Below, in pieces: positions 1 through 64,000 of a stretch of 64,000 nt of DNA. The notes beneath the pieces were generated by a model. That model was not told the DNA's origin. It worked only from the letters and a program-made list of their open reading frames with translations, and made no database searches. Numbering within the stretch: the stretch's first letter is position 1; every line of letters starts with the position of its first letter. This DNA is from Straminergon stramineum. Lineage: Eukaryota; Streptophyta; Bryopsida; Hypnales; Calliergonaceae. The stretch is from NCBI GenBank assembly GCA_963920665.1, contig OY987273.1, positions 9,116,501 through 9,180,500 on the forward strand, given 5' to 3'. Made by a program: the position numbers and the translations under genes.

Positions 1-96
1 ATTTGAATCCTAGTCTTTCAGAGAGCCATTGACACCAGTACATTGTATCATTGATCTGTTGTGACTGACTTTTCCCCTTTTACTATTTTGGTATAG

Positions 97-2645
97 GAGT
101 TTCATGATGCTATGAAACTTTGTTTTGCAATGATCGATGTCAAGAAGTCCTAGGGCGCATTGAACAAGAAGAAAGTGGCGGATATATCCATCCACAACGA
201 AATAAAGATCATCACCGCATGGTCTATGGAAAGAGGTCATATCCAGCCAGTCGTAGGGATTATTGATTGATCTAGAATCCTTGTTGCTATAAAAGGATAC
301 GAAGAACTGGGATGCGGAGAAAGACGGGGTGATAAGCCAGGAGTTCTTCAAATGGTTAGGTAACACGCCCAAGTTTGATCTCAAGAAGTTGGCGTTGCAT
401 CTATTGAATAGAACGCTAGAAAGGGAGCATCCTCACCCGAAAGTGACCATCAAGAAGGTCTCGCGAGTCATTGTGGATTGCTACAGCGCGAAGGAATGGC
501 TCGAGCGAAATAAACGAAAGCAAGTCGTTAGGAAGTACTTGTATTTCGAGAAGCCGAGCCTGGGATTCTTCAATAGTGACGGGGATTACAAAAAGGAGTA
601 GTGGAAGGCATTCAAGCAAAACTATGACATTACAAAGGCCACCAAACAACTCCTTTTGACGGCTCCCGGAGAAGAGTTCTTTTCGTAGGTGAAGAGACCA
701 GCAAACAAGAACAAAAGCTGCTGGGAGATTTCACCATACATTGCCGAGTTCTTTAAGGTCTTCTTGAAAAGCAAGGGGAAGTATAAGAAGTCGGACACTA
801 GATCATACTTGAGACCCTACAACACAAAGGACGACATACTATCGTCTTGGAGGAATGACGTATGGAATGATGCCATGGGTGACTCTCTCAAGTTTGCGTT
901 GATTGACTTCCGGAACATTCCAGGAGTGATCAACAAGGAGACAGCTCCTTGAGACTCTCCCTACTTCCTTGAATTTATGGATCTACTCATGAAGTTGGAT
1001 GATCCTTGCATGACCGACCCGGAGGTGTGGCTGTGGATTTGTGGTGACCAGCAGACAAATGATGACTTGAGGGCACATATTAGGACTGGGAAATTCGACG
1101 CTTCGTATGTAGCACATTTCTCAGAGTACCTCCTAGCGCCAGTCAAATGCCTGGAAAAACCTAGCCGTAAGTGCCACTCACGTGAAGGCGCCTATCCACT
1201 TGATCTTCTTGGTGAAGAAAGGTGTATGGATTAAGCCAAAATCGATTCCAAGGAGGTTCGACATCTTGAAGATCACCAAGTGGCCGAAGCCGGGTCTATA
1301 CAACGAGTTGGAGTACAAGATCTATGATGCCGAACTCTGCAAGGAGTTCTATTTGCATGTTCTGGACCTCTTCTGTAACGCAAGAAGAGATGTCCTCTCA
1401 ATTTTCGCAAGTGGAAAATTCATTTGGGTTGCTTGGGTAAGCATTCCATTTCAAGTCAATTCAAGTTAATCTTCATTCTCGTGAAGATAGGTGTGATGGC
1501 GGTCCTTTCTGAATGTTGATGATTATAAACTTCTACCAATTCCTAATTAGTTTTAAGTCGATTAGTTCTGTTTGACATCCATATCTTGTGATGCAGATGA
1601 GTGGATTGGGTCACTTCACCATTGCAAACAATAGTTATTATGACAGATTCCAGAATCTTGCCGTGATGTCAAAGAACCTGGACAAGGACAATTTCCTTGA
1701 TTTCGCTTACTTCGTGGATGAAGGCACACACTTGCAAAAGGTAACCAAAGAGGCCTTCACGTTGGCGAGGGGTGCAACAAGCTCGAGAAAGGGGAAGGCA
1801 ACATCTTTGGCTCGGGTAGAAGAACTCTCAGACGACAAGGATGACCTTCAAACAACAGTCCATTTGACTGATGATGGTGAAGAGCATACTCCAATGTGGG
1901 TGGATCTTGTGATGCGGCTGTTTCTAAGCACGAACAGGGATCCGATTGATTTGACAAATCCAACTGAGGTCAATGGTATGTGTGGCTTGTCGGCATCACC
2001 GAGGGAGTGTCCCAACCTCACTCTGAGCTTATCCAAGGGTGATCCTCGGAAGAGGACCAAAGAAGAGTCACTAAAGGAGGAGACGACAACGGAGATGCTC
2101 TTGCAGATGCTGTTGGAGGACATAGCGGAAAACAAGAAGGCAAGGAAGGAAGACATGACCATGATGAGGGACATGATGAACGAGATGATGCCTCAAGTAT
2201 GTGCAGTCGTTACTTGAGACGTTTATATGAGCATGCATGCTGCGAATTCGACGCCGATGCAGATGATCGCGCCTTTCCCTGGTCAATCATAGTAGCTTTG
2301 TATTGGCAATCAACCTCATGCCTCAGCTGACAGTGAGAGGCAGGCATAGCAGGGGTCCGCAAATCCATCAACGACGGCCACGATGGCCAACCAAATACTT
2401 GCTCCATAGACATTGGACTCAGCTCCACAAAATGTAAATGATTATGTGCAAGCAGAGGAGGAAGAGATTGTCGTAGTGGATGAGGAGTCCCTGAATCCTA
2501 TGGCTGAGGACCAACTAGGTTCTTCCCAGCAACCTTCCAACCTCTTGTTCAACCCGAATCAAGTTGAACCTGCCTTCAAGTTTTCCGTTCGTCTGTTGAA
2601 TGCAATACACAAGAAGACATAGATAGGTGGACGAAGACTTCCAAT
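97..2645 (+). pseudogene. Family X gene, copy 1 (3' part, broken)
   Basis: I do not recognise this protein. It is one of three related copies in the window (also 11440-13037 plus 30297-31046 on the minus strand, and 40478-45134 on the plus strand). Bases 1-96 look like an intron 3' end, with acceptor TATAG at 92-96, so the gene starts upstream of the window. One exon runs 97-1436 (donor GTAAGC after 1436) and the next 1597-2645 (acceptor GCAG, donor GTATGT). The 1436/1597 intron is in phase 0 and matches the intron at 43482-43675 of copy 3. In-frame stops include TAG in the contexts KKE-stop-WKAFK (~599) and FFS-stop-VKRP (~688), both shared with copy 2. There is also a frameshift near 220, again shared with copy 2. 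The second exon is rich in charged residues and Met (about 1990-2215). No catalytic motif is visible, so the function is unknown; carriage by a mobile element is inference. Confidence 0.6.
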
Positions 2646-2740
2646 GTATGTATTTGTGACATTATTTCTCATTCTGAGATATTGGAATAAAATTGTTTTC
2701 TTACACCATAAATTGTTGTGTACAATTTTCATAACCGCAG

Positions 2741-4081
2741 GCTCCATGACTATCGAAGTAATTCTACCCCATGTTTCGTTTCTTGCTATTGAGTTTGCAC
2801 CCATATCTAGTCCTCAACGTGTCTACACGGAGTCACTTTCTCCACATAACAATGCCTTCTTAGATGTAGACACAATGCGTTCCATAATGCTTGAGGAAGA
2901 AGAAGAGGATGTCAACATATTCAACACTATCAAGGAAAAGGTTGATGATGATCTTTCTGACCAGGCTCTTTTGGAGTTGGATATCCCTCTTTCAAAAAAG
3001 CTAGTCAATGCAATAGTTTCTTCTCTACTTGATCAATCGGCTGATGTGGTGAGTAATTCATTTTAGCATTCTGTAGTTCATTATGTCTCTTTTCGAGCCC
3101 TTGGCTTTTTCAATTCCGTGATTCATTCTTCTTGTTCCGTTTTAGTTTTCTTAATAAGACGGGCAGTGCATGGGTTTAATAGTCTCCACATTTTTATTAT
3201 AAAATCCTTAATAGGGTAGCAGTCAAGCATGTATTCCAGTTGGTGAGGCAGAGGACTAGGTCCTCCACCCATTCTTGTCCAAGGTCACAGAGAAGTGGCT
3301 GAATGTCATCTTGGATCTGAATGGTTTACTTTGCATCTGTGAGGATAAGAGATATTACGCAAAGGAAAGGAAGTTCACCAATATTGATAATTTCGATCCA
3401 GACATAGAATGCCTCACCTTTCGTGTGAAATTCATGTGGATGCGACCCCACTATCTCACATTTCTTCCCGAGTTATTTGTGATTGCGAACATCTTAGTCT
3501 AGAGCTCCATGAAAAGGGCCACAGTCGTCAATGTGTGCAATGCCTTCTTCAGGGACATAGACTTCCTGTGGCATGTCTTTGGGCAAGAGCAATGTGTCGT
3601 TTTAAAGCATAGAAGCAAGGGTGGAAGGATAGTGAACTACAAGGTGAAGGGAACGAACGAAGACTTGTTCCTCAAACTGTTGGAAAGGTTGTTCGACATG
3701 GAGGATTCCATTTTCTCTAGAGAGAATATCATCATAGTTGATGATAGTCGCGCAAAGCAAGTCACCAATAATCTAGAAAATGTGATTTTCTTAGATACGT
3801 GGTCATACCAAGGATATGGTGCCATGGATGGGATTCTTATCTTTCACTTTCTGCCTTATATTCGGCACCTTCACGAAGTAAGGCCCATAGAATTGTACTC
3901 ATTCCGAAGAGATGATGCAATGGGGAGCTTTCACCTTCTCGATGAACTAGACTTAACTGAGTTCATAGAGCTAGACTTAGCAATTGACGAGTCCCATAGC
4001 ATTTTCATGGGGTGGAGAGAGAAAAGTCCAAATCGCATAATGTCTTCTGAGGATTTTCTGAAGCCATGGAATGGAAATTAG
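2741..4081 (+). pseudogene. FCP1/NIF (HAD) phosphatase-like pseudogene
   Basis: An acidic exon (2741-3048, acceptor CGCAG, donor GTGAGT) is followed by a second open stretch from about 3260 to 4081. The second stretch shows features of the FCP1-homology branch of HAD phosphatases. These are an N-terminal VILDLNGLLC (the DxNG form common in plant FCP1-like proteins; the first Asp is the family nucleophile), then a central IIIVDDSRAKQ block and FLDTWSYQG, which resemble the C-terminal acidic motif. A TAG at 3500-3502 interrupts the frame. The exons lie directly downstream of family X copy 1 on the same strand with compatible splice signals. They may therefore be the 3' end of one chimeric gene or a captured host gene. 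The related copy 3 (ends near 45134) shows no such domain downstream. The family call is fairly secure; activity is doubtful. Confidence 0.6.
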
Positions 4082-4370
4082 AGGGTGGAGGAGGTCTCCT
4101 TACTTTTCACTTGCGTGTTTGAATTGAATTGATTGGAAATTTTAGGTATTGCTTGTGTTGAATTGCAAGTTATTTTTAATGTTCATCATATTTTACATGT
4201 TGTGGAGAGAATGGAAGATATATGGCTTTGCGTGCTACTTCAATCATTGAAATAGAGTGTCACAACAAGTGTGTTGGCTCTTCTGATTCCTTCTCTAGCT
4301 ATGGACAGTTCGCCATCTCGCAAGGTGGATTGGGGCACATAGTGTATTCCGCAACCACTACACGATCGAG

Positions 4371-4915
4371 ATGGATTTCTCGATGTTGCCGGTCAATGAT
4401 GGGGTTTTTGACAATCCTTTGAATGGAGGGAAGCGCACTCACTCTGTGAGCTCCCCTTCTCCATTGAAGAGTCGTCCACAATCGACTTCCCCTCGAGATC
4501 GCTCGGGGTTGACTACTATGATGCAAAGAAAACTATATGACAAGGAAATCAAGGGGGGTTGCCTTGGAGGTATGGGGTTTCATTCTAACATTTACAAATG
4601 TGATATTTTTTATGATTTGTCTTTCTCATGTTTTAGAAGGTGAATCTCTAATTTGATTCGTTTTTGCAAGAAATTGATGTTCTCACAAAGGGCATCATTA
4701 TCAACCCCAATGGGTTGTGGAAGACTCAGCCTTTGAATTCCAATGATGACACACCAACCACAACATCTTTGGTCGTTCGACCCCCTCTACCTCAATGTCA
4801 TTCATTGGGGGTTGCAAGGCGCCAATGCAAAACCCATGAAAGGCAAGCTCAACCTCATTTGAGTCGCTGTCCATGGGATGCTTGGGAGCTAAGGTCCTTG
4901 AAGAAGCAAGTGTGA
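4371..4915 (+). pseudogene. Possible two-exon coding remnant
   Basis: An ATG at 4371 opens a Ser/Pro/Arg-rich stretch that reaches a GTATGG donor after 4569. An acceptor (TTTTTGCAAG) precedes 4671, and a further open stretch ends in TGA at 4913-4915. The amino-acid composition and the splice signals look gene-like, but I recognise no domain. It could be the last exons of the HAD-like gene just upstream or a separate remnant. Confidence 0.25.
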
Positions 4916-6003
4916 GACATTGTTGGGCAAAATTCTGCATGTAGTAGCGGATATAGTTGAGGGCCAGAGATATTGAAGGCAATACAAAAGTTGAAGAGTA
5001 GGTCGCATTCATAGTACTTCTATTTAGGATACTAGGATAGTTTCACTCACATATTTCTGGCTATTAAAAATGGTGGTTACTTGGTGGAACCTTGAATTCT
5101 TGCAATCATGGTGGCAAAGTTAATGTTGTTTAGACATTGTGCTGGAATCATCCGCACCTTTGTAAGTAGGATCTGGGAAAAAAGGCATTGAGATTTGAGA
5201 AGGATGAAATTGGTGGAAAGTGATAGGTATCATTTAAGTCATCAATACACAAAAATTCATAGATGGAATTGAATATGGAATGTTTAGAAAAAAAATTGAG
5301 CCCCTTCTTTGAGAAGGACCCTCATAGACTACACTTGTAACAATGTGGTGTATGAGAGTTCCTCTCAAAGTAGGGTCTGGATTTTGTTTTTAAACATTTC
5401 ATATTTAATTCATTCCATGAATTTTTGTGTGTTGTTGATTTATGCTGTACTTAAGCTTTCTATCATTTTCATCCTTTGTATATTGTACTCTCCTCTTCCC
5501 AAGAAATCTACTTACAATGGTGGTGATGTTTTCAATGCAATCTCCAAACAACATTTACTTTGCCACTATGATTGCAAGAATTCATGGCTTCAAGTGCTCC
5601 CATAGACTCTCGAGTACTAGTATACATTCAAAATTTCAATTTGTATACATCATTCAATGATTACTTTCTATAAATTGAAGTATACTTTGAACATTTTACA
5701 TGGAATTCGGATATTTCTATGCATGGTATTTGGATATATTGCAACTACATATGTACAGTATTTGTCATTGCATTGCTTATTTTGTATTTCTAGTGTACAA
5801 ATTCTCTTTAACTTATGGTTGTAGTGCTTATAAAAACTCTCATTTCCCTAGAAAACTCCTATTTTAATGAACATGATACTTATCCTGAAATGGCTCTAAA
5901 TGGGTTTAAAGGTTAAGGTAGGTGATAAGAAACCACAAGCTTCAAAGAGATAAAATGGTACGGCCAATCCATGAGCTGAGCTGTCTGAAAGATTGGCTCC
6001 TAA
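4916..6003. other. AT-rich non-coding stretch
   Basis: No convincing coding region, RNA gene or tandem repeat is visible here. Short open frames around 5309-5660 are AT-driven and have no recognisable composition or motif. Confidence 0.5.
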
Positions 6004-6008
6004 AATTC

Positions 6009-9000
6009 TGTCGTACGCGCAATGGAGCGTAGTACCATTACAACACCAAAACATGTAAACTAACTTGCAGTATCGTCCCAAGGGATTCTAGATTGTTACT
6101 GCAAGCTGAGATTATCCGTTTTACGAACTTAAGCTCTCTCTTCACCTCTTTTCTCTCTTTTCCGGGTCACTACCTGTCCGAAATCAAATCCGAATCTCCT
6201 CCCTTCCGGAATCTAGATCCATCACTTTTCATACACACTAGTTTTTGGTGCCTCTGTTTTACCCTCAGAGGGTCCACCTTTGATCTTGTAGAGGGGTAGG
6301 GACTCACCACTCGTATTCCTCACACTCTCTTCTCTTTCTAACTACACAAAACATACTTAGACCAACTGTTGCACTAGATCAGACCGAAAACACTCTCACA
6401 ACTTACGAAATGGCCAATCCGGAAGGCAAGTTACACAGAGCCGCTTCTAGACTTTTCCACTACAACAACAAACCAACAAAAAACGGAATTGATATGGGGA
6501 TTGTTAGTCGTTCGCTAGACTGATCCTAGGGTTTGATTGACCTTCTGGTAAGTGGTATGGGGATTTTTCCGCTTGCAGTTGCTTATCTCCCTACGGAATC
6601 CTCCCTGGTATTCTGGACTCGCACCCACACCACTCCTAATTGGATTCCCGTTCTAGGATTTTAAAGGCATGTGCTCAAGACTAAAATCACTAGTCTAGAC
6701 TATGTCACAAATGTTCCTCACAAATCAGATCGAAGTCTCCTCAGAGCCGGATTCCTCCTTTCCTCCTCCTCTTTCTCACACTTCAACACACTTATAAGAA
6801 AACACAGGAGAGTTGGATATACAATAGATCAATCCTTGAACGTCCACTTGGTGGCTCAGATTAAAAAAAAAATGACAAAAAGCAAACTATATTGTTAGGA
6901 TGGAATGAGGGGCAACAAACTTGCCCCTTACTTAAAAACCCAAAACAACCAAAGGCAAAAAGGCCAAAAAGCCACCCGAAAATCTAAATGACCAATCACA
7001 GACTTCCCGAAAACCCCGGAAAAGTCAGATCCTACAAATCCAGAACTTGCACCCATGCCTAAAAACCCGAATCAGATTCAAAATTCAAATCCTAACTAAC
7101 TACATTCTAACCACTTCACCTTTTGCACCTTCTTCTTATTGCTCTTGCCTTGACTTGTTGAGGCTTGGATGGACAACCTCGGAGTTGCTTTCAGAGTTGC
7201 CTTCACCGGAATTGTCCTCAATTCTGCCCGAGTCTAGATCTTCCGGATTTTCGGAGGCAAGTTTTCCTTAACATTGTCCTCCTCTTCATCTTCCTTTGGT
7301 CTGGATTGGTACTCCTCGTCCTCAGATTTCTCAATCTGAATGACCCTCCTCTCGTCTTCTTCACCTAGAGAGGTGTCATCCAAAACGATGGGGATCCTTT
7401 CCTTCCTTGGTTGCGACTGCAGCATATGCTCAAAACCTTCCGGATGAGTCCTAGCCGGATTCATCAATCCGCCAATCCGGTCCGCTAGGTCACTTTGGGT
7501 AAACGGCCTAGATGTCTAAAGTGTCTCCTTCTCCGGAAGACGGAATGTCGGAATCGATGGCGAGATCGTAACTTTCGACGGTGCTAATTGGTATACTACT
7601 TCTGGCTACTTGTTTGGCTCTCATGCTATCTTCTCATTCCCTCGGATATTCTTCTCCAGCTGAGTTCTGAAGGGCTCTGTTGAATGTCGGAGAGTCTCCT
7701 TAGGGACTTTTGGTCTAGCTAGCAATGGCATTGATGTTGTCAACTTCACCGAGGTCTTTGTGTCGAAGTGGATTTCCGAAAAGTAGAAAAATCCAGGACA
7801 TGGGCCGGATCAATCCGTTCCAACAGTTGGTACATCTCCTTTAGTACAAAATCCATCCTTGATGAGAAGTCCACCAAGATCCCGATCACCTTGGATCCGG
7901 TGAGATGTCCTTCCTCTACTAACCAATTTTGGACTAGAGTGGCCTTGACTACAAGATCTGCAGGTCTATCCACCAAACCAAATAGGTTCTTGACCAGCTG
8001 CAAAGCTTCTTTTTCCCTCTGCTTTGTTGTGGCCAACCCTCCTTATGCCCAACTCAACCTAGTTTAAAGGTCAGTTTTCTCCTTCTCTAAACTTTCAATA
8101 TGCTTGTCCTTCTTCTCCAGCTCTTCCGGATTCGGAAGTTTCTTCAAGGCGTCGAGTATGTCCTTTGGCTCCGTCTTCAACTCCTTGCTGATCCTCTTGA
8201 GAAGATCTACTAGTTTCTCATGGTACTCTTGCACTTGCAGTACCTAGTTGAATCCGGTTTTGAAGAACCCGGAAACGTCTTCCTCCGGCTCCTTCAGAAC
8301 CTTCTCTTGAGCCGGGAGCTTCCCTCGTGAAGCTGGATCAGTGGATTTCCTCCGCCTCCGCTCCAGGAGTTGTTCCTCCTCTTCTGGCTCTTCTTCCTCC
8401 TCAATTGCTAGCTACTCCACCTCCACTTCTTCTATGAGTCTGTAAAGTAGTATGGTAGATCTGGTGGTGTACTCTACCATTTTTGCATCACTCAAGAGTT
8501 CTATGTGATGGTAGAGATGGGATAGGTAAGGACCAATTGGACTGGACTTTGCCTTTGTTATATTGGCGGCAAGCTTGGAGACTACTGCTCCAATCACTTT
8601 GCCCCAATTGACTGGTCTACCCTCCATGGCACCAAAAATGGTGTGGGCTACCGTAACCATAACCCGGGTAGGCTTTTCCGGATACAAGATGGGGATTAGG
8701 AACTCTAGGACTTGTTTCTGCCTTACATCTAGACAGTTGCTCATGGCATACCCCTCTTTGAAATGGGCTGCATTCATAAACTTTTCTACCGCAAACTTAT
8801 CCATGTGGGAGGCTAATCCGGATCTCTTTTTGGAGAATCCGTATACCTTGGTCCAGACCTCATTTGTCTAGGTTCTAGGTCGCCCCCTCATTGTCAACTC
8901 ATACTGATTCGGAGCTCCTACAATGAGCTCCTGAATCATTCTATCATTCTTGATTGTCCATGGCCTCAAGAACAGGCCGACACATCCTATCTCACTCAGG

Positions 9001-9539
9001 TCATCTTCTAGTTGTAACCGCTCTCTCAGCCTTTCCGAAATGGTCGAACAAACCATCCGCCCCATTACTAAGGGTTTCCAGATATCTCCTTCCGCCATCG
9101 AGAAACTGGAAGTAAGATTGGATCTGGTGAAGGCAACCAGCGAGTAGCTCCTGAATCGATCACTAACTCACCACTCTTTCCTTCAACTATACGCGCACAA
9201 AATAGTTGTGGAAGAAAGAGGAAGAAGAAATGGGAGTGGCGGGGTTAAGTACCCGTCATCTTACTGACCGTTCTAGAAGCAGACCGTTTACCTGTAACGG
9301 ATCCCTACTTTCCTAGACCGGAATTCTAGACCGTAGGCTATCACTATCTAGGTTTCCGGAATCCGGTTCCGTCCTGGATCCTTTCACGGAACACTTGGAT
9401 CATCCTCTCAGCCTTTAATGAGATGATTAGGCTACGAGGATTCTAATCCTATTTACCTTTTAGAAATTTTGAAAAATTCTATATAATTATAAACTATTTA
9501 ATACTAACCTGGTGGAATGTGGGTTTCTGGCTCGCAACA
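6009..9539 (-). mobile_element. Element A: TG...CA unit with internal ORF
   Basis: This is a 3.53-kb unit read on the minus strand. Its outer bases are TGTTGCGAGCC (5' end, complement of 9529-9539) and ...GCGTACGACA (3' end, complement of 6009-6018). The flanks are AATTC (6004-6008) and ATTTC (9540-9544), a 5-bp target duplication with one mismatch. The unit is homologous along its length to 35795-39341 (B) and 53842-56933 (C), and its 3' part also matches 45693-46950. TG...CA ends with 5-bp duplications are the signature of LTR-retroelement integrase, but I cannot find the same sequence at both ends. It may therefore be a very large solo LTR or an undescribed class. It contains the ORF at 7234-9098. 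Confidence 0.65.
7234..9098 (-). pseudogene. Element A protein (acidic, coiled-coil)
   Basis: A ~620-codon reading frame starts at ATG 9096-9098 (MAEGDIWKPL) and ends at IRKI-stop (7234-7236). Its parts in order: a globular N-terminal region with PWTIKNDRMIQELI, YPEKPTRVMV and GAMEGRPVNWGKVIGAVV, which recalls by pattern the plant 'putative transposon protein' (Transposase_32-like) arrangement; an acidic Glu-rich linker near 8400; a coiled coil around 8040-8130 (LEKKDKHIESLEKEK); a helical region; and an acidic C-terminus. Internal stops include TAG at 8868-8870 and TAG at ~8409-8414, after VEVE. The second is also present in copy B. A frameshift lies near 7770. No nuclease, reverse transcriptase or integrase motif is visible. 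A gag-like or structural role is possible but unproven. Confidence 0.5.
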
Positions 9540-9544
9540 ATTTC

Positions 9545-11439
9545 AAACCCATAGTGACTAGCAATCATGCTTCACCAATGTGAACAACAAAAATAACAAC
9601 CTTGTAGGTGATCAATCCCATTTCATTGCCACAAATACAAAATGGAGTTATTATTGGATACTTACATAACTTGCAACAATGTTTACAATGCAGAAATGAA
9701 AACAACAAGCCTCCACAACCAGCTAGAAATAACAGTAGAAAGATAATGAGCCTCCAAAACTAGCTAGGAATAACAAATCACACAAGAGTCTTCATATCTT
9801 CATGTCTTCAATCTTCATGTCTTTAAGTTTTTAAGTCTTTAAATAAAACACAAATCTAAACCCAAACTAACTACATTCTATTCAAAAAGAGAAGGCAACA
9901 GACCTTCCTTTGTTTCACCACCTACAACTTTTGCAATTTTTCTTCAAATTAAGAGATTGGTAGCTTTTCAAAAAACTTACAAGTTCTCTTACTTTCACTA
10001 AAATTTTCACTTAGAAGTGATTCTCGAAATAAAATCTATAGCCTTGCAAAGTCTCGGGTTTCAAACAATAAGGGCATTGGACCCTTTTCTATTCAAATAC
10101 CTATATCTTACTCCACAAAACTTCAAATTCTTCAAGTGATGAGTCTTTGAAAAGGTAACAAAAACTTCTCTATTTTACCAAAATTTCAAAGATATAAGCA
10201 AAAAATACAAACTTTGGTGGCTGCTCGAATCTCCACTCTTTGTCAAGAGGCAATAGACCCTCCTCCACTCACACACTTATAAATTTTTGCTCTCAACTTC
10301 AAATCATACAAAAAAGATCTCTTTGAAATGGCAATGAGAAAAGGATTATAACCCCCAATTTTCATTCCAAAATTCTTTATACATCAAAAAATAAGGCCGC
10401 TTGAATTATTGGTTTCTAAAACACAGCACATACACCAAAACTCCCACACACTAGAAGAAGAGAGAAGATGCCTCCCTTCCTTTTTCCCCTAATGTAGATG
10501 GAATCAACCCATGTACACATTACATGGGCCTCTAAACACCCATTGGCCCAAAGAAAACACCAAAAGGTAAATCCCTATTCATCTTTTAAGGCCCCAAACC
10601 CCCAAAAGTCAAAACTAAAATGTAAACTACTTCTATTTTCCTAACTTTCAATTCTTAACACATAAATGAAATACAAAAAACTTGAATTAGCTAAAAACCT
10701 TTAACCAAACCCAAATGGAGATAAAATTGAAGTCGAAAAAGAACACTACTCTATTTGTAAGAACTTGAGGATGCGCTTGACCGTATTTGCGACATAATCT
10801 GCACATTTGGCCTTTGTTAAAGGATTAACTGACCCTTTCAACCAACGTTGGTGGCGAGGGCTTCCTTTAACTAGCCTAACTATACAATAGTATTGGTCGA
10901 CATTCAAGCCCTTATAACTTGCTTCAAATGTCACATCTTGAGTGTTTAGTTCAACACATCCAACTTGAAGTAGAATCACCAAAGCACAGGCATTTCTTTA
11001 AAGATTTTTGTGCCAATGTTGCTCTACGCGAGGTTTCTTCAATGGACGAGAAGGCCAACTTCATCTTGCAAATGGATTTGTAGTGGTGAAGAAACTTCTA
11101 GCTGAGATGGTTGAATTGGCAATTGTGAAAAGGAAAGCTCTAGCTCAGCCTCTAGTGAAGACTCTGGGTCTTATGACTCTATAAAAACCCTCTAGTTTGA
11201 CATTCTAGAATTGAACTTCAAACTCACTCACAGATTCTATAAAATTTAAAAGAATTCTCCAAACTAGTGAAACTTGTCTAGGGCTTTCGTCATTTAAACA
11301 ACTCCATAAGTAATAAATGTCACTTTGAAGCCACTAGAATCATCACCAATAAGTTTGTCCTCCAAATCATAGGATCTATACAAAATATAAAATATATACA
11401 CATTTTATATAGTATATGTATTTACATCACAACAACGTT
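9545..11439. other. AT-rich stretch, one weak exon-like ORF
   Basis: Mostly AT-rich with no recognisable feature. A minus-strand open stretch at 10746-10982 (VILLQVGCVEL...LKFLQIE) has protein-like composition and could be a terminal exon of a lost gene. I recognise no family, and upstream reading in frame meets a stop immediately. Confidence 0.3.
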
Positions 11440-13037
11440 GGTACCCCAAGGTGAAAGTATGTCATCTTTTATGTCATAGCGCCTCAATTATGATCTCGCC
11501 TTTGGCTTCTTATACTTCCCCTTGCTTTTCAAGAAGACCTTCAAAAACTCAACACCATAGGGCAAAATCTTCTAATAGCTTTTGTTTTTGTTCGCAGGTC
11601 TCTTCACCTACAAAAAAAAATCTTTTTTCAAAGCCATTAGAAGGAGTTGTTTTGTGACCTTTATTACATCATATTTTTGCTTGAAGGCCTTCCACTACTC
11701 CTTTTCATAATACCCGTCACTATTGAAGAATCCCAGGCTTGGCTTCTCGAAATACAAGTATTTCCTTAGGACTTGTTTTTGTTTATTTTGCTCAAGCCAT
11801 TCTTTCATGCTCTAGCAATCCACAATGCTTCCCGAAACCTTTTTAATGGTCACTTTTGGGTGGGGATGCTTATTGCCTAGCATTCTATTTAGCAGATGCA
11901 ACACCAACTTCTTGAGATTAGATTTGAGGTCGTTCCCTAACCATTTGAAGAACTCACAGCTTATTACCCTATCTTTCTCCGGATCCCCGTTCTTCATATT
12001 TTTTAATGGCAACAAGGATTCCAAATCAATCAACAGTCCCTACGATTGGCTGGATATAACCTCTTTCCATAGATCATGCACCTCATGTGATGATCTTTAT
12101 TTCATTGTGGATGCATATATCTTCCACTTTCTTTTTGTTCAATGAGCCCTAGGACTTATTGACATCAATCATTGCAAAATGAAGTTTGATAGTGTCATGA
12201 AACTCTTGCACAAAATCAATAAATAGGGATAAATTAGTTACAATATATTAATGTTAAATTATACTTGACCTAGTGGCCATTGGAAGGACTATGTGAAATC
12301 AAGTCGATACAAGTTGAATGGAAAGATATACCATCCACTTCTTGGCCAAGACCAAGTCTCATAGTATCTGACTTCGAATTGCCATAGTTTTCCCCAACTC
12401 CATTGGCTCTTTCAAGCGAGGCGGCCGATTAAGACTGATCTAGACGTTTCTCGCGCTCAATATGTTTGTCACCCAAGTCGGCATATAGTTCTGGAAATGG
12501 TTCACCCTATTATAATATGCCGAAATTTTTCATATGATGCTATTGTCCTTATTCTAGATAAGAAAACAATCCCACTCCTTGAACTTCTCATACTTTTACT
12601 CAACCTTTGGAACAACCTTCATTCTCTTCGATGCCTAAATACTATGATACCCATTCACCATCCAAAATTTCTCGGACTTCACGTCTCTGTAGTTCGAGGG
12701 CTTAGATGTCAAGCTCTGAGGCATTGCGTAGAGGGTCATCTTCTTGTTTGGATTGGACATCTCCAAGAAGAACTTTCGCAACGACATTATTCCCTTCTCT
12801 TCTAGACTCGAATGTTCAAATTCTCAGAAAGGGTCTCTAGTTGTTCAATCGGGATTGTAAATTTCTTATCTACTCCAAAGACATACAAGTCCATGGACGA
12901 AGTCTAGTATTCTTCATAAATCTTCTTGGACTCATCATAATTCAGCTCCTACTAGATCCCCTACATGTCCCTTGGAAGCATGGTCATTGCAAATGCCATA
13001 TTGTCCTCTTCCAAAGCTTTTGCAAGCACATCTATAG
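11440..13037 (-). pseudogene. Family X gene, copy 2, downstream part
   Basis: This is the continuation of the gene that begins at 31046 on the minus strand; 13038-30296 is an insertion. From 12240 down to 11440 it aligns with 75-840 of copy 1 in inverted orientation, at roughly 85 percent identity by eye, and shares its premature TAG codons and frameshift. Upstream of that, the stretch 12330-13037 aligns with 41300-41830 of copy 3. For example, PTWVTNILSARN here matches PTWGNQIISCRN there. An intron lies around 12170-12330 and contains a palindrome (CAAGTCG-ATA-CAAGTTG, near 12300). Similarity to copy 1 stops near 11440. The function is unknown. Confidence 0.6.
13030..13037. repeat. Target-site duplication, left (ATCTATAG)
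   Basis: The 8-bp sequence ATCTATAG is repeated exactly at 30297-30304. It has T at position 2 and A at position 7, as in the hAT target consensus nTnnnnAn. Joining the two flanks through one copy restores the family X reading frame (KAAID-VLAKALEED). Confidence 0.8.
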
Positions 13038-13179
13038 CAAGGTTGTCATATCCGACGGGTCAAGGTCACCGGACGTCCCGGACCCTCGGGCGAACCGGAC
13101 TAGACAGACGGACACTCCGGACCCATTGGACGGCTTCAATTTTTCAAAGTTGTGGAATTTGTTTGAATGATACGTCACC

Positions 13180-13445
13180 TCGGATAGCGAGATCCAGGGC
13201 GTAGACATCATCGTGCCACCGTCAGGGCGCGGACTCCTTCAGGTAGGGCGCGGACTTCAGCGTGAGCGTCAGGGTACAGACTCCTTCAGGTAGGGTGCGG
13301 ACTTCAGCATGAGCATTAGGGCGAGGACTCATTCAAGTAGGGTGCGGACTTCAGCATGAGCATCAGGGCGAGGACTCGTTCAAGCAGGGTGCGGACTTCA
13401 GCGTAAGCGTCAGGGCGTGGACTCATGCAGTCAGGGCACGGACGG
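13180..13445 (+). repeat. GGCGCGGAC cluster, left end
   Basis: Several copies of a short motif close to CAGGGCGCGGACTCCTTCAG stand in direct orientation at 15-40-bp spacing. They are strikingly GC-rich against AT-rich surroundings. The same core recurs at 17640-17830, 18030-18200, 21030-21200, 21410-21570 and 26335-26640, and in the opposite orientation at 30085-30160. hAT elements commonly have subterminal repeats bound by transposase; that role here is inference. Confidence 0.6.
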
Positions 13446-13877
13446 GAAATGGTGGATTTTACTTATGTGTTCTCCAATATATGTATATATATAAAAATTT
13501 ATTTTTTGAACAAATGGAAGACCCTAGTGCATTAAAAAGAACTAGTAATTGCAATATATTTTACATGATTGCACTCACCAATGTTTCCAACATGCCCGTC
13601 AAACACAAAAATACAGAAAAGAAATATTAGTAGGCTGCAATGTTTGTGATAACCAAAATTGTTTATAAAATTCATGCATTGCAAAGTACAATAACAATAC
13701 AATGAATCTATACTTCCAAAATACGCTCACTTTCTCATAGGTTATCTAAGACATTCCTTTGGCTTCTCGTCCATCTTTCTTCCAATTGCTACAATTCTCT
13801 TCAACTCTTAAAGACCTGAGATCTACCATCGATGCAACTCAATAACCTCAATTATTCAAACGACTCGACCTACGAAC

Positions 13878-16800
13878 TTATTGGGCACTTGGATCTGTTG
13901 CATTAGCATCTTGAACAACAACATCATCATCCTCTGGTGCCTCATCATTCGCATCTTCATTGTTGTCATATTCATCTTCTGCTTCACCATTGTCTGTGGT
14001 CCAATGTCCCTCAACTTCCAAGTTTTCATTTTGAAGTTCTATTGTAGTTTGACCTTGACTACATTTGCGCTTGAACCTCTTATGTCGTTGTGCGTTGGGG
14101 TCTTCTGCATCAGAATTTATAGTGGGCCCATCTGGAATTGTTGGAACAACAAATGCCGAGGTTGACCCACTAGGTCCTGGTACATATGTACTTAGGAATA
14201 GTTCTATCACCCTATTTGGATCTCTTGCCCCAATTCCAAGGAGTACATGATTAGTAGGCCTTGATGATGATGCTTCTCCAATATGTTGACCTTCTCTTCG
14301 TCCACGGTCTCTACTTCCTCCACAGCCTCCAGCCCTTCCATGGCCTTTCGTCTGTCCATGGCCTTGTTGATATTGACCTAGTTCATGATGAACGGGGGGC
14401 CGAGGGGCCATAGGTGGTCTACCACCAATAGTACCACGTGAAACGCTTTGCAGAGTCAAATCAACATTCCCCAGAGAGCCTAACCCTGCTGGAGAAGGTC
14501 TTCGGATGGCATTGGAATTTGTTACTGAAGATGGGTCTATGGAATGTGGCATTTGTATACCTTGGTCAGAAATAGTAGGATGGCCCTCAATTGGAGCGGG
14601 TACATGAGCAAGGTCTTCTGGTGGTTCTACAAATGCAAAAACATCATTAGGGTCCACATGCTCTGGATCAAAAGGCCTTCTCACATTACCAGCCGATTGG
14701 TTTCTTGCAATAGGGCATGCCACTCTTGCATTTCTAACATTTATTTCATGATGTCCTTGAATAGCTCTAATGTTTCGAGTTGATGGCCCCTCATGTAGGC
14801 CCTATATTGCCATCTCGATTGTGAGAAGATCCTCCACAATTTGGATTTGCATTCCTCCCCCTGTTTACGTCGCCATCTTCATTTCCACTGCCATTTCCAT
14901 TTCCGCCACCATTTCCTAGAGGGAGGTTGTCATCATCCTCGTTGTTGTTATGGGAAATACCATCATCAATGTTATCGTCATTTGGATTGTCGGTCTCTAA
15001 AGAAGACCACAAAGCGGGGATTTCAACGATCCCTTCATTTTGAGGAAGTGGATGTGAAGGACTACGACATGGATTGTGTGGAATGGGTGGCCCCCAAGGA
15101 CCCCAACGACCATTAAGGAGTTCCTCCTCTCCATCGTCAGCATCTCCATAGTAGTTCCTTGCTTCCTCGAGGTGATCAGCTCCTCGCCTCCAAAGATCTG
15201 GGTTTGCCGGATACTCTTGAGGTACTACGTAGGCTTCTCCATCAACCTCTTCTTCTTCTTTTGCTTGTATTGTGTCGAATTCTCGATTGCGTTCATTCGC
15301 CGGGAGCAGACCAAGGGCATCTCGATCGGAATCCTCCGAGTACATATTTGCATCATACCAACGAACTGGATCGGCTCCTGGTCGTTGCTAAAGTACACGG
15401 CTATTGGTATAAATATATACCAATGACTTTGCCTTTTCAGGGGCTAATCGATTTCGGACCTTATTGTGAACAAAGGAATACATACTCCAATTCCTTTCAT
15501 AAGAGCTGGCAGAACACATGAGGGATAAAAGATGCACGGCAATTTTTGAAAGAGCCCGATCTCCAATCCTATGCCACCATTGGTGGGGAAGCATTTGTGT
15601 CACACGGATGTTGGATGTCATAGTTGGACTGTACGATCTACTACCCTCCTCAAATTCTATTAATTCCGCCAATACATCATCGAAATTCACACCCACTAAA
15701 TCTGCCATCTTGCGGATGACTCTATACAATGCACGTAGGGCAGTTCCATCTACCCTGAGCGCCACATTATCCAAGAGATATGTATTCAAAAGGGCCGCAA
15801 CGTAGTGTGTATCTTCAAAAACCATGTTCCATCTTTCATTGAAAGATGCTTCCAAAATGATTGCTATGTCATCACGTAAGCTGAAAGGTGGTTCTCTTAA
15901 AGAATACACGTGTCCTCGCAAATTGTGCATTACGAGCCACGCCCGATCCATGGCTGGTTCTCGTCCATCAAACACACGCAAAGCCTTCAATACGTCTTCA
16001 GTCATGTACACGTAATTCACACATCGTTGCCAGAAAGCCACATCTTGAATGGTTCTTCTGACATTACGTGAAGCGGTGGCTACTTGAGGTCCATTTTGTT
16101 CGTTCCGTAGGGTATCAAAGTAATTTAGAACACGCGGGTGGTTATTTAACCGCTCCAAGACTCTTTGGAGTTTCACCAATCGCTGCAACATGAGGAAATT
16201 ACAAGCGAAGCGGGTTTCGCTAGGCACTACGAGTTGTAGATTCGGACTCAACTCACAGAAAACCAACATGGTTGTATGATGGTTTCGAATGTATTGGCAC
16301 AATCTTTTTGCCCTGCCAATTAAATCCGAAAATTCTTGGATTTTGGCCCAATCTTCCAACATGAGATCTAGTGCATGTGCCATGTAGCCTTGCGCAAAAA
16401 TGTGCGGATATGTTCGAGTGATGTCTTACAATGCCCCAAGCATGTTTGCTACATTATCTGTGCACACTTGTGTCACATATTTGGAATCCACCTTCTCAAT
16501 GTACACTTTCATTTGGTTCGCTATGTAGTGCATGGTTTTCTTTTGCGAGGTAGTATCAATTGACCCCAAAAATACATCACCTGTAGGGCATGACATCATC
16601 ACATTCATGAGGGGCCTCCAATTGACATCATCCCAACCATCGGTGCATATCGAGCCCCCATAGTCCTTGATAGCAAATCCAACCTTCTCTTGAATCTGCT
16701 TCTCAATTTGCAACCTCCTCGGTTCAATTAAATTAGTCCTGAATTGATGGTAAGAAGGTGGACTATATTCAAACCTTGCCTGCGAGGTTGCCTTCACAGC

Positions 16801-17370
16801 CTCAATGAAGGTTGGATGCCTTGCCACATTAAATGGCACATTCGCTTCATAGAAAAAACTTGCCTACTTCTCATCCAACTCCTTCTTCTTTGCAATGTTG
16901 AATGCGTCCGCCATGCACTGCTGACGTAGTGATCTAGATCTCGTAGAATTTGATCTAGCAAGACTATATGACGTTTGTAGAATATCCTTTCCTTCTGAAA
17001 CGTTTGCCCCTTCTTCCACTCTCCCACCATTGATCCCACCTGTCACCTCATTTTCAGTGGCTTCACTTGAACTTGCATGTGTAGTTGCTCTAGATGACGC
17101 ACTTTGAATTGGTTCTCCTTCATACATGTCCCCGACATCCATTCATAGCGGGACAAAACCTATACAATTGGCAAATCTATGTCGCACATGACGAGGCATA
17201 CTTCGACAAATTGACCTCTCCGATTTTGAGCCATATCTGAAATGTGCAAAAGCACACTCACGTTTGTAATTGAAGGTCCCAGCACAGAAAACACAAGTCA
17301 CCTTAATCCCATTCTCCGTAAAGTTCAACCATGGTTCCCATTCCTTGGTCTGCTTCCTTTGACTTGCCAT
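13878..17370 (-). pseudogene. hAT-superfamily transposase, multiply broken
   Basis: The catalytic protein of a hAT cut-and-paste transposon. Starting at ATG 17370 (MASQRKQTKEW) one frame runs to 14791. There is a BED-type zinc finger (C26/C29, His near 43), a DUF659 region from about codon 178 (PFNVARHPTF), a first catalytic Asp context GGSICTDGWDD (about codon 244), a second Asp context VCTDNVANM (about 305), and the C-terminal dimerisation block SSYERNWSMYSFVHNKVRNRL with the catalytic Glu (about 625). In-frame stops are TGA 17143-17145, TAG 16864-16866, TAA 16426-16428 and TAG 15388-15390. Each is followed by clear continuation of the same protein. An acidic Asn/Gly-rich tail reaches 14791. 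After an apparent 1-nt frameshift a further low-complexity Gly/Pro/Asp-rich tail (13878-14770) follows; whether it belongs to the transposase is uncertain. Confidence 0.85.
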
Positions 17371-17824
17371 TGCGTTCAACCGTTCACAAATAATTTCAAC
17401 TGTCTTCCTCCTCCTTTGTATTGAAGTTAAAAAGATTGTAGATATACCGAATAAAGTATCAGTAACAGCAGTTAGCGCTAATCCACTGCTTGAACTGATT
17501 TTGACATCACTGCGGCAGCAAACTAGGGCCATTTGCCACCCAAGTAGACTCACAAAGAGCTCAAAATGAATTGAAGTCCAAGAAATAGAGGCCAGGTGAC
17601 AAATGTGGGGAATGCTCGGTCCTCCTTTTCTTTATATACTTAGGGAATGCAGAGGCGTGGACTTCACCGATGTGCGTGGCAGTAGGGCGCGGACTTCTTC
17701 ATTCCCAAATTGTAAGGCGCGGACGCACACTTTGAGAATTTTTGGAGGATGTTCACAACTCACACTTGAATCCCTAGCATCAGGGCGCGAACAAGAAGGT
17801 AGGGCGCAGACTCCAAGGCGAAAC

Positions 17825-18410
17825 TCCACTACAAAAATGTGGGTGCGCACATGGGGATGCACTAGGCATAGGATCCCTCCTTCCTATTTAATGGTCTTGG
17901 AAGATGGTATCCCCCCTTTTCATGGAAAGAGGGAAACATTAAATGCTATCACACCTTGCTTTAGAGTCCTCATATTCGTGGAGAGACAAGAACGCTTTCT
18001 CTCACAAATGTTTTCGCTGAATGGGCTGTGTTAGGGTGCGAACGCAGGGGGCGGACTCCAGGGCGAACAATTCACAAAGGCAAAAGAACTTGAGAGAGCA
18101 TAGCTGAATCACAGACACCATAGTGTGGACATGAAGTCAGGGCGCGGACTCCAAGGCGTGGACTTGAAGTTAGGGCACGAACTCCAAGGCATAGACGTGC
18201 TCGTCCAGCACAGGAGGCAGGACTTTGAAATGCGCTTGGGCTTGACATCCTTCAATCCTTCCTTTTTTTGGAGTAGGGCAACCATTAATTATAGCCTGAA
18301 CAACTTGTTTTGGATTCCGACAAGACAATGAAAGCAAGATGCCAAATAAAGAGCTCCACTGACTAAGATTTGGAAGAAACTTCATGGAAGAGCATGTCCC
18401 CTTCACTGTG
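17825..18410 (+). repeat. ~590-bp duplicated block, copy 1
   Basis: Very nearly identical (by eye above 95 percent) and in direct orientation to 21195-21790. It includes two GGCGCGGAC-rich patches. Similarity extends, with indels, into the downstream AT-rich repeats (19055-19340 resembles 23115-23440). This is therefore a tandem segmental duplication of about 3.4-4 kb rather than a clean LTR pair. Confidence 0.8.
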
Positions 18411-18429
18411 GTGAAAGATGTTAGTAAAG

Positions 18430-19560
18430 CTCTCCCATCCCAACTCTATGCCATTCATTTGCGTTTGGATCATTTTCTCCTATTTTATTGGCTTCATTCC
18501 TAAAACTCTCACATTCCAACTTATACTAATCTTTTTTCTTTTGGTTGAATCAATCTTTCTTCTATTTTGTTCCTAAAACTCTCCCATCCCAACTCAAAGC
18601 CAAATGTTCATTTTTTGGTCCATCATTCCTTTCCCTATTTTCTTGGATCATTCCTAAAACTCTCCCATTCCAATTCCTAGTTTTTTTTTATTTGTTGAAT
18701 CATCTCCTTTTCTATTTTGTTTTGCTTCATTATTTAGCAAGACTCTTTTCTAGTTTTCTTCCAACTCCATGCTGATCTTTATTTGTTGAATCATTCCCTT
18801 TCCTATTTCATTTTTGCTTATTTCCTAAAGTTCTCCCACCTCAATTCAAAGCCATTAATTTTTTGTTCCATCATTATCTTTCCTTTTTTTTTTGTGTTTG
18901 CTTCATTCCTAAAACCCTTCCATCCCACCTCAATGCCATTCTTTTTTTTTTGGCTTCATGAACTCCTTAAACACTTCCATTTCAACTAAATGCCATTTGT
19001 TTTTTGTTCCACCATTCCCTTTCCTATTTTTTTTGGCTTTGGATTCCTAAACACTTCCATGCCATTTTTGGGGGGTGGATTAATTCCCTTTCCTATTTTA
19101 TTTGCTTGATTAGGAAAGTTGTTCCATCCCAAGTTAAACTAAATGGCATTATTATTCCCTTCCTAGTTTTTTTGGGCTTGATTAGCAAAATTGCTCCATT
19201 CCAACCCAAGCCCCAAGGCCATTGAAATGATTTAATTTTTGTATTCCCTAAACCTTTTCTAATTTTTTTTGGTTTGATTTGCAAGATTATTCTATCCCAA
19301 CTCAATGCCATTTATTTTTTGGTATATCATTTACTTCCTAATTTTTTTGGGCTTCATTTGCAACATTATCCCATGCCATCCCAATGCCCTTTATTTTTTG
19401 TATATCATTCCCTTCCTATTTTTTTTTGGCTTGATTAGCAAAATTGTTCAATCCCACCTCAATGCACTTTATTTTTTGTATATCATTCACTCCCTATTTT
19501 TTTTTGGCTTCATTAGCAAAACTCTTACATTCCAACTCAAGGCCATTTAGTTTTGTGGTA
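18430..19560 (+). repeat. ~76-bp AT-rich tandem array
   Basis: Degenerate head-to-tail units of roughly 76 bp with recurring words CATTCCTAAAACTCT, CCCATCCCAACTCAATGCCA, a T-run, and CATTCCCTTTCCTATTTT. The T-runs make spurious Phe-rich open frames. The array is non-coding. Confidence 0.75.
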
Positions 19561-21000
19561 TCCCAACTCAATGATAAATTATTTTTACAGTATCAAATTG
19601 AAGTCTTTCCATTCTCTTTGCATGTCATATACACAAAATAGGTAAGAAAAAAATTGAGGTTAAAGGCTATCATATGCATTAGAAAATCAACATTGGCAAT
19701 TGACACCTTGCATTAAATCTTTAGGGTCACTCCATCCCAACTCCATTCCAACTCAATGATAAATTTTTTTACAATACATTTCCATTCTCTTCACATGTCA
19801 TAAAAAAATAGATAATAAAAAAAATATGAAGTTAAAGGCCATCACGTGCATTAGAAAATCAAGAATGACAATGGATACTTTGCATTAAATCTTGAGTAGA
19901 AAAATATAACCCATTTGTTTATGGTACATGGGCCAAAAGACTCTTTAATAAAAAGGAAAATAGTCAAAAAAAAATTTCCTATCCATTTAGGTCCCAATTT
20001 TGTATAAAATAGAATTGTAGGGCCTTACATCGGATCCTACCCTTGGATTCCCTACTTGCCTTGAATTCTCTTCCTTGGATTTCTTTCTCCCCATTTTTCT
20101 TTGCTAGAATTATATTTTAGCAAGAAAACAAATTCAAGTATTTGTGTTTGGGATTTAGGCCCTTAGGCTCAAACATTCTAACTTGTAACTAAAGTTTTGA
20201 ATCATACCGAAATTAAATTTACGAAAGTTTGGGTGACCCCATCCCTCGTTAGGGGCATTGAATTTCAAAGCACTTACATTTGAAGTCAATGCCATTTTGG
20301 GGGGTTGGATAACTTAGAAGGGAACCATTTCTAAGAAAATAGCTAGAAGGGATGGTTTTTGAATGGAAGCTCAGATCTTCAATTCTTTTGGATTCACGTG
20401 AAGGGACTAATATTTGAAAATGCTTGGTATAAGGGTTTTTGGAATAATTGATAGAATGAATTTTATTAATGAACCCATAGGTTTTATTTCTTCAAATCCA
20501 TTATTCGTAATAAAGGATTCAATTTGAGGCATATTAACTAAAAGAAATTTATTTCGGAAACGAGAAATTACAAGTTACATTTTCTTCTAAATGTAAAGGG
20601 ATTGTTTGTTTTTGCTCATATCTCTTCATTGTCTAGCCTTTGTGGCTTGGTCTGTTGTGTATTTTTTTTTATGCAATGGTTCTTTCCATTTGTTAAAAAA
20701 AATAAAAAATGTAAAGGGATTCATTTTTTTTCTTACTTGGCACAAGGGACTGTTGCTTAATTGAACGTACAAGTTAAATTGAAGTAGAATGATTGTGAAT
20801 GCCAATCCATGATTACAAATCATTGGTACAAGAAATTGATTTTCACATGAACTTACAAGTTATATTGATTTCAATGCATGAGAAGGGTTCTTTTCTAAAG
20901 GTAATTGCTACATCTATTTGTTATTTAATTCAACCCTAAGCCATTAACTCAAACCCTAAACCCTGCACTCTTGAAACCCTTGGCCACAATAATTCAAGAA
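19561..21000. other. AT-rich spacer between duplicated blocks
   Basis: No gene is visible. A short direct repeat occurs (19660-19710 resembles 19830-19890, around the words AAGGC-ATCA-TGCATTAGAAAATCAA). One telomere-like CCCTAAACCCT word lies near 20950, too short to interpret. Confidence 0.4.
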
Positions 21001-21194
21001 GTTGGAGGGTGGAACTTCATTGTGTTGGCACTACTCAAGGCGTGGACGTCATCATAGGGCGGGGACTCCAAGTGAGGGCGAGGACTTGAAATTAGGGCGC
21101 GGACTCCAGGGCGTGGACGTCATCATAGGGCGTGGACTTTAGGGCGCGGACTCCATAACAGGGCGCAGACTCCAAGGCACGGACTCCAAGGTGA

Positions 21195-21790
21195 AACTCC
21201 ACTACAAAAATGTGGGTGCGCACATGGGGATGCACTGGGCATAGGATCCCTCCTTCTTCCTATTTAATGGTCTTGGAAGATGGTGTCCCCCCTTTTCATG
21301 GAAAGAGGGAAACATCAAATGTTGTCACACCTTGCTTTAGAGTCCTCATATTCGTGGAGAGACAAGAACGCTTTCTCTCACAAATGTTTTTGCTGAATGG
21401 GCTGTGTTAGGGCGTGAAGGCAGGGGATGGACCCCAGGGCGAACAATTCACAAAGGCAGAAGAACTTGAGAGAGCGTAGCTGAATCACAGACTCCATAGT
21501 GTGGACATGAAGTCAGGGCGCGGACTCCAGGGCGTGGACTTGAAGTTAGGGCACGAACTCCAAGGCATAGACGTGCTCGTCCAGCACAGGAGGCAGGACT
21601 TTGAAATGCGCTTGGGCTTGACATCCTTCAATCCTTCCTTTTTTTGGAGCAGGGCAACCATTAATTATAGCCTGAACAACTTGTTTTGGATTCCGACAAG
21701 ACAATGAAAGCAAGATGCCAAATAAAGAGCTCCACTGACTAAGATTTGGAAGAAACTTCATGGAAAAGCATGTCCCCTTCGTCGTGGTGG
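21195..21790 (+). repeat. ~590-bp duplicated block, copy 2
   Basis: Second copy of the block at 17825-18410. GGCGCGGAC-type motifs lie just before it (21030-21200) and within it (21410-21570). Divergence from copy 1 begins after the word CATGTCCCCTTC. Confidence 0.8.
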
Positions 21791-22019
21791 AAAATGTTTT
21801 TCCTTCTTGTAACACTTCAAACTACTTTGAACCAACAAATAGTTTAGGGTGTAAAAAAAAGACTCTAAATTCTAAAGTGTTTAGGACACTTTGAGGAAAT
21901 ATTTAGGAAATGTTTTGGAAATGTAGTGTACTAGATAAAAGGGTAAAACCGCATTTTGTTTAAAATGAAAGAAATAGTAGGGAGTTAAAAAAAAATTCTA
22001 GGCCTTCAATATGTCACTT

Positions 22020-23640
22020 GAATTTTTAATTCCATCATTCCCTTTCCTATCTTGGGGGGGTTCATTCCTAAAACTCTTCCATCCCACCTCAATGCCATTA
22101 ATTTTTTTGTAAATCATTCAATTTTCTTTTTGGCTTCATGAACTCTTTAAACACTTCCATTTCAACTACTTGCCCTCTATTTTTTGTTCCATCATTTTTT
22201 TCTTCATTAATTCCTAAAACCCTTTAATTTGAACTCCATGCCAATATTTATTCATCCAACTCACTTCCTTTCCTATTTTCTTTTGCTTTCCTATTTTTTT
22301 TCTTCATTAATTCCTAAAACTCTTTTATTCCAATTCCATGCTAATATTTATTTATTGCGTCATTTCCTTTCCTATTTTTTTTGCTTTCCATTTTTTTTCC
22401 TTCATTTATTCCTAAAACTCTTTTATTCCAACTTTAAGCAAGCTTTTTTTTGTTCCATCATTCCCTTTCCTATTTTTTTTACTCATTAGCAAAATTCTTC
22501 CATCCCAACTCAATAATAAATGTTTTTTATGGTACCAAATTGGAGTCTTTCCATTCACTTCCCATTTCTCATATGAAAAAATAGATAATCAAAAATAAGA
22601 TTTTTTTGATATCTCTTTCGCATTTGTTTGCTTTTATTAACATTTAAAATGCACTTACATTCCAATGGATTGACATTTCTTTCCCTTCCCTAGTTTTCAT
22701 CATTGATTGGAAATGAATCCTACTCCAATTCAATGACATTTAATTTCATTCCCTAAATGTTTTTATCATTAAATCCTATTCCAATTCAATGACATTACAT
22801 TTCTTCACCTAATTTTTTTTATCATTGAATATTTGAATCCTATTTCAACTCAATGACATTTCATTTCCTTACCTAAATTTTATCCCCATTGAATCCTAAT
22901 CCAATTCAATGACATTTCATTTTTCTCACTAACTTTTTTATTTATTAAATCCTATTCTAACTCAAAGACATTTTACTTCCTTCCCTAATTTAAAGTTTTC
23001 AATTTTATCTTATGGTCATTTTTTGGTAACCATTTTATTGGATATGTACCTATTTCCATCCCAATTTAATGATTCCCATTTACCTTTCCCAATTTTTGGT
23101 GCTTCGGATAACAATACACTTCCATGCCATTTTTTTGGTAGGATTCATTCCCTTTCTGATTTTTTTTGCTTGATTAGCAAAATTGTTTCATCCCAAGTTA
23201 TACAAGAACTAAATGGCATTATTATTCTCTTCCTAAATTTTTTCCAACTCAATGCCATTTTTTTTTCATTGATCATTCCCTTCCTAATTTTTTTGTGCTT
23301 GATTAGCAAATTGCTCCATCTCAACCCAAGTGCATTTAATTTTTGTATTCCCTAAACCCATTCTAATTTTTTGGGGTTTGATTTGCAAGATCATTCTATC
23401 CCAACTCAATGCCATTTATTTTTTGGTATATCATTCTTTCCCTATTTTTTGCTTTTCTCCATCATTCCTTTGCCTATTTTAGTATTTTGCAATTAAATAT
23501 GTATCTATTACCATCCTATTTTTTTTTGGGTTCCATCATTCCTTATTTCCTTTGCATTAACGACATTTCAAAAGTGTTTTTTTCCTATTAAATGACATTT
23601 ATGGTCCTTCCCTAATTTTATTCATTGATTGGAAATTGGG
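22020..23640 (+). repeat. AT-rich tandem arrays, second block
   Basis: The same ~76-bp family as at 18430-19560, interrupted at about 22640-23000 by a different array. That inner array has 60-70-bp units based on TCCAATTCAATGACATTTCATTTC. The stretch 23640-23900 downstream is AT-rich and featureless. Confidence 0.7.
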
Positions 23641-23903
23641 AATGAATTTTACTCCATTTCAATGACATTTCATTTCATGGTATAAATAATTTTAATATGT
23701 ATGAAGTCGACAAGTCATTTCAAATGAGTATGTGCAAACAATAAACGAAGTCAATTTGGGCAAAACCATTCAAAACAAAATCATATATATTTCATATGCA
23801 TAGTGTAATATAAAGTAGGAAAGTATATAAGCCTATATAATGCTAGGAAAGTAAGTCTTCTAAGAAAACCTAAGCTCACTAGCTAAAACATTCTAAACTA
23901 TAC

Positions 23904-26201
23904 CTAGTCAATGTTCATTGGACTACTTGCACTACCACTTGGTCCAACCTCATTGTCATGTGTCCCGACATGGACTGGAAGGTCTTCATCTGAGCCCAAA
24001 TGAAGTCTACGAACTGTGGATCGAGTTCTCCTTCCTGGTCCGTCTTCCTCTAATATAGCCCTCAATATTTGTGATTGTTTGAGGCTCTCAAGACATTGGA
24101 GAGTTCCCGGGCTATGCTGTTCCAACAAATAGTCCATCCCTTCATTTTAAAAGGTTTCTCGCCACTTTGACTCCAGTAGTTGTGCAAGTTCAACAGGGTT
24201 TGGCATGCCAATGTCTTCCTGCATCTGCATCCCATTGTCGTTAGTAATGCGAACTCCATCAATGCCCCATAACCATCCACGAGGATGAGGTCCAAGTTAG
24301 AAGTATTGTCCAGCTTCGTTCCAATGCCCATTGAAGCACTGGAAGAAGAAATTCTGTCTTCCTTGGTTGAAGTTGTCCTTTAGTGGAACCAAGTGGTGGT
24401 ACACCTCCACAATTTGAGCTGGATCTCTTTCCCAACCCCATTCAGTACAAAGGTTTTGTTTGTCCAACGAATGGATGTTCAATTTCCAGCTCCACACCAA
24501 GTCTATTCCTCACTTTTGAGAATGATCAGGGGCATTTTCAGCATTGAATTTCCAATGCGGTGGCATGTAGGGAACTAATCCAAACAACTCATACAAGCGC
24601 TCATGGAAAGGAGCCTTGCACAATGAACAACGTCGGCGAATAATCATCAAGCTAATTAGGCAGAATGGGTGGTACAAATGTTCGCACGTGCCTAGGTGCA
24701 TTCCACCTTCCGAGCCAAATGGATTAAGACAAATGGGACATGTAGTTCCATAATGCACGAAGGTTGAAGGATTTGGCTACAGTAGTAATGGATTGCCTTG
24801 ATGGTCGATGGCAGAGCCAATTGCATTCTTGAAATCCCAAGCATGTTTGGACCAATCGATGGTTGTTGGTCCACCACCAATGTTGATGGTCGCCATTTCA
24901 TCCATGTTGAAAAGATCATCCACTAGGGCCCACGATGTCAAACCAAAAACCCTCTCTTGATTGTGTGCGTCGTAATTGTTGTCAATTTTTTTGAATTCTT
25001 CCACCATTTGCCTAGTTCTGTCAATACTAAAGATGCATGCCATCTTCCATTGGTAATACTGCTCCATCAACGCATGCAATTGATTTTTCAATCTCAAATT
25101 GTTTGCAAGCGCGTCCATCAGTTGGGTGCTTTGGTCAACTGGTACTGCTGCAACTGCATTCGTAGGTAATTCTCCAAAAAACAATGAATCTTCTTGAGTA
25201 CCCATTGTTGCACCAACTTCTGCATGTTCCAATGGAATTTGAGAATTATTTGAAGGCCCTTGCGCTTCCCCTCGTGGATCCTGACCAGCATTGGTCAATG
25301 TTGCTACCTCAAGAGCATGTCGAAGTACCTCCATCTCAAGTTGTTGTTGATTGATGATGTTGTCCTTCTCTTTGATTTCTTCCATCAATTTGTTAACATC
25401 ATCATACAAAGAATGCAATTCCGCATTCTTGTCATTCACTTCAGTCAACAAACTCTGAATTCGGTTTGCAGCAGCTATAACATCGACAATTCCTATTGTT
25501 GGTTCGTTAGTAGGTGGCACCTATTCCTCTACAACATTTTTTGGTAAAACCTCATCAGTTGCACGCGCAGCCCTCCTCTTTTTAGCACGTTGTTGTTGTG
25601 TTCTATGGCTGACTACAATTGGCACATGAGATCCATTGGAGTCGTTGTCCGTAGATGAGTCCGAAGTGTCATAATTTGGTGGTGCGTGAACCTGTGTAGT
25701 TTTTTTCGATAGACCACCTTCCGGGTATCTTTTTACCCCCCTTGGAATGAATCCATTCTCTGGGGTAGGAATTTTGACATTTTCCCCCATTGTCTTCAAA
25801 GTTGACTAATCCACTCTCTTGTTCAACTTCACCTCCGCATGGACCTCTTGTGCAATGAAAAGATGCACTTCATTGCATGTGACGTTCGGGACATCATACA
25901 ACACTTGGAACACCTCAATGCATCAATTCGTGAACTCATTGTCAAGGCAATGTTTCAAATTTGCCTTGTGGAAGCGTCTATGAAAGTTATGTCGCTCTTT
26001 TGAGAAGACCTTGTCAATGTGGCACCACTCGATGTAATTGGTGCAATCATCATAAGTCCATGGGTCAGGCACGTCCTCCCACCCCTTAAATGCAAGCTTG
26101 GTAGGGTTACGTAGAACATGTAGTCGCTTACGATGTTTGGTTCCTGCTTGCAATCGGGTCTTGTCTCGTTCCTCCTTGGTCATTCTTGGTGGTATAGCCA
26201 T
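23904..26201 (-). pseudogene. RING-H2 / coiled-coil protein, broken
   Basis: One reading frame of about 766 codons starts at ATG 26201 (MAIPPRMTKEERDK) and ends at TAG 23904-23906. In order: a basic N-terminal domain with WEDVPDPWTYDDC and EWCHIDKVF; a charged linker with a KKRR patch; a coiled coil at about 25300-25460; a helical region; then a RING-H2 finger at 24618-24740. The finger has all eight ligands at C-x2-C-x14-C-x-H-x2-H-x2-C-x10-C-x2-C spacing. A C-terminal region of unknown type follows. RING-H2 fingers usually mark ubiquitin E3 ligases; that role here is inference. In-frame stops lie at 25923 (TGA), 25806 (TAG), 25521 (TAG), 24777 (TAG), 24510 (TGA), 24297 (TAA) and 24147 (TAA), with the protein continuing after each. 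It is divergent from the kinase-like gene 700 bp away. Confidence 0.65.
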
Positions 26202-26334
26202 TTTTGCAGAAAAATTTGAAAACCTCCAACGTGGCAATCAAGTAGACCCTGCACAACGCTCACAACCAGCTTAACAAAGAGGTGGAAGGCTGAGAGTATG
26301 CAGGGCGGGCACAAATGGGGCGGAAACAACTTTA

Positions 26335-26640
26335 TATAGTTGGAACTGGGGGATGCCAGGGCGCAGATGCCATCGCTGGGGGCGCGGATGCCATCGTAGG
26401 GGGCGCAGACGCCATTGCTGGGGGCATGGACACCATTGCTAGGGCGCGGACGCCATCGTTGGGGGCGCAGATGCCATCGCTAGGGCACGGACGCCATCTC
26501 CGGGGGCGCAAACGCCATCGCCGGGGCACGGACACCATCTCTGGAGGCGTGGACGCCATTGGCAGGGCGCAAACGCCATCGTAGTTGGGGCGCGAACGGC
26601 TATCGATGACTGTAGGGCGTGGACCTGTGGGAGCGGGGTG
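26335..26640 (+). repeat. GGCGCGGACGCCATCG minisatellite
   Basis: About 14 degenerate units of roughly 15-21 bp (GGCGCGGACGCCATCGCTGGG type) sit in the intergenic space between the two divergent pseudogenes. Translations give Ala/Pro/Asp low-complexity sequence on both strands, so these are not genes. The position suggests a shared promoter or regulatory region, but no specific promoter element can be asserted. Confidence 0.7.
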
Positions 26641-26904
26641 GGAACGCCACTTGCAGGGGCGGGAATGCTAGGGGACAAGGGGTGGATGTGAGCGGGGGGA
26701 CGATATAAAGCGAGTCCCTGCCCTCATTTCTTTGCCCAGTCCGCGCCCTATGCCTCACACACTAGTTCGTCCCCGCGGCCTATGTGAGTGAGTTTGGTGG
26801 GTGGTTGGCTTGGCCCGCATATGTGACCTGTTTTTTTTTAATTTTTTTTAACTTTCGTGCTTTTGGATTGATACGGAGGCCCAGCGTACCAAATTTTTTT
26901 CATT

Positions 26905-28485
26905 ATGACAGGGGAAGGGAGTGGATCTGCGGAAAAACGTCCTATATTTAAAGATTTGGATGATGTCGGTGAGATGGTAATTCCATCTACGAACACATTG
27001 ATGTCCTCAGGTTCATCAAATCCTTCCTCATCAGGCCAAAAGAAGCACAAAAAAGCACAAAATCCCCATATGCCTCCACATGAATTCATAGTTGAAGGGA
27101 GAGCAATAGTTGTGGTGTTCTACACTCGTCGAGGTACAACTATGTTGACCAAGGAGTATGTGGCGCACAACAAAGAAGGATACTACAAACTCACAAGGGA
27201 CCTGCGAAGGGAGTTGGAGTCAAAGTTTGAAGCATCTGAGAAATTCAACAATTTCTCTGATTATTGGTTGCAACAAGATTGGCTGGATAAACAGGTGGTT
27301 GCCCTCACAACCAATATAGTGTCAAATTGGTGTTACCACACAAGTAAGAAAGAGGATGGTAGCGATTGGGACATGCAGAACAAAGAGTTGGTTGCAAAAT
27401 TGAAAATCATTCAAAATTTTGCTCAACAATTTTCTTCATCGCGTAAGAAAAAGCAAGCACCATGGAAAGCGACAATTGAAGACGCAATAAGGGCTCATTG
27501 TGTGAGTGAAACATTCAAGTGGCTTGAAAGTTCAGTAAAAGTCATCCCCATGTCGGAATAGAGTGCGGTTGGTTCATATGGAACAGTGAGGAAGGTGATG
27601 CTTACAAAACTTGAGAGTATTCCTAGTTGGATATTTTTTGCTGGGAAGAGCTTGAAAACCACAAATGAAAAGGAGAAGCGCCAAGGAATCATCAATGAGG
27701 CGGGAGGGGGTCCAGTGATACATCCTAGCATCATTCGAATTGCGTACTTCCACCCTAAAACGATGGAAGGCTATACGTTGTGGTGGAATGGAGGATCTCT
27801 CATTTCTTTCTTATCCAAATACAATTTGAAAGTGAGCGAATCAGTGGATGTGGATGACATTGAGCATGAACAAGGTACAGGGTTGACAAAAGAGGAGCTT
27901 GCATGGGTTGCAACTTACCGAAAGAACCAAGTGAACTTGGTACTCTCCTTGCTTGTCATTGTGGGGAAATGCCATGATGCACAATACATGCACAACGACA
28001 TAACTCCATCCAATGTTTTGCTCCATTTTGATGATTGGAAAGAACACAGGGTGTACATAGGGATATGTGATTGGGGACTTTCTAGCCGAGTTGTAGAGAA
28101 GGAGCCATCAAGGTATAGCTTTCCTAGCATGGAGTTTCTAGCGAAGGAGAGGAAGAAGCGAAGGTTTGCAGCCCCTAAATTGTTTTATGTATAAGGAGAG
28201 CAGGGTTCAGCAAATTCAATTGAGGCCATGCAAAAAACACATTTGTACTCCATGGCTGTTGATGCACATGCGGCGAGATGGATAGGAGCTACAATTTGGA
28301 AAGAGGACTGGAACCCCAAATACTTTACAACAAAGAATCCAGAGCAATATCAGAACCTCAGGATCAAATTGGAAAGCCTCGTAAAAGAGGATGTGAGTGA
28401 AAGGGCGTCAGTGCCAAATGTTCTAGACACATTGAAAAATGCCCCCCACTGTTGGACTATGCTAGATTGTGGTTATCGTACATAG
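26905..28485 (+). pseudogene. Protein-kinase-like protein, broken
   Basis: A 527-codon frame from ATG 26905 (MTGEGSGSAEK) to TAG at 28483-28485, with internal TAG at 27559-27561 and TAA at 28192-28194. The first ~215 residues form an unrecognised domain with a Ser-rich start. From codon ~220 the protein follows the kinase fold order: a glycine loop AVGSYGTV lacking the first Gly, IFFAGKSL as the likely Lys strand (about codon 249), catalytic loop YMHNDITPSNVLL (HND for the usual HRD, about 361-375), and ICDWGLSS (DWG for DFG). The WIGATIWKEDW region suggests the C-lobe. The substitutions mean activity cannot be assumed even before the stops. It may be a host kinase captured by the element or an element-specific gene. 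Confidence 0.6.
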
Positions 28486-28789
28486 TATTTAGTTGTTTTA
28501 CTTTTTGTAGTTTAGCATATAGTTTAGGCATAGAAGGTAAATCACCCTCATAGAGGACCATGTGGACCTGCTTGAAAATTGCCAAACACCTCAAAATATA
28601 TATAAAATCGGATGTATTCTTTACTCAAAATCTCATAATATATTAATATTCCATTTCATTGTTCTTTCTCATTGCATTTTTATGAGTTCTATGAATTGAT
28701 GATAAAACTTAAATAAAAACAATGAATGTAGTAGTTTGGTATAAAAATACATACACTTTATGTTTTCACTATGCCTATGTTTTAGGAGT

Positions 28790-29680
28790 TCATGAAGCCC
28801 CCTGAAAAAAAATAATCCAACAAAAGAAAGAATGACATTGAAGTAGATTGGAAGAATTTTAGGAATGAAGAAAAAAATAAAAGGAAAGGGAATGATGGAA
28901 CAAAAAAATAAAAATAATGGCTTTGAGTTTAGATGGAAGAACTTTAGTAAATAAGCAAAAATAAAATAGGGAAGGGAAAGATTGAACAAATAAAGCAAAA
29001 CTATGAGTTCAAATAAAACTATCTTCCTAATTCATGAACCAAAACAAAATAGAAAATGGAATGTTTCAACAAAGAAGAAAAGAATAACCATGAGTTGGGA
29101 TGGGAGAGTTTTAGGAATGAAGCCCAAAAAAAGAGAGAGAATGATCCGACCCCCCAAAAATGGCATAGACTTGGGATGGGAAGGGCTTTGTTTATTAATG
29201 GAAAAAAATAGGAAAGGAAATGATGGAACAAATACAAAATGGCTTAGGGTTGGAATAGAACAATTTTGTGAGAGAGATAAGTCCACAAAAAGTGAAAAAA
29301 TAGTGTGTCAAAATGATTTGAACTAACACCCTCCAAAATTTATCATTCAATTCGGATAGAGTTGGGATACCACAAAAAAGAAATGGAATTCACTTGGGAT
29401 GAAAGAGTTTTGCTAATGAAGCAAAAAATGAAATGAATGGGAATGATCAACGATAAATAAATGGCCTCGGGTAGAGATGGAACATTTGTGCTAATCACAG
29501 AAAAAAAAATAGGAAAAAAAAATCATTCCACCCTACACAAGTGGCATTGAATTAAAATAGAAAACTTTTGGTAATGATGCCAAAAAAATAGGAAAGGGAA
29601 TGATTCCACCAAAAAAATAAGGCAAGTGACTTGGAATGGAAGTGTGCTTTAAAAATGAATGTCCAAAAGGGGAGATGGAG
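28790..29680 (-). repeat. ~76-bp AT-rich tandem array, inverted
   Basis: Complement of the family at 18430-19560 and 22020-23640 (recurring GGGAATGATGGAACAAA, TTGGGATGGAAGAGTTTTAG). The RING and kinase-like pseudogenes are therefore bracketed by inverted arrays of the same repeat. Confidence 0.7.
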
Positions 29681-29754
29681 TGACCCAAGCTTTTGAAAAG
29701 CATACCAATTTATTTTAGAGTGGCCAATTATTTTTAAGAAGTTATATAATCTAA

Positions 29755-30010
29755 CATTAAAAGAAATATGAATGGTGGAGTGCTTTTGAATATGGAAATG
29801 GTTTGGGTGTTAGTGTGATATGATGTAACACCCAAAAAATTTATGGAATGGTGGAGTGATTTGGAGATGAAAGTGGTTTGGGTGTTACAATGATGTAATT
29901 TAACACCCCCAAAAAATATAGAATGGTGGATTGATTTGGATATGGAAATGATTTGGGTGTTACAGTGATATGATGTAACATTAAAAAAAAATATAGAGTG
30001 TTGGAGTGAC
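29755..30010 (+). repeat. ~75-bp tandem repeat, 3.5 copies
   Basis: Units begin near 29772, 29846, 29921 and 29998 with GAATGGTGGAGTGATTTGG-type sequence and include GGTTTGGGTGTTA and GATGTAACACC. The period is close to that of the neighbouring AT-rich family although the sequence differs. Confidence 0.7.
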
Positions 30011-30296
30011 TTGGAATATGGAATATGGAATATGAAATATGAAATGGAAATATGTAAAAGCATATGAATTTAGCATATGTAAATCCTGTCCACGCCTTGA
30101 CGATGGCGTCCATGCTCTAATGATCCCGTCCGCGCCCTGACAATGGCATCCACGCCCTGCACGTTCTAAAATCCATGTGGCATCCACGTGGGCTATTTTT
30201 CTGTTTTCATAAAGTCAACTTTGTGTTGACTGTATCGGATGGGTGAGACCTCTAACGGACGAGCGAACCGGACGTCCGTCCACTATGACAACGAGG

Positions 30297-30304
30297 ATCT
30301 ATAG
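30297..30304. repeat. Target-site duplication, right (ATCTATAG)
   Basis: Exact repeat of 13030-13037, immediately outside the right inverted repeat (TATGACAACGAGG, ending at 30296). Confidence 0.8.
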
Positions 30305-31046
30305 CGGCCTTCCCTTGAGTCTTTATGCCCACATTGGAATTGGCAGAGGGTGTACCCTTGGCGTCCTTGGGGGTGGTTTTCTTCTTCGTCTTACTACAAC
30401 CAGTCTTTGTCATCTCCATGACGAGAAAATTGTGACACCCCCCAAGTCTGCTATACACCTTTGTTATGGATAGAGGCTTCATATTTTTTGCCCTCTCCAT
30501 GTTTCTAAGCTTTAGTTGCTCAAACGCTGTAAAAACTATGTTGAGTCTTGATGCTAGTGTCTTCAATAGAAAGGGCCCTCCATCCTTGGATTACCACCTC
30601 TTCTCTTCAGTGTGATTAACAATATTTTTCTGAAGCTCATTGAAGTTTGGGTCTTCAAGGTTTCGACATGTAGTGGATATCAAGAAGATAGAGACCTTCA
30701 AAGGTACGACATAAGATAACACATACTCCTCACTTTGGTCAAGGTTTATCGTCTTGCACGACACGATCAACATATTGTTAGGACTATTACTAACTTCTAT
30801 CTCAATTTCATGTATTGAAACTAGAAGCGTGGTGAGATAGTTCTTGTACTTCGTTGTGAAGCTCAAATGACTAGACATTGGGGTCAAGACAATATTCTAG
30901 CACTCTATGTGATTTGGCTCATTCCATGTCCAACTCTTGTCGAGGATGAGTTCATTTCCATAGTCCTTAGGGTTCTCATCACCTTTGATTGTAAACCTCT
31001 GGAAATGTGGTTTCAATTTGTTGGTTGGTCCTCCATCTTTGCACAT
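30297..31046 (-). pseudogene. Family X gene, copy 2, upstream part
   Basis: Reading on the minus strand from ATG 31046 (MCKDGGPTNKLKPH) the frame continues, with a TAG near 30898 (IEC-stop-NIVLTP) and another after EEKRW (~30590), to KAAID at the insertion point. It then resumes at 13037. It aligns by pattern with the first ~280 codons of copy 3 (40478 onward). A Lys-rich segment (CSKTKKKTTPKDAKG) corresponds to RKKKKS in copy 3. A palindrome (31071-31092) lies about 30 bp upstream of the ATG, as in copy 3. The function is unknown. Confidence 0.55.
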
Positions 31047-31070
31047 TTTATAACTATTTGTTCAGAGTTT

Positions 31071-31640
31071 AACTCAATACGAGTTGACATTGAATATCAA
31101 TCAATGTATGGCAAAAATTTGAGTGTGTTTTCATTGTAAGTATGTGTTTCTCCACAATTACATTGTGCGTTGAGCTTTCAATTATTTTTCTTGAGTCTTC
31201 CTATTATCAATTCAAGTTGTATTGACTTGAATGTTTAAGTGGGTGATGGCTCTGTTCATTATAGTCAACATCATTCTACATCATTTCAACTTGAATCAAG
31301 TTAAGTTATCGATTCTCAATATGTTTGTAGTGGATATTTTATTTGTTTTGGAGGGCATATGTATTCCTTAGATATGAAATCTCTAGAAATTCAACTCGAT
31401 ACGAGTTGAATTGGTTTGCATTACTCCTACTCTTCTACAATAGTGGGTTGATTTCTTTCTTGGTTATCTGAAAATTAGATGGATTTTCATGTCAAATCGA
31501 GTTGAATCTTTGAACCAACATTGTTGCTAGTTACTATCATGATATAATAGACCTAGTATTTCAAGTCGATGCGACTTGAATTTGCATCGACTTGAAATTC
31601 TCTCGATTTCAAAGCCCGTACAAATTCAACTCGATGCCAA
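31071..31640. repeat. Cluster of TCAACTCG-ATA-CGAGTTGA palindromes
   Basis: At least six copies of one palindrome or its variants: 31071-31092, 31211-31231, 31285-31304, 31388-31412 (perfect, 11-nt arms around ATA), 31492-31508 and 31560-31580 (perfect 9-nt arms around ATG), plus half-sites near 31585 and 31624. They lie in the 5' flank or upstream introns of family X copy 2. Variants occur in the introns of copy 1 (1449-1469) and copy 2 (12297-12320). Confidence 0.75.
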
Positions 31641-33497
31641 TTTAAGTTCAAAACAACTACACCTACATCTCCATAGGGAAGTCCTAATTCTCTAAAATGG
31701 AACAGAATGCAGGCAAAGCATGAGGAAATCGACAATACGAAGCACATCAATAACTCAAACGAACCCTAAATGACATGTTATGATGAAGAACAAAGGACTA
31801 CAAAACTTGGAAACAATGAAAAGAATAATCATACAAAATAGAAGAAGTAGTTGACCTTCTTGGTTAGGAAATGTTGGGAATTCCTTCACGCTCATGGAGC
31901 TACTCCTTCAAAAAATAATTGACTATGACGATTTGATTTCAAGGTGCGAGAATTTGAAATGCCAAATTGCAAACAATGAGTTTTAGTAGCATGATTTGTA
32001 CACAATTGTCTACACACTAATGCAAAGCAAGAAGAAAATGCACACAATATTGGCTTTTCCAATACACCTATACAACTAGGGATTTTGACAATTGAACTGC
32101 TCCTCTACATATCAAAGCAAACAAAAAAGTCCTAAACCTTAGCCAATGTTGAAACATGCAGGGAAGAATAAGCAAATGCACCCTAAAACTCTTAAGCCAA
32201 GAGTAGAACAAGCTGGTATACAAGAACAACATGTACAAGTTGAAATTTTCCAAGTAAGAACTAGACGATGCACCATACACCTCAATGCACAAATGTATAG
32301 AGTACCAAAACAAAGGTATCCATTTAGAACAAAGAACTCCAATAATAAAGAAAAGAAAAAAAAGAAAGAGATTCAACTTACAACGACGAGGAAATAGTTC
32401 AAGGCTTTGTGACGCCAATTCACTTCCAAAACTTCTACAACCCTAACTGTGAAGTTCACATGAAGTACACACCAAGTAGCTCGCCTTATAGCTTTGATTC
32501 AAGAACTTACACAGTCCAAGAGAACCCGCACAAGAATGTAGAACACAAAACTCACAGTGTAGAAGAGAAGGAACTGCAAAAATTGGAAATCTACAAGTAC
32601 AGACCTTGCGACAAGCAGCAAATAGAAAGCTGGACCTCAAAATGACAAAGAACAAAGGAAGAAGCATTGATAAAAAACCCTAAACTAGTGGGGTACTTTA
32701 GAGCAACTTCTTTTTTATAAAATTTTGAGAAACTACTAGGATGTGGATTACTTAAAATTTCGTGAAGTATTGTATTTCTACAATCTACATTCATCCATCT
32801 TGTAGACCAATAAATACTTTTCAATCATTTTCATGTACTTTTTCATCCAAATTTGGCAACTTCATCTGCCTTTTTAATAGAAATAGAAATGTTCTTGCAA
32901 AAAAAGATTTATTTTATCCAGCATAAAGTACGCATTCATTTTGAACTGGTGCAATTTGGCCCCATTGTGCTACAATAAAGGAGATACTTCGAATCTAAAC
33001 CTAGATTTTGCAAGTCACTAAATCCAAATTCATTTGGAGAAATGAATCACTTGACACATAGGCAACGTGGTCACTATGGAATTCCTCCTTAACTTTGGAC
33101 ATTGTGTGAATCATTGGGTGTGCCAAAAGTGTCGTACGCACAATCTAGGTGTAAGTAACCTTACAAAAGGCCTTATTCATTCAATTGAGACATGTTGCAA
33201 TCTCATTTTAATTCACTTCTATATTTAGAAAACAAAAGAATTCATTAAATTGAGACAATTCAATAAATCGAGACTTTAAAATGTCAAAGTACATATTTAA
33301 TTAATTTACTATTGCTATAAATAGCAAGAAAAAGCCACATTCATCTTTTGAACATCTTTTGAAGTGCTCGACCATGTTGGGGTTATTGCTCGATCTTCGT
33401 GCCACACATTCCCATTTTTTTGTGTCCCATCCATTATATGTTTCCATGTTAATGTGTCGATCTGAACCTGGTGTCTAATATTGGATTTGGATCATAT
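31641..33497. other. AT-rich non-coding stretch
   Basis: No gene recognised. A word AAGGCCTTATTCATTCAATT at about 33170-33190 resembles the complement of the flank just left of 45693, hinting at a shared dispersed repeat. Confidence 0.4.
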
Positions 33498-35677
33498 TCA
33501 TATGCCCTGGATCCGGATTCGGATTCGTAATGGCTTGCATTCACCATTAGCAGGCTGCACCACGACAAAATAACCTGCGAACGTATCACAATTAACACGG
33601 AAAGAAGGATGGGGACGATCATGCCTTCGTCCAACAAAGGGTGCATCCTTTGCATCCCCTTCACGTAGTGTACCATCCCTCTCCCTGTGATCTACCTCAT
33701 TATGAATGATCCTCAAAGCCGGCCAAAATCCATGTAGTAATGCCTCACGCGGCTCTAGAGTTGCATCAAGAGCTGTTCGAACACCTTTCCAATACTCTTT
33801 TATAGGGCCATTCTTCTTGTTGAATTTTCCAAATTGATCATTATCTGCCATTCCCCTCCAGTGTACAATGAAACCGTTCAAACCTCTCTTGATCTCATCG
33901 AGAGAACGCATCTTCTTGAGAACTAGAGGTGGTGGATCACTGCTTGGAACTATTGGACGTCCGTCCTCAGTCTCAGACCACAAGCGAATTCCTTTGTCGT
34001 GCTCTAGCAACTATTTCTTGTCCATACACATATTTTTGTACTCCATCAAAGGCCATCCACTAGAATCTATGTAAAACTTGAATTGCTAGGACCTAGAATG
34101 ACCTTCCAAAAAATCTCCTCCTGTGCCCAAATACCCATCTACATATCGCTTGAAATTAGAAACTTCCTTGATGAGATGAGGAATGACGGGGTGCGTTTCA
34201 CAATCCATGAAGGATTTCATGAGTTTTGGAAGTGTTGGATAGTTGTTTGTCTTCAATTTAGTGCTCCATCCACCAAAAAGAGCATCAATGTCTTCATGAG
34301 TGTGCCCAATAATGAGGAAATTGATGTACACTTTGTGGAAAATTCCTTTGTATACAAATAGGGAACAAAAAGCAAAAATCCATCTATTCTTATTGTCCCT
34401 AGATGCATTATCCAACTGCAAAGTTAATATTGGTGGCAAAGGTTGAGTTGGAATCAATTCTTCCATAGGAGGAAGGAGAGAGTCCAAGAAAATATCTGCC
34501 TCTTGCAGAACCACCTTTAATGTGGATTGCGTCTCCTTTTTAGAGAATAACTTACGCGATGAATTCTTTGGTGGTTCTTCAACATCATGCAACAACTTTG
34601 CGATGGATCCAATGGTATGATTTGAATTTGTTGGAAAAATGTCTAAACCGTAGTGTGCATATTGAACATCTCCATGCCTATGAGCAATCATAACCGTAAG
34701 TGCAACAGGCATTTTCATGTATGAATCCGTTGCTTTGGTCTTGTGAGAGAAGTGTAGAGAAGCGGTCTTGGAGTGATCCATTTTGTCATGATTAATGGTT
34801 AGCATCTTCTCAGGATATGTTTTAGAAATATGCCAATTTGCATAGTACAGTTCTCTATGGGCCCTTTGGCCCACAAGGTGTATATCCAAAGCAATAGTCC
34901 ACCTCTCTTGCACATACGAAAGGAGAGTGCATGCACTCCTCAATTGCTTGTATTTATCACACAAGCCACATTGAGCGAAACTGTCTCTACATGCTTTTGG
35001 AGCAAATTCTGTGAAAGAAGCATGTCGAATGTTACTCAAGCCACTCGAAGAAATTGGTTGCAAATTTAAAGTTGCAGTGGCCTCATTGATTTTTGGTAAT
35101 TGATCACTCCAATGAAATGCAGACCGCAAAACTATTGCAGGGACTTTCTCCCCTGATTCAAGTGTCCTCGTTTCACGTGGCATTTTGTCAGTTTTAGGAA
35201 CCACTAATGCTCGAAGTGTCACAATAGCTTGTACAATATGTTTCTTTGTTTTTTTGGACCCCAAATTCCCATGCCCTCTACCTGCTTCCCATCCTTGGCC
35301 ATCTCTTTGTACCTATAAAAGGTAGCTTTCGAAACCCCATGAATGGTCCACCATGCAGTGGGACAAACTTCCCTCCCTTTCAAGGTAATCCACTCCTTGC
35401 CAACAAGATCTTTGTGGATTTGCCTGTGCTCCTCAAGAAGACACTTCTTTGGAGCATATGCCCCATTGTTTACATGAAGTTGAGAACGAATGGCTTGAAT
35501 TTGCCCACGCGGAAAAGGCTACAAACAATTGTTTGGACAACAAGTTTTGGTAGAGACTTTAGTGATCGCTTGAGGAACCAGGAGGGTCTCTTTTTTAAGA
35601 TAACTAAGCTCTATTCTCTCTCGAAAGCTTTCATAAGATCGAACCCCTTTACAAATTCTTCTATTAGTAGCATTCAT
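33498..35677 (-). pseudogene. DUF7869-type putative transposase, broken
   Basis: Reads from about ATG 35677 (MNATNRRICKG). A Cys-containing segment (KTCCPNNCL) and a helix-turn-helix-like region (GVSKATFYRYKEM) come first. A frameshift in an A-run near 35250 is followed by a long frame. The core has LQLDNASRDNKNRW, then IIGHTHEDIDALFGGWS, the order and wording typical of DUF7869 proteins, which are associated with transposon-like genes and a probable RNase H-like core. In-frame TAG codons occur at ~35525, 34083-34085 and ~34011, and the sequence continues to 33498 with a basic C-terminal part. The substrate is unknown. No matching terminal repeats were located, so the element ends are unassigned. 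Confidence 0.7.
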
Positions 35678-35794
35678 GGCCGTGTTGTAAATATGCGTTT
35701 AGTCATAGTCATACAAACTAACACCAAAGAGAAAAACTCACTTGATGTGCCGGGAGTGAATTGACCACATCCACCTAGTTGGGACTTCTGCCTC

Positions 35795-38700
35795 TATCGC
35801 GAGCCGTAATCCCAGAATATCTCGGGTTAATAGTAAATAGTTTATAGTTATACAGAATTTTTCCAAAATTCTAATAGGAAAACAGGATTAGAATCCTCTT
35901 AGCCTAAACATCTTTCTAAGTCTGAGAAGATGCTCCAGGTGTTCCGTAACAAGATCCAGGACGGAACCGGATTCCGGAAACCCAGATAGCGACAACCTAT
36001 AGTCTAGAGTTTCAGTCTAGGAAAATAGGGATTCATTATGGGGAAACGATCCACTTTAGGTACGGTTAGTAAGATGACAGGTACTTAACCCCACCACTCT
36101 CATTTGTTCTTCCTCTCTCTTCCACAATTGTTTTGTGCGCATATAGTTGAGAGAAAGAGTGGTGAGTTAGTGATCTCTTCAAGAGCTACTGACTATCGAG
36201 ATCTCAATCTAAGTCTTTAGTTTGCAATGGCAGAGGGGGATATCCGAAAACCGTTGGTGATGGGGCGGATGGTTTGTCCAACTATTCTTGAAAGGCTGAG
36301 AGACGGACATAGTTGGAGAATGATCTAAGTGAGATAGGATGTATCGGCTTGTTCTTGAGACCATAGACAGTGAAAAATGATAGGATGATTCAGGAGCTTA
36401 TTGTAGATGCCTCGAATCGGTACAAGTTGACAGTGAGAGGGCGACTCGGAACATGGATTGACGAAGTCTGGGCCAAGGTTTACGGATTCCCCAAAAAGGG
36501 ATCCAGATTAGCCTCCTGAACGGATAAGTTTGCAATAGGAAAGTTTAGGAATGTAGCCCATTCTAAGGAAGGGTATGCTATCAGCGACTGCCTATATGCA
36601 AGGCAAAAGCGGGTCCTAGAGTTCCTGATCTCCATCCTATATCTAGAAAAGCCTACGTGGCTTACGATTATAGTAGCCAACACTATCTTTGGAGCTATGG
36701 AGGGTAGGTTGGTCAACTAGGGCAAAGTGATTGGAGCAGTAGTCTCCAAGCTTGCCGCCAACATAGGGAAGGCTAAGACTAGCCCCATTGGTCATTACCT
36801 ATTCCACCTCTACCATCATGTAGAACTTCTGAGTGACGAGGAAATGGTAGAGTATAATAACGTATCCACCATCCTGCAATATGGCCTCATAGAGGAAGTA
36901 GAGGTGAAGTAGCTACCAATTGAGGAGGAAGAGGATCTGGAAGGGGAGGAGCAACTCCTGGATTGAAGGCGGAGGAAATCCATCGATCCGGCTTCATGGG
37001 GAAAGCTTCCGACACAAGAGAAGATTCTGGCAGGAGAAGGAGGAGGCATATCCGGATTCTTCAAAACTGGGTTCAATTGGGTACTACAAGCTCAAAAGTA
37101 CCAGGACAACCTAGTGGACCTGCTCAGGAGGATCAGCAAGGAGTTGAGGATGGAGCCGGAAGACATACTCGACGCTTTGAAGAAACTTCCAAATCCAAAA
37201 GCACTAGAGAGGAAGGAGAAGTAGATTGAAGGCTTGGAGAAAGAGAAGACGAAACTTCAAGCTAGGCTCAGCTAGGCTCAAGGGGAGTTGGCCACAGCAA
37301 AGCAGAGGGAGAAGGAAGCCTTGTAGCTGGTCAAGAACCTATCCGGGTTCGTGGACAAGCCAGTAGACCTGATCGTGAAGGCTGCTCTTGTACAAAACCG
37401 GCTTGCAAAAGAAGGACATCTCACCGAATCCAAAGTGATCCAGATCCTAGTAGACTTCTCTTCGAGAATGGAGTCTACTTTGAAGGAGATGCGACGGCTA
37501 CTAGGACGGATTGATCCGGACCATGTCATGGATTTCTCCAACTTTCCGGAAATCCACTTTGACACGGAGACTCCAGTGAAGTTGACATCATCGATGCCAC
37601 TGTCGTCTAGACCGGAAGCCCCTAGGAAGACTCTTTGACATTCTACAGAACCCGTCTCAACGCAACTCGAGAAGACCATCCGGGGAAGTGTGAAGACAAC
37701 TCGAGAGCCAACTAAGCAACCGAAAGCAACATAGGAATTAGCACCACTGAAGATTATGGTTTCGCCACTTGTTCCAATATTCCATCTTCTGGAGAAGGAG
37801 CCACTTCAGACACCTCGGCCACAAACCCACGGTGAATTGGCATACCGAATCGGAGGACTGTTGAATCCGGCTCGGACCCATCCGGAAGGTTTCGAGGACA
37901 TGCTAGAGCAACAACCGAGGAAGGAAAGGGACACCATTATTTTGGATGAGACATCTCCAGGTGAAGAAGATGAGAGGGAGATCACTCAGATTGAGAAATT
38001 TGAGGAAGAAAAGTACCGAACCAAATCGGAAGATGAAAAGGAAGAAGACATGGAAGGGGAATACTCTCCTCCGGAAATCCGAAAGATCTAGACCCAAGCA
38101 GTGCTGAGGATGACTCCGGTAAAGGCAACTCCGAAAGCGACTCCAAGGTCATCCACTCGGGCACCAGCAAGTTAAGGCAGGAGTAGTCAGAAGAAGGCAC
38201 GAAAGGTGAAATAGTTAGGATTTTAGGTAGTTAGGATTTGAATTTTGAATTGGATCTGGGTTTCTAGGCGTGGGCCCAAGTTCCGGATTTGTAGGATCTG
38301 ACTTTTCCGGTTTTTTTGGGAAGTTTGTGAGTGGTCACCTAGATTTCGAAGTGGCTTTTTGGCCTTTTTGGCTGTGGTTGTTTTGGGTTTTTAAGAGAGG
38401 GGCAGGTTTGTTGCCCTCTCATTCCATCCTAGTATTATAGTTTGTATTTTGGCATCCTTTCTTTAATCTGAGCCACTAAGTAGACCCTCAGGGATTGATC
38501 TGTTGTATATCCAGCTTTCTGGTGTTGTCTTGTGAATGTGTTGAAGTAAAGGAGGAGGAAGAAAGGAGGAATCTGGATCTAAGGGGATTTGGATCTGATT
38601 TGTGAGGAACGTTTGTGACATAGTCTAAATTAGTGATATTGTTCTTGAGCACGTGCCTTTAAAACTCTGAAATAGGAATCTGATTAGGAGTGGCATAGGG

Positions 38701-39341
38701 TACGGGTCCGAAATACCAGGGAGGATTCCGTATGGAGATAAGCACCCGCTAGTGGAAGAAATCCCCATATCACTTACCAGAAGGTTAGCCAAACCGTAGG
38801 ACCAGTCTAGCAAACGACTTACAATCACTATATTAGTTCCGGTTTCTATTGGTCTATCGTTGTAGTGGAAAAGTCTAAAACCGGCTCTATGTGATTTGCC
38901 TCGGGATTGGCCATCTGGGATGTTGTGAGAGTGTTTCCGGTCTGATCTAGTGCAACAATTGGTCTAAGTGTGTGTTGTGAAGTTTGGAGAGAGAAGAGAG
39001 TATGAGGAATATGAGTGGTGAGTCCCTACCCCTCTATACAATCAAAGGCGGACCCTCTAAGGGTAAAATAGAGGTACCAAAACCAGTGTTTGTGTGTGAA
39101 GAGACAGATCCGGATTCCGGGTAAGAGTGGATATGGATTCCGGGTAAGAATGGATCCGAATTGGATTCCAAAAAGGTAGTAAACCAGAAAGAGAGAAAAG
39201 AGGTGAAGAGAGATCTAAAGTTGGTAAAATGGATAATCTCAGCTTGCAACAATAGTCTAGATTCCCCTGGGACGATATTTCAAGTTAGTTTACACATTTG
39301 GGTGTTGTAAATGGTATTTACCGCTTGCTACGCGTATGACA
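35795..39341 (+). mobile_element. Element B: relative of elements A and C
   Basis: A 3.55-kb unit starting TATCGCGAGCC (degenerate TGTTGCGAGCC) and ending GCGTATGACA. It is collinear with element A over its whole length, including the non-coding leader (35800-36226) and tail (38100-39340). The flanks GCCTC and ATTGG do not match, so the target duplication is lost, rearranged or misplaced. The ORF is 36227-38091. Confidence 0.65.
36227..38091 (+). pseudogene. Element B protein (copy of element A ORF)
   Basis: ATG at 36227-36229 (MAEGDIRKPLV). A frameshift near 36300 and several stops interrupt it: TAG where copy C reads Trp (RPWT), TAG for Trp in VNWGKV (~36718), TAG after VEVK (36910-36912, shared with copy A), TAG for Gln in KQIEGL (~37222), TAG for Gln in LQLVKNL (~37324) and TGA for Arg (~37636). 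The domain order matches element A: globular N-terminal part, Glu-rich linker, coiled coil (~37200-37330), helical part, acidic tail to IRKI-stop. Comparing copies lets most stops be read as single C-to-T or G-to-A changes. Confidence 0.55.
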
Positions 39342-39740
39342 ATTGGGTTTGTTTAAGAATTGGGTTTTGATTGTTGGGTTTGGAATTTGTAGTTCTGCTT
39401 TCGTGAGTAATTGTTAGGAATAGGGTTTTGAACATATTTTTCTAAAATGTGGTGCTCATGGGCATTGCTACATTTCACGTTGACTTGTAAAACAAAATTG
39501 TATGTTTCAAAATCTTTGAGATTCCTTTTCTCTACTTATAGGTCTGTACTCCAATAAAGAAGAAGTGCAATTTCAATCTCCAAAAGCATTTAGGAAGTCT
39601 ATAGCAAAGTGAGGTTTTAGGTATTCTATTTTATACAAATTAGTCTACGATTTAGGGTTTTAGAATCACAGTTCAGTCTTAGTACACAATTTTTGTTTGC
39701 AAATTCTCCAATTTTAGGGTTTAGCTTATTCAAAGACATG

Positions 39741-40433
39741 TATCGTCGAGTTGAGGACACACTACAAACCTAGTGAATAGATTATTGTGTAGAGTCTACT
39801 TGTTTAGGGTTTTGATCATTGAAGAAACATATCGTCGACTCGAGGATATAGTTATCCATGATAATCTAAAGAAAATCTTGATAACTTCCAAATTCTAATT
39901 CCCACATTCCCACCAAGGAATAACCAACAAAATTTCATTAACAAAAACCCCACCTCCCAGGTCATCCACCTTATCGTCGAGTCGAGGATACCCTCTTAGA
40001 TAAAGAATTTACGGAATGACATACCAAAAATTTAAGAAAATTTTGCCAAGAAGTACAAGTCTCTACTTGTATCATCGACCCGACAATACCTTCATAAGGA
40101 TTTAAAGATAATTCCACCAATCAGAAGAGAAAACAACACAAAATTAATGATCAAAAAGAAACATTTGGACGTCACTAATATGAAATATGACTAATTTCAT
40201 GCCCGAAAACCGACGTCAGAGGAACAAATCGTTAGTATAGTAACAAATGAGTGTTAATGTTCATAGAAGTTTATATATCTTCACAATAGTTTCAACCAAC
40301 AACCTCACCTAAATGTAGCTATCATTGAGTCAATTATTTTTATGCAACGTTTAAAAAACCTGTCACCCAATAGTATGACCAATGCAATTTCTCCTCCAGC
40401 AATCCAAATGAACTTATTGTCGAATCGACGATA
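39741..40433 (+). repeat. Cluster of TATCGTCGA-GTCGACGATA palindromes
   Basis: Five variants of one ~19-bp palindrome lie upstream of the family X copy 3 ATG: 39741-39759, 39830-39848, 39972-39990, 40070-40088 and 40415-40433. More occur at 41925-41943 and 42071-42089 (both ends of one intron), 43581-43599 (inside the next intron), and 44678-44696 and 44856-44874 (in or beside coding sequence). Confidence 0.75.
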
Positions 40434-40477
40434 GATCAATTTCTAACAGATACTCACAAATCACTTGGTAGGATTTA

Positions 40478-43400
40478 ATGATGGAGAAGAAAGACCTCTA
40501 CGATTATTTCGTGACAAAGCATCATCTTCAACCCTTCATTAACCTCATGAACGATGAGCCCTTCATCGATGAAATGGTAGATAGCTATGAAATGCTATGG
40601 GAGTTCAAAGATCATATCAACACATGGACCTTTGGTGTGAATCGATGGAAGAACTATGTTTATCTTAAATACCGAATACAAGGCAAAACCAGCTACCTAC
40701 CCTGGAATATGAAAGAGAAGGTGACAATGATTTAGGATCACGACAGCAATTATGTTGAAATTGTGCTCTGTGAAGTTGATGAGAATGGAAACCAGAAAGA
40801 TCACTCTCACTCCATTGTAATCAACGTAAATTCTTATTATAGGAAGTTTGATCTCAAGAACCTCATGACATTCTTGGAGGGGTCGCAGATGGAGTCTCTC
40901 AACAAAGAATTTGAGAAATTTGGCTACGTTCCCTAGAAAAATGGCATAGCAAAATCCAATGCGACTAGATTGCATCATATTTTCCAAACTCTTGATCGAT
41001 ATGCCTTGGCAAATGTCGAGCTTGCACCATCACTTGGTAGAGATCTCTCTCAAGGTCAGAGAGGGGAATCCGAGAGTTGTCAACAAGATGGGTCTATAGC
41101 CACTGGTTCAGCACGCAAAGCAACAAGACTAGGTTAGACGAAATCGGCGAAAAGAAAGAAAGACAGCATCTCAACAGAAGGACCTCTATCTAGCAGGAAG
41201 AAAAAGAAAAGTCTTCCCAGAGGAGTTGCAGGTGCTAGAAGTTCAGGATCAGCACTCATGACTGTATCAACAGGTCTAGCATCCTCCGATATTCCACAAC
41301 GAGACTATGAGAAGTTTGCTTTAATTCAAAGAAACTTTTGGGCTGACTACAAGCCCTATTTTTTACTCGGCCAGGAAACAATATCCGTGGACATCAAACA
41401 GTGCATCCTGGCGAGTGATCAATATGTCATTCGAACACTACAGAAGGATATTTTTGCTGCTATGAAGAATGAACTCATTCAACTCATTGACATGAAGCAG
41501 AGGTAGAAGGTCTACCTTACCCCCATTGATTCTCATAATCAGCTTTTGAAAAAAAAGCCAGAGAAGTGGAAAGAAATCATGAATCGATGGTTCATGATTA
41601 TCAACAGTCAACACAACATCACGGCTTCAAAAGAGCTTCAAAAAGAAGGTAGTGGAGAATCGCGTCGAGTAGAGCTTTAGACTTGGGATGCTTTTATTAT
41701 TTGGCCCCTTGATCCAAATAAATTAAGAAACATCTCAAAATTCTACAACTGCACTAATCATTTGGATCATGCTCAACCAACATGGGGTAACCAAATCATT
41801 AGCTGCCGAAACATTTGGCTCGCCTGCAAACATCCCACAAATGTCTACACGGAGGATTTAACTCGGAAGAATAAATCCGTCTTCAACTTGACAAACTATA
41901 AGATATGCAATTGGTCTTCTTCATTATCATTGAGTCGAGGATAACTTCTTCATTTCCTATGAGAATGTAAATGCAAATTGATAATATCGAATGTGAATAA
42001 CTCTACATTTTACTACTATTTAGTGAATTACTTTATGTATGGACTATCTGTGTTTTTATTAACGTAGTATTATCGTCAACTCGACGATACTAAGGAAACA
42101 AATTCAATTATTTTCATGTTGGATTGTTATAGAATTCTTGTATTGGAAAGTGTAGAGCTTCACAGATGCAGTTGTCGAGAGATTCCAAAATATTAATCCT
42201 GAAAAGGATGGGGCATCCATCAAAGGGACTACGGATCTGAAAAATGAAATTTAGATCATCACCCTGATCAATGATCTCTGGGCATACTGGAATCGATTTT
42301 TGACAAGGCATTCTAAAGGTGAGCTGATGGAGCCAGTTTCCCTGAAATTGTTCAAGGAAATTAAAGGTTTCAAGATCAAAGCAATGTCCTTGAAAAGAGA
42401 GTTTTTCAAGCACTGTGGATGGTTCATAGACATTGACTTTGGAGTTTTTGCGTAGCACCTACTTGGTGAAACTCCGGGGCGTAAATCAATATACCTGAAA
42501 GTCTTTGTTGCAAGAACAAAAATACTAGTTCCTGACAACATTGCGCACAGTGATTGGGTAGAGCAGAGGAAGTGTAAAAATGTTGTTCTCCAGGATTTGA
42601 TGGACTTCAAACCGTCTTTGAAGTTCATAGACAATGGCGGTGATGTAATTGATACGACCTTGAGAGCATGGAAGGCAAGGCACCGGTTTACTTCCGTGTC
42701 GTGGGATTTCCTTCTCTCACATCCTATTGTTGAGTATTTCAAGAAACGGCTCAGGAACGATGCATGGTGGAAGCGGACGAAGGATCATGAGAAACAGTTT
42801 CCGGAGGTCCTATACATGTTCAGGAGGTTTATGAAGCTGAAGCACCAACTTCCTAAACCTGCTGGAGGAGTGCAGGTACGAGGAATTGACTTCATTGCCA
42901 AGGCGCTCGTCACCAGCATAAATTATACCTATCATCAATGAGAGGTTAACTTGGCAGTCCTAGATATTAGGGTGGTGCCATGATCAAATCCAACTGAAAT
43001 CGAAAGCGCTATCAACCCCTTTCTGACTTTCCTTGATCAGAAATTAGAACCACAAATGACTAAATCCAATATCTAGCTCTTCATTCTCAGTGGGAAGGAG
43101 GACGTGAAGGTTGTAACTTCTTTTGCAACTTTGAGGCTTACTGGTTTTGACTTTGTCACATCTACTTATGTCCCTAGTAGAACAGAGATGTTGAATAACG
43201 TGACAAATAGAGGAAAAGCCATTAATGTGCCGCTACTCTTCCTTTTCAAGAAGGATAATGACTTTGCCACAACCGCCCGCATGTGCCTCAAATCAAAATA
43301 TGACACACCTTTCGGGTGTGTATACTATATCGATCTGTCAAAGAATATGGAAGCAAAGTGGAGGATACATCCTACTGAATTATGGATGGAATTTTATCTA

Positions 43401-45134
43401 GACATACTCCAAGCCTTCGCAAAGCTAGATGAAAATGTTCTTGGCATCTATGCAGGACCAAAGTTCATGCTAGCTGTGAAGGTTAGTGTATCTTCTCTCT
43501 TAGAAATCATATTCCTCTATCTAGAATTATAATTCTTTAATTTTTCTAAGCTTATCTTTGAAGTACGTGCAGTCCATTGTTATCCTTGGGTCGACGATAA
43601 TATCATCTACCTTGGATATACATTAAACATTGATTTAGAAATGCAAAATCTAAAATGTTTGTGTGTGATTTGTAGATGTTCGGTGTGTACTTCTATGGCT
43701 TTAGTGACAAAGAAGATGCAAAGCCATACTCAAAAATACCTCTTCTAGCGAATAAGATGGATAAAAATGACTTCATGATTTCGAATTCACCTTATTCGCT
43801 ACTATACGATCGTCCTACAAGTGGTGGACCTATGGTCATTCACTCCAACTCACCTCCATCGCCACCCATGACGTTGGAGTCACCGCTAGAAAGTAATGTC
43901 GTGGGAAACCGCCAGAGGGAAGCTATTGGGCCACATGTAAGTATTGATCTTGGTGTTGAAGGAATCGATCAATTCGGGACTAACACATTCCAGGTCCACA
44001 CATGGATGGACACTCTTGCTATTCCGGTCATATTGCAAAGTCAACATGATGATGAGGATGTAGAGACCGACACTTAATTTGAGAGACATAGGGAGGAGCA
44101 AGTTGGAGAGGAATGAGGGAGAGACAATGAGGACGTTGTCATTACCGACGTGATCAGATCCCAAGGGAATCATGTAGCTGAAGAAAGTCACCCCTCAATA
44201 AGATCAGATAACCCCATCATCATAAGTGATGATGATGATATCGATCATTTGCACTCATCAGACGATGACAATGACGCAGATGGTGTTCCCCAACAAGTCA
44301 AGCTAAAACCTGTCATCACACCCTCAGGCATGGTGGTGAAGGTCAAGAAGGATTGGTGGAAGAAAGACGAGGAAGCCAGGGAGAAGAGGAAATCCACGTA
44401 GAAGGAGCGGGAGGAAAAAGAAAGGCTGGTTGTTGAGCTACTAGTAGGCAACAAGGCTACCAATGAGAAAATTACTAAACTATAAGAGAAATCGGATTCA
44501 AAATATAACAAGCTACAAAGCCAGTTTGCAGTGCTCTTGAGTGCGTTGCAGTCCTAGAAGAGCCAATTGCAGAGCTGTTTGATTACATTCTCTGTTGCTC
44601 CGACTCCACAACCTCAGGTGCTGTCGAGTAGCACTTCAGCCATGCAAGAAATGGTGCAATTGGTCAATGGGTTGTCCTATCCTCGAGTCGAGGGTAAGGA
44701 TGAGGCGATCTCACTAGCACATGAGGACCTTGTCATCTCGAGCATCCCAAATGCCTAGGATCCCATCTCCAGATGAAGGGGCCTTCAAAGTCTTGGTTCC
44801 TGAGGCTGCTCTTGATGTTGCTCGACAAGAAGACACCATTCAAGGAGAAGAACATTATTGTCGAGGCGACGAAAATGTTGTCGAGGAGGCAGCACGAACT
44901 TCTGCGGCTGAGCCTCATAATGCAGCGGTGTGTGAGGAATCACGTGAAGTCCTCATGGAGGTAAACTCACCCCTTTCTGTAGAGGAGGCCTCCTCAAGGG
45001 TTAAGATCGCTTTCGGCTTTAGAGGCCCCCCAAGCCACTCGAAGGTCAAAGCGAAAGGAAAATGGAGCTCAAAGCTTGAGCTTATGCGAGTCTTTCAAGG
45101 GGGGAAGTGGACCGCACTATCATTCTCAACGTGA
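40478..45134 (+). pseudogene. Family X gene, copy 3 (most complete)
   Basis: An unrecognised three-exon protein. Exon 1 runs from ATG 40478 (MMEKKDLYDY) to about 41940 and includes a Lys-rich segment near 41150-41215. Exon 2 runs 42133-43481 after acceptor TTATAG. Exon 3 starts at 43676 (acceptor TGTAG, next codon ATG as in copy 1) and carries acidic stretches (DDDDIDHLHSSDDDND), then a coiled coil (44380-44560). A frameshift near 44740 leads into a final segment ending 45134. By eye there are 17 in-frame stops, 12 of them TAG. Alignment to copies 1 and 2 covers all exons (for example EFYLDILQAF...YAGPKF against EFYLHVLDLF...FASGKF in copy 1). No enzymatic motif is evident. It could be a domesticated or transposon-borne gene; this is unresolved. 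Confidence 0.6.
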
Positions 45135-45692
45135 GGATATCTTTAAAGGACTAGCAAAGCTCAAAGCATTGGAAGCAACTAGGAGCAATTGTATAGAATT
45201 AGACAAAGTAAAGATTTTGCCATCAATAAGTAAATCAAGCAAGGAAATATTTTGAAGTACTTAGTTTTGAGGTACCCTTTACTATTAATAGTATAGGAAG
45301 TAGACATACAAAAATACTTTCACAAGTTCAATGCTTCATATACAAGAAACCACTATGTTGATTCCATTGAATCTTATGCCTTTATAGTTCATTCACTACA
45401 AAGAATATTTACATACTCTTTTTGTATTAAACCACACAAGTAATTCCAACTTACTCACTTTAAAATGACTCCCTTTCTTTGTACAAAGTACTTTAGGTCC
45501 TCTATTTGAAAGAAAGTCTCACATCTTCTATTGTATTGATGTAATTATAATCTCATGTTTCAAGTCAATTGGGGCAACTTGTTCAAAGCTTTCTATCGTT
45601 GTTACATGGCCGGCTCTACATATCGTTGGGTTCAACAACTCTTAATTTACTAGAGCTTTGCATCCATTTTTCAAAGTCTCAAAATTGTCATT
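45135..45692. other. AT-rich downstream flank
   Basis: No gene is visible. One half-palindrome (TTTCAAGTCAATTGGGG, near 45559) resembles the copies 1 and 2 motif. Confidence 0.4.
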
Positions 45693-46950
45693 TTGTCTCA
45701 ATTTAACGAATAAGGCCTTACAACACCAAAATGTCGTAAAATGACTCGAAATATTGTCCTAGGGGATTCTAGTATGTTGCTACAAGCTAAGGTTATCTGG
45801 ATTATCTTCTTAACCAATTTGTCCAACTCCTTACTCTCTTTTCCAGAAATTCTATCTATTTGGAATTCTATCCGAATCCAACTTCTTTTGGATTCCGATT
45901 ATGTCTTCTCCAAAACACTAGTTTTCTATTCCTTTGTTTTACCCTCAGAGGGTCCGCTTTTGATCTTGTAGAAGGGTAGGGACTCACCACTCATATTCCT
46001 CACACTCTCTTCTCTCTCTAACTACACAAAACTCTCTTGACCAAATGTTGTAATAGATCAGACAAGGAAAACACTCTCACAACTTCCCGGATGGCCTATC
46101 TGAAAAGCAGGTCACTTACAACAATCTCTAGCCTCTTCCACTACAACGACATATCAACAAAACCCAAAACTGATGGGGAATTGTTAGTCGTTTACCAGAC
46201 TCATCCTCGGGTAGATAGACCTTTCAAAGAGTGGGGATCTTTTCGCTGGCGGTTGCTTATCTCCACATGGAACCCTCCTTGAATTCCGAACTCGCATCCA
46301 TACTACTCCTTGTTGGATTACCGTTCCAATAATTTGAAGGCACAATATGCAAGACCGTATTCACAAGCCTGAACTACATCACAAACATTCCCTCCAAATT
46401 GGATCCAGTCACCCAAGATCCAAATTCCTCCTTTCCTCTCTCCCTCTTACACTTCAACACTCTCACAAGTAGAAACAACAAAGCTGGATGTACACAGTCA
46501 AATCCTAAATAGCCACTTGGTGGCTTAGATTCAAGAAAGAGAATAAAATAAACAACTATAAGTGCTAGGATGGAATGAGAGGGCAACAAACCTGCCCACC
46601 CCTTTAAAACCAAAACCAAAAGGCAAAAAGTCACCCGAAAATCAAGGTGACCAACCACTAACCTTCTAAGAAATCTAGAAAGTGCAAGTGGATCCTAAAA
46701 ATCCGGAATCCAGGCCCATGCTTGGAAACCCATCTAAAATCTAAAATTCAAATCCTAACTAACTGAAACCTAACTACTTTGCCTTCCTCGCCTTCTTCAA
46801 ACTGTTGCCACCTTGAGTTGTTGGGGCCCGGGTGAGTGCTCTCATTGGAGTTATTTTGACCAATGCCTGGGTCTAGATCTTCCTTGTCACTAGTGGGGAC
46901 GGATCATCTTCGTCCTCCTCTTTTGTTTCCGTTCCAATCTAGTACTAGGT
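45693..46950 (-). mobile_element. Element D: 3' fragment of A/B/C element
   Basis: Aligns with about 6050-7330 of element A (same orientation): GAGGGTCCGCTTTTGATCTTGTAG, the conserved tail and the start of the acidic C-terminal coding region. It lacks the TG...CA ends and most of the ORF, and is more divergent than A, B and C. Confidence 0.65.
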
Positions 46951-47958
46951 TGAAGTACACTAGACCCTTGTACTTTTGAGGTCACAACGCAATATTGGTA
47001 GTAAACATGATTTTGTACTTCATAATACTCAAAATTTAAAGGGTTTTCTTACGGTTCCAGAGTGTTTTCTTGGAGGCTATATATGTTAGGTACCTAGGCG
47101 CATTACTAAATTCATTGAAAATCTTGTTTCATACTACAAAATTTGTACTTCTGTGGATGACTATTAAAATGTCACAATACTACAAATCACTTAAAAGTAC
47201 AAAAATTTTGACCTTCAAGAACTCACATTCTACTGCCCTTTCTTCACAAAAGACAACAAAGGGTCCTCTATAAGAATTTGTATTCAAATTCCTCATAACA
47301 TTACATATGTGGCGAAGATCTATAAAAATAGTGTTGGTTTTTTTGTCATACGATAATTTGGTGGAAAAATATAGTTTCTTTAATTGCTTCTAAGATTTAG
47401 GATCCTTTCATCTAATTCTAGGATGGCTAAACATCAAAACTTCACAAATATTGTTTTTCTAGGAAAAAAAATTCCACCTCTCCCTAAGTCTTTTTAGTAC
47501 ACAAGTATTTCTTAATGTACTTCAGGTATGTTTAGATTATTCTTTCATTATTGGCGCCACCATGGAATTTCGGAAATGCTATTCTAAAGGACAACTGATT
47601 CAGATAAAGCCTGGTTTCTTGCCACCAATGTTGACGTCGTCTCTCTCACTAAGTCTCCATCTCATTTTTTTGAATATTCATGCATGCTTGCTAAGTTGTG
47701 CTAGAAACACTCACTAAGTTCGGAAAAAAATTCGCTTCGTGAACTTCAAGTTGCATGGTAGTTGATCTCACATTGTCATCTCCCTTGTTTTTTAAGTCGT
47801 TGTACCCTTGGAATGTGTAGATATGCTAATTTTGCACAATTCGTTGTCTATGTTGTTTTCACGTTGTCATCTCTCTGTGGTTTATACGTCAGGTCTCTTA
47901 TCTCGCCTAGGGTTGACGAAAGTGAGCGTCCCAAGCAAAATTGCATCCAAAAATCGGA
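46951..47958. other. AT-rich non-coding stretch
   Basis: No recognisable coding or repeat structure beyond short AT-rich frames. Confidence 0.4.
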
Positions 47959-48239
47959 TGTCTAGACGTCCAGACGTCTGCACTCTACAAACGTTGTGTC
48001 TCTGGTGGGTAAAAAACACCGGCCGCAAATTTACCCTCGGTAAATGCGGTCAGGTGGACGGGCGGATGGGCGGTTGGGTGGACGGGCGAACAGACGAGCG
48101 GATGGCAGGTTAGGCAGACGGACGAATGGGCGGATGGGCGGTCGGGCGGACAAGTGGACAGGTGAACAGGCGGGCGGACGGCAAGTTAGGCAGACGGTAG
48201 ATGGGCAGTCAAGCGGATGGGTAATCGGTTCGGGGACGC

Positions 48240-49560
48240 TCCCTATGTAGTCGCAACAACTTTTAGTTACAATTTACGAATTCGTTTTTTGGAATTTTAG
48301 GGCGCGTAATATACCGTTGGAAAGGTCTTGGAAATACCTTTCCAATGGTATATCACACGCCCTTAAACACCAAAATCTCCAATCGGGAATGCCAAAAGAA
48401 GTATGATGCTTCAAAAAGTGAGTGTCCGCCTTGGTGTCTGCCTGTCCGCCCGTCCGCCCACCCTCCCGTCTGCACCCCACGTTTGCTTGGCAAACGGTCG
48501 GACGGGTGATCAGTTGGGCGGACGCTCACTATATAGTTGCAACAACATTCAGTTGCAATTTCTAAATTCAATTTCTGGAATTTTGGGGCGTGTAATATAC
48601 CGTTGGAGAGGTCTTGGAAATACCTTTCCAATGGTATATCACACGCCCTTAAACACCAAAATCTCCAATTGGAAATGCCGAAAGAAGTATGATGCTTCAA
48701 AAAGTGAGTGTCCGCCTTGGTGTCCGCCCGTCCGCTTGGTGGACGGGCTAACGGGAGATCATCTGGGCGGATGCTCACTTTGTAGTCGCAACAACTTTCA
48801 GTTGCAATTTCTAAATTCAATTTTTGGAATTTTAGGGCGTGTAATATATCGTTGGAGAGGTCTTGGAAATACCTTTCCAATGGTATATCACACGCCCTTA
48901 AACACCAAAATCTTCAATTGGAAATGCCGAAAGAAGTATGATGCTTCAAAAAGTGAGTGTCCGCCTTGGTGTCCACCCGTTCACCCGTCCGCCCACCCTC
49001 CTGTCTGCACCCCACGTCCGCTTGGCAAACGGTCGGACGGGTGATCAGTTGGGCGGATGCTCACTATGTAGTCGCAACAACTTTCAGTTGCAATTTCCGA
49101 ATTTGTTTTTTGGAATTTTGGGGCGTGTAATATACCGTTGGAGAGGTCTTGGAAATACCTTTCCAATGGTATATCACAAGCCCTTAAACACCAAAATCTC
49201 CAATTGGAAATGCCGAAAGAAGTATGATGCTTCAAAAAGTGAGTGTCCGCCTTGGTGTCCGCTTGTCCGCCCTCCCGTCCGCACCCCCGTCTACTTGGTG
49301 GACGGGCGGACGGGAGATCAGCTGGGCGGACGCTCACTTTGTAGTCGCGACAATTTTCAGTTGCAATTTCCGAATTCAATTTTTGGAATTTTGGGGTGTG
49401 TAATATACCGTTGGAGAGGTCTTAGAAATACCCTTCCAATGGTATATCACACGCCCCTAAACACCAAAACATTCAATTGGAAATGCCGAAAGAAGTATGA
49501 TGCTTCAAAAAGTGAGTGTCCACCTTGGTGTCCGCCCGTCCGCCCTCCCGTCCGCCATGA
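48240..49560 (+). repeat. ~250-290-bp tandem repeat, left array
   Basis: Five units start near 48248, 48533, 48783, 49071 and 49342 with GTAGTCGCAACAACTTTCAG. Each contains the near-palindrome ATACCGTTGGAGAGGTCTTGG...CCTTTCCAATGGTAT and ends in a GC-rich GTCCGCCCGTCCGCC patch. Open frames through the array are repetitive and overlap on both strands, so they are not taken as genes. Confidence 0.8.
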
Positions 49561-51370
49561 GCCTTTTCCTTCCGCTTAGTCCGCCAACCATTGCCGACTG
49601 CCCTGACCTTCCAAGACAAAGTAACGCCGTCCACCTCCTTGTCTCATGTACTTCACCTCTATCCGCTGGCAGTTTTATAACATTTAATTCTGAAAAGTGT
49701 AGAACTGTAGCTTCATTTCCAAAAAGAAACTCTTTAATGCGACAAGTATCCAATGCAATATTAATGTAAGAAAAGCATAATTCCAAGTTTTCCACCCCAC
49801 ATTTAAACATGCTTTTCAAATCCTATACCCTAAACCCTAAACCCTACAAAAAAAATCTGAATTGTAGAACCTTCAATTGTACATGTTAACTTATAACATT
49901 GCTTGAGTTTTCAAAAGTAGTGGTGCGATGTGTGAAATATGTTTTATTTTTTAATATTTGAAGTTTAGAATGCAATCATGACAATGTGATGCATATGTAG
50001 ATCATACTATCTTTGTCATGTGGGTTTTAATTGTTCTTAAGATTTACTTTATTATGGGCTACTACATAAATGTGGATCATTGGATTATAACCTAGAGTAT
50101 TTCTTCAATTTTTGTTGTAGAATGCATTGACAGTGCAAAACACCAATGTAAATATTCTAAAAGAATTTATATTATCTCATTATTCTATTACAACATTTAT
50201 GAGATGATGCTCAAAATGATTTAAGTACTTTAATGTAATTTTATGTGATATGATGTGGACTACATTAAAGTAAGCATTTATACAATAAAAATGAAATGGA
50301 GGTTCTTATCATACATGCTTATACTTATGTATACGTGTGTGCACCCTAAATTGTAAACCATCAATAAATTTCTCACAACCCCAAAATATTAGAACTTAGG
50401 TAGTGTAAAATGTGATTGACCTTCAAATATGATGAGCTTTCAAAATTCAAATACAACAATTGAGATAAGTAGGTCATACTCCAACGATTAGAAGTCCATT
50501 TCATCTCAAGACTTTTTTGAAAATGATTTTACGAGAAGGTTCATAATATCATATCTTGTAACTTATAAATTTACAATATTGATTTAATTGCTTATGTAGT
50601 TGTGTAGGCCTAGGATTTTTTTAAATCTTGAACCCCCAAAGTCCTGAGCCTTTTTTTTCTATCGATTATCATTCAAAATTGCCATTTCTATTGTGAAGAG
50701 CAAAAACTTTATAAATTAACTTTATATCCAACCATAGGAATTTGTACTAGATTAGTATAAAAATGTATGGGAGTAATGTTATCATCTCGATAACATGAAG
50801 TGCATACATTGCATGATATTTGTATTTAAAGTAAGAAAAAAAACCTTTTCTTTTGTCTTGCTATACTTGATTCTTGGGCTTTTCATTTTCTTCACTTTCA
50901 ATTTTGGCACTAACGATTTTAATTTTATAATATTTTCTATTGAAGAATCTAGCTAATAAGTGAAGAATCTTGGATAAAAATTCAAAAATAAATCATTTCA
51001 TTGAGATCATATTTCACAAGAGTCCTCTATAAGAGTGTAGGGCCTTTGAGACTTTAGGAATTAATTACTTTCCTTCAAAGGCATAGAAATCAATTAGGAA
51101 TTGAAACCAATTAAATTGTTACAATTTTAACTTTGAATATTTTTTGCTATTAGCCAAAAAGTATTGTTGATATGACAAACTTGTAAAAAACCACCAATGT
51201 AAAACTAAATTCCTTTTAATTACACATCCAGTTGAATTCTTTGTTTACAAATCAAATGATTTTCCAAAGAAGAGGCTATTTGGTGACACTTTTCATGGTT
51301 GTATTGATTTAGTGCCTCACTATAGAACATATTAAAGACATAATTTCTATAACTTTCTTCATTCACCATG
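49561..51370. other. AT-rich core of foldback element
   Basis: No coding region recognised. Three tandem telomere-type words (CCCTAAA) lie at 49828-49846. Confidence 0.45.
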
Positions 51371-51383
51371 CATTGCATGCTCT

Positions 51384-51810
51384 ACCCGTCTGCTCATTCG
51401 CCTACCTCTACAAAGTTAGAAACACCTCTCCCTCTCACCCTCTCCCTTGTCCGCCCATTCGCCGTGGACTGACCTCCACCAAATTGAAAACACTTCACTC
51501 TCGCTCTCGCCTTCCTCCTCATCCGCTTGTCCACCCGTCCGCCTTGGGCCAACCTCCTCCAAATTGAAAACCCTTGGCCCCTTATGCCCGCCTCTCCCTC
51601 CCGCCTTCCTCCCCATCCGCCTGGCCGCCCGTCTGGCCGTCCGCCACTCCACCTTAGGTTGAAGTCCACTAGCTTGAAAACACATCACTCTTAGCCCCTT
51701 GCGCCCGCCTCTCCCTCCTGCCTTTCCTCCCCATTCACCATTTTCCCATCCACCCGTCTGCATTCCCCGTCCGCCTGTCCACATTCGCCATCTGCCCGTT
51801 CGCCCGTTCG
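51384..51810 (-). repeat. ~100-bp GC-rich tandem repeat
   Basis: About four units with CTCCAAATTGAAAAC, CTCTCCCTC and GTCCGCCCATCCGCC words form the inner edge of the right arm. Open frames here are Arg/Gly or Pro/Ser low complexity. Confidence 0.6.
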
Positions 51811-51839
51811 CCTAGCGAATAAGAGGGCGAACAGTAAGG

Positions 51840-52620
51840 CGGACGCTCATTTTGTGAAGCAACAAACTTCTTTTGGCATTTTTGATTGGAGATTTTGGTG
51901 TTTGGGGGCGTGTGATATACCATTGGAAAGGTATTTCCAAAACCTTTCCAATAGTATACTACACGCTCCAAAAAATCCAAAAAACGAATTCGAAAATTTC
52001 AAGTGAAAGTTGTTGCGATTACATAGTGAGCGTCCGCCCAACTGATCACCCGTCCGCCCGTCCGCCATGCGAACGGGGGGGGGGTGGACGGAAGGGCGGA
52101 CGGGAGAGCGGACAGCTAGGTGGACGGGCAGACACCAAGGCGGACGCCCATGTTTTGAAGCAACAAACTTCTTTTGACATTTTTGATTGGAGATTTTTGA
52201 TTTTGGGGGCGTGTGATATACCATTGGAAAGGTATTTCCAAGACCTTTCCAACGATATATTACACGCCCCCAAATTCCAAAAAATGAATTCGGAAATTGC
52301 AACTGAAAGTTGCTGCGACTACATAGTGAGCGTCCGCCTAGCTAATCGCCCATCCGCTTGTCCGCCAAGTGGAGGAGAGGGGGGCGGACACCAAGGCGGA
52401 CGCCCAAGTTTTGATTTTTGAAGCAACAAACTTCTTTTAGCATTTTCGATTGGAGATTTTGGTGTTTGGGGCGTGTGATATACCATTGGAAAGGTATTTC
52501 CAAGACCTTTCCAATGGTATATTACACGCCCCAAAAAATCCAAAAAAAAAATTCGAAAATTGCAAGTGAAAGTTGTTGCGACTACATAGTGAGCATCCGC
52601 CCGTCCACTCGACGGACGGA
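51840..52620 (-). repeat. ~270-300-bp tandem repeat, right array
   Basis: Three units of the 48240-49560 family in inverted orientation; the recurring GTTGCGACTACATAGTGAGCG lies near 52007, 52310 and 52575. Confidence 0.8.
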
Positions 52621-53836
52621 GTGGGCGGACAGGCTCTAGAATCTGCGGACAGGGGCGCAGACGGGGTCGGGGATGGGCGGATGAGCTACAGAAACCGCGG
52701 ACAGGGTTGCGGACGAGGTTGCGGACGGGTGGACGGGATGGCGAACGGTGGTGTGGACGGCAAATTACCCAGGGTAAAAACCAAATTTTTTGAATGTCAC
52801 AGGACGTCCAGGGGGGGCGCGGACATGGACGCCGGACGTCTAGACACTGGCGGCTACGTCAGGACGCCCTATCAACCTTGATCCTGCTTGTATTCTAAAC
52901 CCTAAACCCGCTTTGAAGGATGTCTAAATCAACCTACCACCCTGTTTTTCTCCAGAAATTGGTAACCTCTTACTTCTTTGCAAGTGAGACATGTTGTGAG
53001 CTTGTCTCTATTTCAACAACTCAATCGGGCTCTGTTTGTTCTACGTGGACTAGTGATTCTGGATACGTATTGGAAACTCTAGTGTCTAAGCAAGGCAAGA
53101 GTGAATTTTATCTAGGCTAGTGCAACACCATAGAAGAGTCTCCTAGGCATGCACTTTTTGTGAGTACATTGTCCATAGCATCTAATAGTTATCCCACAAC
53201 TAGCTTCGAGTACACGCCTTCCCTACCTATCGTGAGGACTTTCCCTACGGATAGCTGTCAATCCACTATGTTTTGAAAGTCCTAGAAGCTGTCACAAGGT
53301 GAGTTTCTTTCGATGCTTTGAAAACAATTTGTGAATGCTTCACTTCACATTTATTACCCTTGAATCTTGTTAGTCTCATAGTTCCTCAATTGTTCACTTT
53401 CATTTTGCATAGATGACTAAGAATTGCACTCGATTTTATGAGCCCTTTTTTTGCTATGTTGGGTCTTATGGGCAACGCTGCCAAGAGACAACGTTCAAGG
53501 CATGGCATTAGTTGTCTTGGTCCAACTGCTAGGATTGTCAAGGCTCATATGCAAGAAGAGGTCCTATCTACAATTATAGAAAATGCAAGAAAGAGAAAGA
53601 CTCATCAAAGAGCACGTGACTAAGATAGATTGGGATCCTAACGTTTAGTGCTTGTGCCTCTAGATTCGGATCACGAATTGGATGATCACTTACCAATGAA
53701 GGAGGTGCATCGGAAATCCCTACGAAGGGCACAATATATAGTTGAGGAATTGAGAAGTTGTCCCAGTCCATGTAGTAGAAGGGATGTTATGGAAAAGGTT
53801 CTGTGCCATGAAATTGTTGAGCCTTTGTTACCTGTG

Positions 53837-53841
53837 TACTA
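53837..53841. repeat. Target duplication TACTA, left of element C
   Basis: Exact match to 56934-56938 on the other side of element C. Confidence 0.8.
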
Positions 53842-56800
53842 TGTTGTACGCGTAGCAGGCAATAAATACCATTTACAACACCAAAATGTGTAAACTAACT
53901 CGAAATATCATCCCAGGGGATTCTAGACTATTGCTGCAAGCCAAGATTATCTGTTTCATCAACTTAAGCTCTTTCTTCACCTCTTTTCTCTCTTTCCGGA
54001 TTACTACCTTTCCAGAATCGAATCCGGATGCACTCTTACCCGAAATCCGGATCAGTCTTTTCACACACCAACACTGGTTTTTGGTACCTCTGTTTTACCC
54101 TCAAAGGGTCTGCTTTTGATTGTATAGAGGGGTAGGGACTCACCACTCGTATTCCTCATACACTCTTCTCTCTCTAAACTACACAATACACACTTAGACC
54201 AACTGTTGCACTAGATCAGACCGGAAACACTCTCACAACTTCCCGGATGGCCAATTCAAAAGGCAGGTCAGATAGAGCCGCTTCTAGAGTTTTCCACTAC
54301 AACGACAGACTAATAGAAACTAGAACTGATACGGGGATTGTTAGTCGTTCGCTAGATTAATCCTAGGGTATGGTTGACCTTCCGGTAAGTGGCATGGGGA
54401 TTTCATCCGATGGCGGTTGCTCATCTCTACACAGAACCTTCCCTAGTATTTCGGACCCGCACCCACACCACTCTTAATCGGATTCCTGTTCTAGTGTTTT
54501 AAAGGCACTCGCTCAAGACCAAAATCACTAGTCTAGATTACGTCACAAACGTTCCTCACAAATCAGATCCAAGTCCCTGTAGATCTAGATTCCTCCTTTC
54601 CTCCTCCTCTCTTACACTTCAACACACTCACAAGAAAACACAAGAAAGCTGGATATACGACAAATCAAATCCTGAACGTCCACTTGGTGGCTCAGATTAA
54701 AGAAAAGATGACCAAATACAAATTATAATGCTAGGATGGAATGAGAGGGCAACAAACCTCCCTCTCACTTAAAAACCCAAAACAACCACAGCTAAAAAGG
54801 CCAAAAAGCCACCCGGAAATCTAGGTGACCAGTCACAGACTTCCCGAGAAACCCGGAAAAGTTAGATCCTATAAATCCGGAATCCAGGCCCACGCCTAGA
54901 AACCCGGATCAAACTACAAATTCTAATTCCAACTATCTACATTCTAACTACTTCGCCTTTCACGCCTTCTTCTGACTGCTCCCGCCTTAACTTGCTGGTG
55001 CCTAGGTGGATGACCTTGGAGTTGCTTTCGAAGTTGCCTTCACCGGAGTCATCCTCAACGCTGCCCAGGTCTAGATCTTTCGGATTTTCGGAGGCGAGTC
55101 TTCATCTTCCATGTCCTCGTCCTCTTCTGATCCGGTTTGATACTCCTCTTCCTCATATTTCTCAATCTGAGTGATCTCCCTCTCGTCTTCTTCACCTAGA
55201 GAGGTGTCATCTAAGACAATGGGGATCCCCTCCTTCCTTGGTTGCGACTACATCATGTGCTCAAAACCTTCTGGATGAGTCCTAGCCAGATTCATCAATC
55301 CTCCAATCCAACTTGGTAGGTCACTCCGACTAAACGACTTGGGTGTCTGGAGAGCTTCCTTCTTTGGAAGACAGAATATTAGAACCAGTGGCGAGACCGT
55401 AACCTCTAGCGGTGCTAACTCCTGTGCTGCTTCCGACTGCTTGGTTGGTTCTTGTTGTTGTCTTCACACTTCCCCAGATTGTCTTTTCGAGCTGTGTCAA
55501 GAAGGGCTCTGTAGAATGCCGAAGAGTCTCCCTAGGGGCTTCTAGTCTAGTCGGCAATGGCATTGATGCTGTTAACTTTACCAAGGTCTTCGTGTCAAAG
55601 TGGATTTCCGGAAAGTTGGAGAAATCCATAACACAGTCTGGATCAATCCATCCCAACAATTGATGCATCTCCTTCAAAGTAGAATCCATCCTCGATGAGA
55701 AGTCTACTAGGATCCGGATCACCTTGGATCCGGTGAGATGTCCTTTTTCTGCAAGCTGATTTTGTATGAGAGCGGCCTTCACAACAAGATCTGTCGGCTT
55801 GTCCACCAACCCAGATAGGTTCTTGACTAGTTGCAGGGCTTCCTTCTCCCTTTGCTTTGCTGCGGCCAACTCTCCTTGAGCCTAGCTCAACTTGGCTTGA
55901 AGGTCCATCTTCTCCTTCTCCAAGCCTTCAATCTGCTTCTCCTTCCTCTCTAGCGTTTCCAGATTTGGAAGTTTCTTCAAAGCGTCAAGTATGTCTTTCG
56001 GCTCCATCCTCAATACCTTGCTGATCCTCTTGAGTAGATCCACCAAGTTCTTGTAGTACTCTTGAGCTTGTAGTACCCAGTTGAATCCAGTTTTGAAGAA
56101 TTCGGATATGTCTCCTTCTTCTGCCTTGCATCTAGACAATCACTAATGGCATACCCTTCCTTGTAATGGGCTGCATTCCTAAATTTTCCTACTGCAAACT
56201 TATCCGTCCGGAAGGCTAATCTGGATCCCTTTTTGGGGAATCCGTAAACCTTGGCCCAAACCTCATCAATCCAAGTTTCGGGTCGCCCCCCCACTATCAA
56301 CTTGTACTAATTCGAAGCATCTACAATAAGCTCCTAAATCATCCTATCATTCTTCAGTGTCCATGGTCTCAAAAACAGGCCGACACACCCTATTTCACTC
56401 AGATCATCCTCCAACTGTAACTGCTCTCTCAGCCTTTGCACAATATTCGGACAAACCATTCGCCTCGTCACCAATGGTTTTCGGATATCTCCTTCTACCA
56501 TTGCAAACTAAAAACTAAACAGAGATCTGGACAGTTAGTAGCTCTTGAAACCATCACTATCTCACCACTTTTTCTCTCAACTATACGCGTACAAAACAAT
56601 TATGGAAGAAAGAGGAAGAAGAAATGGGAGTGGCGAGGTTAAGTACCCGTCATCCTACTGACCAATCTTGAAGCGGATTGTTTACCCGTAATGGATCCCT
56701 AGTTTCCTAGACCAAAACTCTAGACCGTAGGTTGTCGCTATCTTGGTTTTCCGAAATCCGGTTCCATTCTGGATCCTATTATGGAACACCTGGAGCATCC

Positions 56801-56933
56801 TCTCAGCCTTAATGAGATGTTTAGGCTAAGAGGATTCTAATCCTGTTTTCCTATTAGAATTTTGGAAAAATTCTGTATAATTATAAACTATTTACTACTA
56901 ATCCAATGGATTCCGGGATTACAGCTCGCAACA
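53842..56933 (-). mobile_element. Element C: TG...CA unit with exact TSD
   Basis: A 3.09-kb copy of the A/B element with intact ends (TGTTGCGAGC at the 5' end on the minus strand, GCGTACAACA at the 3' end) and an exact 5-bp target duplication TACTA. Relative to A it lacks about 450 bp near 56120, inside the ORF. As the copy with cleanest borders it defines the element. Confidence 0.8.
55040..56503 (-). pseudogene. Element C protein remnant
   Basis: The ORF corresponds to 7234-9098 of element A, starting from an ATG near 56501. It includes YGFPKKGSRLAFRTDKFAVGKFRNAAH, then an internal deletion of roughly 450 bp fusing CLDARQK to EEGDISEFFKTGFNWVLQ. The coiled coil (LERKEKQIEGLEKEKMDLQ) follows, then a long open part at 55330-55869 (REKEALQLVKNL...). 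It keeps Gln where copy B has TAG, which makes it useful for polarising decay. Confidence 0.5.
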
Positions 56934-56938
56934 TACTA
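56934..56938. repeat. Target duplication TACTA, right of element C
   Basis: Directly follows the terminal CAACA of element C. Confidence 0.8.
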
Positions 56939-57522
56939 TCCCCGTCCAAAGGAAGCGAAGGTCATTCATTCATTCCTTGAAAACTTTAAGCATGAATTGC
57001 AGTTAGTAAAGGTGGTCAACTCTAATGAGTTATTAGCAAGGAAGAGTGCTCTATTAGATGTTGTTGTGAGTTAGAGGGTTGACGAGGTGAGAGCATTGTC
57101 ATAGGGTCTAGATACACCAACCGAGAGTATAAACCTTGCTTTGATAATTAGGGTCTGTGCATTCGATGTTCAAGAAACAATGCCTAGGCTACGATTGCAC
57201 AGACTCAAGAGAGTAGGTTTATTTGACTACATCAAAGAATGTATCGATGCATGGAGCAATGGCTAGACAAAGGTATTACCAAACTAAAAAGACGTTGTTA
57301 GGCATAGAGTGAGGCATGTGCAGTGGGCTGAGCCTCATCCTACTCATTATCTCTATGAGACTCAAGTAAGTTTCACCTTTCGAGTATCCTTCTTCTAGTT
57401 TTGCCTTTGCTTTGTCTACTTGTTTCATAATTTTGAGTGCATAGTAAGTCACACATGTAAGACAGAAGTGCACTTCAAATCTTAGATGTATGTTCATATA
57501 GAAAATTAAAAATTTGGAACTA

Positions 57523-60500
57523 TGTGAGTGTTTTAAACTCCACCCTTTGAGTTAAAATGTGCACATGGGTTCTAATGGCTTGTTAAATCAATTTCCTTAG
57601 GATGTTCCTAATCTAAGTTCAATTTGTGCCTTCAAATCATGTAAATCCTAAACTTTTAAACTATGGTTAACTAAATCTAATACCTAATCAAAAGATAAAT
57701 TCAAAATAAAATAAATCTAACCTAACTTGTAGAATGTAATTTTCCCTTTCCATAATGATAAAGCAAGTTAAATTCTGACTTCCCTAGTAAAAGAAATGAA
57801 TGGATGAAATATTGATCCCTAAACTACATCACAACCTTCATCCACGAATTAAAAATAATAAAACTAATTGAAATAAGTCTAAATTTTAAGGTTGAGTTTT
57901 TAATTATGTTAACTACCTAATTCTAAGACTAAACCTAATTTTGACCAATTAATCAAAGAACTTCATCCAAATTAGGATTAAACTTCATCCAACCTTTTCT
58001 CATTTAAAATTAAAGTATTTTTTAAATGAAAATAGATTCTGGAATCTTTAAAAGATTCCCTACTTGATTTCTAATTTGAATTATTCCTTAAAGATTCTTT
58101 AGAAATTCTTTTTAATTATCTTCTAATCTAATATAAATCAAAAGTTCTATTCTAATATTTTTATGTTTTTATGTTTTTTAAGGCAAAAAATTAGAAATTA
58201 CCTTCCCAACAAGGTAAGACATGAAAAAACTAAATTCCTAATGAAAAAGTTATTAATGAATGAAATTTGTTTTAAAAGACTAATGAATTAAATTTCATTC
58301 ATTTATTACTCTTAGTCTAAAAAAAAAATTATAATTTCTAAATTAATTTAAAACTCTAAATTCTCCCAAGATTCTAAGATTCCTTTGTTTGATTTTTTTT
58401 TATGAGATTATCAATTTTTTATCCAAATTTCAAATAAGGTTTATCTAATTGTAATTAGTTAAATTTTGGATAATTTTCTAAATTAAATTTTCTTTGTAAT
58501 TTTTAAATGATAATTTTATTTTTTAATTTTCCTAAAGTTTTCAATGGTTTATTCAATCAAGTGGAATTTTAATCGAATTGAAATAAAAACAAATTATGAA
58601 GAATTTAAATGAACCTTTCCCATGAAGGGGTCAATCGTACCATCCTCAAGGATCACGGGATGAATGGTTTCATAGTAACCCGCTCCATCCTCCATTTTTC
58701 CAATCCATCACGCCATTTGAAATTAATCCTCGTTCAATGTTGTATTTCAATTTCAATTTTCCTTTTCCTACTAATGGTTATAGGATATTATTAATTTTGG
58801 TTGTATTTAAAACAATTCCTAATTAATTAGAAATTATTTTAATACCTCTAAACTTTTTAAATCCGCTAAATCAAATCAAATCTAATAAATCCTAATTATT
58901 TTTTAATTTCCTAGTCATCCAAAAGATATTAGTTGGCATTTTGTCTTTATCTATTTGTTTTATTAAGTCTAATAAAACAAAACTTAACCAAAGCCTAGCC
59001 TTCTAATTCCTATCAGAATCCTAATTAATGACTAACCAACAATTTAATGAATAGTCATGAGAATAAAATAAAATCCAATAGATTCTTACCTTATGAATTG
59101 CTTGGATTCCTTTTATTCTTCTTCTTCTTCCTTTCATCTCCAACCTTTCTCTTCAACTCTTCAACTCTCTCATTTGTGTTTTGCATTTTGTGTTCTTAAG
59201 ATTTGGTGAGAGTGATGTGAGTTGATGAGTTTTCAATGAGTTTTCAATGAGTGTTTAAAATTAATTTCATTCAATTGAAATTTTCCATAACAATTGCAAA
59301 ACTCACCTTAACCCTTGCTATGTTTTTCTCTTCATAGCTCCTGGATGAATTAGCTTTTCTTCACAATCTATTGCATTGGACTAGCTCCTTGTCACTCCTG
59401 AGTCGAGCTAGGCTCCCTGCCTTCCTCGGTCAAGCTGGGCTCTCTCGTGCAACTTCCCTGTACCCCAGCTACTACCTTGTGTTCAAACAATTGTTTGCTA
59501 CCATGTGTCACGACGTGGTTGGGTGTCGGTTCATCACCTTGTTTAGAGCTTTGCTCAAGATCTTAGTCATCCTTGGCCTCTCAACTGACCTTGATGGCTT
59601 CTGGTTTGGTTCCTCTGCAAATTTCTCTAACTCTGGTTCTAATCTTCTTGTGCTGTCTTTTGATGGTACCTTGATTATAGCCTCCTTTGCTGAATTTTTG
59701 AAAATTCCACGTAATTTGGCTAATTAAATACTAATAAAACTAATTTTCAAACTTAAAGTCTTAATTAATTTCCTAACTAAAACTAATCAATTTTTCTGGA
59801 TTTTTTGAGAACTTCTAAGCAAACTTTCACTAACTATAACTATGACATTCAATGGGGTTGTTTTGGGGGTTTGGGGGAAATTTTCCAACTTCTAAAATTC
59901 TAAACTAACAAGCTAATTTTGGTGATTTTTGGAATAAATTTAAACTAAGCAAATCAAAGTATTCTAATCTAATTGGGACTCTCTTTTTGGAATAATTTTA
60001 ATAACTCTATCTAAAGGAAAAACTAATCTAAATTTTGGGTTTTTTTCTAACTACTTCTAAGGATTTTCTCAAGAATTTAAACTAAAGAACTTTGACTAAT
60101 TTTCTCTAATTCTCTCTCAATTCAAATGACCCAAATTACTTTTACATGCAAAGGCAATTTTCAAAATACAACGAAAGAGGTTTTCTCTAATGGTTTCAAG
60201 TACTTAAATACTTGGAACCATCTTAGAAATATCAATTTTGAATATTTCAAAGTCAAAGCTTTGCCATGTGGGGGCAACCCCAAGTATACATGGTGTCAAT
60301 GGTCAAAGAATAGTATTTTAAAAATTCAATCTTTATAGGAGGTATACATGATAGTATTTAAACTGAACATTAATAACTAATTTCTCAAAATTTCAAAGTA
60401 TCCAAATTTAATCATTAAAAGAGATACGCATGACAACATTTAAACTGATCTTTAGCAATTAAAGTCCCAATTTCTATTATACAATGAACCTTGGGCAAAG

Positions 60501-62454
60501 GTTGGTTTAATAAACTTTTGGCAAAGTCAAGTTTCGCCACCTTAAGACTCTTAATACCAAATTCTATCATAATGAGTACAAATTGTTAGTATTCAAGCAA
60601 TTTTAAATGAAATTAGAGTTTTGGAGGTCTATCCCTTCCAAAACTCTCACAAATCAAAGAAAATGGAGGCTTAGCCTCAAGAACTCAAAGAAATCAAATA
60701 GAAATCACTTTAAAGGGACCCTCTCATCCTTCAAGGAGTGCAAATTAAAAAATAAACTAGAAATCAGGTCGGATCTCGACTTAGATTAGTGCTTTGACAA
60801 CACCGATAGCATAGGAGAAACAAAAACAAAGTTTAGTTATGAGAATGAGGGTATCAACAACCTCGAGAGAAGGATCTTTTATACTTGTCTCAAACCCCTC
60901 CTTGGTAAATTGTCAGTGAAAAAACATTTACTTTCAATTTCAAGATATTTCCTAAACTACCCTAACATATTTCCTAAATAATCTTTGTTTAATGGAATAA
61001 TTCTCTATAACCTTCTCCGTTTAGTTAATAAATCTTGGCTAAATCAAATCCAAGATTTTTTCCCAAAGATATTTTGAAATAATCCTAATTAACATAGATA
61101 TTTTACTAATTAACCTAAAGTATTTCTAAATTGTCTTTCTTTAAACAAAAGATGGTTTGTTATGCAAGAAAAGAGATCTTATCCAAATCCAATGTTCAAT
61201 TTTTCAAAAGATATTTGCAAAATTAACTTTGAATTACTACTAATTACTCTAAAAAAGTCAAACCTATTGCTGGACCCTTCCTATCTTCTAGGGAACAACT
61301 CCAAATTGAAAAACGATTGCACCTTTGTGTTCAGAAGATCCAAATTAGCCTAATGGACCCTTACCCCTTCTTTCTAGCCGTTTGTAAGCATAAACTCAAC
61401 TTATGGTAACTCCAAAGAAAAGTAAAAACTCTAACTTCTGGAATTCGTCTCTTTTGAGGAAACTATTTGGCTAGGGTTACTCAGAAGGTTCATGGGAGTA
61501 AGAAAAGACCCTTCATTCATGTCATTTGGACACTGCCATCTCTCAGTATGCAAATCAACTCGCCATAAAGTTATAAATTCTTCAAAAGTTCAATGTCGTT
61601 GCCAATTCTGGCACCTAGGAATGTCGGAATGTTTCAAACTTTGTGGGGTGCTTTGTTAGTACACAAAACACTATTCTAATTTTTAGTGGGATTTTATTGC
61701 ATCATGGATAATTCCTAGGAATTTACAACCATATTCAAAGGCAATTGACTTTCCATGGAGTCATTGTAATTGTTTCGGAAAAATCCGAAACTTTTTGGGT
61801 AGCTTCTAGAAAACTCCCAAAAGCAACGTGCAACATTACATTTCACTTTGCATTTTTCATAGGAAAGCTAAAATTAGCAATTCCCTTTTGATTTCCGCCT
61901 GAGGGGGAAATTATTTTTGTATTGGGAAATCTTGAAATAACTAGCTCCAATGTTGGCTCCTGGCATGCTTTTAAAGTAAAAGCACCTTTCTTCATACTCC
62001 GGTCGCTCTCCCATCATATTATTTACAGATTGGATCATTCTTCTATAAGTTACCTGTAAATACGAATTTACCAATCCAAATTCTTTACGAATTGGATGGT
62101 GACCTATACTAGACTCTCTAGACCTAAAATGGATTTAGCCAACTTGTCACATGCATTTGTAGGACTTAATTTAATATGGAAAACTACTAGGACTGGCTAA
62201 TACTTAGACCCTTAATTCTCTCGAAAATACTTAATTGACCTTTCAAACTCTCAACTAGGCACTAGAAGTACGAATTTGGAGTATTTTAGGTACTCCATAC
62301 TTCTAGGATGACTCCTCACTGTATTGGTAGGGACTTCTATCAAATATCACTCAAACACTCTTTTTATGCATTTTTGCATATAATTACGCTAAAATACTAA
62401 TAAAACCAAAAAAAAGAAAACCCTGAGTTCCAAATGCCAACTTGAAGTCTTACA
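57523..62454. mobile_element. 4.9-kb TG...CA element, non-coding
   Basis: Starts TGTGAGTG and ends CTTACA (ends form an imperfect TGTRAG inverted pair), flanked by exact AACTA at 57518-57522 and 62455-62459. The sequence left of the insertion (CTTCAAATCTTAGATGTATG..., 57470-57520) recurs to the right (62522-62575) as part of a local tandem duplication, consistent with insertion into that repeat. No gag, pol or primer-binding site is recognised, and the two ends are not direct repeats. A giant solo LTR is the simplest reading. One open frame at 59371-59727 is unlike any protein I know. Confidence 0.55.
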
Positions 62455-62459
62455 AACTA

Positions 62460-64000
62460 CCAAACATAATTGCTCAAAACCTTACTAGGTACGGCATATA
62501 GAGTCAATTTATACATTGATTACTTCAAATCTTAAATGTATGTTCATACAAAAAGTAAAAAATTTAGAACTACCAAACATAATTGCTCAAAATCTCTCTA
62601 GGTATTGTAGATAGAGTCAATTTATATGTTGATTATTTTCTACTCTGTTTACATCCATTGATTGCATGATATACTCTACGACTATTTTCTAAATGCATAG
62701 CGTACTTATAACTCCCTAGTTGGATATAATTTTACTCATACCTCCTTGGTTTTGTACTGATAGTTGTTTCATTGTGTTTTGATAATACCTTTCTTGTGCA
62801 TTTAGTACAATGAGAATATTTCTAGTAAAATGAAAATACTAGTCTTTCACTAAGTTGTATGTAAATACCTTTGATGTAGTGTGATATGTGGAGTTAAATA
62901 AAAAATTTAGAACTACTTTCATGTTTTTAATACTTACTATACTATGATAGTTCTAAGCTTGTACTTCATATAATTTTAAATTTTGTGTATCTAAAGAAAC
63001 AAAGTAGCCTAACTATTTTGTGGTCTAATTATGATACAATTATTACATTTCCAAATGTAGGACTAGTCTAAAAAATACTATGAGGTAGCCTAAAAGTATT
63101 TAGGTTCCAACTCCTTGTTGTTCCCACTGCTCATTGTGTACTAATATGTGCTCTATTTTGAACACATAATACCTTTCTTGTATAATGAGAACATTTCTAG
63201 TAAAATTTAAATACTACTCTTGCACCTAGTTGTACATGACATATTTCGATTTGGTACCATTTCATAAGTTGAATAACAACTTGATTACTAATTAAATGTT
63301 TGAAAATACTTATTGTACTTTAGCAGTTCTATTTGTGTATTTAGTATACTTTAGAATTTTGTATATCTAAGTAGACATAGTATTCTATAGTGAAAGTATA
63401 GTACTTTCTTAACACTTCAAGAAGTATGATTAGTTAAAAATTGGACAAAGTATCTAATAGTATCCATGTTCCCTCTGTTTTGTTCCTTACACATAGTACC
63501 TTTCTTGGGCAATCAAAACAATGAAAATATTTCTAGTACAATGAAATACTAGCCAAAAACCTCATTGTATATGGGTTTATTCAGTACCAATTGTGGAGTT
63601 CAATAACAACTTTAGTATTAATTAAATGTTTAGGGTATGTATTGTATTGTGGTAGTTTTGGAGCCTAACTTCATATAGTTTTAAATTGTATACAATTAGT
63701 TGAATAAGGTCCTCACAGTATGTTGTGGTGAAATTATGGTTCATTAAATACATGTACTATGAGTTTGATCAGTTTGAAAACCACTACAAAGTTTTTCATT
63801 ATATCCAATTCTTGGTGGTGCGGAATGTTTGGTAGACTTGTTTCTTCTTGTGCTTCAAAGAGACACATCTTGAATGTACTATATACTAGAGAACTTTTGA
63901 AAGGCTGAAACCATGGTGGGTGAGAAAACTGAAAGAGAGGAATACATGTTGTATCTACCATTTGGAGATGGATTTTATGAAGGTTGCTTTGAGTAACTTG
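62460..64000. repeat. Degenerate ~340-375-bp tandem repeats
   Basis: A ~112-bp duplication (62456-62568 and 62569-62640, CTACCAAACATAATTGCTCAAA) is followed by three longer degenerate units marked by TTTCTAGTAAAATG near 62819, 63194 and 63530. These share ATACCTTTCTTG upstream, and AATAACAACTT and CATATAATTTTAAATT downstream. No gene was found to the end of the window. This may be intron of the gene at 53438-57365. Confidence 0.55.

Follow-up and report, generated by a model that had tools for sequence, protein, structure and literature searches.

What kind of element is a hAT-like insertion of 17 kb that holds, besides its transposase, a RING-H2 gene and a kinase-like gene? Transposons of the hAT superfamily are normally a few kb long and encode little besides the transposase, and the original prediction for this locus, which lies in a window of 64,000 nucleotides from the moss Straminergon stramineum, was a single composite element with two divergent passengers. 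The explanation that we favour, with moderate confidence, is that the element in the window is one dead copy from a family of giant hAT transposons with several genes, in which the RING and kinase genes represent anciently associated core genes. Within the same explanation, and at the same level of confidence, these two genes probably constitute an element-specific regulatory or anti-silencing module.

The copy of the element in the window measures 17,259 bp (13038-30296), and the predicted boundaries proved exact to the base, with ATCTATAG present at both flanks as an exact 8-bp duplication. The left end begins with CAAGGTTGTCATA and the right end, read as its reverse complement, with CCTCGTTGTCATA; the first 14 bases of the two are identical at 10 positions, in agreement with the inverted ends that had been proposed. 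In most of the other copies examined, the left end is CAGGGTTGTCATA or TAGGGTTGTCATA and the right end terminates in TATGACAACCATG. Both ends of this copy are repetitive, with at least 40 scored places per end in the whole-genome search. The suggested check for empty sites, with the joined 400 flank bases as query, returned 32 places, of which 28 were paralogous and uninterrupted across the junction (73-81% identity), two were the flanks of this insertion itself and two were partial. Joining the flanks also yields a frame of 120 aa on the minus strand and one of 121 aa on the plus strand, so that the frame restoration originally noted holds without being unique. A single hAT insertion holding all three genes is supported, and its features are as follows.

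13030-13037, no strand: left 8-bp target-site duplication, ATCTATAG
13038-13077, plus strand: left end with terminal inverted repeat, CAAGGTTGTCATA... in the window copy
13197-13422, plus strand: left subterminal array of the motif GGGCGHRGAC
13851-17370, minus strand: degenerate hAT transposase gene with DUF659, hAT C-terminal dimerisation domain and BED-like N-terminus
17400-23900, no strand: repeat-rich non-coding region of about 6.5 kb, whose counterpart is mostly kept, together with the ends, in two gene-less derivatives of 7 kb
17685-18149, plus strand: motif matches upstream of the transposase gene
21076-21539, plus strand: further motif array inside the non-coding region, away from any gene start
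23907-26201, minus strand: degenerate RING-H2 protein gene, full length, about 765 aa, 7 stops
24615-24743, minus strand: RING-H2 finger, C-x2-C-x14-C-x-H-x2-H-x2-C-x10-C-x2-C (calculated from positions in the protein)
25788-26180, minus strand: RING protein, novel N-terminal domain, FKGW..PW..YIEWCHI.K.FP..RH (calculated from positions in the alignment)
26401-26757, both strands: motif matches between the RING and kinase genes, in the stretch upstream of both, three on plus and one on minus
26905-28482, plus strand: degenerate protein-kinase gene, 526 aa, 2 stops, head to head with the RING gene
30128-30137, minus strand: right subterminal motif, inverted relative to the left end
30257-30296, minus strand: right end with terminal inverted repeat, ...TATGACAACGAGG in the window copy
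30297-30304, no strand: right 8-bp target-site duplication, ATCTATAG

The element resembles the hAT superfamily (Ac/Ds, Hermes) in its 8-bp duplication, its short imperfect inverted ends (13 of 16 bases in copy T of a distant lineage, lineage 3), its DUF659 and its hAT dimerisation domain. The DUF659 match of the window transposase reached an E value of 2.1e-21, and the dimerisation domain (PF05699) was above the cut-off both in the window (1.7e-6) and in copy X of lineage 1 (2.6e-7), with the Hermes transposase giving a weak match in the dimerisation region (0.018). These two domains of the original prediction were confirmed, whereas its BED domain had no Pfam match even at an E value of 10 and corresponds to a C-x2-C and His/Cys pattern seen by eye. 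Candidate residues for the D-D-E catalytic triad were likewise picked by eye in copies X and T. The window transposase contains five stops, and its match is split into two stretches, indicating a frameshift; stop-free relatives have frames of 1182-1221 aa. Unlike the usual hAT elements of a few kb, those of the two lineages described here reach 12-22 kb and carry two to four conserved non-transposase genes.

The predicted RING-H2 and kinase-like genes are both real and present in the window as full-length degenerate copies, and with stop codons in these two genes as well as in the transposase the window copy is dead. The RING protein comprises a novel N-terminal domain, a coiled coil, the RING-H2 finger and a conserved C-terminal region. 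The zinc ligands C500, C503, C518, H523, C526, C537 and C540 are invariant in an alignment of 20 rows, in some of which the first histidine of the RING-H2 (C3H2C3) pair is replaced by cysteine, and Pfam zf-RING_2 was matched above the cut-off in the relative P0021 and below it in copy X (E 1e-4). The N-terminal domain gave no convincing match in PDB (best E value 0.66 with one sequence and 1.4 with a 14-row profile), and in Pfam the best value was 0.022 for SAM_PNT, in 3 of 14 members, with Ndc10_N weaker, so that the domain was regarded as unmatched. In NCBIfam, the RING proteins and the transposase had no match, and the kinase had only weak sub-threshold ones. The kinase family exhibits the motifs of the eukaryotic type (Lys, HxD...N, DxG and APE), of which the window copy keeps the lysine, HND and DWG, with APE changed to APK. 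K274 and N396 are invariant and D391 and D415 conserved in at least 90% of a 26-row alignment; PF00069 is above the cut-off in P0002 and P0005 and just below it in the window copy. A prokaryotic source was considered and rejected, as the four confirmed prokaryote matches are 26-35% identical and cover only kinase residues 367-533.

Giant viruses often carry kinase and RING genes, and the two genes could have come from such a source, the element being a provirus-transposon hybrid. We consider this very improbable, as the 103 RING and 27 kinase pattern matches in IMG/VR viral contigs yielded none that was confirmed, in a scan of two short patterns per family that can miss distant relatives. Moreover, no capsid, packaging or polymerase gene was noticed by eye among the listed frames of copies X and T, and the ends and duplications are those of a hAT element.

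The 326 Mb genome of the same moss, a host whose PsaB places it nearest to PDB entries of Physcomitrium, was searched for further copies, and the element proved to be a member of a multi-copy family with the same ends rather than a single oddity. Eleven of the 13 lineage-1 copies examined are 12-18 kb long with all three genes, and the other two, derivatives of 7 kb that lack the genes, share these ends and have their own 8-bp duplications; the duplication is exact in 12 of the 13, copy H being the one that fails. In copy X all three genes are open, with 1182 (transposase), 777 (RING) and 552 aa (kinase). Copy numbers are lower bounds, at least 75 matches for the lineage-1 transposase and at least 142 for one gene of the distant lineage. 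Among the genome-wide matches listed, both the RING and kinase genes lie within 40 kb of the transposase in 73 of 75 copies (within 20 kb in 67), the co-occurrence that had been proposed for checking, and their order and orientation are identical in all 73. A genome-wide DUF659 search, in which 150 of 676 candidates were scored, showed further DUF659 copies, and the extra genes are not claimed for all DUF659 hAT elements of this genome.

These counts also bear on nested independent insertions, in which the transposase would have come from one element and the RING/kinase pair from another. One stretch does occur twice within the window copy (17876-18175 and 21252-21551), and beyond this no support for nesting was found. 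The outer ends and internal order are common to the 11 gene-bearing copies, 10 of which have their own exact duplication, and 73 of the 75 transposase copies of the genome-wide set have the pair in the same order; nesting, which the original prediction had named as its refutation, was looked for, found absent and is regarded as refuted.

The distant-lineage elements, mostly 20-22 kb long, also carry these kinase and RING genes, and their transposase is about 46% identical to that of lineage 1. Between the two lineages the RING proteins share 38% identity over 852 columns and the kinases 28% over 549 columns, and the distant lineage encodes two additional proteins that share the novel domain found at the N-terminus of the RING protein. 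Duplications of lineage 3 are exact in copy T and in 7 of 10 further copies, with two more matching at 7 of 8 positions. As to gene arrangement in lineage 3, the transposase is paired with a 522-aa gene in 28 of 31 cases, all on the same strand; the 522-aa gene with a 270/493-aa gene in 56 of 83 (55 on the opposite strand) and with the kinase in 32 of 83 (31 on the opposite strand); and the kinase with the 270/493-aa gene in 37 of 49, all on the same strand. With a constant arrangement in lineage 1 and recurrence in so divergent a lineage, the two genes behave as core genes and not as the passengers first described, and their presence beside the transposase in nearly every copy suggests working parts rather than accidental cargo.

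Capture of plant genes by transposable elements is common, and an ancestral hAT element could have trapped host RING and kinase genes once, with no service to the element in return. The domains that can be recognised have the usual RING and kinase folds, and the pattern of change within lineage 1 fits such a history. Median pairwise dN/dS was 0.74 for the transposase, 0.62 for RING and 0.48 for the kinase, against 0.98 for a non-coding stretch; shared and private changes did not differ in lineage 1 (Fisher p 0.73, 0.14 and 0.79 for transposase, RING and kinase); and when the neutral expectation was made CpG-aware, the kinase alone fell marginally below it (p 0.048 shared, 0.04 private), with RING at 0.076 for shared changes. 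Stop codons were not depleted in any of the three genes of this lineage. Purifying selection inside lineage 1 was thus not clearly demonstrated by three approaches, and with changes near neutral there, selection on the RING and kinase genes is deduced mainly from conservation between lineages. That conservation counts against mere capture, which we hold to be rather unlikely: the gene pair persists in both lineages with its catalytic and zinc-binding residues retained, and idle passengers would be expected to be lost or shattered, whereas stop-free frames remain in at least six lineage-1 rows for RING (777 aa) and at least 11 for the kinase (552 aa), as in at least six for the transposase (1182 aa or longer). 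Motif matches, furthermore, precede the RING and kinase genes just as they precede the transposase.

These short CpG-rich motifs cluster in front of each gene and also, in inverted arrangement, close to the two ends, and the motif differs by lineage. Copy X contains 29 matches, compared with 0.04 in mononucleotide shuffles, and copy T 58, compared with 1.6. In X and T, the two copies on which this test was run, all gene starts (three and five, respectively) have at least one match, in fixed orientation relative to the gene, in the 700 bp upstream; the rotation p values are modest (0.027 and 0.025), the RING and kinase upstream stretches overlap in X, the X kinase has a single match in the expected orientation, and arrays are found at an internal site away from gene starts as well. 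All 13 lineage-1 copies, the gene-less ones among them, have the motif in their left 500 bp, and 12 of the 13 have it inverted in their right 500 bp. Alternatively, the arrays may be ordinary minisatellites that expand in GC-rich non-coding DNA, with no binding role, and the RING and kinase proteins might, for example, modify the transposase or host repair. Motif number and spacing do vary between copies, and a rotation p of only about 0.025 is compatible with this account; the inversion at the two ends, the placement at all gene starts of X and T and the retention in two gene-less derivatives speak against it, and we regard it as possible but doubtful.

For the favoured reading of a regulatory or anti-silencing module, the following course can be proposed. 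The transposase would cut and paste the element via its terminal and subterminal sites, and the RING protein, through its N-terminal domain, may bind the element-specific motif arrays before the genes and at both ends, as may its distant-lineage relatives; since no family or structure matches this domain convincingly, DNA binding is a conjecture. The kinase and the RING finger could then act at the arrays through ubiquitination and phosphorylation, by which the element would be switched on or de-silenced, or its transposition licensed. The fuller form of this proposal, a giant hAT clade that encodes a ubiquitin and phosphorylation system guided by sequence, is put forward tentatively. In it, a new DNA-binding domain would recognise lineage-specific CpG-rich arrays at the promoters of all element genes and at both ends, and would bring RING-type ubiquitin-ligase activity there, together with a dedicated kinase, so that host silencing is reversed or transposition licensed.

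Partial parallels are found in several known systems. In En/Spm, a CACTA element with neither kinase nor RING, the element protein TNPA binds repeated motifs subterminally and at the promoter, as proposed here. The VANDAL transposase is of the Mutator superfamily. The proposed action resembles that of the anti-silencing protein VANC of the Arabidopsis VANDAL elements, via different proteins. As described in two accounts (PMC5735166, PMC10398659), VANDAL elements are likewise multi-gene DNA transposons with short motif arrays in non-coding regions, and the targets of VANC are tandem repeats that differ between related elements and families. VANC has DUF1985/DUF287, whereas the moss elements have a kinase and a RING protein whose N-terminal domain is unmatched, their binding being putative; neither DUF had a Pfam match among the scanned element proteins, so the moss elements are not VANDAL/VANC members. 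ToxhAT of fungal wheat pathogens is likewise a hAT element with non-transposase DNA, of 14 kb, but it is fungal, reported for the effector gene ToxA, and no conserved RING/kinase set is described in the section of that text examined (PMC9594970). Terminons, giant Gypsy-like elements and Helitrons are also large multi-gene eukaryotic elements, and a planarian Gypsy-like element is said to contain a RING motif, but these use other transposition mechanisms, and neither "hAT" nor "kinase" occurs as a whole word in the text of the review (PMC6431247). No report of a hAT element with RING and kinase genes was found in the open-licence literature searched.

A hAT clade of 12-22 kb elements, with well over 100 copies in one moss, that retains kinase and RING genes despite deep divergence breaks the rule that hAT elements are small and code for little more than a transposase. 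If the proposed system is true, motif and binder would co-evolve, and each lineage would control only itself and its own gene-less derivatives. The motif arrays make element-specific anti-silencing directly testable, and the hAT elements of this moss offer a natural system for asking how a transposon controls its host via protein modification.

The element copy carried by the window (W) had been predicted to be a single 17-kb hAT insertion at 13038-30296, and both the duplication and the inverted ends were found there, with GTTGTCATA present at the two ends in inverted orientation. The RING-H2 and kinase genes claimed inside it were likewise found, both broken and practically full length, and the DUF659 and hAT dimerisation domains were matched in the transposase by Pfam, which gave no match for the BED domain that had also been claimed. 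The features of W are as follows.

13030-13037 and 30297-30304: 8-bp target duplication ATCTATAG, read at both borders
17370-13851, minus strand: broken transposase gene, 5 stops, two matched stretches
26201-23907, minus strand: broken RING gene, 7 stops
26905-28482, plus strand: broken kinase gene, 2 stops

The transposase matches as two stretches and therefore contains a frameshift. Against the open relatives in copy X, a copy of the same lineage open in all three genes, the W transposase spans 1164 of 1167 residues, the RING protein 765 of 765 and the kinase 526 of 526. The Pfam protein kinase match lies slightly under the cut-off in W and over it in the open relatives, and the RING finger match lies slightly under the cut-off in copy X. 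Elsewhere in the window, a tandem repeat at 48502-49555 (3-4 copies of a unit of about 249-273 bp) gives, on either strand, long reading frames in which peptide blocks recur and, as far as seen, bears no relation to the element.

The assembly (326,016,511 bases in 59 contigs, 11 of which are large) includes a plastid contig. The PsaB encoded there has its best scores with PDB entries 7ksq, 6l35 and 8htu of the moss Physcomitrium (1674 bits, the next entry reaching 1633), and the host is accordingly a moss. The assembly also contains the empty sites in paralogues that had been suggested as a check. When the W flanks were joined into a 400-base query with a single copy of the duplication, 32 matches were observed, comprising 28 places that cross the junction uninterrupted at 73-81% identity, the two flanks of the window itself and two partial matches; the 28 uninterrupted matches indicate that W was inserted in one of the members of a dispersed family of repeats or genes.

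The search of 201 bases of each W end against the genome gave at least 40 places per end and at least 17 end pairs of 6.1-36.9 kb (same contig and strand, within 40 kb, among the matches listed). Twelve of these pairs (W and copies B-L) were read together with X, which was picked for its open frames, and the five pairs outside this set of 13 comprise three of 6.1-6.3 kb and two of 27-37 kb. Other copies with both ends, which the original prediction proposed to look for, thus exist, and an exact 8-bp duplication flanks the whole element in 12 of the 13 copies read, copy H being the exception. The 11 copies with genes range from 12.2 to 18.3 kb and share a single architecture, among them X (contig C1, target duplication GTTTGGAT), in which the transposase (1182 residues), RING protein (777) and kinase (552) are open from stop to stop. 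No stretch of the transposase, RING or kinase gene is present in copies K (7.4 kb) and L (7.1 kb). These two copies retain both ends and much of the central non-coding region, align with each other across most of their length and each have their own duplication; they are gene-less derivatives, of one shared type, that have transposed.

Co-occurrence was assessed with window frames as genome queries (transposase C-terminal 331 aa, RING 247 aa, kinase 202 aa), matches of about 80% identity or more being assigned to the same lineage; only part of the candidates was scored, so that the counts are lower bounds. At least 75 transposase, 78 RING and 77 kinase matches were detected in the whole genome. 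Among the matches listed, the RING and kinase genes both lie within 40 kb of 73 of the 75 transposase copies, confirming that the three genes travel together, with the gene order and orientation of the window in 73 of 73 cases, and both lie within 20 kb in 67 of 75. Stop-free full-size frames were found in at least six transposase (1182 aa or more), six RING (777 aa) and 11 kinase (552 aa) matches. Two copies, at C10:1925753-1934810 and C10:7567199-7576256, do not differ in their transposase, RING or kinase scores, and this points either to a recent duplication spanning some 9 kb or more or to a duplicate in the assembly. More DUF659 matches were also present in the genome, several with frames above 900 aa (best 150 of 676 candidates), and these may include other hAT lineages.

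A second, distant lineage was observed at about 46-47% (transposase), 37-41% (RING) and 36-40% (kinase) identity. Its copy T, on contig C5, was read because of its open kinase and RING frames; it is 21,250 bp long, has ends alike at 13 of 16 bases and an exact target duplication (CATGAGTC), and carries a broken transposase, a kinase of 575 aa, a RING protein of 903 aa and further frames of 522 and 270 aa, the last being 493 aa or more in other copies. The N-terminal domain of the RING protein recurs in the 522-aa (39% over 155 residues) and 270-aa (37% over 231 residues) proteins. Among the matches listed, the 522-aa gene lies near the transposase in 28 of 31 cases; the 270-aa gene near the 522-aa gene in 56 of 83 (55 on the opposite strand) and near the kinase in 37 of 49, 100 of its 142 listed matches being used for pairing; the kinase near the 522-aa gene in 32 of 83 (31 on the opposite strand), near the transposase in 13 of 31 (12 at 10-14 kb, opposite strand) and near the RING gene in 15 of 40 (14 at 5 kb, opposite strand); and the RING gene near the transposase in 10 of 31, all on the same strand. 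The low fractions are probably due to counting only among the matches listed. The middle gene of transposase, RING and kinase is the kinase in this lineage and the RING gene in that of the window. Searches with the T ends (best 40 of 830 and best 40 of 787 candidates) gave at least 13 pairs (within 40 kb, T among them) of 12.2-24.6 kb, nine of them at 20.3-21.6 kb; the borders of 10 of the other 12 showed seven exact 8-bp duplications (one with its boundary off by one base), two with 7 of 8 bases matching and one without duplication.

A much decayed intermediate group (44-72% identity) was also seen in all three genome searches. The contig of the window (C11), which at 17.4 Mb makes up about 5% of the assembly, carries 15 of the 27 listed RING matches of this group (44-57%; counted by eye) and 16 of the 28 empty-site paralogues, as would be expected of a sex chromosome or another non-recombining chromosome.

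Median pairwise dN/dS among 11 copies was 0.74 for the transposase, 0.62 for RING and 0.48 for the kinase, against 0.98 for a non-coding stretch read as coding. CpG sites have decayed strongly (C to T 0.57 per CpG site versus 0.095 elsewhere). Since changes common to two or more copies show a ratio no lower than private changes, the kinase alone is marginally low against a CpG-aware neutral expectation, and stop codons in the element genes are as frequent as expected, with no depletion, most within-lineage differences resemble post-insertion decay. The argument that the RING protein and kinase are functional is based on their conservation between lineages and on the open copies.

The RING protein begins with a domain of about 130 residues in which G33, W34, W41, W52, C53, H54, R63, H64 and others are invariant across 14 sequences; no convincing Pfam or PDB match was found for this domain, which is novel. 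It is followed by a coiled-coil-like stretch with weak Pfam coiled-coil matches, a RING-H2 finger closest to RNF24 and RNF38 in the PDB, and a conserved C-terminal part. In the kinase, the N-terminal half has no match and the kinase domain retains the standard catalytic residues, with HND replacing HRD and DWG replacing DFG; the closest PDB matches of the kinase, with marginal scores, are VRK1 and CaMKII. The protein database holds at least 21 relatives of the RING protein (36-98% identity, best 7994 candidates) and 28 of the kinase (29-97%, best 7997), mostly on short contigs. P0028 is 73% identical to the kinase, comes from a contig of 2 kb and is entered under the title 'MAG: protein kinase, partial [Bacilli bacterium]'; it probably represents transposon DNA of a plant that was assigned to a bacterial genome during binning. 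The kinase relatives P0043, P0047 and P0050 (38-39%) lie on ENA contigs of 218-315 kb.

Motif arrays were observed in both lineages, CpG-rich in each: GGGCG[CAT][GA]GAC occurs 29 times in X and 22 times in W (0.04 and 0.12 in mononucleotide shuffles), and GGGCGAC 58 times in T (1.6 in shuffles). When only motifs in a single orientation with respect to the gene are counted, the 700 bp upstream of each gene start contain at least one, both in X (3 of 3 starts, with 8, 4 and 1 copies) and in T (5 of 5 starts, with 7, 7, 5, 4 and 4); with motif positions rotated around the element as the null, p is 0.027 for X, where the RING and kinase windows overlap, and 0.025 for T. The motif is also present in the left 500 bp of all 13 lineage-1 copies read and, in inverted orientation, within the right 500 bp of 12; the gene-less copies retain it (24 in K, 16 in L), and each lineage has a large internal array without a nearby gene start.

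No report of a hAT with RING and kinase genes was found in the open-licence literature. In the portions of text available, 'hAT' and 'kinase' are absent as whole words from a 2019 giant-transposon review (PMC6431247), and a term search of the main text of a 2026 review on plant gene capture gave no hAT, kinase, RING, moss or bryophyte. ToxhAT (PMC9594970) resembles the moss element as a hAT carrying cargo, at 14 kb and in fungi. The nearest published parallel known to us is VANC of VANDAL elements, whose targets are tandem repeats that vary among related elements and lie in introns or upstream of the VANA transposase gene (PMC5735166, PMC10398659), but no VANC-type domain was detected by Pfam in the proteins of the moss element. 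The three-gene unit is mobile, its genes are conserved, and its motifs stand at gene starts and at the ends. The N-terminal domain of the RING protein may bind the motif arrays, where the RING protein and kinase would act on chromatin or on transposition proteins.
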